Part shown: one piece after another, positions 1 through 64,000 of the stretch
How positions within the stretch are numbered: position 1 is the first letter of the stretch
Layout: each line of letters begins with the position of its first letter
From: Ectocarpus siliculosus
Taxonomy: Eukaryota; Sar; Phaeophyceae; Ectocarpales; Ectocarpaceae
Reading direction: 5' to 3'
Length of the DNA stretch: 64,000 nt
Assembly (NCBI GenBank): GCA_000310025.1
Contig: FN647938.1
Span: 71,798-135,797, forward strand
Made by a program: the position numbers and the translations under genes
The notes under the pieces: generated by a model
What the model was told of the DNA's origin: nothing
The model's input: only the letters and a program-made list of their open reading frames with translations
The model's database searches: none

Positions 1-3000
1 GTTGTGGCCTGAGGGAAACGGGCAGGCTCCCGCGAGCAGCACCCCCACGATCCCCATGATCGTGCGGGTTTTTCCTGTCCCTGGGGGTCCCTGAAGCAGG
101 GAGAGTAGAAGGAGTTCATGCGAAAGGTGTCGCAACAGAGGATGAGAGCGTCATTGTATCAGCTGTGCGAATAGATAGAACCACTCTAAAAGGAGGCCCG
201 GGAAACATTCTGAATGTGGGTCAACGCTGACTGGCCCCACCAAAGTTGCGAACTGCCGGTGGAGACTTACAAAACACGCCGCCTTCGAGACACAACCACC
301 CCACCGCCCTTCATGTGCTCAGCCGTCCATACCGCACCAAAGCACTGAAGGAGTGAAACAAAATGTACACGTGTAGGTAGATCGCACCTGCAGCAGTGTG
401 AAACCCGACGGAGAGCCATCCACCACCTTTCGCATGGCCTGAACTTGGGAGCTATTGAACTTCTGTATCAGCGACATCCATAGCTTGGGCGGCACGCTGG
501 ATGGACCGGGGGGGGGGGGGGGGGTATACACGCTGGATGGGGGCGATAAATCTCCGTTCTGCCTCGCAGATGAACCGTTCTCCCGAGCGCCGCCGCCTGC
601 TTCTCTCCCACCACGACTGCTTGAAACAGGCAGGTGGTTGATGACGACAAAGCGCGGCAGCAACGTGGTCGGCGCCTTAGACGGGTTCAGCAAGAACTCG
701 TGGACCCTCTCAGGCAGTTCCGGCAAGGACATGACAGCTTGAAACTCGCGACATGCTGTCACCAGCGACCCCGCGCTGGAGATCGTGACGGGAACACCGC
801 AATTGTCGTTTCCCAGACACTCCTGAATGTCCTTCAAGGGCAACCATCCGCCCCGCCCGCCGACCCCATCTCCTCCAGTGGAGCTAACGCAGACTAGGAT
901 TCTGATCTTCACCACAACCGTCTTCGTAGAAGGCTTTCGGCTTAGCTTGTCGTACACCGGGTCCCACGCCTGCACCACTCCCAGCAAAGCGTTTGAGGAG
1001 GCTCTCCACATAGGCGAAGTAAGGGAAACCAGCTCCTGGCCCCTGAAGGGCGACGCCGGGACGTAGTCTTTGCCATTGCCGTAGGCGGGGACCGTCGGCA
1101 GTATGAGCTTTACCCTCAGAGAGTACAGCTTACCGTCGCTCGAAGAAACAGACGGCGGAGGAAGCGGGGCTGAAGCGGAAGAGGGTTGACCACCCTTGCC
1201 TTTCTTCCCTGCCCTTTTCTCCCCATCCACATCAAGCAGATTGGCAGTCTCTACCTGCACCAGAAGACGTTTGTGCGCAGCAAAATCGTGGCCATAGCAA
1301 GCAGTAAAAGAGCCGAGGTAGACAGAGGGAGTACCGGCCAAGTAACTTCGAGGCCAACTGAGCGCCAAGCTGGGTGGCTACATGCTTCATCAAGACGCTG
1401 CACGTCGTTAACGTATGCAAAGCGATAGATCGAACGATGGTCACCCACGGTCAATGGGAAACACAAACGCAAACGTAGCGAGATGGTGGACCTGATACTC
1501 GGCTCGAGCACACCCCTGTAGGCCGGCGGATAGGAAACAGCCGTGAGTTGGTTCCCCAGGGCAGAATTTATAGATGCTCATGCGAGCCAACGCATCGCAA
1601 AGAAGCTCAGCTCGCCCTGCGCATATCGCACAATGTCAACCTCACCTCTCCCCTGACCATCAAGACATTCCCGCGGCTCATCTTGGTGGCTGACTCTTGC
1701 TGCAGGCCCGCCACCGCTTCTTTCAGGACAAGCTGGGACATTGTCTTCTGGTAGTCGAGGAGTGAGGCGAACTCCGTCGGTACCGGCACCAAGTTAGCCT
1801 GAGGGAAGGCGGCAAGAGGCATACCATCCGCGTAGCCGTTCCCATTACCGGCAAAAGAGTCAAGTTTGTTGGTGCTGGTATGTCAACAGAAGTGCGGGGC
1901 GATGGCCTCCGTTGGGGTAGTGAAATTGCCAGAGTCGTGCACCGGTTGTTGGGGGGCTGATACTCCTGACGTATCGCCACTAGCCTGACAATCCACAAGC
2001 TAACCTACCATGACGATGTTGCTTTCTCATTCACATGATTTGCCGAAAACCAAAATTGAGTCGGGTGGCTTGAATCAAGACAAATTTTCGGGACAAAAAG
2101 TGAAAGAAGGCCCCAGAGATTGAATCAGGGAGACTTGGAATAGTTAAGACATGAACCTCATGCACGAACAGTCTTGGTCATGAAACCTTTCATAAGCCCA
2201 AAGCAAAAAGGAGAACAAAAGACAGTCCTGCTACCGAAAGGGTGCACATGCTGAGCACAACTCACCATCCTCTGGGCAGACTGTGCATCTTCTTCGATGC
2301 TGCAGTCCTTGGGGCAGTACACCCAGCGGAGAGCCGCGCGGTAGAAGCGAGAAGCACTCGGCCACAGACGTGCCGACAAGGATGGTTTATTTTGCTTCTG
2401 TTGTTGTGTCGACAACGATGGCTTCTGCTGCTTCTGTTGACTAGTGTCGTACCAGGCTGGTGCTTGTGCTGCACTTCTTGTCAACGGAATGAAGCCCTCG
2501 CCTCGAATCCTATCGCCATAATTATCGCTGCTGCCTTTAGCGAGGTTTACCGCAGAACTCGTACTGCGGGACAACGAAGAGGCTGGTGCTTGTGCTGCAC
2601 TTCTCGTGAAAGGAATGGCGTTCTTGCCGCCGTCACCGTCACAATCGTCACCACTGTCGCTGCTGTCACCAGCGAGGTTCACCACAGAATGTGCCTGTCC
2701 ACCCCCACCTCCACCACTCCTTTTGCCCGCCCCCGCCCCTCTACTCGCTTCCCCGGCTCCACTCCGGAACGGTGGAATCACCAGCCCAGCCCGTGCTCCC
2801 GCGGCTCCATTCCGGGAAGGTGGAATCACCAGCTCGGCACCCGCCCCCCTATTCGCCTCTCTACGCATTTCCTCTGCTCTGCCCCGGAATGGTGGAATAG
2901 TCAGCTCACCCATCCCCTTTGGAGCGGATTTACCGACTACAGCCGATTGCTGGCTGCCGACAGCGGAGTCGTGGGTACCGTTAGGAATAGCATCCCTGCT

Positions 3001-3300
3001 TGCACTGACTTTAGCGTGGCAGTCGTCGTCGCTGCTATCCGCATCGCTATCTTCTTCATCGCTCGTATTGCAAAGGTCAACAATGTCGAGGTCTAGCTCT
3101 GCGCCGTCTTCAGAATCACTTGAGATTTCTAATATCTGCCTCCGTTTGGTTGTGCCCTGACTTCCCGACTGCTCACCACGCCGTTTCCTTCGTAACGGCC
3201 CGCCGCCGCCCTCTTCGCCGCTACTTTCAGCACAAGCAGGGTTGTTTGGATCATCCTCGGACGAGTGCAAGCCGCCTATTTCCCGAAAACAGTGCACCAA
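1..3300 (-). CDS. Sen1/senataxin-like SF1 helicase, 5' part (3' end beyond window)
   Basis: Predicted RNA/DNA helicase of the Sen1/SETX/MAA3 group, which resolves R-loops and acts in transcription termination. Proposed exons, all minus: about 3275-2266, 1798-1646 (51 codons, phase 0 to 0), about 1377-388, and 90-1 running out of the window. The last junction joins LLQ to [10 protein letters not shown], a classic Walker A, across a 296-bp intron with GT/AG ends. The pre-helicase region has family-like stretches: FYRAALRW, VPVPTEFASLLDY, a beta-barrel-like segment and GSLVTACREF. The first exon is a long acidic, low-complexity region with repeats (IPPFR/IPPSR three times, RSAAQAPA twice) and SUMO-interaction-like motifs. 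No ATG lies near the 5' end of this frame, so an upstream exon is likely missing. The 5' acceptor of the third exon is uncertain. Motifs Ia to VI lie outside the window. Family assignment is firm; orthology to SETX rather than a related Upf1-like helicase is inference. Confidence 0.85.
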
Positions 3301-3324
3301 AACGAAAGCGATGGGCGGGCGCTA

Positions 3325-4985
3325 AAGGGTAAGAGATACACTTCCGTCGGAGATGCGCAGAGACGTGAAACAGCAGCAGAATTGTTTTCGCAATAATGGG
3401 TAGTTTAGGTCGCACGCATCGGGCTTCCAATCAGAAAAAGCTGGCGGGTGAAACAGTGGAGAACAAGGCCTGCTAATATTAACATGTGTGAGTCAAATTC
3501 AAATCAGCAGGTGCAACGGGAGAATCCGCTGAATTTGAAACTGGTCATGGACTGTGCTCGTTACACGAAACCTGAGTGAAAGTCTTGTTATCAGCAGCCG
3601 ACACAAGCCGAAGAAAAGAAGAAGCCGTTTAAAACACATGGAACAGGTTTTGGTTTCCACTTGTTATTATCATGATAAAATTTTCATTATCATGCAGCAC
3701 GTCGGCTTGGGCTTTTCTCACCGTGAAGCAGCGGTACAAACACATCCACCCAGCCCGCTGCATTCAGCAGTAGCAAAACACACTCATAAAGACCCTGCCC
3801 ACCCGGCCTGTTTTACTCAGCACCGGGAAGAGGATGCAGTGTCACGAGATGGGTCTTCCTTGCGACCTGACCAAGTCCCTCCTCCCACTTCTCACAGAGA
3901 GGAAAGAAAATACGAGGGCACCACGCACTGCCATGGTGTGGACAAACAACGGACTGAAAGCAGCTTCTTGCCGCTGGCCAATCTTCGCAATAGAGCTAGA
4001 CTTGCACCTAGCACGTTTTGCTGGCGTTCTCATGTCACAGCGCCTGCCCGATCCGCTGTCATGATATCCCGATCGGTGAAGGAGCGCTTGCGTTGATTTT
4101 TCCCGCCCTGCTCCTTTTACGGAAGCGGAGAGAAATGCCCTTTTGTATCCCCACCGAAACGAATTTCCACGTTTATGTACCCCAAGAAACGTTGGGTACG
4201 TAAGAACGAGCCTCCGTTTCAACATCGCGTCGTGAGGAACGCCCCATCGGGGACATGACAACAACGAAAAACCTCAACCAGTGGCCACGTGTATCAACCG
4301 CGGACGGACACAGGAAACCGCACCGTCAGTTCCCTTTTCTTTGAAAATTTGAAACACAACACACATGCATGATGATGGATGATACGTGTTACGCAACACC
4401 ACCCATCACTCTGTCACGCCAACATTGCAGCAGGCAGCACTTAAAAGCTCTCATAAATAGCGTAGTGTAGTCCAACGGTGAAGCGACATAGAGAAAAGGA
4501 AAACAACGTTTCTTCGCAAGATCAACTACTGTACTTCAAGTTGTTCTGAAGTGTAGCACCGAAACGATTCACCCGACCAATTCCACACCACTACAATACT
4601 AGCATATTGAGGTGTCAAGTTAAAGCAGACAGGGGCTCGGAAAGAGTCGTTCGCGCATAGTTCAGCACGAAATGGTCAGGATGGTGAATCCTGGCATATC
4701 GTCAGCCCTCAGCCCGCAGCCCGCAGGACATCGTCTACAGGTCTAGACTACAGCAGTAGTTCAGAGTATTGTACTGCCGTGCTGTATACACACGACCGGC
4801 CTGAACAATTACAGTAGTGGGCCCTGCATAGTGCGGGTATGTGTCCAGGGACTTTACCGGCACTTAACCGGACACCGGCCCCTATTCAAAGTACAGGACG
4901 ACTTGGTATTTCAGTGTGCTAGCCGAAACCACCGGCACCATATCGGGCACCCGGCATTATTCGACCGGCACTTCAATATACAGTG
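3325..4985. other. Gene-poor stretch upstream of the helicase
   Basis: No reading frame here resembles a known family. A minus-strand ATG frame at about 4035-3842 (MRTPAKRARCK...) could be an upstream exon of the helicase, but nothing beyond position and strand supports that. The rest is AT-richer sequence without clear repeats. Confidence 0.4.
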
Positions 4986-4990
4986 GCCGG

Positions 4991-5308
4991 TCGCCCCGGT
5001 GGTCTAGTTGGTATCCTCGAAACCATCTAAAGGTCAGGTCAGGGGTTCGAATCCCGGCGGAAGCGAGCTTCTCTTGCAAAGTGAATTTTTCTCTCGCTTC
5101 CGCTTCTGGCCTAGTGGATAGCGCTGGTTCGTGTGTACACAGAGGGAAGAGAGTGCTGAACTCTTCTCGCCCTAAAAATCGAAGGCAAAGTGCCGCAGGA
5201 GGGGAGGGTAGAGAGGGGCTCTTCTGTGCGACCACGGGTTGGAGTAAACGGCACTATTATAAGTAGTGCTGTGAGCGCTGATTTGAAGTGAAGACAAAAA
5301 AAAAAAAA
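4991..5308 (+). mobile_element. tRNA-derived SINE with poly(A) tail
   Basis: A pol III-type promoter is visible: an A-box-like tggtctagttggta (from about 5000) and a perfect B-box core ggttcgaatccc (from about 5043), spaced as in a tRNA. The acceptor and anticodon stems pair poorly, so this is a tRNA relic and not a working tRNA. A second A-box-like motif, tggcctagtggata, lies at 5107-5120, suggesting a dimeric or composite head. The element ends in A13 (5296-5308). The motif atacag occurs both just before the head (about 4978) and just after the tail, a possible imperfect target duplication. Confidence 0.65.
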
Positions 5309-8200
5309 TACAGGGCCCACTCCTGCTGTACTTTTGTAATATTAATATTTGCGTAACATGCATATTCTCTCTGTGCCTTGCCATTTGACCGGGAGTGTTG
5401 ATGCCCCCCCACTACTGTATTGCATGACCTTCAAACAAGAGGAGGCAACCGGGGAGGCACGGACGAAAAATAGGCAGCCAAGAGCTTGCGTGGCCACTGC
5501 TGTGTCTTGTGTCTATGTGTCTACGCTGTAACTGCAATCAAGAATCTGAAGTCGCGGTCCGCGAATTCGCCGCACCGTAGGAAATCCGGTCACATTTCCT
5601 GCCTGCCCTTGGCGAGCAGTCGAATCTCTCAATGCCGCAAGCAAGGGTTTCACCAGTACACCATGGGAGCTGCCGGCCATCGACTATGCATGACGTCCGC
5701 AATCGCCAAAGTATGAGGCACAGGGAGAGTAAAAAACACAAGACATGATCATGCCGCAGTCAATGGTGACAGAGGGAGAGAGAGAGGACAGCAGTCCTCT
5801 CGTGATAGGGGCGCCCCTTACCTTGCAAGACACTCCGCGTCGAAGGCCCTGGCCCATCTTGGTGATCACCTCTTGGCGCGTCTCGCCCTTCGTCCGTCAT
5901 CAATCTAGATATTGGTCTCTCTCCTAGCTCTCTCCTCTCTCTCTGAGGTTGTTAGCATGCTCGAAGAACAACCGACTCAGGACTGCCGACCGCGACCAAA
6001 CCCACCTCGCCGTCTGGCATTTGATTTTGCCCCAGGGTATGTGCATGTTTCAATCGAGAGGCCCCCCCATCATTTTATTGTCGTTGCGGATGTCAAACTC
6101 AACTGCAATGGCGAGAAAGGTCGCGCAGAGATACACCGAAGGGCCGCATACAAGCGGCAGCTTAGGACCTTAGGACCCGAGGCTCGGTTTCTTATTTGTT
6201 AGGTGCAACGTTGAAAATGTGGGATTTACAACAACAGCAAACATCTTGTGTGTGTGTTATGCGGACAAATTACAGCAACAATGATTCAAGAATTTAGTGC
6301 TGTTGTTTTGTTTTCCTCGTGCATGTCTACGTGTTGTTTGGTCGTGTGGCCGTTTGCACGTTTTTCGGCTCAGATTCCGCATTAGTTTTTTGACCAAATC
6401 AAATGTTTATCCCGACAAAAAGAACATGCAAAGCAAAACCTGTGGCGCTTATCCTCACCTCGACGAGCATAGGCACAACAACTCTACTGTTTACGTGCAC
6501 CAAGACAAAACGGTGTAGTACGTGCACCAAAACAACTGCTGCTGTGTATGTGCGCCAAATCACCGTGTTTTTTTTGCTGAAAATTCGCGCTTCGAAATAA
6601 TTTAATTATTTTTTGTTGTACCTATGTATGGGATCTGAGCCTATTTTACTGCTGTGGTACATTCACATGGAAATACAACCAACGTCATTGTTAGTACAGC
6701 AACCGTATACCTTAAGACGTGACGGTGAAGTAGGGACTTATGCAGGGCCTACAGTAGTGCACCTTCGGCTCATAAGTTTTCCTACTTGCTGGATGTGTTT
6801 TTTCTGGTGATCTGTTCACTGGTGTAGCTGCCTCCAAAACCACACATCACGGTGCCAATTTACGTCGAGGAATGAAAAGATAACAAATCAAAATGTATTG
6901 CAAGTTCGCAGCGTACGCTTTTGCAAATGCGTAGCAACAGTGCCCTCAAAGAGTGACCGAATATCGCATTCCAGGCAGGGAGAGCAAATGCTCCAAAAGG
7001 ACGCTTGCTGATCAAAATCGCATGCGGAAATTTCGCGAACCTCGCCTATCACGGGCATCCAGACGAACGAGAAAAAACACCGCGGTCTACGCTAATCGTT
7101 GCGCCACAGGCCCTCAATTTGGCCCCCACGCGAAGGCAGGTCCAACTATCATGACAAAAAAGAGCTAGCTACACTCAAACAGTGCCCTCCAGACAATGTT
7201 GCACATGATCTATCGTACACCGCCGTACCACCCCCCCTCATCGTGCTTCTAGTAGACAAGCGAAGCACATCATACTATGTAAACACACAACTGAAAAGAC
7301 AGGAGCGACTTCCGCCAGCAGCCCAAAAACGCAGTAAACACGAGTACGTGTGAAGTACACAGAGTACCACGGGATATGCATACCCCCTGTGAGAAGCGCA
7401 ATCCTTTATTCACTGGTTCAGTAGTCCAATTATTTCCGCTTGTTGGGTACGACGGGGCGCGCGCGACGAAAAACATGAGAGGAAACTATTTAGAGGCAAG
7501 ATGGCAACGGCGAACGCCTTTTAACAACTGAAAGCTTGACCTCTCGACGGTAGCCTCTTACCATCAACACCGCAAAAACACTTTAATGTGCCTGCAGTTG
7601 GGACACTTTCTGTACATCACGACCACTGTCTACGAGCCAAGCCCTGTTATTCCACTTGCATCATGCTTGCAGCAGTTTCACGAAATACACAACTTTGCAA
7701 GGAATAGAATAGCCTACAACACGCGTTCCACTTCTCTTCAATCATGGATCATCCAAGAGTTTGCTGATGTCCCCCATGGTTCGTGGCCAGACAAGTTGTT
7801 TGATCTGGACAGCGGAAGGATGTACCAAACCAGCAGGCAGGCAGGCAGGCAGGCAGGAAGACACAAGGGAGTTGAAACAATCGCATACCAGAATCATCAC
7901 AAGGCCTAGGCACTCGTGAGGAAAACACATACACGTACTACCGGTACTGACTGCATCCTGCGCTGAAAAACCTCGGTCCGTCAAAAAGACAGCGAGAACA
8001 GATGATACATTGAACCTCGTGTGAACGTCGACGGACGTTGCCATAGGTAGGATCCGTCTACTGGACTACGAGGTCGTGGCCAGAGCCGAAAAACGACATC
8101 GGGCGCACTACGTGTCACGTCGCATCCGCGTATGCTCGGATGAGCTGCATTGGCACTCCAGAGCCGAAATTGTGCTTGACTGAGTCAACGTGTCTCCATG
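5309..8200. other. Intergenic, no gene recognised
   Basis: I see no frame with family similarity. There is a short (CAGG)n tract at about 7833-7858. A 55-codon minus ATG frame (5680-5513) has coding-like composition but no other support. It lies 3' of the CDC50 gene. Confidence 0.4.
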
Positions 8201-8202
8201 TA

Positions 8203-11200
8203 CTACGGAAATTTCGGGTCCACCAGGGAACAACATGCCCGCCAAAGCCGTTTCGCCGACTACCACAACATGTCAAGACTGCCCCCGACGGGAACAGCGC
8301 ACTCACCGCGATGAGAAGAGCCAATACGAGAACCACGCCCCCGATGGAGGGAAGCGACTGCCCCCAATACAAGTTGCGGCCACCGAAGTCGTTCGTGTTG
8401 GACACGATGATGGACTTGGTGCCATCGTAGTAGTCCACGATGAAGTTGTTGGACACATCGAAGGACAAAGTATCCCCTTCATTCAGACCGTCATCGATCC
8501 TGGATCGAACGGTTCGTCGGGAAATGAATTATTTCGCCACTATTTAGAGGTTGATCGTACGAGACCGTTCCAATGGAATGTTAAGATAGTGCTTATAAAC
8601 TAAAGAACGTTGTTCTTCTCGGCGTGCGGATGTCACAGAGGGTTGATCAAAGTGCGCATAGGTATTTTCCGACCGAAACGTAAGGCTTGGAGTGCGCATA
8701 GGTATTTTCCGACCGACACGTAAGGCTTGGAGGCACAGAGAGATAAGGGAACAGGCAGGAGAAAGCCATGCGGAAAATGAAAATGGTGCATTACCATTGC
8801 GCCAAGAATCCAATGAGTCACTACGACCGTCGGCCTCCAACGCGTGTCCACAGAAAGACAAAAAGGTGACCGTGGGCAGAAGTACCGGCCCGGTCACCTC
8901 AGAAGACATTAAAAAAAAAGTATAGCATGGCTGGTACGTTGTGGCGAAGCTCACGCGGGAGGCATCATCTACAATATAGAGCACCGTAGCTGAACAAAAC
9001 CTTTTATATCTCCTTGGAATCAGGGTCGATTTCATGTTGGTAGTAAAATAGTATATTGCTGAAGTCTGGGTACCACAAACTACAAACGGTAGGCAGTGTG
9101 ATCCCTCTGATTCCCTTCTTCAAGCCCCTGGGATGTTCCCGCAGAGTACCCCGCAGCAAGACAAGGATGGTGGCAGTGTAACCAACGCTGCTACATTGGT
9201 ATCATCTATTAATAGCTTCAGAAGCTATGACGGATCGCACTGCTGCATGTAGCGACAATATTACAAGTGTTTGCTCTACATTCACAGAATGACAACATAC
9301 TGAATTTGTTGGGAATGTTAGACCCGGTACACTGGACAAAACTGAAAAGGGGGTGTGTATTTAGTGCGGACCGATAAAACACAATTCGGTGAATTTGTGT
9401 AATTTCTAAACACGACCAACGGCGCAAATGCCCCAAACAATAATTCTCACGCCCCGCCACCCTACTCGCGCCATCCATCCCTTTCGAATCTAGGAAACGA
9501 TGGAGCTATCGACGAAGATTACGGCTCGCAACACCCCACAATATCCCTCACAAATCAGTCCCATCCTCTCGGGGTACGGTAAGGCTGGAGGAATGAACCC
9601 ATAAATCAGAAATCGGGAGGGTGCAGAATAAACGAACAAGACTCACCTGCCGTAAAGCTTGCGAAATGAGGAAAGCCCCGATACCCGCATCCAGACGATG
9701 AAGTGCTCGTTTTTGACGCCGTCCAGAGGGCTAATCACCTTCGAACAGAAACAAATATCGACACAGCACACTTTCGAGTCATAGAAAACATGGCTTTTCG
9801 AGCCAAAAGTACCAGCGACAGCGCTGGGATCGAATCGATTCCCCATGATATAGTCTGGGAAAAGGCATTCGAGACCCTTACTTTCCAAGTTGGTAGACGT
9901 TGCAACGAACATGACTGATACACCACCTGTTTCACCGACAACAGATGGCCGCCATTGTCTGCTCGCAACGCAAAAACCGTAACTGTCTCCCATGCCAAAC
10001 CAGTCGTGCTTCATTCCTGTGTCGAGACGGCGCCGTGAGCAACTGGAGAACACTGCCGTTACTGGAACTTACGCAGAAGTCTACGGCATGGTGATGTGCG
10101 TCTTTTTCAGTCACCTCTGGGAACGTCTCGTAAAGGTACTGGGTAGTGTCCTCGTCGGGGTAGTAGTAGGCTGTCGAGTCCGTCACGCCGCAGCCTTCGA
10201 ACGTCGTTCCCCCGTCGCTGTCGGTGAGGCTAGTGGCACACAAAGGCCGCAAGCGCCACATAAACATACGCCCACCGACATTGGAACGACGCCATGGCCG
10301 ACAAGTGAGGTACCGGTCACGCGGGTATGTGTACAAGGACCGCACATGCACCGCACAGAAAGGTCGGAAACACACCATGGAAACCAACGCAATGCACTGC
10401 TTGACAACGACCAGTGTATGGCCATGGGAGAGGATATTCGACAAGTGAGATCTAAAGGCCCGCCATGACATTGGAGCGGGTATCATACGGGTGGTTGGGT
10501 CTCAGCGCATCTGCACCACCGTCTACCACACATCCTACGTTCACAAACCCTCTTGTGTACAGTATCCCCAGAGAAACAGCGGCGGCATACCATAAAACGT
10601 GAAAATGCGTTGAAAGCTCCATTCCCGTCACAACAAAATCATCTCATAATCCAGGCGGCAGCGTCGTCTGAAACATATGGCCCTACCCAGGTCTATCCAC
10701 TCCCAGCCCAGCAAAAGCTACCGCGGCGCATGGTGAACTCCTCTGTGGTTTGACGCTGAGTTCTCACCCTGCATCCGTGAGACAGGCTACACACCCATCT
10801 TCGTCTTCGCAAGCGGTCGTCACGAAACCATCTGGTTGGACGAACTGCAGGGGGATCGACAACGTGCGGTGGACATCGGGTGGTATAGAACGTGTCACGT
10901 GATGTCAAATCACTAGTTGCATCGTTTCGCCGCGAGGGCGCAAGCTCGACCAATCGACTGTTCGCACAAAACTCGCATTGAAAACGAACTTCTTCTCTTC
11001 TTCTTGTCTGCCAACTCGGACGATTCTAGAACCATTGTGGTCTTGACAGCAACTACAGTGCCGCAGACCAAGGTTGGGGGCGAGACGAAACGATCTTGTA
11101 GCATGCATAGCTGATTCAGGTTACATCTCAAGCTCGAGGGAATGCAGCAAAACATGCAGCTTGCTCCATTGTTCGCGGGCAACCCAAGAGCGGCGATAGG

Positions 11201-14200
11201 TCCATCCAACCAAAGCAGCCCCATTCCGAGAACCAACGTTTGCCGACATTCAAGTATGACTCAACGACGTTGGCATCGCCTGTGCACACAAGAGGAGTAC
11301 GCCCACACCTTATCTGCCACGTCCGAGTCCCAGGCGATGTCTGTCTCCTCCATGGTTTGCCCAGACGAGACGGTGAAGATGTCATTGAAGAGGGTGTTGG
11401 CTATCAACCCGCACGGGTGCAGCACCAGGGTTCCATTGTAGATAAGAGGGTCGCAGTCGTCGATGTCCGAGGTGGACGTGGAGCCCAACAACTGACTGCT
11501 GCCGACCGAAGCTACATACCTAACAGAAAGATTCAAGCACACAGCTGTAAGCATACATTCGATTCCAAAGATCTATCGCGTAAACGACGAGACACAAACA
11601 CGACAAAACGTCGTACGCATACAGTCACTTTGTAGAGAACGTACGCGAGCAAATAACACGAGACTTGGTTCTAGTCGTGCGGTTTTGGAGCTCTCGGACG
11701 ATACGCGGACAAAAGCTAGCGAGTGGCCGTATCGCTCTCAGTCCTCTAGCACAATGATCGGTTTCATACATTGCACCTCATTTACACGCCATCCAACTAC
11801 TGCTGCATGTATAGATGGAGGTGGAAAGATCGCGGATTGACCTCGATCATGCCGTATGGGTCAAAACTGCACGCAATGGGTGAGATCACGCTGTTACTAG
11901 GGCATATATTTGAAAGGGACTACTCGATGGACAGATCCGTCGTGGCCGTGAACTTACGTTTTTGTGTTTATGTTTCTGCCCTCAACCCCCTTGCCCGAAT
12001 GTAATGGACACACGCAGTTCACTCCGCCTTCTCGTGCCTCTTGTTGTCTTCACAGCTGGATACGTGAGCACGCGAGCCATTTGATGTGCACAATCAAAAT
12101 CGACTGAGACTCACGTGGCGTGGTTCTGGTAGAAATTCGTGAGCTCGTAATATACATATGCCGGTCCCGGAATGTCTTTCTCCACGTCAAACGTAATGGT
12201 GCAGTCCAAGTTCTCCTTGTAGGTGGTGATCTTGCAGTCGTCTCCGTCCGAACCGTCTCCGTCGTACTGGTACCTACGCCAGACAGACATCACAAAGATT
12301 TTGTATGTGCAAAAAAGATGCAACACATCGTGAAGCACTGCAGATGGTGCAAACTTGAGTCAACACATGAATCTATCATACAGCTCCATATGTGCAGCAC
12401 CACTTGGTTGGTGAGGAGAAGTACCAGCGTTACACGAGATGCCGCAATGCCGCAATGCCGCAATCACAGCGAGGGAACGATGTTTACCTTGCCCAACCCT
12501 GCTCACCTTGCATGCATGCATACAACACACGTATTTCTCGATGCACAGATGCACCGCAAATCCAATCAGCATCCATCGGCGCCAGGTCAATACAGTCAGG
12601 TGAACTACACACACCACAATGTGCACTCGCTGTGAAAATGCAACCAAGGGTACAACGAATAAAATACCCGCCCTACATCTTCCAACATCTTCCTCTACAC
12701 CTTGCTTGCCTAACATATACTGGTACCTGGTAGTCAGATACACAAGACGGCCACCGAACTACCCGTTGCGTCTGTTACCCACAGGGAAGATATCGCTACA
12801 TCCTGCTCGGGGAACTGTATAAATACAAGTTGGTCATCATGCAATGCTACGAGATAGGGAGGGGTTATGAGCCGTGGGGTTGGCCCAATACCGGCAGCAG
12901 TCTGTATCTGCGATTGTCTGCGATGCTGTGATGTGGAGACTTCAGAGACTTCCTCCGCACTTCATACATACGTATCCTGAATATATTGAGCGGATCTTCA
13001 AGACTGTCAACGCGCTCCCCGCTGGTGTCAAATGCTACAACAACGACGGAGGAATACACACACACGCCGTGACGATGACACACGCGATGCTACAGCAGCA
13101 GTACCCCAAACGATCGGCACGAAGTAGCACTGCCGCCGGAGAAAAATGAGCACGGGTGGCAGACACGAAAAAAACACTACAAGAGATAGAACCTACGGGC
13201 AGCGCGGTGTGGAAAGCAGGTGGAAAATTCCGGAGCACAGCAGTTCCAACAGAGCCAGCTCGTTCTCTCGCATGGACCGTTTGTCAAAATCCCAGTCTGT
13301 CTCATGTTTCGCTTGCTGGAGGCGGCGTCGTTTGTTTGCTTCCCTCATCCCCCGCCCTATTGTTGTCCAGCGAAAGACGTCATCCCTGTATCGTTCTGAC
13401 TCCCATGCGGTGATTGCGTCAACAGCACCAACCGCCGTATATTCGCTCTCCGCTGCTGTTGTGGCTGCTGTAGGCAAGACCTCAATCTATACCATGCATT
13501 CACCCATCGATTTTTCCAACGGCAAACAGAACCGCCAAGACTCTCTCTGTTATTTAGCCAGAGAGTAGGCAACAGGTCTGCTGTTTCTGCTGTGCTTTCA
13601 CCCATGGAAGGAGGGTGGCTACGGGGTTCGACCAAGGTGCCCTTGGTGAAGACAATTTGGGCGATGGAAGGGATTGAACCACTTCGGATGGGTGTGGTTC
13701 TGTGGATGTGCGAGACTCAGCAGTATTCTACCTCTGTTCTTCTCCTGGTTTGAATCGCGCGTGGTTGAGATCTCCGCTTTCGCAATCCCGCCTTGAACAC
13801 CTGGGGACGGGGGTGAGGTATGTCCTACGAATTTTTGGCACAAGTGCCTATGCAGCACGGCCATCTGTTGTCGGAGCACGACCAAACCGGTGTGACGAAG
13901 AGTGCCCTATTTTTTTTCCTCAGAAGCCAGCAGATCGTCAATCGGTGCTATATAGACCTCGCTCTGGTCGAAAAGGAGGGCATATCCGGTACCCCGGAAA
14001 TTAGGCGGCGGTCAAACTTGAGCCCTTGCATGGCGTTGGAACAGGCCAATATATAGAGCCTTTTATCCCTCCTGGGGTGAAGGGGAAAAAGGTCACGCTT
14101 CGCGCTCTGCAGCTCATGACAATTCATTGCTAATCCATCTCGGACTCTGACCTGTGGAAGAGATGAACATCGTAAGAAAAAAAAGCACAGCAGTGTACTG

Positions 14201-17151
14201 CTGTAAGAAGAACCTTTCACTTTGCCGCATAGGGAGATATGCACCGGCGCAGCAACATGCGTAGAATACTTTTTCTCGTAGCTGTAGAACCAATGACAAT
14301 CGGTGCACCCACAACCGGTCCAGGACACACGGCACGGTCCTGCTACATACGCGTAGTCCAACTCGCACTGACGCCTTCTGTGATCATATTTTAATGAGCC
14401 GCGGAGCCCGAAGCGCGCCCGTTCTTTTCCCTCCGTCCCAGGAGGGAAAACACAGGCTCTAAATATCGGCCTGTTGTTCCGCCGCGTGGTACAGGCCCAA
14501 AGCTTTGATTTCCGGGAAGCCTAAAGGACCCACCTTTGGGGCCAGAACGAGGTCTAAAGAGCACCGATTGACGATCTGCTGGCTTGTGAGGAAGAATAAA
14601 ATAGGGCACTCCACCGGTTTGGTCGTGCTCCGGCAGCAGATGGCCGTCCTTCACCGGCATTTGTACCCAAAAAAACAAAGGAGGTACTCACCCCCAACCC
14701 CGGGAGTTGCCCAGGAAATGCAGGAACAAAAAATCGGAGATCTCCCACACACACACGCGTGGTTGGTTCACACGTGGAGAAACAGAGGAAGATCTCAGCG
14801 AAATACGCAACACCACCGCCGGGAGTGGCAAGACAGCATTGGCGGGGGCAAGGAGCCATACACAGAGCTAGTAATGGATGCCATTGTCTTGCTATTGCTT
14901 CGGTGTGTGGAAAGTCATCATCGCTGCTGTACATGTAAACCTTAGCCTGGGGAAAAAACAAACAAACTGATCCAGCGGACGCGGCGTGTTTTTTTCAGGC
15001 TGTCTCAGACTATCAAGCTCGCAATTTCTGAGCGTCCTACATCCTCCTGGCCTGTATCAATCACCACACAAGACGGAGCAGGACACATCTCGTGGCGGAT
15101 ACCTTTGCTATTGTTGTTGCTTCCGTGTGTGGGGAGGGGTCACCATGAAACAAAGCTGTTCCACGGGAAAATTTTGCTGCACACATGCAGAAGCGCGTCT
15201 TTTTTTTGGCGAGTTTTTTTTCTAGCATGCATGCACTGCCGACTCTCGCCACCTCAGCTTCCGTGGGTCCTATGGCCCCGTGGCCTCTGTCAGCCGCCAT
15301 ACAAGACGTGGCATACACACGGCTCGCGGGGAATAGTTTTACAATTGCTGCTGCATCATTCTGTGCAGAGAAACCACCGAAAGGCCAAATCGGTACGTAT
15401 GACGTATGCACACAGGTCTACTGTCGGTGACATAAGATACCACAGCCCCTGTACCGACTTTTAAAGCTCGAGTATTCCAAGACGAAGAGGATGAATACAC
15501 CCTGCGAGACGTTGTCGGAACGTCTGGACGAGACGACCCACACCACCATTTTCGGCACCGCCACTCTTTGCGGTGTGGAGCAACCGGGCTTTTAAAATTA
15601 TAACTTGATGTTGACAAACTTTGAAAACAAACGCAAGAGCAGCAGAAAACGTACAAGAGACACACAAGACCAGTCGGAAGGCATCGCGAAAAACTGCAGT
15701 GTAGGCTTCTCAAAACATACATTTCACTTGTCTACCTTCACACACCTCCTTTGAAAACAAGATAAAAATCCGCGCCACACTCTATTTTCAAGCCAAAAAA
15801 GCCGAAACGTCAGGCGTTCCAAAAAGCTCTGTGTTGCCAAACCTGGTTAATAGTACTAATATCACTGCAGGACATCCTATAGCAGCGGGCGGCGCGTGTT
15901 GGCGCACTCAAAGCTGCTTCTGTGATGGTGATATCGAGCGTCGTTGCAGTGGCCTACAATCTCCGCAAATCTCTGCAAAATTGACCGACACCCAGTGTCT
16001 TCTGCTTGTGCTCGCCGCCACTGACCCCAATCTGCTGAACTGCGGGTTCACAGAAGTAGCTGATGCCACTAGCTACTGCTGACAACCCTCCGTTCAGGGG
16101 ATTACGGTCCGTGGCGGTGAGCACCGCTGTGACAAATGTTGGATGCCGCTTGGTTCCGGCGCAGATTTCGGACTGTTTTGAGGGGCTGCCGCGATCTTCG
16201 ATATTTCAGCTCCAGTAGCAAATCTGAACGTGCCCACGACGCCTCTTGATGGTATCCTCTACTGATATTTTAAAAAGTACTAATAACCAGTATCCTCAGG
16301 CGGGAAGGTTGTTGTCTTTCTTATGTTGGATTCAAGTATGAGAAAATAGTCAGCGTCAAAACCCCTACTCTGCCTCCCCATTAAAGACACAACGAATCCA
16401 TCTCTACTACTATTGTTGAGGTTGGGTGATGTTGTTTCGGCTGATGTTGTTTTTGATGACTTGGATTCAAAATCCAATGTGATCGGCTGCCACTTTGTCA
16501 CCGCAAAAAGCACCCCAGATAGACAACTGCAAAGAATTTAGTTGGCTACCCCGCGGCTTACTACCCCGCCCTATCTACAGCAGTAGTATGCATACTTCTT
16601 CGTACAACTCCACCACATCCCGTTCGAATGTGGGTATATCTCGAACGGGTAGTCTTTCTGTGTGTATTTATTTTTCCTAATACTGAGCAGCAGAGTGCGG
16701 AACGGTTGTACGCCAGACACAAAATACCAAGAACAATAACAACGACCGCGAAATTTTGAAGTATCATGTCGAGGCCGCATAACGTGTCAATGATGCATAT
16801 ACGTACCATGAACATATGTTCGATACGATGGATATACATACCAAGAACACGGCTGCTGGAAGCATCTACAGCAGTGAGCATTCACCGGCAACTGGAACCC
16901 TGCACGGCATGCGGCGCAACTCGATATTGGTTCACCTCCCCAACTCACCTGAGTTCGACAACGTCCTTGTCATGCCACAGTACCGCACCAAGTGGCACGA
17001 ATATCAACCCAATCAGCAGGTACCCTCCCACAGCCCTCCATGGCGTCAGCAGTGGAGACCAGGACCTCAACGTCTGCTGGTAATACGGCCTGTTTGCTGG
17101 CTTGTTGGAGAGCTCAGGCTCGATGAGCTCCGCGGCTTGTGATCGATCCAT
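8203..17151 (-). CDS. CDC50/LEM3 family protein, beta-subunit of P4-ATPase flippases
   Basis: CDC50 proteins chaperone P4-ATPase lipid flippases out of the ER and are part of the active complex. Proposed exons: 17151-16949, 12273-12115, 11519-about 11301, 10229-10115, 9738-9647, 8499-8307, 8259-8203. All phases are compatible and give about 345 residues, normal for the family. Family signatures in order: N-terminal YYQQTLRSWSPLLTPW then TM1 (GGYLLIGLIFVPLGAVLW); RYQYDG; Cys pairs in the ectodomain; VYYELTNFYQNH; HPCGLIANTLFND; NEHFIVWMRVSGLSSFRKLYGR split across two exons; FGGRNLYWGQSLPSIGG leading into TM2. ATG 17151 (gagATGG) is the first in-frame methionine; an upstream coding exon remains possible because the frame is open to 17289. 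The 11301 donor (GTACTC) is weak, and the last exon is chosen by phase only; the alternative is reading through to 8115. Intron 1 is 4.7 kb and full of repeats. Confidence 0.92.
8651..8730. repeat. 40-bp tandem duplication
   Basis: Two adjacent 40-bp units (8651-8690, 8691-8730) differ at one base (cgaaacg versus cgacacg). They lie in the intron between the fifth and sixth CDC50 exons. Confidence 0.95.
12448..12472. repeat. (GCCGCAAT)3 short tandem repeat
   Basis: Three consecutive near-perfect 8-bp units are visible in CDC50 intron 1. Confidence 0.7.
13785..14720. repeat. Imperfect inverted repeat pair, about 330 bp per arm
   Basis: The arm at about 13785-14115 is matched in reverse complement by about 14394-14720. 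Both arms contain ggccatctg, cggagcacgaccaaaccgg, agtgccctattt, ccagcagatcgtcaatcggt and tagagcc in the same order. About 280 bp of unrelated sequence separates them. They look like two diverged copies of one repeat in opposite orientation, or a hairpin-type non-autonomous element, inside CDC50 intron 1. Neither arm codes for anything recognisable. Confidence 0.8.
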
Positions 17152-18385
17152 CTCAATTTCGGGTGACACCTTAGCCCTAATGGTGCTGCTTTCGTCCGGA
17201 GAGTCGGCCAGCGGCTTATAGCCACGAGAGCCGCCGCCGACCTCCCGTAAGTCGTCGTCCGTCGTCGCCACGTTTCCCGCTAACTGCCTCTACGGTAGCT
17301 CGCTTGGGTGTGTGTCCTGCACGGTTGAGCAAAGAACAGAATCTCCCTGTTGATTGCACTCGGTGAGTCGCTGCTCGCTGAACAACACACACAGCAGAGC
17401 AACACTGTTCGTAAAGTGAGAAACCTGTCACCAGAGTATCCCGCCCTACCCTTGTATGGATGACCCCTGGTCCCCTCGTGTTTGCAGTGTGGATTGCTCG
17501 GTCCCGGTCCAGACCAACATCAAACGCCGACGCGGGGGGCTCCGTGAATCAATCGTTTTAGCATGCCGTTACGCTAAAAAAGGTAGGCCCGCATACCACA
17601 CCAAAAAGTGATACGGGAGAGTGCATGGTGCATACGGGAGATTACATGGGTGGGTTCTTTTTCTCGCTAAATAAATCCTGGTCTTAGTTGGAAGCGACGC
17701 GCTGCAAAGCTCGTTGTTAGTAAACTAGATCGACTTTATACGTCACGAGGGAAGGGATTGCTGTACCCTTCTCGCGATAAAAATATCTCAGGCAGGAACC
17801 GCGCAGCAGGAGGGGGTCCACCCCCCCCCTCCTACAAGTATGTGACCCCGGTTGGGTCGTCTAGCTATCTATTTAGTAGAAGTGGAGGATGGGGGCCAGA
17901 GGGGCAGACGACAGCGTCCAATGATGGGAGAAAAAAAAAAAATGTGTGTGGTACACACAGACAGGTACCATGTCACACGCCGCGGGCGAAATTGGCCGGC
18001 AAATAATAATGTGACCTCCATAAAGACAAAAAAAATACACAGACTTGCACAGACAGGTGGAAGTCCAGGATAAACTCGCGATGATGATCGACTACAGATA
18101 GATACAATAGTCTATGCTACATGTAACCCTATGTAGTTCCGGGTTGTAAACAGCAATTTTCACGAACGAACCTCGCAGCAGCACTCGATTGTTTACACGC
18201 GCGCATAAGATTCCTGAGAGGGGTAACTTCACTCGATCGAGTTGTTCCTCCTGTCAAAATCTTCTGGCCCTTGTTCAGTACCCCTGCTTCCATAGAATTT
18301 GCTTGCATGAAGAGATCAATTACCGTCGTATCGCCCGAATACAACTTGTACAAGTACAAGACCCGAGAAAAACTAAGGGCGGACG

Positions 18386-18420
18386 AAACACACGCACACA
18401 CACACACACGCACACGCACG
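18386..18420. repeat. (CA)n microsatellite
   Basis: A run of CA dinucleotides, interrupted by cg, is directly visible. Confidence 0.85.
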
Positions 18421-18878
18421 TCATGTGGGCTACTGATCGATCAACTTCCACCAGGGCCAATCGGTTGGGATCTCTGCGACAAGAATAGATACATAGTAAT
18501 AAGGTTATTATTTTGGGAATGACGGAGACGAAGGAAAGCGAAAGGGAAGAAAGGAGGACGAAGACGACGATGGAGGAGGAACACATGGAGGAGTGGAAGA
18601 GGGCAAAGGGTTTGGACCAGATGACCTTCCCCAAAACAAAATGCTAAAACTATAGCGAAATCAGATGCATGTCCCGACAATTAAATATTGTTTCTCGGGG
18701 AGTTGTAGCTCCTGCCGTAGCCTGTCGAACTGTTGAACACTCCCTAGGACTATCGTTCGTTCAGATCCGATGCACACCGTATTCATTGAGGTGGGAATCA
18801 CAACCACGCACAGGTGCCCGTAGTTGGAGCTTCAAAAGATGGGCATATTGAAGAAGAATGTGCCAAATGGACGAACAC

Positions 18879-18922
18879 ACATACATACATACTACATACA
18901 TACATACAACACATACATACAG
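18879..18922. repeat. (CATA)n microsatellite
   Basis: Consecutive cata/taca units are interrupted by ctacat and caacacat. Confidence 0.85.
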
Positions 18923-19771
18923 TGCATACGATATGCCTGCAATGTGGCAATACAACCACAACAGCGGCGGAAAACCACCGGCAACCTGTAAATACACTGG
19001 TACAACCGGGCATCAGGCAAGCCTCTGTGCAGAAACAATCCTCTCGAGAACCGGTTCCTCCACGAACAATAAATAACCGACTTCTCACCGTTCCTCCCTC
19101 AGTCTTGCAAGACGAAGGCCGAAACTCAACGCACCTACGCATAGCTAGCTGAGCTCCACTCGGCGTTTTACATTTTTTCTAATGCTTGAGGAGAAAGACT
19201 GTGCCCTGCAGTCGTCGGCCGTAGACCGGGCGTTCGGCTTGTATTTATTGTAAGTGGTGGTTTGGCGACAACTGCTGGTGTCGGACACCGTGCGCGTCAA
19301 GCACTTATAGAGGCACCGCCAAACAACATGACTTTGTCAACAAGATCTCATCCAAGCACTCGAAAAATTGTCGATCATTGTGGCTACATGAAATCTGTTC
19401 TACACATGGAGCCCCTAGGCATGCTCAGGTGGTTACCACCGTCATAAACCACCAACGAATTAAGACAAGAAGCGTCGGGAAACATCGTAACTTCCTCATT
19501 TACCACCGCAAAGCCATCGCCGCTACTTTGCAAGTACCGCCAATGGTAAAAATCCGATTTCACCACCCCATCTCAAGCAGCGCCGCCCTACACTAGCTCT
19601 TCATAGTGCCAAGCTAGAGATTCAGTTTCCAGAACACAGTGGAAAATTACTGGCGGCCAAGTCATGTCGAAAAGGCCGCACCTGGTTCTGGTGAGTGCCC
19701 ACGCCGATAGAACAACTTAGACGTGTTGTTGACCCCACCCCTGAGAAGGGCGTGTGTCCCAGGTGTTGATT

Positions 19772-22700
19772 TTATTTCGGAGATATGGCGACCGCTCGCG
19801 CTCCCACCACCGATTGAGATTCTTGGCGTCTGTCAGCCAACACCCTCTCAACCTTCTCCCTCATGTCCGTCGCAAACCGCCTGTTTTCTGCTGATACCCT
19901 TGCTCGACGAAGCTGCAGCTCTGCACGTGCGTCTTCCAGAATCTGTCAAGTCCAGAGCAAATGTGTTGCATGTTCAATATTTGTAGGCGTTCCTTCAATC
20001 TTGCCGGTCCGGAAAAGTATCGCATAATGCCAATCTAGAGTCTACGGACAGGTTGGGGTAGTTGAAAGCTGCAGCGTGATGTACACAGGCAAGCAGCAGC
20101 GCGTGAAGATGGCAAGCAAAGGGAAGAAAACTCCCCGTCAAAAGCAACGCTTGATCGCTGAATAATCAGTGCTTGAAGATTCCGTAGATAGATATACCTT
20201 GCCTTACCTTGGTTATGTCTTCCTCCAACGCGTCGGAGCGGCCGTGTGCTGCAGCCGTCTTCTGCTCGACTAGCTTCCGTGTAGCAGCCAGTAGAAGCTT
20301 CTTGTGCTTCATGGCCACAAGAAAAGTAACAACATGTATCGTTCAGCTCGAGAAAGATAGTCACACACATCAAGCAATTATGGCGCATGTGTTTCGTAGC
20401 AACCTGAACGATGTTGGGCTGCGGCTGAAGGACAGCTACAGATGGGAAGGACGACAGGGACAGGCGTACTTTGCAGGGGTTGCCAAAAATTGTGCTGGTG
20501 TGTATCTCGCCTACAATACGCGGCACGCTGTTTCCTCTTGCACATCGTGAGATTGGAGGTACCTCTGGTATCCATTTTTCCAGAATGTTCATCGCGGTAA
20601 CATGAACCTGATAAACGCTTGAATCTCGGAGGGCTACTTAGGAGCTCCTCACACAAACAGCAGAGTTCGTCGAAGGCAATCATACAGCAGTCACCTGCTC
20701 GAAAGACGTTGTCGACTCCTCCATCACACGAGCACGCGCTTTCTGGAGACGGACAATCGCATGCAGTCTTGCATCCGTTTCATGACGATCGGTGCGGTCG
20801 GGGCCCTTGCGGTGGGCCTCCTCGGAATCCCGTTCACTATCGGAGATAACGCGTCCTGTAGAAATGTGGCGAGCCTTTAGCCCGGCGATGGCCTCCTCCA
20901 TTTGCCCTGCCAAGTTCCTCTTGTCGTCATCGCCGTGTAGGCCGTTTTCGGTACAAAAGCGTGATGCTTGCTGAAGTTGCTGCAGTTCCATTGACGCAAC
21001 GAAACGTGATTTTTTCAGCGAACATGACAGCGTGAAACCGCAGCGGAAGTGGAATACAGCCATCGGTGCTATGGATACTGAACGAAACATCTCCAATGTG
21101 CGGTGTAGGGTTCTTGACGTTGAACTCGCGCAGATCTCAACCGAGGTGTTTTTTCCTTGGTCCGTATGTTAAGATGGTCGCCTTGGCTCCGCACACAATT
21201 ATGGCGTGCGAGTCCTGTGCACTGCAGATCGCCTTCCACATTATTATTTCCTCGGTGTCGTGTATTCCTATGCATACCTGTGCCGTATTTCCTGTTGGAC
21301 TGAAGTGAAATGGAACAATGTGCGATTGGCCGTCCGAGTGCACGGTAACGTAGAGGGTCACCACGCCACCGTTGTCGTCCTCTCTCTCGTCTTCCAGGGG
21401 CAGCTGATTATCCTCTATCGCCCCCTTACATTCTTCTACCCCAGCACCTCGCGAAGACCGCACCACTGGCACCTCGTCCAGGGCCTACCGTACGGGGTTG
21501 GGCAGATCCAGGAGCTGATTGCGGTGGCTGGTTGACGCTGAAAGAGGCACCATCACCACGATACGTCGACACTATCATTACGACTCTTACGGTAGATGAA
21601 GCGCAAATATCTATTCCGAGAGCAAATTCCCAACACCAATCCAACTGCTGCTGGCCAATGTTCAAAGGAAGGTCAGGTCAATCTACGAAACAATCTAAGC
21701 GCCACAAGCTTGGAAGCTGTACACCGTGTGTAGACTACCGCACATGCAGACCCTGGACGCAGACAACGACAGAGCTCGAGTCAGGTGCTTCCATATTCCC
21801 ATGTTACAGAAACGAATGTAAATTTGAAACAAGTGTGATCTCGAACTCACCATGAGACCTGGAAGACACGAAATAACCCTTTGCCGGAAATCGGGATCAA
21901 GGCAGCACAGGTTGCTCGACAGGTTAAGAATGACGAGCGCAGGTGGTAGCTCTTGCGTGTCGAAGTCTTCGATAACGTTGGCGGACAAGTCCAGTACCTG
22001 CAGCTGTAGCAATGCGCGTCACAATGAAGCACGACACAACACCGTATTTGCAACAACTGCAAGGTCATTTTGTACCGTTTTTTGCAAGCTCCAACATACC
22101 CCAATGTTTGATAGCCTGGTACCCGCCCAAGTCTTCTTGTGTCTTTATATCGAAGAATACCGAGTGTTCGGAAACTTGACATCAGAGGTGTGGTTTCCTC
22201 GTGATGACGACTTCAACAACACAACCAGGAGAAGTCGCCCAAATGACCTTGTCCAACACTGCCATGTACACTAGACTATTCGATACATTATGGCGAGAGC
22301 AGGCGATAGCCAGTGGCGGCTTTCGCGAGTGATGTTGCGTGTTGTGGGGAGGACAGTATGCACACTCGAGAGGAACCCAAACCTTCACCTTGCGGAGATG
22401 CCGAAGGTTCTCCAGTCGACGAATTCGGTTCGAGCCGAGAGCCAGAAATTCTAGATTTCGGAGTGTATCAAGTTCCTCGATAACGTGGATCCTGTTGTGT
22501 TGAAGGTAAAGCTCCCGAAGGTGCGTGAATATGTCTAGATTCTGGATGCTCGCGATCCTTTGCCAATCGAGCCGCAGCACTTCCACCTTGAGCAAGTCTG
22601 CAGCCCTGTCGAAGAGGGCAGCGTCGCTTAGGTGAGATTGTTGTTGGTATCGGGCAGCTGCATTGCTGTACGTAGCCTGCACCGCAATAGCACTGCTCCG

Positions 22701-22817
22701 TATGTACACTACCCTGCTGTACCTTTCTTCAGGACTCCCGGCGACCCCGTTGGATATGCCGGCGGTGCACTCTTCAATCAGTTTCATGGTTAGACTTCGT
22801 GGCTCATCGTCGACCAT
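19772..22817 (-). CDS. LRRC46-like leucine-rich repeat protein with C-terminal coiled coil
   Basis: LRRC46-type proteins are small SDS22-like LRR proteins tied to cilia and flagella. Proposed exons: 22817-22389, 22003-21851, 21484-21362, 20979-20695, 20306-20208, 19942-19772. Every internal junction is phase 0 with GT/AG ends, giving 419 residues. Repeats read LDWQRIASIQNL, LRELYLQHNRIHVIEEL, LEFLALGSNRIRRLENL, LQVLDLSANVIEDFD and LVILNLSSN, then an LRR-cap-like CLPGLM and an ALDEVPVV step that matches the DLDGQPVV position of LRRC46. The last three exons encode an alpha-helical, charge-rich tail (QLQQASRF..., HKKLLLAATRKLVEQ, ILEDARAELQLRRARV) ending AISPK-stop. The terminal exon codes for only 56 residues. 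ATG 22817 is the proposed start; a short intron inside exon 1 near 22735 cannot be excluded. The gene is divergent with its right neighbour. Function beyond the family is inference. Confidence 0.85.
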
Positions 22818-23403
22818 ACTTGAGCATTGAATATGAAGCTCGTTGCGTGCGTGGCTTATGTTCAGGTACTCGTCTCTCTCCCGTCTCTCCTCGGCGCTCT
22901 CTCGCTCTGCTCTCTGCCCTATCTCTGTCCGCCCTCCTCTCTCCCTATACCCCCCTGCCCCCACCCCGAAGTACTGCAGTTGTGCAGATATATGGAGGCG
23001 TTTTCCGAAACCGTCACAAGAGAATATGGACGGCATATCAATATCTTGCGACGCATACCAACCGCACCCAACAGCGCCGCAACACCATCCACAGGTGTGT
23101 GACTAAAAAGACAGCTTCTCTGAGATATAGACCACTGCCAACCGGGTTGTATACTGTGAGTCACCATATCGCGAATCTGAAACGGGCTCGGCGCCAGCAC
23201 ATTGCTGTCAGGATATCTCACGGTACCGACGACTTTTCTGGAGAGTTTGGGTTGACCTGACGTTGGTGTACTGTAAGACCTCGGTGGTATCGAGATATGT
23301 CCACTGCTGTCTGTATGGACAGGATTACTTTGGTCAAGCATGACCTCCTACAGTCCATAGGCATAGGGAGTGACAATTTATCCAGCATGATCTCCTCCCC
23401 CTG

Positions 23404-23467
<64 letters not shown>

Positions 23468-23553
23468 CCCGCGAAATGATATTCAAGACCCCCCCGCCTG
23501 CCATGCACCACTCTTGCAGGTCGAGCCAGAATAAACGGTTCCTACAGAACGGT
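22818..23553. promoter_or_regulatory. Shared intergenic region of two divergent genes
   Basis: About 740 bp separate the start codons of the LRRC46-like gene (-) and the S74/MYRF-type gene (+), so both promoters should lie here. It contains pyrimidine-rich stretches and a long CT repeat. No specific factor site is claimed. Confidence 0.5.
23406..23464. repeat. (CT)n microsatellite, about 29 units
   Basis: An uninterrupted CT run lies about 90 bp upstream of the ATG at 23554. It may act as a GAGA-type element or mutate fast; only the repeat itself is observed. Confidence 0.98.
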
Positions 23554-25982
23554 ATGATTTATGCTGTGGTTCTGGCAGCGTTCCTTTGTTCTGCCAGCGC
23601 CGAAGAAGATGCGCAGGCGTTGTACCACAACGTGATCCCTGCGGACACGGCAGACTGTCTAGACAAGGTTTGATCAGCGTTGCGTTTGTGTGCGGCATTT
23701 CGAATGCTTGCTGACTGTCAACTGCTTCAACGTTCTGGGCTCGGTTGTCGGTGTTGTTGGCAATATTTGTAAGTACAGTATGTATAGACTACAGCATGAT
23801 GTAGTTTTTCATCCCATCTATACCTTTCGGTATCTGGTTGACGCCCCACCCGAGGTCACATGGTATGTAGTACCACCCAACCATCTGGGAGATCATGGGT
23901 GAGAATGCCGGGCGTTTTGATTGTTGGAAATTGTGTTTGATCGGTACTTCCTGCAGACCAAGGTCTTGTCAGTTCACCTGTCCCATTCTGCGGGTCTCCA
24001 TCGGGGAGAAGCTTTGTCTATCTACACATCAACCTCGAACCTGTTGTGTGGGTGAAAATCATGTTTTGGCTGCTTTAGCGAACACTCAATCTTACGCACT
24101 GCGGCTGTGAATATAGGTCACAGCCCTGCCGTTAGCAACGTACGAGATCAAACATGACAGTGTCAAGGGGCGGCGGCACCTGGGACCAGTAGGCCCGGGC
24201 CTTGAGAAGGCAATCCCCGAGAGTGTGCAGATTCACGGGAGAAGCACATACCCATCTCCAAACAGGGTGAGTGCTGGACACGGTCGTTTGGTTGGAGGTG
24301 GTGGTCAATCGTACTGATAGAGCGCCCGTACACCTTGAGGTAAACACCTCTGTGTTATACTCGACGGAACGGCGGCCCCTAATGCATGGTAGTCCTATGT
24401 ACATTAGGATCAGCTATATGTACAAGTGGTTCGCGCTACAACCACGTTACTTTGGACCGAACAGCAGTTTTTCCGCCTTGTGCAGAGTTCTCGTGTAGTC
24501 TACATCAATGACGGCGTCGTTGAGCATCTCGACGAGCTGTGCTGGTCTATACGTGCTGCAGCTGTGTCTTCCATCTCTTCGTCTTCTCCAACAATATAAA
24601 GCATTCAAATTAAGTACTCTGTTCGTGAGCGGGACGATCGTGAACGAACGCGGCACTCTTCAACTCAGTGGTTTATGGTCCAAAACCTCCGCTCGAGATG
24701 GATTCTAATATCAGTGCTACCCCCCCCCCCCGCCCCCCATGGAGTGAGGTCGTAAATGACGTATGGAAGGAATTCGAAATTGACGAAGGTGATCCGCTGG
24801 AAACGGGAGGTCTACTCTGCAGATTCAAGAAAAACATATCTGTTCATTTTGCCGGGAGAGAAGAACAGAATCAAACCATAAACCAAGGATAAGGAGGGTC
24901 TAGATGTGTACGGAATGTAAAAGACAGGAAATAGGGTTCAAGGAGTACCTACTTGGACCAATGGGTGTAGCTGAAGGTCAAACTTAGGACCGGGGACATT
25001 GGCGTTCGAGAGCGTGGACGAACATTTAGGAAGGTAGACGATGACGACGACAAGTTCAAATGTGGTTGGGGCTCCGAGTGTGAGGACCGTGCTCATGTAG
25101 TTGCGGAATGCCCGTTGTACAAGAAAGAGAGGGAAGCGTGCATGACTGAGCTGGGAAATGTAAATGTAGAAGGAAGATACAGGGAGATGTTTGAGGCATG
25201 GAATAGCCAGGAGAAGACGGTAGCTGTACTGGGGCATAGGAAGTGGGTTGAAGAGGCGGGGAGTGATATCGATAGGATGGATAGATTAGGGAAGACATAT
25301 TTGAACCACCTTTGGCAAAGTAGGAAGGAACGATTGGCCATCGGGGATCGGTCCTGTGGGGAGAATGCTCCGTCCTCTCGAGGACGCGTGGTCAATGGTC
25401 TAACCGCTAAGGCATTCAAAACATAAGAGTACCCCCCTCCCCCCCCCCNNNNNNNNNNNNNNNNNNNNNNNNNNNNNNNNNNNNNNNNNNNNNNNNNNNN
25501 NNNNNNNNNNNNNNNNNNNNNNNNNNNNNNNNNNNNNNNNNNNNNNNNTTGGAGTGGGAAAATGTAATTTTGGAGGGAAGTTCCGGGGGATTTTTTGGGC
25601 CTTGAATTACCCGGGGAAAGCCGGTAGTTTTTTTGGGCCTTGGAAAGGGGTTGAAAGGGGGGGGGGGTAATTTGGTTGGGAGGGTTGGTTTGGGGAAAAC
25701 TTTTTGGACCCCCTTTTGGAAAATTGGAAGGAAAGGATGGCCCTTGGGGGTTGGTTCTTGGGGGGAAAATGTTCCTCCTTTTGGGGGAGGGGGGGCAAAG
25801 GTTTTACCCGTAAGGCCTTTAAAAACAAAAGGGTCCCCCCCCCCCCCCCCCCCCCCCATGAGCAGGGAGAACCCCCCATCACCCTGGAAAATCAAGCTGT
25901 GGTCGACAAAAGCGTTATTTTCATGAACAACGTTGCTGCTGTCCAAGAGTTAGCCGAACGAAACGAGGCTATGCGGGCGCAG
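23554..25982 (+). CDS. Signal-peptide protein with S74/MYRF-type intramolecular chaperone domain (interrupted; may continue into ATAD3)
   Basis: Exon 1 (23554-23667) starts MIYAVVLAAFLCSASA, a plausible signal peptide, and ends ADCLDK. Exon 2 (24117-24266) joins in phase 0 as VTALPLATYEIKHDS then GRRHLGPVGPGLEKAIPESV. This is the conserved region of the endosialidase-chaperone/MYRF auto-processing domain (compare RRHVGVIAQEV in MYRF). A later exon ending at 25982 carries VVDKSVIFMNNVAAVQELAE, matching the MYRF segment around ERIFMENVGAVKEL. The exon between is not found; it should lie where a LINE remnant, a 100-N gap and corrupted bases now sit, so the start of the third exon (about 25860) is unsafe. 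The protein then runs in phase into 26398. Whether it ends in the coiled coil as a separate gene or is fused to ATAD3 is open. In this domain a trimeric chaperone fold often cleaves itself at a Ser-Lys dyad; those residues cannot be assigned here. Confidence 0.6.
24986..25426 (+). mobile_element. 3' remnant of a non-LTR (LINE) retrotransposon ORF2
   Basis: One open frame of 146 codons ends at TAA 25424-25426. It contains a zinc-knuckle-like FKCGWGSECEDRAHVVAECPLY (C-x5-C-x4-H-x4-C), typical of the C-terminal end of LINE reverse transcriptase proteins, then a charged tail ending KAFKT. Upstream (about 24700-24985) the frame is broken. No RT catalytic motif (YADD type) is left, so it is a 5'-truncated dead copy. 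It sits where an intron of the S74/ATAD3 locus is expected. Confidence 0.65.
25449..25548. other. Assembly gap (100 N)
   Basis: Exactly 100 N, a conventional placeholder of unknown true size. Confidence 1.
25549..25857. other. Low-quality sequence: degraded echo of 25200-25440
   Basis: Base by base this stretch follows the LINE 3' end on the other side of the gap but with inflated homopolymers. For example ggaaaggatggccc matches ggaacgattggcc, and cgtaaggcctttaaaaac matches cgctaaggcattcaaaac. It ends in C runs of about 20, as 25426-25448 does. It looks like the tail of a poor Sanger read and not a biological duplicate. Reading frames across it should be ignored. Confidence 0.85.
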
Positions 25983-26397
25983 GTCCGTGAAGTGGGAGGT
26001 ACCGCTATGTAGGTTTGAGTCCTTTCGCGAGAATCGTCACACGATAGACACCCGAGGTACGCGACTTGAGGTTAGGTTTATAGTGCTCGCAGATAGTGTC
26101 GTGTTAGTATTTCATGGGTGGAAAATGCAATGTTCAAAGATAACAGCACCATACGTGCGACTTGTCGAGCGCTGCCGGCCAACGTCATGCTACGTACACC
26201 TACGCTCTGGCAACGCCGGTGGAGCTATCGGTAGCATCACTTGTTCTCAACACTATGCAGCCTCCGTTGGCGGCGGTCTAGTGGAAACACGTTATCGGCG
26301 CTTACCTTCAATCTATGCTACGGGGATAATTTTTCACCGCGGCAATTCGTGGCTAAGAATATACTGTTATCTGCGTCATGTTGTTTGTCTTTGGCAG

Positions 26398-29300
26398 CTG
26401 GAGGAGCAGTTGGCGTTTGATGCACGCATGCACATGGCGGTCGATGAAATGGGAATGAGACTAGCTGAAGAAGCAGACGCCCAGCTGCTCGAGCGTAAGA
26501 GGTAAGGGGCCTGCCGCACGGCGGGCAGATGGGACTTGGCTTTGGTGCATGTTGCAGGCAACCCAGCCGCTTCACCAATAGCCATTTTGGGAGCTGCGAT
26601 GCTCAGAGCTCGCTATCTAGAACACCGTGGGTGAGCGACTCAACATTCGCAAGCATAAATGGGACGGTTCAAACCTTCTTCGCTGGGCATTGTTTGTCGC
26701 ATTCGGCCCTTCACATTTAATTTTTTGTTTCGAAACTACACGTACTTCGCATGTTACCCTATCTCGCTCGAAGAATCGTGGAGGCCGAAGCAGAGGAGGC
26801 TCACCTGGCGGCAGAGCTAGAGGCTATCGAGGTGGAGGAGGCCCACAGACTAACGGAGCTGGAGGCTCTACAGCAGCGAGAAGCGCTGGAGCAACAACTT
26901 GAGATCGCTAGGCGAAAGGTTGCCGCCGAAAGCGAAAGCAAGAGAGTCGAAACGGAGAAAGCGCTCAAAATCCAGGTGTGACCGGGGTCGTAAACTATAC
27001 CAAATTTTATGGTCGGAGGCTATAATCCTTGAGTGTGAATATATTCCGAGCCGGCCCAATGCCCATGCCAGGGTCAGTCAACCCCAGTAGTGCAGAGTCC
27101 CTCAAGGTTCTGCCATATCAGTGGAGGTGAACCATGTTATGCTCGTGGCGTTGCTGGCGTAGGCGGTTTCTGTGATGCACTTGCACCGCTGACTAACCAG
27201 CATAACTGTTGACACCGCACACAATTCATAGTTCAATGCTGACCCCCATGACGATTGAGTTGTTGTTGTTGTCTTCACATTAAAAACCGTTCCGTTCTCT
27301 CTGCCCAGTACCTTCTTCTGTCCGTACTAGTCCAATACTTGACGGGGTCCATTCCTGAGGTCACAGGCAAACTTACCCAAAAAAAGGTATACGAAAATAA
27401 AATGGACCCGAAGGGTCCGCAAGCCAATAGAAGTCAACGACAGATAGTCTAGGCCATTCCGCTCGTCTCTACATGCTATGCGGGGTAACCTAGACTGGAA
27501 AAAGAAAGAAAAACAAAAACAAAGAAGAGAGCAGACGGAGAGAAGGGAAAGGGAAAGAGAAAGACACAGGCAGAGAAAGACACACGTCGAGCGACAAACA
27601 ACAAACAAACAAAGAGCAAAACAGTATTCAATGGTGAATCTCATGCCGTTACGCAGGAAGAGTCTACGCGAAGGAGGGAAGCTCTACGTTTGGAAACGGA
27701 GAGCCAGCTTAGGAAACGAAGAATGGACCTGGAACAAGAAATGGAGGCCCAAAAACGTCAGGTACTATTGAAGAAAATTGTGAAATGTCTCAAATTGAAT
27801 CGAAAGTACGGCATACTGTACCCTTGAGTGTGGTGGGCCAACATCAGTGACGAACCGATAATGCGGAGTCGACGATGCGGGTTGAGTGCCTGGGATAACT
27901 CGGCCGCATTGTTCACCAATCGGGTCAACACCTACCTCCCATTACCCAACATTGAGGACAAGGGGTGGTCGGGAAACACGGAGATCCCGAATGTAGACTA
28001 GACTCACGTTGAACCAAATAAGAGGGACACAATACACAGGTTGAGACGAGTGAAGACAACATACAAGACAAGGATAAGGGCAGAAAATGAGTTACTCAAT
28101 AGATGAGCGCCGATAATGGCTTTCGTTTTCGCTTGTCGCTTGACTGACGGCGTGAAATATCCTAAGCCATTTCGAAGCGCGTTTCAACCATTCCGTGAAC
28201 TTGGGACGACAGATGGATATAGAGCGGGTACAGGCTGAGGTGGAAGCTAAGTTTGCAGCGGAACAACAGAACGAAGATGTGATGCTACGGAAGATACAAG
28301 CTCAGGTGATAAACACCAAAACGTATGCCTTTATTTTGGGTCTGGCAAAAGACACGTGGTGCCGCTGCCTGTTCCTCTTGAATCGTCGCCTTGCGTGCAC
28401 CCTTCTCGGAAGAAACCCTGTCGATTCCAATGGATTCGGTAACATGCGAACTGAAGTGACATCAAGCCTTCCGTCGGAATCTCTGGTGAGGCACCAAAGA
28501 TAGTCTTGCGGTCTGGAATTCTTCCGGAATTATTTTCGGTCCATGATGACGTCACCGTTGATTTCAAGGACGCATGTTGCAACACATGGAACCGCCGATG
28601 CCTGGATTTTGGCTTAATATTGCTAACTATGTGGCAGTGCTTTACGATACTGCTGCCGTCTTCATTTGTTTGCTTTCGGCATTATTCCGGTGGTTCCAGT
28701 TTAGGCAATCTCGACCGTCACCCTTCCACCATCAAGACCATAGTCCTGGTCCTGGTGTGGGTAGGCAGTTCGAAACACAACCGTGGTACGCTAAGAGAAA
28801 ACGTACACATTGCATACCTACGACGAACAAAAACACCGTAATATGGCCCGGTGCCTAACGATAGTAACGCATGTTGAACCGCGCACACGCAGGGTGAAGA
28901 GGACCGCAGGCGGACCCAAGAGGCCATCAACACAGTCCTCGCGCACCTCGCATCTGCCGTCTACGGGCTCGTGTCCGACCCTAGGTGGGCGAAGAAGCCA
29001 TGGACGCTAGAAGCAAGCATGCGGCGGACGGGGTGCTGCTTTGCCTCAACCACAATCATTGAGAGTCACCGTTCTCAGACAGAGACCGTACGGAGGAAGA
29101 ATATACTTCGTAGTTTTTGTGTGACGTCTTGGGGTACACTTGGTGCCGACCATACATTTTCCACATCTCGCCTACATCTTATTTGACAATTTGGATTTCT
29201 ATCTCCTGCCAGACGAGCGTTAACGCTGACCTCGTGGCTACTCGGTCTATTGGCCGGGTATATGGTGCTGAAGGAGGGTACTCTTCTCCTCAGACAGGTG

Positions 29301-32300
29301 CGTTGGCGTGACCGGCAAGTGCTGTCAACCGCAATGTCGCATGAGCGAAGGATCGATGACAGCCAATTTTTACATGCTCCCCTGCCGGTATCCCCTTGAG
29401 CTGACAGCCCCTTCGGGGGTTTGGCCATGTGAAATATCGAGAGTCAACAATGTTCACGAGTTGTCGAGATTCCTAACACTGAAGATAAGAGTGAACAAAC
29501 CCAAGTAGCTTCAGCTATTCTTCCGCGAGCGCGCAGTGTTTTGAGATGTTTCTAGGTCTTAGACCATTCGAAATGTCACCGTGACTTCGGGGGTAGGAGG
29601 GAGGGTTGATATAGTTTTGACAACACTGCATGCGGTGCCGAGGGTAACAAGATATGCACCCCAATAACCTCTATTGCAACGTCTACAGCTCCTCGAAACC
29701 TACCTCGGGAAGCCCAGCTTGGTGCGAGAAACTTCTCGTGTGGGGACGCTGAGGTCGACCAACCACCGTCTTCTCCATGCAGCGAAATGTTTGGTTAGAT
29801 TCATCTGTGAGAAGGCCGGCAAGGCTTCTCTTGAGGGAGAAGGCTGGTCACCAAAGAGAACGCGATCCGGGAGGGAGGAGGCTGTGAACGCTTTCCGAGA
29901 CGTCGTACTTGCCCCGGATCTCAAGGAACAGGTGATCTGCTGGATGTGTCGTCGAAAGTGCGAAATCCTGTTTGTCCTGGAACATCCCTGCGAGACTCGA
30001 TATGTGATACTGGTGACAATGCTAGCATCTCGACGTATGATTCGGATGAAACATTAGGCTGGTGTGTCATTGAAGTGGCGTAGTCTACAAAATTAAATTC
30101 CTGTTTGGGCGAACCGTCTTTCTCGACCTTCGAGCGGTTGCACAACAGACCAAACGATTGCAGGCAGACTGTTCGCGCGAAAGATGATCTGACATGTTGC
30201 GAGCCTGCTGTGTGCGTAACCGACTCATTCCAACCTGCATGGTCGGGGACCTCTGGTACCTGATGATGAGTACCAGTTAAAACTCGCTGATAAACAAAAT
30301 CTCATGAAACAGGTGCTTTCTCTGGCGGTGGCGACGAGAAATTCCAAGAGGAACGGCGCTCCCTACCGACACCTCCTGTTGTACGGTCCTCCCGGCACTG
30401 GAAAAACCATGGTTGCCAAGCGCCTGGTGAGCGAGCTCAGCAATCTGTCACGGTCCCTCGAGAACGGGCTGGATGCCGACCCTTGTTGTTGGAATCCCTC
30501 CAAGAGAGTGCTCCCTAGACTCTTTGGTCATTTTTCCGAGTTTCCCCGTCAGGGGTGCCAAGAACGGTGTATACATCAAAATTATGTTCTATCACCGAAG
30601 ACTTTCACTGTGTGCGACAAGAAACAACACGGCCGGGTTCGAAGTACGGTGGAAAAACCAATGATGGAGTCTTCGAAACGTGTCACGAGTCTGTTACGTC
30701 AACCAGGAAACCCCCTTTAAAACGGACACATGTGCCAGGCTCTCGAAACATTCCTTTACGGGCACCATGCGAAAAACGTTCTTGTTTCCAGGCCGCATGC
30801 TCTGGTATGGATTGCGCGGTGATGAGCGGTGGAGACGTTGCCCCTTTGGGCAAAAATGCTGTCACGGAGCTTCATAGTCTCTTCCGTTGGGCTGCCAAGT
30901 CGCCCAGGTTTGTTGCACGCAATATTGGCGGCGCCGCGTCAATCAACGTTCGGTCCGATCGCACACCCTCGTTGTCTGACACAGTTCACGGGAGAGCGAC
31001 TCAAAAATCTTAAACTAGGTCGAAAGACCACCAACAGATTTGAAACCTTCCCCTATTCCATGGGTGGCTTCTTGTTTGCCTGAACGTTTTACGACCTTTC
31101 CTTCTGTATTCCTTTGTTTGGGGTGCTCGGCAGAGTACACTGTCTACGGGGCCTCCGGGGGGTACGCGGATGAAATGTGTTGATGGGCATGCTGCATGGC
31201 GATGGTGTTGCCTACCGCATGTCTCTCACTCTCTGAGCAACAAGGTCTTGTGTCAACCTTCTTTCTCTTTCGGCCTCTGACGAGCTACCGCACCCAAACA
31301 TTCCTCAAGTCCCAAGCGGTGTGTTTCATCCCTGTATGCAGCAGGGCAGAGTGGGCCCATTCAAACTTTGACTGCGGCAAGTATTCTAGCTCCGTTCTCA
31401 ACCATTCGACGTGTGCCCCTACAGAAAATGCCAGTTCGAAAGGAACACGCAACGATGTGGTTCGAGGTTCAGATGTAGGAGCAAATCCTAGAATGAGTAT
31501 ACGACTCTCTTTACAACCTGTTGCACATCCACAGCCGCTGACTTGGCGAGGAGTGGTTCGTCCGAATAGATATATATATTGTTCAAGGTATTATTTAAAC
31601 CTAACAGTAGCTTAACAGGGATAGGGTTAGAATCGATCAGAGGTATGCTATCGATGAGCTACGTCACTCCTGGTATTGTCACGATTTGTTGAGAGCATCA
31701 GGGAAGGATGTACGCATTGTTGTTGCCCATGCCAACGCTGTGGCGCACAATGCTGCAAACGTCAAATTTCGTTATTTCAAGGGGACTCCTACTGTTCATC
31801 GACGAGGCTGAAGCTTTTTTGGGCAAGAGATCCAGACCTGACATGTCCGAGGGCACGAGGAACGCCCTTAACGCCCTGTTGTACAACACGGGTTCGGCTA
31901 GTCGCCGGCTAATGATGGTCTTAGCTACCAACAGGGCAGAGGTGGGTAAATACCAGCTGGTAAATACAGCCTGTAGAAGGTGCAGGGAAAATGTGATGGT
32001 GTCACCGGAAACAAGACAATACCTTCCGTTACCCGAAACTGTACATCTCATGGTCGCGTCGTGGTGCAGCACTGCGCAGTGATGGAGAACGCTGTATTTG
32101 ACGTTCGTTTATTTCCGAGTTTGCTATGCCTTGCTAGTTGTCATCTATCCCCAAACTTCGTACACGAGCCGGCAATTCCGAAGCCCAAGCGATCGGGCGT
32201 GACAGGGTTTGTGAACGGCCTTGAGCAATTGGCATGCGAAACCAGTACCGCCGCGTGCTGGCGTACATGAAAAAGCTGTCTAGTACACCGCGCCCATCTA

Positions 32301-33685
32301 ATGCAAGAATCGCATGAGTGAATGTGGTCGGCTGTTGTGTGCTCCGATGATGCACTATTGTGAATTAAGGATCTGGACGAGGCTGTTCTGGACCGCATGG
32401 ACGACTCCCTCCTGTTTCCTATCCCTGACAGGAAGTCTCGAGCACAGCTCCTGGTCCAGGTGCGATGTTGCTTGGTATGTCCTCTCCTCAGATGCTATGT
32501 CACACTGTAGGTACTTAATAGGTGGGCACCTACTTTTCATCAGGTTGGACTACAGTACTGTACGTACGCAAACGCATATGTAAAACACAACGTGTGTTCG
32601 TGTTTGATTGACTGAGTGGAAAATCAATACTTTGAGCAAAAACGGCGACAGGTCGATAGTAATGCATGACCGGACGGTCCTACTTCTGGTCCGCGTGTTA
32701 ACGCGTCTGCTTGTTTTCCTATCGCAGTATTTCCACAAGTACTGCGCGACTGGTAAGGATGGCAGATCTATTGGCGCGGGTTGGGGTCTTTCCAGCAAGA
32801 TCTCTGGGTGGTGGCGCGGGAGCTCGGCCGAAGGACTGACGATCGATGTAGGGGTGGACGAACGCCTTGTTAAGGGACTCGCAGAGGAGGTGCAGGGCTT
32901 CAGCGGCAGAGAGGTCGGTGTCCTTGGTTGCCATTAATCCCCGGTGGTTTGTGGCTTAGAGCCAATGGTTGCCTTATTATTAGCTTTCGTCTTCGGTGTG
33001 GTTTCTTGGGGGTTCCAAGCACAGTATCGATGATGCCCGATGGTGGACGATTATGTTGGGGTGGAGTTCGTTCTGCGTGTTCATGGTTGGTACACTGAAA
33101 GAACGCGCAACGTACCCGTTCACCGTGAATCCACTGCCTGGTGGCCATTGAAGAGGAGCACTCTCCATTCATATTATGCCGACAGAAATGCCGTCTGAGA
33201 CCCCACGACGGCGTAAAGACCGACCATTCCATGACTGGACACGGCGTTCTTTCCAAAGCCCGCACTTTGCTGCCGGTATCAGGATTCACACAAAACGGCG
33301 AGAAGTACAGGTGCTACGAAACAGTTGAGACGACGGTGAAGGGCCCCTTTCCCTTCGTTCTTGTAGCCATTAGGTGAACGGCCCAGCCGTGGCGCAGACC
33401 TCGAAGGGGTGGGGCATGCCCTGAGCCTTGAGAGCTTGCCGACAATGAAACCTCTGGAGGTCTCAAATATAAAATCATCCCTCTTTCCCAACAACGTCGT
33501 TGCTATCGCGCTACTGCTGTATACCTTCCCTGTGACAGGTGGAGAAGCTTATGCTGGGGGTGCAGAGCTGTGCATACGGATCCGAGGACGGGGTGGTGAC
33601 GGCCGACATGATCAAGAGGGTCGCGACTCAGAAGGCAAAGGAGCACGGTGCCAAAGTCAAGATGAGGGCGGCAACCGAACATTAG
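26398..33685 (+). CDS. ATAD3: ATAD3-type mitochondrial AAA+ ATPase
   Basis: ATAD3 is an inner-membrane AAA+ protein bridging mitochondrial membranes and nucleoids. Exons: 26398-26501, 26774-26975, 27657-27761, 28213-28305, 28893-28984, 29213-29297, 29689-29931, 30313-30426, 30792-30907, 31782-31941, 32370-32459, 32728-32913, 33539-33685. All phases agree and give 578 codons. Order: long Glu/Arg-rich coiled coil; the helix [19 protein letters not shown]; membrane segment [27 protein letters not shown]; Walker [26 protein letters not shown]; Walker [12 protein letters not shown]; sensor 1 [21 protein letters not shown] joined to VEKLMLG and [12 protein letters not shown] near the C-terminus. 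Relative to human ATAD3A there is a basic insert of roughly 25-35 residues after LVRETSR. The donor at 32913 is GTCGGT, but splicing there restores the family sequence. No start methionine is evident; the first exon continues in phase from the S74-type exon ending at 25982. Confidence 0.93.
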
Positions 33686-34896
33686 GAAACCAGCCTTGAG
33701 AAATCTGCGGACGAGTTGGCAATAGCTGGCCTTCTGGGGTTTCAGCACGGCTCACGGCGAGTCGCTTGTCGTCAAATAGAACAGACAATGTTTTCCTTGG
33801 CAACTGATCAGCAGGGGGTTTCAAGGGTAACAAAAGGGGAGTGTATTCCGCCAGGCGAGCATTATTGAACACTTTTCTCCAGCCAGAACGCTGCTACATA
33901 TGCTTGATGGTGTCGTCGTTTTCGCTTAAAGCCTTGCAAGCCGTGGGTGAAACGGAGTTGGCCATGTAGACCTAGCCCGGAGAACGCACCAAAGAATTCC
34001 AACTCTGATGAGCTCAGGTATCATTTCAACATAGAAAGGTAGGCAACAAGCAGGAGCGGTGTACAGGGCACGGATGCTTAAGTGCAGCAAGGGGGTGGCC
34101 GATGAAGGGACTTATTTCTCCACAAAGTACTTTGGTCCCTCAGGACGACATCGCTATGGTACCAGGGCCGAGGGGAGTCACTCTGGACTCTTGGTAAAGA
34201 ACACTTGTAAGAATTTCTCTGCAACAAACGCATTCAATTTTTGGCAAGAGAAGAGTACAGCTGCCTGTCCCTCAAGTGCACTTTCCAGAAACCATTTTCT
34301 TACCATTGAATGAGGAGTATACAAACCTCATCAGGGTTAGAACTCGCAACCTGACGAGGAACCCGCACGCTCAACAACACTGACTTCTAGGCGCCACAAC
34401 ACACACCGCAACGAGTAATGAATGCGTAAAGCTGTTATACCTCAGGCACAGACGGGTGTACCAACCGTGCCTCGCCCGTGCCCAAGACTGCGAAGATGTG
34501 CACCCGGAAGACAACTTGTTGACATGCATACGGCCGAGATAGACATTAGGGAAACAACTCGATCACCATTAAAGTGCTTGCTGAGCGTATTGCCCATACA
34601 ACCAAATTTCTCGAGAAAATTCTCAGGGTTGTGGTATCAAAACCTGAGACCGAATCTCGGAGATCTTTACTTCGAAAAACGACCAACTCCCTATAGTACA
34701 AAAGAACGGCGAGTTAGCGCTGTTTTGACACTTCGAAACACGTGCACCCGAAAAAACTTCGAACCTAGTTGGCCGGCTCAATCCATGTGCTCATACTACC
34801 AGCTGACCAAGACCAGCGCATGTTGGCCGCGAGTGTAACAACTCCGATCCCAATAAGTACTGGAGTATCAGCTGCCAAGCAATAGGAAAATTCTCC
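33686..34896. other. Convergent intergenic region, no gene seen
   Basis: This lies between the ATAD3 stop (+) and the RING gene stop (-), so both 3' untranslated regions fall here. No family-like frame or strong repeat is visible. Confidence 0.5.
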
Positions 34897-35550
34897 TCAC
34901 GAAAAAAACACGTCTTGCTCCGAACGCACGTCTTTTAGGCAGATGGGGCATGCTGAAACGGGAAAACAGTCCTCGTGGCCGCACAGGACAAAATGCGCAC
35001 ACGGCAGCAGCAACTTCTTCCGGGGTCTTTCCATGCAAACGACGCACAGCACTTGGTCCTCGGCGTTCTCGCGCTTTTTCGTTTCCTTCTTTGCTTTCGA
35101 TACCACTCTTCGAAGCCTTCTTGCTACATCCTGCTTCACGAAATTCAATTCGCCAAGAGCCTCCTCAAGACCATCTTCCAACTCTTTCTCACGGCGTCTT
35201 TTTTTCCAGCATACAGTGTGGACTGCGTTCAAGAGCAGGAGAGGCGAGTCCTCTAGGGGGGGAATGTGTGGCATCTCGTGGCAAGCAATACCGACACAGT
35301 CCCGAAGCGTCGCATTGTCCCTCTGAAGAGCACGGTGCTTCTCTTTCATTTCCTCGTATCGCTCCGAGCATGTTTTGAGCTTGGCTGCGGTCGCGATCAT
35401 GTCTTGACCATGGGTGTACATTTGCTTCGAGATCTTGTCCAAACTGAGTGATCTACGAGGGCAGGGGAGGTTTGGGGGACGACCGTACAAGGTTTTGGGT
35501 TTGAGCAGGGAATACGGAAATCGTACTTTTTCCGGATGGCCCGCCTGCAT
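34897..35550 (-). CDS. RING-finger protein, probable E3 ubiquitin ligase
   Basis: From ATG 35550 the frame gives 217 residues. The C-terminus holds a C3HC4-like RING: CVVC, then LLLPCAHFVLC, then CFPVSACPIC, followed by a short tail ending FFS. It resembles the C-terminal RINGs of IAP/MGRN-type ligases, but the fifth to sixth ligand spacing (C-x4-C) is longer than the usual x2. A charged helical region (KKRRREKELEDGLEEAL... KKETKKRENAED) precedes the ring, with a second helical stretch (SERYEEMKEKHRALQRDNATL) further upstream, suggesting a coiled coil. A very strong acceptor (tttttcttcccag) lies 4 nt before the ATG, so an upstream 5' exon exists, either untranslated or coding. Substrate is unknown. 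Confidence 0.75.
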   Translation of the reverse strand: MQAGHPEKVRFPYSLLKPKTLYGRPPNLPCPRRSLSLDKISKQMYTHGQDMIATAAKLKTCSERYEEMKEKHRALQRDNATLRDCVGIACHEMPHIPPLEDSPLLLLNAVHTVCWKKRRREKELEDGLEEALGELNFVKQDVARRLRRVVSKAKKETKKRENAEDQVLCVVCMERPRKKLLLPCAHFVLCGHEDCFPVSACPICLKDVRSEQDVFFS

Positions 35551-35754
35551 GTTTCTGGGAAGAAAAAACACAGACCATGTAATGTTTCTAACCCACGGCG
35601 CCAAAAGGCACACGCTGTGCTTCCTCCGATACCCAGAGTAAATAAAAAAGGCTCAGCTGCGTTTTTTTTGTTTGCCGGTCAACACACCAGACCAAAGACA
35701 CAAAGAGGGAGGGAGCGCGCGAAAGGGGAAGAGGAAAGACCACGAACCAGAAAC

Positions 35755-35795
35755 AGGGAGAACGAGAGAGAGAAAGAGAGAAAGAGAGAGAGCAG
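35755..35795. repeat. (GA)n-rich microsatellite
   Basis: Dense gaga/aaga units (gagagagagaaagagagaaagagagagag) upstream of the RING gene. Confidence 0.85.
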
Positions 35796-36098
35796 AAGTA
35801 GTGGACGACGAGACCGTCGTGGTTGCGCAATAGACTTCTGTTTTGTCGTATCCGTTGAACGCGCACCAGTGGGCTCGGCTTCTTGCGGCCGTCTTGTTTC
35901 GTTTCATTTTCTGTCTCTCTGCCTGCGTGCAGGGGTCTCTCTGCCAGCACGTAAAGAGCCTCAGAGAAAAACTCCATGTAACCATTCAAAGTCGAGCCAA
36001 TGAGAATTTGCCGACATCGGGCACATGGTATTGCGGCACGAGCTGCTCTTTGCCTCCAGCTGTAGGAACTCGTTGACATCCCCGGAATCTATTCAATA

Positions 36099-39000
36099 CT
36101 AAGCGCTTCGGACGAGAAAAAGGCACAGGTCATGCACCTCAAGTGGGCGTTTGAACCAAAGAACGGGGCTGGCGAGCATGGCATTGAGTAGCAACCTTTC
36201 GCACGCTTGAGCGGACGGCAACAACTGCTGAACCAACTCCACCTGTAGGCAACCACACAAGTGTTCTCGCGGGCGCCTTCCGGTGGTGGTGGGCGGTTTA
36301 TTGGGGTCGGTGGTCTCCAAGACATTACTCCTTTGGATTATCAGCACGTGCTGCGGTGTCCGTCAGTTACCTCCACAGTTTTGCTCTGGGGTTCATATTG
36401 AGGAGTTACGGGGACCTTCACCCATGTGGGCTTCGAAAAGTTAAACTAAAACAACTGATTTTCATTAACGGCCAGGCATCCGGTTGACTGGAATGCCATG
36501 GTGGTTCTTAGCTGTTTCTATGTCTTTGCTCAACCCTTGGGAACCCCTGTAAAGAAAGGCGAACTTTCTGACGGTCTGGTTAGGAACTGCAGTTTGGATA
36601 CTTACGCTGCTTTCCATGCAGAAACAAACTGTTCCTTGATGATACGGCTGAACGATTTCGAGCGTGACTGGGTTCTTTCTGGATCTTCCGCGTTTTTTTT
36701 TGTTCTGCCGGGACCGAATAGACCGATGAGTCATGAGACACACACACACGACACCTGCACTTGAACGTTTGCACGTTTGTTTGCGCACCAACAGGTTCCC
36801 ACATGGGTCAACCGCACGCACCCCATGGTGCCACAAAGGTTTAGTGCCCAACAGCAGCGTAACCCTCACGTGAAGAATGTGATGAGTGACCGATAACTAC
36901 ACTGACTGCTGTACTGCTGTATGTAGGTGCTGTCGGAAACCGGAGGAGAGAGAGAGGAGAGGGCGCCGTATTTCTTTACCCCAAACACGATTACATGGTG
37001 ATAGTCTACATGGATACAGCAGCAGCAGTAGAGATACATCGCATGCACAGCAGTTCTACCCCGCCGCCGATGCAGCACACTGGCGCAAGGCATGGCACCG
37101 CCTCCAATGCCACTTGGTTGGGTGGTAAATCCAGCGGAGACAAGAAGCACACACGCACGCGGTTTGTTTGTTGGATGCATGCATGCGAAACGAAATGAAA
37201 AAGCACCAGGCAGCAGCAGCAGCAGCCCGCCGCAGCAGCAGCAGCAAGCACGAGCCGCGCGAGAGATAAACTATGCCTTGTGGTGGCGGTTGGTTGAAGA
37301 CGGACAAGGAATACACTCGAACACACACGCGCGCAGGAGAACTCGGGGAGAGGCCTCGTAAGCTTGGCCTTCAGTTCTGCAACCACATTCCGAAGGCAAG
37401 GAAGAAGGCACACAAGTCAACAGCGAGAGCATGCTTTATCGTACCAGATAAAGACAGGTTTTATCATGCCTCCTATCGTGCCTGTAGTCACGAAAACCCT
37501 CTCAAAAACGCGAAGGCACGGGGGCGGGTGTCTCTTTTTGACACTTTGTCACTCCGCCACAGCCTGCCAGCACAACAGCAGCAACAACAGCAGTACAGCA
37601 GTACCAACATCACCACCATGGACCCAGAGGACATCGCTCAGTTCTGGGAGGCCAAAGCGGCTGAGTGGGACCCAGTGAATGCTCCCCTAGTTGTGTGGGA
37701 CGAGCTGGTTCTCATCGCGGACACAACACCCCAGCTCCTGCCCGAGGCGACATCTGCTGCAGCCAGGGCGGTTGGGAAGCGGTTCTGCTGCCACGGGGAC
37801 AACGAGCCCCAGCCCCTCCCAGACATAAGGGACCTGGCAGCAAGGAGGACCGCAGCTCAGCAGCACCCCGGACTCTGCGGGTACCACCACTCCCGCTGGA
37901 TCGGGGATGTAGATTTCTCAAAGGCAGCCGAGAGGAGCTCGGGGGGGCAGGTCACAGCGAAGCGTCTGAGGAATCAAGTAAGTATAGTACAATTGATATT
38001 TGGCAACCCCACAAATGATGGGCTGCTGACCCAGATCGGTTGTGCACCTGCTGTGCGCGTTGCACCTCGTGTATTATAGGTGTGCTTCACGTTCAGCTTT
38101 GTTTGACATGGTGGCTTGTAAGAGTGCTACAACAGCAGTACACTAGGCCCACAAACTTCAACCTGGACTAACGTGCGTGTGTTTTTCGAGCCTGCGGATC
38201 AATGCAGCTGCCAGACAGATCATATCACCACACGAAGTAGACAGGAAAGAGGGATGAGAGACCTGAAAGACGCGTTTACAGCAACCCTATCCCTATGAAC
38301 CTCCGCAATGCTCAGCAAATGCTCTGGAAAGACAAGCGGCGCCCAGCGCGTCGACTCCCCTTTTGAGACAGATATGGTGTTATCTTCCGTATCAGTTAGG
38401 TTGGAGACTCTCCCATTTCGTACGAATAGGCTGGCAGCCCGCAGCTTTGTACTCCCCGCATTAGACAGTAGTAGGGGTAACGATGTACTGGGGAGGCCGA
38501 GCATAATTTTCTGTCTTGTCCGAAGTTAGGTTTTGTAATCCGAACGGGCGGTTAGTAGTCCGAACGGAGAAAAAGACGCACGCGCCGCCCCATTGCGTGA
38601 ACGTCTGTCTCTCACAGATACTGCATGCCACGTAACGTTTGTTGGCTCTCCATTTTCCCACGAAAGACTGGAGTGCACGCTCTAAAAAAACAAGCCTACG
38701 TCGTCGTTTTTTCCCCCGCAACGTGCAGGCTTCGTTCGACGTGAGCACCCGCCTCAACGCGAGGGGTCGTGGCGTTCAAATCACGAGGAGGGACTGCTTC
38801 ACGCAGGCGTGCCGCGCGGTGTGGCCGGGAGACGAAGCCATACCAGCGGCCATTGCGGAGGCATTGTCGTGATTCTCGAGCGCGTGTTTTAGGCTGATCA
38901 TGGAGCCTGAGGGGTGGGGTGGGGGGGTGGAGAGGGTTTCGTACTTACAAGAGTTTCGAGCAGACCCTCAAGGTTTGCGCTTGGCTAGTTTGCAGGGCGT

Positions 39001-42000
39001 CGTGCCCCCGCATGACTTTGAGTTCGCTGGGTTTGTCGTTCAATTCGCTGGGGTTATTTGGAGAAAGAGTGCTGCAAGGCACAACTCGGTGGAACAACCG
39101 ATGGTGCAATGGTGTGATCTGAAAATTCCGTATGTTTCGTCGCATGTTGCAGGCGCACTCGCCGGGAGATGTGTATTGCATTTTCGCAGAGATCAGCGCC
39201 TTGGTTTCGAGATGAAGAAATGGAATAAACATGGAACAAATGATCTTGCAAGTATTCACGACTTGATCGCATGAAGGTCTCCGGAATGTCTGTCATTGGC
39301 ACACGGTTGGATTCCGATGCCGTTTGCGGTCTCTGAACTACTGGTGAGCACCACCGGCACGTGGTGTGTATGACGTTGTCGCACGAAAGGACTAGACTAC
39401 ACCGCACGCAGTGAAAAAACTAAAGTGCCAGGAAAACGTTGTTTATCTAGATGCCGAAGACTTCTTTCGATTTTATCTGCAAACCTTGGTATCTGCAAAC
39501 CTTGTACACTTCGTACTCCATTCCTTGTCTACGTGCGAACATGTCTGTCGACCAAAGCACGGGATACCGACGCCAAACCTAAGGCTCTTGCCACATAGGT
39601 TTCGGGTTAAAAACGACACACAACGAGCGATACACGAGCCGTGGCTAATCGCAACAACACTGACAGTAGTTACAAGCGAATGGGGGCTAAAGGGGGGGGG
39701 GCTAAAAACTCACTACCGCAGGTGACACCGCCGGCGCCCACCAACAGTTGCCCGACAAGCACTCTTCACCGCATATCCCGGAGGACGCTTCAGACTCTAA
39801 AGACACACGCTTTCAGAAATAGCGCGGAATAAAAGACCTACAATATTGTGATTCAGTAACTTGCACTTTATCTCGCAAGGATGAAAACGATCGTACTTCG
39901 ACCGCTACATGATACAGATGGGTGGTAAACAAGTACACAACACAAACGCCCCACACTATAATACCACTGCTATCGGGAAGACACAACAGGTAAACGACGG
40001 AGTAAAACATTTTCATGACGGACGGGAAGATGATGCGCTACGATCAGTCTGCCTGCCAAAAAATATGTCAAGGGACCCTTACACGAGTCGATCCCTGTTT
40101 CCTCCGCCCGAAACACTCGCAACAACAACAAAAAACGGTCACGAGCACCAGTTCATATCCTTCCGTGTCCTTTTTCCGAACTTCGAGGCCTCCCGTTCAG
40201 CCCGTGCGGCCCTAGCGTGCCTCGCCGGGTTCTCGAAGCATCCCTTGCACATCAAAACCCCCCCGCCCCCCTCCCGCCCTGCACCGCAGAACGCCTCGCA
40301 GGCACACCCTTCTCTTGTCGTTTTCTTGCATCCGGGGTACATGCACTTGCGTTTTGTCTTAATGTGAACGCTCCCCCAAACGTCCTTCGGGGGTTCCGTA
40401 TCTTTGACCTGTCTCCCCCCCTTGTTGAGGCTACCAACACCGCACCTCCCCATGAGCTCCGTCGACATCTGTTCGTCCCAGTCCGACCTCTCAAGATTGG
40501 CCAACCTGCGGAGCTCCTTCACCACTCCCTCCAACTCCATCGACGACTCAAGGTCTAGGTCTCCTCTCTCGAGCCTCTCCTTCGCTTCACCGTCCCAGAA
40601 GGCTACCAAAGCCTTGAACATCACGAAAATGTTGGTGAACGTCTGCTCAATCTTGGCCTCCATCACTCGCCGCCAGTAGTTCGTGCACGCCTTGTGGTCA
40701 TGGGCGTGGGAACCATTCTGTTGGTCGGCCGTATCTACTCCCCCCATGTTGGCCACGTAATCCTTACGCATCCACGGCTGCTGTAGCTCCATGGGTTTCC
40801 CCTTCTGCCCAGCTTTGCGCAGGCTGGACACGCACGAAAAGGGGCAGGCAGGCGGGGGGCAGGCGGAACACATGGGTCAGGCACCACACTTGCGGCTGCG
40901 GCGACGACGAACTGGATGGAGGTCGTCGGACGTAGCAACCTATTTTTACCCCGGCGTAGCATCAGCCCCTGTCAACACTACAATGCTCAAGCCCCAAGCA
41001 CGTTCCCGGTCGGTGAGAACAGCCTGTGTGACGAACCGAATACTAAAGGCATGAACCCGAGCCGCTGCATTTTGGCAACACCAAACTTTGAACTCCATCA
41101 ACCTTTGCACGAACNNNNNNNNNNNNNNNNNNNNNNNNNNNNNNNNNNNNNNNNNNNNNNNNNNNNNNNNNNNNNNNNNNNNNNNNNNNNNNNNNNNNNN
41201 NNNNNNNNNNNNNNGGCGGCCCTTGTTCTACCGAGGCAAACCTGCAGACCCGCGGACATCGCACTAAACCCGCAGTGGCCATCCGGCTTTACGGTATACA
41301 CACCAGCGCGGTCGGGCAAGACCATAACCCTCCCACCTCTTGTCAATTCTGTGCTGCAAATGATGCGCGACGCAGATCCATCGATGTGCTGCTGTACCCG
41401 TTGGCCCAACGCAGCCGGCTGGGGAGCTAGCTCCTGTTCCTTGCGAACGTGATACACAGGAACCCCGTCCATAGCGCTCGTGCGAAAAATCGCAACAAGC
41501 AGGAGGAAAAACAGCATCATTATCGCGTTTCTGCGTGCTGGACTGAGGTCCACAGCAGCACAGCAGCAGCGCGGGATGCAGGGTGCTGCGGAGCATTGCA
41601 ACTCCCAGGCTTTCAATTTTCTGTATAGGGGACGTGCTGTTTCTGTCCCCGGTCGTTACTTTGTTTCTTTTCGAGCGGTCTAGTCGTACCGTCGAGCCGT
41701 CGTCGACGCAGGTATCCACAGCTCAATTCGGTTCGAAAGTTGTCGCATATAAGAGTTATCGTGCCTGCTAACATGCCCGATTCGGGGGTGTAGTCACGTA
41801 ACTGCGTTGATATGTACATGTTATCCACAAGGCGCGGCCGGAGCAGCGATGACGAGATGCACGGTGAGACAAGGGAAAGCGAACTCTTGGACGTTGAGCT
41901 CACTGCCACCGTTCAGCAGCAAAACTCACCTTGGCATGCCACCCTCGTCCTCGCCGTCGTAGTCCTCGGTTAAGCAATGTCGGCTGAGGCTCCTGTTACG

Positions 42001-42357
42001 CTCCCGGTGCTGGTTTCGGCCACGATAGCAGCGGTACTCGTCCGGGCACCGCCTTGGGCTACCACCACCGGAGTTGAAGCTGGACCTCCTACTCCTCTTT
42101 CTCGGGCGACTCTCGCCGTGATGGTGACGATAGTTGTTGTGACTGCCGCCGTATCGGTGTTGGCTTCGGCTGGTGGCGTCACGTTGGCGGTCGTCGCTGA
42201 ACCTCGGCCTTCTGCTCTCAGCAAGACGACGACCTTCGCGACTATCGCGACTGCCAGCCCAGGGCCTCGAGCTCGATCTTGAATCAGAGACAAACGAATC
42301 AAATGAAGCTCCTGACATCGATCTCCCTCGCCTGTCGTGGTTGTAGACGTCCGACAT
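36099..42357 (-). CDS. Arg/Ser-rich protein gene, fragmentary, with a piggyBac copy in its intron
   Basis: Exon 1 (42357-41930, ATG 42357) encodes a disordered Arg/Ser/Asp-rich protein: MSDVYNHDRRGRSMSG, SRSSSRPWAGSRDSREGRR, ESRPRKRSRRSSFNSGGG, ending DYDGEDEGGMPR. It ends at a consensus donor in phase 2. The next frame with a matching phase is 36330-36099 (GCLQVELVQQLLPSAQACERLL... ending FLVRSA-stop), beyond the piggyBac copy at 36663-41801. Joining them is inference from phase, strand and order. SR-like composition suggests an RNA-processing role, but no RRM or kinase domain is visible. The second exon might end earlier (CTACAG/gtggag at about 36245) and continue into 36058 or the RING gene. 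I do not recognise a family. Confidence 0.4.
37618..38872 (+). CDS. Unknown accessory protein of the piggyBac element (copy 1)
   Basis: Two exons: 37618-37977 (120 codons from caccATGG, an ideal start context) and 38729-38872, joined in phase 0 by gtaagt...gcag, giving 167 residues. It starts MDPEDIAQFWEAKAAEWDP and contains CCHGDNEPQPLPDIRDLAARR and CGYHHSRWIGDVDFSKAAE. The second exon reads ASFDVSTRLNARGRGVQITRRD and ends AEALS. There are Cys and His residues but no standard zinc motif. I do not recognise a family. It faces the transposase (convergent). A further ATG frame at 38900-39274 has no support beyond length. Confidence 0.6.
40139..40823 (-). CDS. piggyBac transposase, C-terminal exon (copy 1)
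   Basis: The exon opens at a strong acceptor (cctgcccctttttcgtgcgtgtccag type) and reads LRKAGQKGKPMEL, then YVANMGGVDTADQQN, the hallmark of the piggyBac DDE family with the last catalytic Asp in MGGVD. A helical NYWRRVMEAKIEQTF follows, then a Cys-rich end (CMYPGCKK, CACEAFCG, VLMCKGC) like the C-terminal cysteine-rich domain that binds inverted repeats in piggyBac. It ends at a stop at 40139. Confidence 0.85.
40941..41114 (-). pseudogene. Partial piggyBac DDE-core segment beside the gap (copy 1 only)
   Basis: Read on the minus strand from the gap edge, the frame gives MEFKVWCCQNAAARVHAFSI, similar to the G(I/F)KVW...GY...F.I strand of piggyBac transposases. It then breaks up toward 40941. 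This DNA is absent from copy 2. Identification rests on one short motif. Confidence 0.4.
41115..41214. other. Assembly gap (100 N)
   Basis: 100 N inside piggyBac copy 1, between the DDE-core fragment and the OTU fragment. By comparison with copy 2, several kb should be missing. Confidence 1.
41215..41472 (-). CDS. OTU-like protease N-terminus, truncated by gap (copy 1)
   Basis: Identical in frame to the start of the copy 2 protein: MDGVPVYHVRKEQELAPQ through the nucleophile motif KPDGHCGFSAMSAG to GRTRAA, where the gap begins. See the copy 2 entry for the domain. Confidence 0.8.
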
Positions 42358-43267
42358 TGGTTGGTAAGACCTTGATTGATCAGTACACACTGCGACGCAC
42401 AAAGGGAGAAGTCTGAGGTTCAGCTGCCACCACCAACCCACCACCTTGGAGATTTCAAGGAGCACAGCTAGCAATACTGCGGTCTACAGTCGTAGATGCA
42501 TACGCGTATCCAGGCATCGAATACAATAGGCTATAATGATGCCGGGAGTACTACTGTTGCAAAACTACACGAGTAATATCGTACGTACAATCGTACTTGA
42601 AGGTTTCATGTACCACACTATACGCTTGGCCAAGTACCAAGGATCGTTCGCGCCTAACTTACAAGTTCCCAACAGGCTTTGCGCCCCTCCGCCGCGGGAT
42701 ATTGTTTGTTCTTTTTATAAAAATACATGAACATACAGAAAGACTACCCGCTGACATGTTCGAGATATAACCACAGCAATGCTCTTTGATTTCTAGCGCG
42801 TGGATGAAGAGGTTGTTTCAAGGCTAGACGACAGCGGCATGTCTGCCGATAGCCAATAACAAGCAGGCTACGTGTGCACCAGTATCGCAGTCGATGACGC
42901 CGCGGGCGTTTATCTCATTCGTGCGTGTATACACTACAGTAGGGTTAGGAATTTATTGAACGTGCACACACCCACAGGGATGCACCAGCACTACAGAGTG
43001 TATGCATAAGATAGCAGAATATGTCTCGAGGATAGAAACCACGCACTTGGCCGTCATTGTTGCGGTTCGAAGACCAAAGCTGAAAGGGCCGTTGGCTGAT
43101 GACTGATGACGCAGGCGGCAGAACGTTCTTCGAGACTTGAAGCCCAAAATCTACACTGCCACCAAGCAGGCCTTGGGAGTGGGCCATACGCCCCTCACAC
43201 CTACCCGGCTCGTAGCACACGACACCCCTACGTACGAGTGCTGTTTGCCGTTGTCGTCTACTACGTA
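42358..43267. other. Intergenic, no gene recognised
   Basis: This stretch between the Arg/Ser-rich gene start and the LTR element shows no family-like frame. It should contain the promoter of the Arg/Ser-rich gene at its left end. Confidence 0.5.
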
Positions 43268-43272
43268 GACTG

Positions 43273-43636
43273 TGTTCGTGAGGTGGATTATGCCATCCTT
43301 ACGAAGGCTACTGCGGTAGTACTCATGTGTGGTTTGAGCTATGCAGGTGCGCAAGTGCGTGACCGTCCATCGGTCATTTGGATCTTCGGGGTATCTCCGG
43401 TAGTAGGATCTTTGGCAAGTTGTCGCGCATTCCTTGCTGCCATGTATTCCGAGTTCCGAATGCGTCTTGTGACTGTTGCTCGCGTGCCTCGGTGTTTGTG
43501 ATGCACCTGGGTGCCCACTCTCTTCCGTTGCTTGTGTCTACGAGGACGACCAATAAAACGACTTTACCATCTCTTCACATTGTCAAACGGGACAGCCGTG
43601 CTCATCCAGCAGCACTCGGCTTGGGGCCAATCAACA
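43273..43636 (+). repeat. Left LTR
   Basis: 364 bp, TG...CA ends, same length as the right LTR and with no difference seen by eye. It contains AATAAA (ccaataaaacg), a likely polyadenylation signal. Confidence 0.95.
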
Positions 43637-43686
43637 CTCTAGAGTTCTTGTGGCGTTAACGTCATAGTCTAGTGCGGTATACACAC

Positions 43687-45003
43687 ATGTCTTCGAACGA
43701 CTCTGTGAACTCTGGCGCGGGCGAGGCTGGCCCGACTCATGAGGAGCTTAGGACGGCCATCGACGACGCCGTGGGCGACGCCAGCACCAGAATGGAGAAG
43801 ATGGTGACGGAGAAACTGGAAGGCATCATGAACACCTTGTCCCGGTTAGTGCCCGGGACACCGCCCGCCGGAAGTGCGACCGCAGCGGGCGGCGGGGGGG
43901 AGTCACAGGGGAGGACGCACGCCTTCCCTGGCGCGGGTCAGCTAGACCAAGCGCCGAATACTGGACGAGGGCTCGAGGGAGCGAGAGGACTGCGAGGCCC
44001 GGAACCACGAGAGCCTACACCACACGGTGCTATCTCGCGAGAGGGAATCAGCAGAGAGGAGCAAGCTTCACGGTATGCTTTCAGCTCGCATGCCCGTATC
44101 CCACGACTGAAACAGTTGGACTTCAACGGAGACGAGAAAAACTGGCTGATGTTCCGAAACGATTTCATTACGCAGGTTCAGACTTGTGGGATGGGTCGCG
44201 CCTTGAGCGACAGCAGAGACATTGAGGTCCTAGGCGTAGACGATGATGGCATGATAGAGCAAGGAGTGGAAGTAGGGGAGATAGCCATGTACCGGGATTT
44301 GTGGGGGATGCTGACCGGAGCGATATCCAACAACTCCACAAAAATGCTGGTGTACGATCGAAAGGGGCCCTCGGCAGCGTGGCGTGCGTTAGAAGAAACA
44401 TTCACCCCCTTGACCGGCGGCGAGCAGATCTCGCTGATCGGAAAGTTTTATAATGCCCAACAAGGGAAGAACCAGGAACCCCGAGTGTTTTTCCAGGAGT
44501 TCAAGTCCGTAGTGACTAACCTAGAGTTGGCATTCGACCAGCCCATCCCAAAAATGCTCGTGTATGCACGGTTCCTCGATGCGCTTTCCCCGGAATTTGA
44601 GATTCAAAAGCAACAGCTGCTCGCCCAGAAAACACTCGATGAAGAAGAGATTTTGAGAGTGCTTCGCACACGGGCTGGGCAACTGAAAGCGGAGGAAAAG
44701 AAGGGGAAGAGTGATCGGCGAGCGAACCATCATGCGTTCGTAGCAGTAGAGGGGAAGGGGGGAGGAAAGAGACGTCCGAAACAAAACCGAGGTTACGAAG
44801 AGGCGAATTTAGCTAGCGACAAGAGAGTCAAGTGCTACATCTGTGATGGTGGCCACTATGCGAGTGCATGCCCAGAGAAGCTTTGCCAGAGGTGCGGAAA
44901 AAAGGGGCACAACGCGAAAAACTGCCCATCGAGAACTGAAACTGCAGTCGCCGCGATTGGAGGCGGTGGTGTCGAGTTGGACGTCGCATACGAAGCACTC
45001 TGA
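43687..45003 (+). CDS. gag: Gag polyprotein, Ty1/copia type (UBN2-like), two zinc knuckles
   Basis: 438 residues from ATG 43687, the first in frame. The order is: a short helical head (EELRTAIDDAVGDASTRMEK), a Gly/Pro-rich linker, the copia-type gag core (FNGDEKNWLMFRNDFITQV, AAWRALEETFTPLT, QEPRVFFQEFKSVV, RFLDALSPEFEIQKQQLL), a basic stretch, then CYICDGGHYASAC (from residue about 383) and CQRCGKKGHNAKNC (about 400). Gag forms the virus-like particle and packages element RNA. The frame is intact, with no stop or shift, which fits a young insertion. It would need a partner element's reverse transcriptase and integrase in trans. Confidence 0.92.
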   Translation: MSSNDSVNSGAGEAGPTHEELRTAIDDAVGDASTRMEKMVTEKLEGIMNTLSRLVPGTPPAGSATAAGGGGESQGRTHAFPGAGQLDQAPNTGRGLEGARGLRGPEPREPTPHGAISREGISREEQASRYAFSSHARIPRLKQLDFNGDEKNWLMFRNDFITQVQTCGMGRALSDSRDIEVLGVDDDGMIEQGVEVGEIAMYRDLWGMLTGAISNNSTKMLVYDRKGPSAAWRALEETFTPLTGGEQISLIGKFYNAQQGKNQEPRVFFQEFKSVVTNLELAFDQPIPKMLVYARFLDALSPEFEIQKQQLLAQKTLDEEEILRVLRTRAGQLKAEEKKGKSDRRANHHAFVAVEGKGGGKRRPKQNRGYEEANLASDKRVKCYICDGGHYASACPEKLCQRCGKKGHNAKNCPSRTETAVAAIGGGGVELDVAYEAL

Positions 45004-45554
45004 TGTTGTCTAGTTCTGTTTTCCCAGCGGTGCATCAACGCCCGTTCGCTTTCGTGCCTTGCGTGCAATTCGGCTCGTCGGCATTTCCCCCTAAAGAGCC
45101 GATTTTGATGATACGACTGACGAAAGTACAAAGGGGAATTTTTTCTGGCCTGTTACTTTTCCGCCGTTCGCTCGTTGTTTTTTTCTTGTGTGTTCGATCG
45201 GGATACGAACGCAGTCCACGAAACTCGATGTTGCCTGTCCGGTATACCATGCGCATCTCAGTAACTAACCGCGTAGGTTGAGCCATGATGAGGCTTATTG
45301 CACGATGGAATACTGAGGATGGTGTGGCATTCCGTTGTCGTCTCACTTTGAGGAATGGTGATCCGCAGGGCACTGCGGTCACACCAATTTGATTGATGAT
45401 GTTCGGAATTATTTTGCCTGAAATCAGGGAGGGCTGATGAACGACGCCTTTTTCCGTGATAGATGGCTACCAGCGTCTCTCATATTAGCAGGTACCGGCA
45501 GGCTGGTTGATGAACTGTTTGTGATTGATATGCTGCTTCGATCGTCCTCTGATG

Positions 45555-46025
45555 TGTAGGCTGAGAGGGGGCACCCTCCCCTAACATGTGGTTGATTGCC
45601 CTTTTATATGATCTTTCATTGATGTACAGACCGAGGGGGGCACCCCTCACTGTCATGTGATCGACAATGGTGATCGGGGTTGGTTGCAGACGCGCCCCGT
45701 TGCTAACAGCAGCTGGATACAGCAGTAGGGATCCTGTTGCTGGGAGGGAGTTACTTGTGAAGGAGTAGCAAAAAAATGTCTAGGTCCAGTGTCTCTCGAA
45801 GCGGGGTACCGTTGTGGTTGAGATACTGCTTGATCTTCCTCTTGGTTGATCGCCCTCTATAAAAATGTCATTTAGCGATGTAGCGTTAGGTTTTACGTTT
45901 TTCCGCTGCAATTTGGCATTGGTGCTTGTGGCCTTAGGCGCGCCGCGGTGCTGACAGCAACTCGATACAGTAGGGATCCTGTTGGCTGGGAGGGGACTAC
46001 TTGAAAAGGTGTAGTACAAATGCCT
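45555..46025. repeat. Imperfect sub-repeats in the gag-element 3' region
   Basis: Motifs recur: gagggggcaccctcccct / gaggggggcacccctcac (45568, 45632) and acagtagggatcctgttg...ctgggaggg (about 45719 and 45967). The larger pair has a spacing near 250 bp. Confidence 0.7.
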
Positions 46026-46243
46026 GACAGTTGTAGACGTGTAGGTTTGCAACTTTGTGACTGCTGTGTTGATTGTGGTGACAGTTCAATCAGCAGGATG
46101 ACCCGTGGGGGCGGAGGGTTTTGATCCGGTGGCCGGGTTTCCCTTCGTTTGTTTTATTTTGTTTATTTTTGGAGTTTTTCTATGAGTACCCTGAGCGCTT
46201 TGGTTTTGAGAACATTCGTTATGATGTACAGAATCAGGGAGGG

Positions 46244-46607
46244 TGTTCGTGAGGTGGATTATGCCATCCTTACGAAGGCTACTGCGGTAGTACTCATGTG
46301 TGGTTTGAGCTATGCAGGTGCGCAAGTGCGTGACCGTCCATCGGTCATTTGGATCTTCGGGGTATCTCCGGTAGTAGGATCTTTGGCAAGTTGTCGCGCA
46401 TTCCTTGCTGCCATGTATTCCGAGTTCCGAATGCGTCTTGTGACTGTTGCTCGCGTGCCTCGGTGTTTGTGATGCACCTGGGTGCCCACTCTCTTCCGTT
46501 GCTTGTGTCTACGAGGACGACCAATAAAACGACTTTACCATCTCTTCACATTGTCAAACGGGACAGCCGTGCTCATCCAGCAGCACTCGGCTTGGGGCCA
46601 ATCAACA
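46244..46607 (+). repeat. Right LTR
   Basis: 364 bp, matching 43273-43636 without differences that I could see; preceded by a purine tract and followed by GACTG. Confidence 0.95.
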
Positions 46608-46612
46608 GACTG

Positions 46613-47192
46613 TACTAGAATCTGAATAGCGTAGACCGTAGACCACAAGTGCGCATGTATGTGGTACAACATGTGTAGTCTTTCGTACAGCGCAGTGTAC
46701 CGCCAGTAGGTCCCATTCGCAATATTCAGGAACAACGAGAGAGATTAGGCATCTCTGTCTAGCGCACACTCACATTGCCAGTAGATTGTAATTGGGGTGC
46801 ACGAGGGATACGGAGGGTCCGAGGATGGAGGCAATGGAGGACTGATGAGTCCACCCTAGTCGACGGCGAGTCGACCGACATTCGACCACAAATCGCAAAT
46901 TGTCCCGCGGGTGCCCTTCCTTGCAGTCTCTCTGCTGCCCTGTATGTGTGCGCGCGCCCTGGTCCTCTACCAAGCAGTAATATGACGTAATATTGTAGGC
47001 CGTTGAACCCTCTCACCTGCAACACGGCCCTGATGTTGGATAGATTCGGGATTGCCAAATTTTAAGCTAATGTACCATCATTTTGAGCGACACACGGACT
47101 AACTTGTCTCAAGTTTGAAGTTTGGCAAATCAGACACGCCTCTGTATGTAGCATTCAAATACGTAAAATGGACCGCACTATCGTGGAACATG
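46613..47192. other. Intergenic, nothing recognised
   Basis: Between the LTR element and the tRNA gene I see no supported gene or strong repeat. Confidence 0.5.
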
Positions 47193-47263
47193 ACACGTGT
47201 GGTGTAGTGGTAACATATAACCCTCCCACGGTTATGCCCGGAGTTCGATTCTCCGTACGTGTA
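47193..47263 (+). tRNA. tRNA-Gly (anticodon CCC)
   Basis: A complete cloverleaf can be folded by hand. The acceptor stem is acacgtg (47193-47199) with tacgtgt (47256-47262), 7 pairs including one G-T. The D arm is gtgt/acat. The anticodon stem taacc/ggtta is perfect, with loop ctcccac (anticodon CCC at 47225-47227). The T arm cggag/ctccg is perfect with loop ttcgatt. The discriminator is A. There is no intron. The D-loop region tggtgtagtggta is typical of eukaryotic tRNA-Gly. The A1-U72 first pair is unusual for glycine, so function needs checking. Confidence 0.88.
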
Positions 47264-47268
47264 TTTTT
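47264..47268 (+). terminator. Pol III T5 terminator of tRNA-Gly
   Basis: Five T residues follow the discriminator base directly. Confidence 0.85.
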
Positions 47269-48800
47269 CTTTCCGCGGCCACTTTTTTTTCCTACTCTGA
47301 GGGCATGTTTTTTCTCGAGCGTGGACAGTTCTTGTAGGTGTTGTCTTCACATTTCTAACTACTGCAACATTTTGCCAGTTGTTTTTTATGGGAGATATAT
47401 AACAGGGCTTTCGCCGTGAATACAATGGCGGAACTCTGGAAAAAAGTCTGCAGCGATCTTTGACTGATGTATAGCGTGCCTTCCTTGACAGTTCAGGTCG
47501 TTTCCTCGCGGGACTTCACGTCGGATTTCATGGATGGATGTTGTGGGTGCGGCATCTGCGAAACGGAGCTTCCCAACGTCCTTGATGCTACATGCAGTAT
47601 TTCCTATTTTGCGCAACCCTGGATTCATTTTAAATCAAAACAACAGCTGCTAGACGATACCAGAGTAGGTTTTAGTGGCGGGTTCTACATGTGTTTCGGA
47701 CGAAATTGAAACCTCCGCTGACTGTGTGGGAACTTGAAAACACCTCTGTCTGACGTACTGTAGACGCTCGCACTACTGATCCTCAAGAGCTACATGACTC
47801 TTTCCGGACTCTCACTACTGTGGAACCCCGTGGGTTTGTACCCACAGTTTCTTGTGTGTGTACATAGAGTGTAACTCGGCCTACGACAAGAGGATTTTGA
47901 GAAAACACTACATCCGTTGATCCGCAGATGTTCGTGAGGTCTCTGCATGCCGTGTTTAATCCTCTAAAAAAAGGAAACCTCTTTCGAAATATTTGTGGTA
48001 TTATTATTGCTCTTGGACTGCTGCTGTGCGGCTGCGGAGGTCCCAACCCAATCACCGCCTCCATCAAGCCATTCAGCTACACGCACGTTTTATTGCGAGA
48101 CGACGAAACTAACACCCCCAACAACAATGAACGCGGTGACATGCCCCCTTCTGTCGCCACATACTGCCATCTGCACAAGTATCATGCACTGGTAGCGTAA
48201 CGCATGCAGACAGACGTCTTTCATGCCACACAGCTCGCTAAATGATCCCAAATCAGGTGGGAAAAAAATGAGCGGCAGGATATACTGCGGTATTTATTAT
48301 TTACATCTCCAGTTTTGGCTACACCCAGAACGAAGACTACCCCTACGTCCCCTCCTTTCACTCCTCATGAAATAGATGCCCTCAGAACAACAACATATCG
48401 TCTGTGTGCTTGGTTCGTGTCGACCTCTGTTTCACATGACAATGCATCACATCTTAATCAAGTTGGATTCTTTGGCGGTACCGGTGTTCGCTTAATGCTG
48501 TACCCCGTTGGATCAAGCTAGCAGCACACGGTACACTTCAGCAGTGCTACTGCTGCGCTGGATCCACCGCTGCTCCTGCTATGGTTTTCTTCGCCGTAAA
48601 GGTCGTTCTGAACTCTGCACAATCGCTTCTCCTCCATACCCCACACAACGCAAAAAAAACGATAGAGTTATACTTGACTCGAGACACTGTACAAACGACA
48701 TTTCGGGATCCGAAACCGCGGTCGTGGTACAATCCTATCCCCGTGCTTCTCAAGATTGGTGGCTGTAGCAAGACAGCCGCTTGTGCATGGCCGAGGGCGA
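47269..48800. other. Intergenic, nothing recognised
   Basis: There is no family-like frame. The Rpb9 3' untranslated region should lie at the right end. Confidence 0.5.
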
Positions 48801-51800
48801 TCAGCTGACCCACTTGTGCCCGCAAGCCCGGTTGGTGCACACGAAAATCAATGATAAGCTCTGCGATTTGGCTCCCTGAGAAAAACGTGGGGTGGGAATG
48901 CAACAAACAACAGGCACGATCACATCAGACACGTTGGGAACGAAACCAGCAGGTGTTAGATCAACTGGAGAAATTCTTGGTTCTGTAAAGAGTAGGGAAT
49001 CAGGGGGGGAATGGGGACGAAACAGGAACTATAAACATCGGTCATCATGCAATCTGCCTTGACTCGACACCTGTGGCGAGTACTGAGGAACGCGCATCTG
49101 TCACAGTTATACAGCGGATCTGCGTACAACTTCTTCTCCATGGCTATGTACATGGATACATGACATATCGGCGCCGGAGCCGCTGGATGGATTGTCATGT
49201 CCAGCAGCAGCACGTAGTACAACACCAATACACGGGGCAGAAGGACTACTATATGCAACTCTCGTTGTGGGGTCGTCCTGTTGGATATCACGATAAGTAA
49301 GTAGAAGAGAGGCCACTGGCAGTCCAGTGCATGCATCAACCATAGCGGTATGTAGAGCGGGGCTGCCGTGCGCCATGAGCCAGCATGTGAGTTTGACTTA
49401 GATTTGGATTTTGGAACGTTTACGGTTTGATCGACGGAGAGAGACAAAAAAAGGTTGAGGGTGTGTTGTAGGAAACGTTACTTCAGTACAGAGCGTTTAC
49501 TTGGAGACACACTCGACACGCACCGAAAAATAGGAGTGTGTCGCGCACAGGTGACTGCTAAAGCACGCCCGACACTGTATGTGCAGATTAGATGCAGGGA
49601 GGGCTGATGTATCGCAATATGGTTGCTTGTGGAAGGCTGGCCAGATAGACATGATGTGCCTCTCAAGGTGCACATGCGGCGAAAAAGCAAAAAGGCAGTC
49701 CAAACAAGAGCTTGCTGATGGTAAAGTTTGACACATGTCGTTTCCTCGCCTACAAGTGTCAATAGTCCGAGTTGAACAAATGCGCAGGCAGCCCGTTCGA
49801 TGCCCATTTCAGGGAGCTAATTACTTCGCCGACTAGCAGCGAAATGATGTCGCAAGGTCGGTTGGAGTGTTTTCCGAAGGACCCCTCGGAATATGAGGCA
49901 AGAAGCAACCAGCAAGCAGCGCAAGGGAGCTGCTGGAGGGGGCGTGCGATGGTAAATAATACACCCCCATGGGTGGTACGTTGCAACATGCGTCCCCCCC
50001 TAGGGAAAACCTTCCTTGTGCGTCGTGATCCGATGTGGGACACGCCCCAAAGGCATGCGCATCGAGCACAGTGTAGTTCTAGCTCCACATCGATCTAAGT
50101 TTTGTGTCGAAGGGGTCAGTATGTGTTGACAAATTGGTGTCTTGTTGTTGCTGGCAAGCGAGATCGGCCGCTGGGTGTCGAACTGTGCTGTCGCACGCGG
50201 TGCGCAGATCGGGTGGCTTTATGTCACACAGTTGTGTCTATTAATACTGGGTCATCGTGACTCACAGTTTGGTGGACGTCGGTGAGCAGGCTGGGGAGTT
50301 CTCCATACGAAAAAAATGTTTTCGTCTGCACACGGCGGAATAGCAGCCGGATTTGGCCGAATTGCTTTTTCTAGCCGTGCTCGCTTTGCACTCAACAGCA
50401 CTGCCCATCAATGAGCAACGGTGGCGGATACGCACACGCCAGAGCCCATCGGGCAGCATCCGTGGCGTGCAAAGGGATAGGAGCGCTGGGAAACCATCCT
50501 ATTAGTTCTCTGTCGTGGACCATTTCGCATCATCAACTCTTTCTTGTGTTGGCTTGCCGAATCGGCGTTGTTCGTATACCCTACGTATGTGCGGTGAAAG
50601 CCCCCATGCCTATCGTTCTGGCTCCCAGCTACCGATTGCGTCAACAGCACCTACACCTTGCGTTCGCTCCTTCTGCTACATGCACCGACTCGCATCAAAT
50701 CCATCGGCGAGAAAGAGAACACATGAACAGAGCATGTTCTGCATCTGTAAGGGTCTTGTCTGCGATTCACTATTTGCGCCGGTCTCAGGAACATATCCGT
50801 AACGCACCCATCCAACACTTTGTGCACTTGACGTCTGGGGCGACGCACGTAATGCACCCACGCTTGGAACGATATGTCTCAATTCTAGGCTAGGGACGCA
50901 CCTCGTCTGCTTGGAAGAAGACGGCTTCGTTGTAGTTGCATTTCTCGCAGATGGCATTCTTGCTTCGTTGCAAGGTGGGGTCGTCCACGACATCGGTCTG
51001 CACAATATCTAGCTTATTCCTGACACGAATGAGCGAAAAACAGCAAAAGACGGCCAGCGACATGCATATTGCATGTTGGGGACAAGCTTGCCAAACTTAG
51101 GCGTCCCAGCAGCAAACGCGACGAACCACCGACATGCCGCCACTGAGTGGCAAGTTTGCCACAGACGAGTTTGAGGCACATTTCATACCGGAGGACACCA
51201 ATGGCCCTGCATAGCTTCAACATGTACTATCTCGACGACCAAACGTAAGTCGAGGCTGCCGTGCTCTCGTCTTAGACCAATAGCGCTACGACAACCGCGC
51301 AGGCTGAAGCCGTGCGTGCGTGCGTTTGCAGCTGCACACACTACGGGCATAGCGACACATTACATACGCCCGTTGAGCACGCGCCGCAAAAGCACGAAAG
51401 AGCACCACCCCCACCCCATTAAGAATAGCCCCAAGACTTGCTTTCGTCACAGGTGTGCTGTTGTAGAAACAAGAGCTAACCATAACACCAACAGTCTACA
51501 GTCTACCGCACTCGAACAAGCGGTTTCAGTATCGGTAGATCCGTGTGTTTACATGGCTGTCTCTACATGTGCATTGGAAACAAAACGACGGCATCGTACT
51601 ATGGTGCAAACACGGCAGCAAAATGTTTCCAACTGTACGCCTTGTACCATAGAAAATACTGCCTCGATCTCTGTTCTGCATCATGTCTTACCCTGCGGTA
51701 GTGATGAGGTTATTCCTGTAGACGCACGATCCCGATTGCGCATCCTCCTCATATTTACACCGATTGCATGAATACATCAATTTCCGGTCCGTCTTGTTCT

Positions 51801-52250
51801 CTTTCGGGTGCATGATGTTATTGCTGCGAAGGCACAGGGAAAACACAATACAAGCAGATTGTACCGAGGTATCGGAGAATGCGAAAAAGATCTCGAGCAC
51901 TCGTTTCCCTTAAGGACAAAATCAATTCGATTGCCCACCCCGAACACGAGGCAAACCAATGCAATTGACCAGTGCACCAGTGTCGACGGACATCGTATCG
52001 ACAGCGCCGATGGTACATATGGCCCAGCTGCAGCGCACCGCCATGCTTACAGGTCTACACCACAAGACAACAGTGCGAGTGGGCACATGCGGCAGGTATC
52101 ACGCTGCAGTGCACTACCATGCTTGTAGGTCTAAATCACACAATAACCGTGCGAGTGGGCACAGTGCACGGTACCATGCGCGAATAAAGCAATATCTCAC
52201 GGTGCCTATATCCATCCATACATCACCCACCATTCGCTGCAGAATCGCAT
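48801..52250 (-). CDS. RPB9: RNA polymerase II subunit Rpb9
   Basis: Rpb9 supports transcript fidelity and start-site choice in Pol II. Exons: 52250-52231 (20 nt: MRFCSE plus two bases), 51823-51692, 51019-50902, 48875-48801. Phases 2, 2, 0 all fit and total 345 nt, giving 114 residues (human 125). The first zinc ribbon has FCSEC and YSCNRC with NNIMHPKE between. The middle part reads CVYRNNLITTAG then NKLDIVQTDVVDDPTLQRSK. The second ribbon has CEKC, the diagnostic NEAVFFQ, then FVCTNRACGHKWVS-stop. The C-x4-C pair of the second ribbon and the EAVFFQ motif separate Rpb9 from TFIIS and Rpa12. The last intron is 2 kb and holds nothing recognised. ATG 52250 has an in-frame stop upstream, so the start is secure unless another exon exists. 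Confidence 0.93.
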
Positions 52251-52402
52251 AGTATCCGCCACTGATCATTTGATGAAGAGGAAAGATGGCCCGCAAGGCA
52301 ACGTCCGCAGCAGATCAACGAGGCAAGAAGGGGGACCGAGAGAGAACCATTCCGTCAGTCGAGTAAAAGATGGCAAGTACATTTTCGTCAATACCCGCAG
52401 TT

Positions 52403-53350
52403 AAACACCGCTTTTTATGGGAGCATAAAGTTGCGAGAAAAGTTCAAGTTCGCAAAGTTTTCTGGCAACTTTTCTCTCGTACGCTCCTTCATAGGAACAA
52501 ACAGTCACGCCAAACGTATGGAAACTTTCACTTTTGACAATAATCGCGCGGTATGTAGCAAAATTTTGCACAATATTTCGCGACAAACGTGTCGAACAAA
52601 AGTTTCGAGGCGAGACTTGCACCAATCCACGTCAAGCACCTGCCCCTACCAAGCACGTAGACTCTCTCCAGCCACACACACACGCATGATCAACGCGATA
52701 AATGAACGGCCAAGTCAGAATACTTGATCGACGAGTTGGAATTGCCTGCGATGGTCGCAGCTGTGTAGAATACTATTGGTAGAGTCTGCGTCAACAATTG
52801 TGTTGAATGTGAGCATCATCGAGGTCTTCCTGGCTTCGAAGGGAATGCACGCCAGGTTTTGGGCCAACTCGTTTTCCGAGCTTTTGTTGCACGCTCTGGC
52901 CGGTTTCGCGGTGTCGTATGAACGGGTGTGCCTGCTTCTCGCCGTTGCTCAATACACAAAAACGAGCACGCTTCCGCATTCCACCAGTCCCGTGAAGAAA
53001 CCTCCACGTGAAAACTTCCTTCGCCCCATAATGAGCGTGCAACAAAAAATGTTCAATACAAAAGTTCCCCACCAAAAGTTACACCTTCCCGTCATCACAT
53101 ACAGATAGATGCACAAGATGGCTACCAAACTGTCTTGTTGACCCTGTTTCCCGCGGGGGAGATATCGCTGTGTGCTGCTAGGGAAATCGTGGAAAGACAG
53201 GTAGCTTTCGCTGATGCTCTGGATTCATTGTCAATCTAGCTTTGACTCTTTTTTATCGATAGAGATGGGTCCATTGTGTCATGATAAGAAAATAAAAATA
53301 AAATTCCCAACTTTTCGCGTAACTTTGTGCTCCCATAAACAGGGGCGTTT
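52403..53350. mobile_element. MITE-like element with 42-bp terminal inverted repeats
   Basis: 52403-52444 pairs in reverse complement with 53309-53350 at 36 of 42 bases; the core is tttatgggagca. The roughly 860-bp interior codes for nothing recognised. I could not define a target duplication. It lies just upstream of the Rpb9 start. Confidence 0.75.
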
Positions 53351-53424
53351 TATGCCAACGGAGTTGGATTGAAAGTCAATATCTGGGCACCGCGCAGAAC
53401 CAAAAAGGCAGTACTGTTATTATT

Positions 53425-53909
53425 ACCCCGATTTATGGGAACAAAATCTTGTTTTGGGTAAATCTTGTCTTTTTCGGCCTTTTGGGCAGTCTGCTTCCCG
53501 AACGAATGCGAATCAGCTGTTCCACCTTCGAGAAGAGTAATAGCTTTGGCTGAGATGTCTACAGATTTGCCTATTTGTTTCGCAAGGGTCCCCGTTTGAG
53601 TTTTTTCAAAATGTGCAATTTTCACGCAAGATCCTTCCAAAACCAGCATTTTTTCAAATCTTGGAAAATCTTGACCCAAGATTTGCTCGGAGTTGGCTAT
53701 TCGGCTCAATCTTGGACGAATTTGCAAATCTTGCTCTGCTGGAAAAAAATCACACGTGGACCCTGGCGAAACAATTAGGTGATCTGTAGACATCTCAACC
53801 AAAGCTGTGACTTTTCTTGAGGGTTCCATTCGTTCGCGACGCAGGCTGCCCAAAAGGTCGAAAAAAGCAAGATTTGCTCAAAGGAAGATTTGCTCCCCAT
53901 AAAGATGGG
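53425..53909. mobile_element. Second MITE-like element with roughly 90-bp inverted ends
   Basis: The left arm (53425 to about 53515) and right arm (about 53815-53909) are inverted copies, sharing tttatggg, aaatctt, the cctttttgggcag-type block and gaacgaatg in mirrored order. The outer tttatggg resembles the neighbouring element's ends, so both may be moved by the same transposase. The interior is rich in the short motif aaatcttg. Confidence 0.75.
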
Positions 53910-54264
53910 TCCTGTACGTCCTGTGTGACTCCGGCTGATACGCTGATACGTCGAACATATATACATATCATGTGTGTAGGCTAGCTTGGGCTAGCACCAG
54001 AATAAATGACGCACACACACCCTTTGAGTGCGCTGTGGGAACAGGAAATATGCTGTGTCACCACATCGGCTGATACATACTCTGTAGACTGACTACCCTG
54101 CCGTCGCATCCAGCAATAGACACCAGACCCAGACACCAGACACGCGTGCGGCGTAACCAACTACTCCTATAATAATAGACATACAGGTACTTTCTGACGC
54201 TATGACTTCATTGCTAATCCGTCTCAGACTCTATGACAGAGATAGCTTCGTTGTGTCATTTTAA

Positions 54265-54277
54265 CCCTTTCGTGACT
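54265..54277 (+). repeat. piggyBac left terminal inverted repeat
   Basis: ccctttcgtgact directly after TTAA 54261-54264. Confidence 0.92.
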
Positions 54278-55224
54278 GGGTTCTTTCTGGATCTTCCGCG
54301 TTTTTTTTTGTTCTGCCGGGACCGAATAGACCGATGAGTCATGAGACACACACACACGACACCTGCACTTGAACGTTTGCACGTTTGTTTGCGCACCAAC
54401 AGGTTCCCACATGGGTCAACCGCACGCACCCCATGGTGCCACAAAGGTTTAGTGCCCAACAGCAGCGTAACCCTCACGTGAAGAATGTGATGAGTGACCG
54501 ATAACTACACTGACTGCTGTACTGCTGTATGTAGGTGCTGTCGGAAACCGGAGGAGAGAGAGAGGAGAGGGCGCCGTATTTCTTTACCCCAAACACGATT
54601 ACATGGTGATAGTCTACATGGATACAGCAGCAGCAGTAGAGATACATCGCATGCACAGCAGTTCTACCCCGCCGCCGATGCAGCACACTGGCGCAAGGCA
54701 TGGCACCGCCTCCAATGCCACTTGGTTGGGTGGTAAATCCAGCGGAGACAAGAAGCACACACGCACGCGGTTTGTTTGTTGGATGCATGCATGCGAAACG
54801 AAATGAAAAAGCACCAGCAGCAGCAGCAGCAGCCCGCCGCAGCAGCAGCAGCAAGCACGAGCCGCGCGAGAGATAAACTATGCCTTGTGGTGGCGGTTGG
54901 TTGAAGACGGACAAGGAATACACTCGAACACACACGCGCGCAGGAGAACTCGGGGAGAGGCCTCGTAAGCTTGGCCTTCAGTTCTGCAACCACATTCCGA
55001 AGGCAAGGAAGAAGGCACACAAGTCAACAGCGAGAGCATGCTTTATCGTACCAGATAAAGACAGGTTTTATCATGCCTCCTATCGTGCCTGTAGTCACGA
55101 AAACCCTCTCAAAAACGCGAAGGCACGGGGGCGGGTGTCTCTTTTTGACACTTTGTCACTCCGCCACAGCCTGCCAGCACAACAGCAGCAACAACAGCAG
55201 TACAGCAGTACCAACATCACCACC

Positions 55225-56480
55225 ATGGACCCAGAGGACATCGCTCAGTTCTGGGAGGCCAAAGCGGCTGAGTGGGACCCAGTGAATGCTCCCCTAGTTG
55301 TGTGGGACGAGCTGGTTCTCATCGCGGACACAACACCCCAGCTCCTGCCCGAGGCGACATCTGCTGCAGCCAGGGCGGTTGGGAAGCGGTTCTGCTGCCA
55401 CGGGGACAACGAGCCCCAGCCCCTCCCAGACATAAGGGACCTGGCAGCAAGGAGGACCGCAGCTCAGCAGCACCCCGGACTCTGCGGGTACCACCACTCC
55501 CGCTGGATCGGGGATGTAGATTTCTCAAAGGCAGCCGAGAGGAGCTCGGGGGGGCAGGTCACAGCGAAGCGTCTGAGGAATCAAGTAAGTATAGTACAAT
55601 TGATATTTGGCAACCCCACAAATGATGGGCTGCTGACCCAGATTCGGTTGTGCACCTGCTGTGCGCGTTGCACCTCGTGTATTATAGGTGTGCTTCACGT
55701 TCAGCTTTGTTTGACATGGTGGCTTGTAAGAGTGCTACAACAGCAGTACACTAGGCCCACAAACTTCAACCTGGACTAACGTGCGTGTGTTTTTCGAGCC
55801 TGCGGATCAATGCAGCTGCCAGACAGATCATATCACCACACGAAGTAGACAGGAAAGAGGGATGAGAGACCTGAAAGACGCGTTTACAGCAACCCTATCC
55901 CTATGAACCTCCGCAATGCTCAGCAAATGCTCTGGAAAGACAAGCGGCGCCCAGCGCGTCGACTCCCCTTTTGAGACAGATATGGTGTTATCTTCCGTAT
56001 CAGTTAGGTTGGAGACTCTCCCATTTCGTACGAATAGGCTGGCAGCCCGCAGCTTTGTACTCCCCGCATTAGACAGTAGTAGGGGTAACGATGTACTGGG
56101 GAGGCCGAGCATAATTTTCTGTCTTGTCCGAAGTTAGGTTTTGTAATCCGAACGGGCGGTTAGTAGTCCGAACGGAGAAAAAGACGCACGCGCCGCCCCA
56201 TTGCGTGAACGTCTGTCTCTCACAGATACTGCATGCCACGTAACGTTTGTTGGCTCTCCATTTTCCCACGAAAGACTGGAGTGCACGCTCTAAAAAAACA
56301 AGCCTACGTCGTCGTTTTTTCCCCCGCAACGTGCAGGCTTCGTTCGACGTGAGCACCCGCCTCAACGCGAGGGGTCGTGGCGTTCAAATCACGAGGAGGG
56401 ACTGCTTCACGCAGGCGTGCCGCGCGGTGTGGCCGGGAGACGAAGCCATACCAGCGGCCATTGCGGAGGCATTGTCGTGA
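55225..56480 (+). CDS. Unknown accessory protein of the piggyBac element (copy 2)
   Basis: Same two-exon gene as in copy 1: 55225-55584 and 56337-56480, phase 0, 167 residues, with no amino-acid change seen. An upstream frame (54880 on) is longer but lies in CAG-repeat-rich leader; the caccATGG start at 55225 is preferred. That both exons and the splice sites are intact in both copies argues that the protein matters to the element, although the copies are young enough that decay might not yet show. Function unknown. Confidence 0.6.
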
Positions 56481-57746
56481 TTCTCGAGCGCGTGTTTTAG
56501 GCTGATCATGGAGCCTGAGGGGTGGGGTGGGGGGGTGGAGAGGGTTTCGTACTTACAAGAGTTTCGAGCAGACCCTCAAGGTTTGCGCTTGGCTAGTTTG
56601 CAGGGCGTCGTGCCCCCGCATGACTTTGAGTTCGCTGGGTTTGTCGTTCAATTCGCTGGGGTTATTTGGAGAAAGAGTGCTGCAAGGCACAACTCGGTGG
56701 AACAACCGATGGTGCAATGGTGTGATCTGAAAATTCCGTATGTTTCGTCGCATGTTGCAGGCGCACTCGCCGGGAGATGTGTATTGCATTTTCGCAGAGA
56801 TCAGCGCCTTGGTTTCGAGATGAAGAAATGGAATAAACATGGAACAAATGATCTTGCAAGTATTCACGACTTGATCGCATGAAGGTCTCCGGAATGTCTG
56901 TCATTGGCACACGGTTGGATTCCGATGCCGTTTGCGGTCTCTGAACTACTGGTGAGCACCACCGGCACGTGGTGTGTATGACGTTGTCGCACGAAAGGAC
57001 TAGACTACACCGCACGCAGTGAAAAAACTAAAGTGCCAGGAAAACGTTGTTTATCTAGATGCCGAAGACTTCTTTCGATTTTATCTGCAAACCTTGGTAT
57101 CTGCAAACCTTGTACACTTCGTACTCCATTCCTTGTCTACGTGCGAACATGTCTGTCGACCAAAGCACGGGATACCGACGCCAAACCTAAGGCTCTTGCC
57201 ACATAGGTTTCGGGTTAAAAACGACACACAACGAGCGATACACGAGCCGTGGCTAATCGCAACAACACTGACAGTAGTTACAAGCGAATGGGGGCTAAAG
57301 GGGGGGGGGCTAAAAACTCACTACCGCAGGTGACACCGCCGGCGCCCACCAACAGTTGCCCGACAAGCACTCTTCACCGCATATCCCGGAGGACGCTTCA
57401 GACTCTAAAGACACACGCTTTCAGAAATAGCGCGGAATAAAAGACCTACAATATTGTGATTCAGTAACTTGCACTTTATCTCGCAAGGATGAAAACGATC
57501 GTACTTCGACCGCTACATGATACAGATGGGTGGTAAACAAGTACACAACACAAACGCCCCACACTATAATACCACTGCTATCGGGAAGACACAACAGGTA
57601 AACGACGGAGTAAAACATTTTCATGACGGACGGGAAGATGATGCGCTACGATCAGTCTGCCTGCCAAAAAATATGTCAAGGGACCCTTACACGAGTCGAT
57701 CCCTGTTTCCTCCGCCCGAAACACTCGCAACAACAACAAAAAACGG

Positions 57747-60700
57747 TCACGAGCACCAGTTCATATCCTTCCGTGTCCTTTTTCCGAACTTCGAGGCCTC
57801 CCGTTCAGCCCGTGCGGCCCTAGCGTGCCTCGCCGGGTTCTCGAAGCATCCCTTGCACATCAAAACCCCCCCGCCCCCCTCCCGCCCTGCACCGCAGAAC
57901 GCCTCGCAGGCACACCCTTCTCTTGTCGTTTTCTTGCATCCGGGGTACATGCACTTGCGTTTTGTCTTAATGTGAACGCTCCCCCAAACGTCCTTCGGGG
58001 GTTCCGTATCTTTGACCTGTCTCCCCCCCTTGTTGAGGCTACCAACACCGCACCTCCCCATGAGCTCCGTCGACATCTGTTCGTCCCAGTCCGACCTCTC
58101 AAGATTGGCCAACCTGCGGAGCTCCTTCACCACTCCCTCCAACTCCATCGACGACTCAAGGTCTAGGTCTCCTCTCTCGAGCCTCTCCTTCGCTTCACCG
58201 TCCCAGAAGGCTACCAAAGCCTTGAACATCACGAAAATGTTGGTGAACGTCTGCTCAATCTTGGCCTCCATCACTCGCCGCCAGTAGTTCGTGCACGCCT
58301 TGTGGTCATGGGCGTGGGAACCATTCTGTTGGTCGGCCGTATCTACTCCCCCCATGTTGGCCACGTAATCCTTACGCATCCACGGCTGCTGTAGCTCCAT
58401 GGGTTTCCCCTTCTGCCCAGCTTTGCGCAGGCTGGACACGCACGAAAAGGGGCAGGCAGGCGGGGGGCAGGCGGAACACATGGGTCAGGCACCACACTTG
58501 CGGCTGCGGCGACGACGAACTGGATGGAGGTCGTCGGACGTAGCAACCGTTTTATTTCACCACATGAAAAAATGGAGGAGCGTGGTCCAACAGTCAGAAC
58601 GCTCGAAGTCTCCGACGGGTAAAACTCACCTGATGTGCCACTTCGAATCGAAGTCCGGGTTAGGGGTGTTGTCCTCGTCCAACAATCGAGGAGGAGCGTT
58701 GCCGTCCGAGCAGTGGATGAAACGGCAGTACAACAGCTCGAACAAGTCACGCGGCATGCACGCCCTCACTAGAGGATAGTCGTCGTGCAACGATCTACTC
58801 CAGTGCTTCCTCATGCGCGTTTTCTTGGTGAGCCCCATCGTGATCGTGATGCCCAGCATGCCGTAGATGTGCTTGCGCTCGAATGCGGGTTCCGGCAGGG
58901 TGACCCTGCCTAGAGTTCTCGTCTTCTTCATCTGATGCTCCTTGCGCTTCTCCGTAGCTCCGGGGGGTGGTGGTGTGGTGCAAAGGTTCACGTACTTGTT
59001 GGTCTGGAAAAGTATCACGTTTCGCGCGGAAGAGGTCAGGGACAACAAGACGGAGCGAAGATTAGCATATTCGCCCCAGAGGTCGCGCCGAGGTGTCGTA
59101 TATATACACAATGATTGTTGATGCAAGCCGTGGCAGCACAGACATGTTTGATTAAATTAATCCGCATATGCCTTCCGCGGGTGTCTTGGAACGTAAGCAA
59201 TACCGCAAGGGGCCACAACAGACTGTGTTCTCAGGCATCTACCTAGTACCCGCTTTCAATTGTTGGGTTGGTCGGGTGGATATCGGTAATCAAATTACAA
59301 CATACATAACAGGGATCCCGCGCGCTGGATAGGGGGGGGGGAGGGTGCTTCTCTACAGGGAGTACATTCCGCGGTATTGCATCCGCCCTTGCAAACCACC
59401 CCATGCACGATACGCTGGTACGTAGCACGTCAGGAGGGAAGTATGCATGAACACCGCATAAACCCCCGTGTGTTTGACAATCTTGATGAGCTGTGATCTA
59501 CATTCGGCCAGTATGATTAGGCGACCAAGGCATGCAGACGACATCATGCAGTGTAAACACCAACAAAGGGCATACAATTCATCCCGCCCCCCCCCCTCCC
59601 CCCCTTCCCGCGGAACTACTTTCAAGTCCGACGCATAACGGCTCGGTCTCTTACTTGCGTGCAACCCCCCTACTGAGTTGTTCGAGTGCAACTTAATAAG
59701 GAATGCGACCACACGAAAACACCAATGCTCACCTTTTGCACGAAAAGATCTACTGCCTTGTCGGGGAACATCATGTTGAAGCACGTCTTCATCAAACCAC
59801 TCAGCGGGAACTCTCCGTTCTCGTCGCGGCCGCCCATGAAGGTATCGAGAGAGGGCAACTTCGATCGCGCGGACGCCGACAGCGAAGCAGCGCTGACCGC
59901 TTGCCGCCGGGTTCTCTTCTTGTGGTCCGTCGTTCCCGCAAAGTCAGGAATGCCGCGGTCAGTCCACGCCACCTCCGGGTACTCCTCCGCCTCAGCTTTC
60001 AACTCCTCCTGCTCCTGCTGCTGCTGCTTCTCTAGCTCCTCTCTCTCTTGTCGCTCCTCCTCCTCCACCTCCTGCCGCGGCCGAAGCTGGTTTTCTTTTT
60101 CCTTTTCTGCCGCTTTCTTGAGCCTCTCCTTCTCCCTGTCGCGTATGGCCTTGAGCTGGGTTGAGCACGTCGTCGGCAAACAGCGGAAACAGAGCGGCAG
60201 GTGTGTCAATTCATACCCTGCCGTGTTGTGTTCAATCATCCCGAAAAAAAATAAAGTCGTACGAGGCGACGGTGTCACTAACACCTACGAATCGAGCGAG
60301 CGAGAGATTCACATGAAACTGACACGGCGATCAAAAGTAACACCATACAGGGCCAGTAGGGTGTTCAGGTCACGCACATGCATTTACATACTCCGAATCG
60401 TGAACTCGACATTCGTTGCCCCCCTGCCAACATTGGAAACCACACCCGTGTTGAGCAACAGGAGCCAGGCACGGAGGCGTCAACATGATCATGCAAGCAA
60501 CCAGGTGCTTTTTACCAACACTTCTAAGATTATTTTTGGTAGAGACTAGCGACCACACGAGGCGAAACAAAGTGCCTACCTAGACACGCGTTTGTTCAGC
60601 GTTGATAGGGCACTCTCTACTCGGTATTCCAAGCGAAAAAAAAAACGCAAGAAACTGCTACAGCAGTATTGATTCGCACTATTTATCGGACTCAACTTTT

Positions 60701-62207
60701 GCACCACCATAAATCGTCGTCTTCTCTTAGGTCCGCCTATTCGCCTGGAAAATGCCAAGAGAAAAGTCTACACGAACACAAACCCACCTTTTAGACCCCG
60801 CGCCCTCCTCTTGTTGCTCAGCAAGTACGCCCGCCTGTACTTGAGCTCCTGGATCTTCTTCATGGCGGCCACCACCTTCTTCTCGTTCTGCGACATGCTA
60901 GCGAAGGAGCCCTGGGTTCGCTCGTGGTCCCCCCCCCCGATGCTGCCGTCGGAATCATAGTTGGCTTCGTCTACTTGGCCGTTGCTCTTCACCGATTTCC
61001 TCCTACCCGTCGGCGTACTCTTGCATTTCTTTGCGGCACCCCTCCCCTCCCCTGGTGCACCCCCCGCCTTGCGCTTCCCCGGCACACCAACCGCCTTGCG
61101 CTGCTTCCCCGGTGCACCCCCCGCCTTGTGCCTCTTGCTGTCCCCTGGCTGCCTCTCGGTTGGTCGCTTCACCCCGACCTTACTCCCGATCTTCGCCTTG
61201 CTTTTCTTTCCCGCTGCAGCCTTTCCCTCCGCTTGCCGGCTGCTGCTGCTGCTGTTGTTGCTGTTGCTGCCGCTTGGTCTCATGCTGAACTCGGGATCGT
61301 CCACCTCTTCTCCGTCCACCTTTGCGGACCCTGGCGCTTTCTTCCCGGCCGTGGCGCTCGCCGACGGCACCGGCGCCGCCATTCCTAGCGCTTTCTCCTT
61401 TGCAACTCTGACGACATCGATGAAGGAAGTATGTACGTTGAGTCCAAGCTGCAGACGGTCGAAGTGGTTGTGCTGTTTATGGCCTGCCTCACCTACACCC
61501 TCGCGCGCTGCCCACGGATCGTCGTGTTTCCGATAGAGCAGATGCACCCAGCGATCCCCCTCCTCGTCCATTTTGTCTTTTTTCTCGAACAAGAACATGC
61601 CTGCCGTGAGGGCTGCTGAGTACGGCTGAACTGTGCCGTACGTGGGGCTTGGCTCCCACAACATGATGTTCACCCCGTACTCCGACGCCAGAAAAGAGAA
61701 CCAGGTCACGTCAATCCATTTTGTTGTTGCACTTAGCTGGGCTTTCTCGCGAAACCAACCGACCGTCTTATCCTCCGGCGCCGTCATTTCTTCCACGGCA
61801 GCTCCTAAAACATCCGGTATACGCACACTCCGGGCCCGCCCAAGCTGGTCTGGTGAGAGTACAGCTGTCAAGTCCTCAACACCGGATGCGCCAAGAACAT
61901 GTTCCGTGGCTCGACGGGCGACCACGCTCCTCATGTTCTCTGGGGTGGGGGCGGCCCTTGTTCTACCGAGGCAAACCTGCAGACCCGCGGACATCGCACT
62001 AAACCCGCAGTGGCCATCCGGCTTTACGGTATACACACCAGCGCGGTCGGGCAAGACCATAACCCTCCCACCTCTTGTCAATTCTGTGCTGCAAATGATG
62101 CGCGACGCAGATCCATCGATGTGCTGCTGTACCCGTTGGCCCAACGCAGCCGGCTGGGGAGCTAGCTCCTGTTCCTTGCGAACGTGATACACAGGAACCC
62201 CGTCCAT
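57747..62207 (-). CDS. OTU-like cysteine protease fused to piggyBac transposase (DDE core deleted)
   Basis: Exon 1 (62207-60788, 473 codons plus 1 nt) begins MDGVPVYHVRKEQEL. An OTU-type nucleophile motif, KPDGHCGFSAMSAG, has Cys at about residue 67; the helix NMRSVVARRATEHVL follows; the likely catalytic His is in WVHLLYRKHDDPW (about residues 222-228). Then comes a Lys/Arg-rich tail with GAPGK/KAGGAPG repeats. Exon 2 (60217-59733) joins in phase 1: an E/K/Q coiled coil, then MFPDKAVDLFVQK. Exon 3 (59003-58630) has TNKYVNLC, IYGMLGITITMGLTKK, YCRFIHCSDGN, the N-terminal piggyBac transposase region. Exon 4 (58431-57747) has MGGVDTADQ and the Cys-rich end. Exon 3 to 4 stays in frame but skips the part with the first two catalytic Asp residues. 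An earlier in-frame ATG pair (about 62258) would add a hydrophobic leader. The fusion is inferred from splice phase. Confidence 0.75.
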
Positions 62208-62526
62208 AGCGCTCGTGCGAAAAATCGCAACAAGCAGGAGGAAAAACAGCATCATTATCGCGTTTCTGCGTGCTGGACTGAGGTCCACAGCAGCACAGCA
62301 GCAGCGCGGGATGCAGGGTGCTGCGGAGCATTGCAACTCCCAGGCTTTCAATTTTCTGTATAGGGGACGTGCTGTTTCTGTCCCCGGTCGTTACTTTGTT
62401 TCTTTTCGAGCGGTCTAGTCGTACCGTCGAGCCGTCGTCGACGCAGGTATCCACAGCTCAATTCGGTTCGAAAGTTGTCGCATATAAGAGTTATCGTGCC
62501 TGCTAACATGCCCGATTCGGGGGTGT

Positions 62527-62539
62527 AGTCACGTAAGGG
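62527..62539 (-). repeat. piggyBac right terminal inverted repeat
   Basis: agtcacgtaaggg, followed by TTAA 62540-62543. Confidence 0.92.
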
Positions 62540-62543
62540 TTAA

Positions 62544-64000
62544 GAAAAAAAATAAAAATAAGAAGTAATAAGTACAGCTGTCATATGGGTTGATTGGTTG
62601 ATTGGGCATCCCGCAGGGGGTGGGGGATTTCAAATTTCAAATCACACCCCTGTTTGTTCTTGTAAGGTGTCTCAACCTGTCTTACACCTGTTGATAAGAA
62701 GTGTGAATCCAGCGTAAAAGTAGTCGTGCCCATGCCTACGCCATCGAGAAGGTGTATTTGCACTGCTGTGTAGGGACACCTCTTTGGCTGCAGCGAAGGT
62801 ACAGCAGTGCTGACAGCGGCCTTCAAGGACATCGGGAACTCGGGGCCGCAGCACGACCATACAACGCATGCAGTAGCACACATTGATCCTGTGGAAGGAA
62901 TCGCAAAAGTCTATGAGAACATCTCTACCCGAAGCAAACCAGATCGAACTCGCAACAGCCGAGCGCCTCGGGTGGCCGTGGCCTGTGTAGCGTGTCTTTT
63001 GAGAGCACATATGAGAAAAAAGTAACCACACTCACTTTTGATCCCACGATGTCGCCACAACGAGAGCACTGCGTACAAGTGGGATGCCCGCTGGAGTAAA
63101 GCTATGCGAGAGGTTCCTGCTGGCCGCGGCGGGGGGCTGTGCGGTACCTGTCTGGTGGTGTGTGTGGTTGGAAACACACACAGCACACACGCGCAACGGC
63201 GCGGCGATTGGGACGATTGCGACGATGGGGGCGACGCAAACAATAATACCCTTGGTCTGTTTATAGATAAAGAGGTATCAATAGGGAGGGGTGAGGGGTA
63301 GCATGGAGTCAGCGTTTTTCTGGAACGAAAAAGGAGCCAGCAGCCAGAAGGAGCCGCCGGAAGGAGCCAGAAGGAGTCAGAAGGAGCCAGCATGGTGGAC
63401 GGTGGGTGGACCCACACCCACACACAACAATCATCACGTCTGCGCTACCGACTCTCGCCAGTTTTATTCCTTCCTCTGACACAAAGTGTTGCTCTTTCTC
63501 AAGGATGGTGCTGGAGAAGCTCGTGCATGCCGCCCCTACGAAGAGGGTCATCGCGATGGCCGTGGGGTAAGCCCACACCTTGTGAAATCTAGCGAGAAAA
63601 GTGAGATCCAAGCGCCACGCCGTATTCGTACAATGTCCATGGCTGGCTTCAGCGGCCTCAGTGGTTGAGATCGATATTGTATGTATGTCCATAGACTGCT
63701 GTAGGCGGGTGCGTGGTGGGTGACTGCGAGAAAAGAATGTGTGTGTGTGTCTACACAGCAGTATCATATCTCCGTGTGGGAGAATGTCAATCGCGGATCG
63801 TACCCAGTTTTTGTTGATGTGTCGAAAGTTATTTCCTGGTCCTCGTCTGTGTGTCGCACCATTAGTCTACAAAGCTTCGTACACCCTGATTTTGTTCTCT
63901 GGTGTTTGGTACGCGTTTTATGGGTTCCCAGACGAAAAAGCCTGCCGACGGCCGTGCAATCTCGAGGCACGATCAGCACTCTGACTGAGACCACAAGGCG
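62544..64000. other. Right-edge region, no gene securely recognised
   Basis: A minus frame near 63592-63480 encodes a membrane-like stretch (VWAYPTAIAMTLFVGAACTSF), which could be an exon of a small membrane protein; no family assigned. Otherwise there is only simple repeat. Confidence 0.35.
63329..63392. repeat. Minisatellite of ggagccagaa-type units
   Basis: Five to six imperfect units: ggagccagcagccagaa, ggagccgccggaa, ggagccagaa, ggagtcagaa, ggagccag. Confidence 0.85.

Follow-up and report, generated by a model that had tools for sequence, protein, structure and literature searches.

The window, by which we mean the whole stretch of 64,000 nucleotides of Ectocarpus siliculosus DNA that was analysed (contig FN647938.1), contains a piggyBac element in which a transposase gene on the minus strand faces a second gene on the plus strand (Table 1). 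The original prediction described, between 57747 and 62207, an OTU deubiquitinase-like domain carried in frame by a piggyBac transposase. The feature does lie there, and we could confirm both the minus-strand open reading frame with the KPDGHCGF loop at its predicted position and the N- and C-terminal piggyBac pieces downstream of it, but the element runs beyond both of these bounds. It is flanked by TTAA at either end, and its terminal inverted repeats, 13 bp long with one mismatch, begin with CCC. A Pfam search of the window with DDE_Tnp_1_7 returned 58629-59003 above the cut-off (E = 3.8e-5) and 57750-58484 below it (E = 0.02); the core exon of two related copies was matched at E = 3.2e-12 (C53) and 8.8e-14 (L017).

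Table 1. Features of the window copy of the piggyBac element (a slash in a sequence marks an exon boundary)
Feature	Positions	Strand	Remarks
Whole piggyBac element	54261..62543	minus	8,283 bp including TTAA at both ends; terminal inverted repeats; sister copies align
Left end: TTAA, then terminal repeat CCCTTACGTGACT	62527..62543	minus	
Exon 1: OTU-like domain, then a basic linker of low complexity, then a conserved transposase-family segment at the C-terminal end	60788..62255	minus	Open frame; start and donor by comparison
OTU-like domain as aligned	61440..62207	minus	Cys67 codon 62009-62007; His248 codon 61466-61464
Exon 2: charged, coiled-coil-like segment	59733..60155	minus	Shared acceptor CAG/CTC, donor AAG/GTG
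Exon 3: N-terminal part of DDE_Tnp_1_7 match	58630..59003	minus	Pfam E = 3.8e-5 and splice ends
Deletion junction: site of the missing 1.7-1.8 kb (YDEQM and AMDNYF exons)	58547..58548	minus	
Last exon (approximate start): GGVDTAD motif and Cys-rich C terminus, to stop codon	57747..58431	minus	Pfam E = 0.02, below cut-off
Second gene, exon 2, with stop	56337..56480	plus	
Second gene, exon 1: protein without assigned function, facing the transposase gene	55225..55584	plus	
Right end: TTAA, then terminal repeat CCCTTTCGTGACT	54261..54277	plus	

The product of the second gene, 167 residues long, had no Pfam match at E values up to 1. Its relatives were found downstream of elements of all four families described below (A, A', B and C) as well as at other places, and the second gene is therefore not tied to the OTU-like domain.

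The window copy is a defective member of a recently mobile family

Searching the genome with the exon-1 protein yielded 59 pieces, ten of them with 99-100% identity across 474 residues or more, which shows that the open reading frame is not a chance one. For nine copies of this family, which we call A, the first 2.2 kb were compared, and seven of the eight others differed from the window copy at 0-5 positions in about 2,199 bases; the copy at C25:4435097 differed from C53 at 99 positions, 94 of them in the last 100 bases, where this copy breaks off. The four sister copies that were fetched in full matched the window at 99.3-99.9%. Among the five A copies read at both ends, TTAA was present on both sides in three, on one side in C66 and on neither in C12. 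The insertion points of C53 and C24 share a stretch of about 140 bp that is 89% identical, so each of them seems to have inserted into a copy of some other repeat. The sequences show that the A family moved recently.

Comparison with the sister copies also shows that the window copy is defective and unable to make a complete transposase. Between the positions matching window 58547 and 58548, the copies C53, C66 and C57 have 1.7-1.8 kb that the window lacks, and they contain all three of the motifs YDEQM (found as DEQM), AMDNYF and GGVD, whose catalytic Asp residues we take to be those known from piggyBac. The exons with the first two are absent from the window copy, in which GGVD is retained, so that the idea of this copy giving a complete transposase had to be abandoned, and with it any reading of the copy as a complete element. 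In C12, which has a separate deletion in the same region, AMDNYF and GGVD are absent. The copy C53 spans 10,104 bp inside its TTAA sites; because its exon-4 region and its last exon each lie in two reading frames, we do not claim that it is intact.

Exon ends and intron phases recur across families

The splice model of the original prediction, with phases 1, 0 and 2 and an exon-2 acceptor at 60217, was replaced on comparing copies. In the window the first donor reads CTA AAA GGT, while the eight other A copies in the comparison of nine read CTA AAG/GTG; the extra A directly before the donor is peculiar to the window copy, and it accounts for both the phase-1 donor and the acceptor at 60217, which we regard as artefacts. 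The acceptor of exon 2 is instead CAG/CTC, shared with family B, and the phases become 0, 0 and 2, common to A and to the loci L014, L015 and L017. In all of these, exon 1 ends at AAG/GTG (AAA/GTG in L015), exon 2 starts at CAG/CTC and ends at AAG/GTG, and exon 3 starts at CAG/AC and ends at ATC AG/GT (ATG AG/GT in L015). The exon-2 acceptor is likewise present in the A' copy L016; a pattern search for it gave no match in L023 or L024. In group C, we found the phase-0 exon-1 donor and the exon-3 donor in both L028 and L030, and the exon-3 acceptor in L028. The phase-0 donor of exon 1 is thus common to A, B and C, and the exon-2 acceptor to A, one A' copy and B.

Translation probably starts at the upstream Met at 62255, since every copy in which this stretch could be located (three of A', three of B) keeps a Met there, whereas the later Met is replaced by Val in L016 and by Ile in L017.

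The OTU-like domain is joined to transposase-family sequence

Across the genome, we found 27 transposase cores, falling into family A (12 cores, 96-100% identity), A' (three, 81-83%), B (four, 64-69%) and C (eight, 45-49%). Upstream of these and on the same strand, a match to the OTU-like region was present for all 12 A cores (partial in C24), two of three A' cores, three of four B cores and none of the eight C cores, that is, for 17 of the 19 cores of A, A' and B together as against 0 of 8 in C, in a tally that used the A protein as query and could overlook a strongly diverged OTU in group C. The two cores outside C that have no match, C474 and C234, retain only the later part of exon 1, with no OTU match at E < 0.7 in the 2.7 kb upstream of each.

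Family B has 33-37% identity to A in the OTU-like region (L014, L015 and L022, the last used for this region only) and 64-69% in the four cores. The order of parts is that of A: in L014 and L017 the OTU-like exon is followed by exons 2 and 3 and then the YDEQM exon, and in L015 by exons 2 and 3, the core and the last exon. This recurrence of order, exon ends and intron phases in family B supports the earlier suggestion that the OTU-like segment is built into a piggyBac transposase gene.

The C-terminal end of exon 1 points the same way. In family A this segment reads YDSDGSIGGG...AAMKKIQELKYRRAYLLSNKRRARGLK. Of the eight C loci we read three; L029 has no recognisable exon 1, and L028 and L030 have an exon 1 that lacks the OTU-like domain, tblastn with the A and B OTU queries giving nothing below E = 0.1 in any of the three. 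At the same place and in the same phase, L028 and L030 contain YDSESELGGG and a related stretch up to KLPKPK (tblastn E = 0.002 and 4e-4). The segment at the end of exon 1 thus also occurs in OTU-less piggyBacs, so that in A, as read from the genomic frame, the OTU-like domain lies within one open exon together with a segment of the clade's own transposases, strengthening the case for a fusion. Without an outgroup, gain of the domain in A and B and its loss in C are indistinguishable.

Identity and conservation of the N-terminal domain

The hallmark of OTU proteases is a DGxC loop around the Cys, followed further on by an H-(F/Y)-(D/N) motif, a definition with which the OTUs inspected here agree. 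In our four-row alignment of the domain (A1), D64, G65 and C67 are invariant and the loop is DGHCGF or DGSCGY in every row; all three A' copies keep DGKCGW. In three of the four rows, the motif NHFD(R/W)L lies 181 residues beyond the Cys; L022 of family B has Tyr in place of the His. The original prediction had placed a candidate His about 155 residues after the Cys, which probably refers to His222 (WVHLLYR, +155); this residue is indeed invariant in the four rows, but we judge His248, in the NHFDRL of the window copy, to be the likelier candidate.

We scored the domain with a three-block OTU score, trained only on OTUs of this genome and of the PDB and compared with 1500 shuffles for each sequence. 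L014 scored 27.1 (none of its shuffles as high), the window 20.1 and L024 24.1 (one of 1500 each), values that lean on the Cys loop, the very feature for which the finding was chosen. Among 118 open reading frames of at least 200 residues in the fetched DNA, three recognised OTUs came out on top, followed by this family (20.4-27.1), with the next frame at 14.2; a fragmentary A' frame of 224 residues in L024 scored 6.3. With blocks 2 and 3 alone, the score was reached by 871 of the 1500 shuffles for the window, 112 for L024 and 11 for L014, in what is a rough comparison with the best triples of the shuffles.

Profile searches did not name the domain as an OTU. The check that the original prediction had proposed, an OTU profile search, came back without an OTU from Pfam, NCBIfam, PHROGs and PDB profiles, and the domain matched neither Pfam PF02338 nor solved OTUs; the PDB profiles gave one weak, unrelated match. 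Run over the whole genome, PF02338 produced ten matches, none of them in these elements. In an unfiltered HMM search the six family rows took ranks between 4th and 14th out of 306, and the best of the 300 shuffles ranked above them; hhalign aligned the Cys loop alone. A single-sequence fold model of the domain, with a mean pLDDT of 31.8, was too poor for a fold search. A SidE_DUB match below the cut-off (E = 0.03-0.09) was set aside as probably due to chance. The viral contigs scanned contained no relative of this domain, nor of a Helitron-type OTU from this genome. Weighing motif and profiles together, we think it quite likely that the domain is an OTU or an OTU-like thiol protease, and we regard the OTU label as the weak point of the finding.

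The ratio of non-synonymous to synonymous change (dN/dS) in the OTU-like region was 0.15-0.22 between A and B, with dS near saturation. It was 0.61-0.68 between A and A', whose copies have stops or frame breaks and are decaying, 0.40 between two A' copies, and 0.71-1.10 within B, where changes are few. These values support long-term conservation of the OTU-like region; recent constraint is not among what they establish.

Alternative readings of the locus

The same parts could be explained as two adjacent genes within one element, one for an OTU-like protein that ends soon after exon 1 and one for a separate transposase from exon 2 onwards. A stop about 12 codons beyond the exon-1 donor in C53 would allow the former, and in-frame ATGs before or at the exon-2 acceptor in both A and B would make a separate start of the latter possible; however, the positions of these ATGs differ between A and B while the donor and acceptor phases agree, and the exon-1 segment that is common to OTU-less piggyBacs stops at the donor, and we consider this arrangement unlikely. 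We give just as little credence to a fusion in which the N-terminal domain is something other than an OTU, either a different thiol hydrolase or a domain that binds DNA or protein, with a DGxC loop that resembles OTU by chance. The profile searches and the weakness in family A of the blocks besides the Cys loop are what such a domain would lead one to expect, whereas conservation of the loop across A, A' and B, together with the blocks outside the loop in L014, which so few shuffles (11 of 1500) could equal, speaks against this reading.

A chance pairing, produced by insertion of a piggyBac into an OTU-like gene or by a single nested insertion that was then copied, would be in keeping with the near-identity of most A copies, as one event could be copied many times. 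Yet order and phases agree in family B, for all its divergence from A in both the OTU-like region and the core, and the domain sits inside one exon with transposase-family sequence; on these two grounds we ruled out chance nesting, which we hold to be extremely improbable. We therefore favour, as on the whole the probable explanation, a piggyBac transposon of two genes, in which the transposase has at its N terminus an OTU-like cysteine-protease domain encoded by the first exon of its gene.

A proposed function for the fusion

PiggyBac transposases cut and paste at TTAA, which is established for the superfamily. The transposase core of the present family would do so in the usual way, and beyond the gene model we infer the following steps. 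Exon 1 would be spliced to the transposase exons, and its domain would fold as a papain-like OTU using Cys67 and His248, tethered to the core by the long basic low-complexity linker. So placed, the OTU-like part could strip ubiquitin from the transposase itself, or from proteins of the host that assemble where transposition takes place, the likeliest benefits being that the transposase is spared from the proteasome or that ubiquitin-directed repair at the excision site is brought under control. That in one lineage of piggyBac transposases an active OTU deubiquitinase was acquired, or retained, at the N terminus and strips ubiquitin at the transposition complex, and that at least one such family spread recently, is a proposal we regard as evenly poised between right and wrong.

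If the proposal is true, this transposon has its own means of removing ubiquitin at the transposition complex and is a further, independent DNA transposon that joins a ubiquitin-family protease to a mobility enzyme, after Ginger1 and the Helitrons. The OTU-less relatives in the same genome would permit a direct test of what the domain contributes, in a superfamily that is already a laboratory tool.

Comparison with known systems

The original prediction knew of no described OTU-piggyBac fusion, and our literature searches on piggyBac and on transposases with OTU, deubiquitinase or protease domains likewise returned no paper whose listing describes one. The Ectocarpus survey lists four piggyBac families, and its main text nowhere uses the words 'ubiquitin' or 'ovarian tumor' (PMC12477816). 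That survey also describes TcMar-2_Ec32, another brown-algal DNA transposase with an acquired N-terminal domain, though of a different superfamily and with a different domain, EsV-1-7, a motif that has proliferated in brown algae (PMC12477816). The present genome (189 Mb, 492 contigs) gave 150 scored EsV_1_7_cys matches among 880 first-look candidates, and 14 control genomes gave none, as one would expect if it is that of a brown alga.

With the piggyBac superfamily at large, the element shares the TTAA target, short inverted repeats starting from CCC, a DDE_Tnp_1_7 core and a Cys-rich C terminus; it differs in the OTU-like domain N-terminal to the transposase, in the facing second gene and in its length, which is about 10 kb in C53. 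Deubiquitinase-type domains, OTU and VTD, are also described on the transposon proteins of Helitrons and Helentrons (PMC9741609), which in contrast are rolling-circle elements. In the present genome, Pfam OTU matches were seen in Helitron-like open reading frames, the Helitron label being based on a helicase-like frame; unlike the piggyBac domain, these OTUs are recognised by Pfam.

Ginger1 likewise has a protease domain, OTU or Ulp1, added to a DDE transposase (PMC2836005). Its core is, however, of the Gypsy integrase type and its protease C-terminal (PMC2836005), a combination that the present element does not have, its core being DDE_Tnp_1_7 and its OTU-like part N-terminal. Ideas of ubiquitin removal like those put forward here are already in print for both Ginger1 (PMC2836005) and Helitrons (PMC9741609).

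Copies of the element within the window and the genome

The window holds a second, shorter copy of the main piggyBac element, which matches it over 4,279 bp at 99.95% identity and a further 587 bp at 100% identity. Its internal deletion is larger than that of the main copy, the breakpoint at 58548 being common to both, and it is without the outermost bases at its left and right ends alike. Terminal repeats are intact in the related genomic copies C12 and C66 (L009/L021 and L011/L019), with TTAA absent at both ends of C12 and at the left end of C66.

A conserved two-exon gene points towards the transposase gene, and its relatives occur near OTU-less group C piggyBacs as well as elsewhere in the genome. 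The last exon of one group C piggyBac is split by ORFs (L030, 8309-9653) that presumably resemble a retrotransposon polyprotein; these are probably a nested insertion.

Features located in this analysis
Feature	Sequence	Positions	Basis
Second, shorter copy of the piggyBac element	window	36663-41801	identity to main copy
Conserved two-exon gene	window	55225-56480	
Putative Helitron-like ORF, terminal OTU	L032	1162-3000	Pfam OTU match
Putative Helitron-like ORF, terminal OTU	L033	280-921	Pfam OTU match
Putative Helitron-like ORF, terminal OTU	L034	804-2000	genome search with Pfam OTU

Likely N terminus encoded by the OTU-like exon, and other OTU domains

The likely N terminus (window 62207-62255, MMLFFLLLVAIFRTSA) is hydrophobic, in the manner of a signal or anchor. 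Similar stretches are found in A' and B copies; the OTU-less group C element L028 also has a hydrophobic stretch, but a different one. Such an N terminus is an odd feature in a nuclear enzyme.

In the same genome, OTU domains also form the ends of three helicase ORFs (L032, L033 and L034), putatively labelled Helitron-like.
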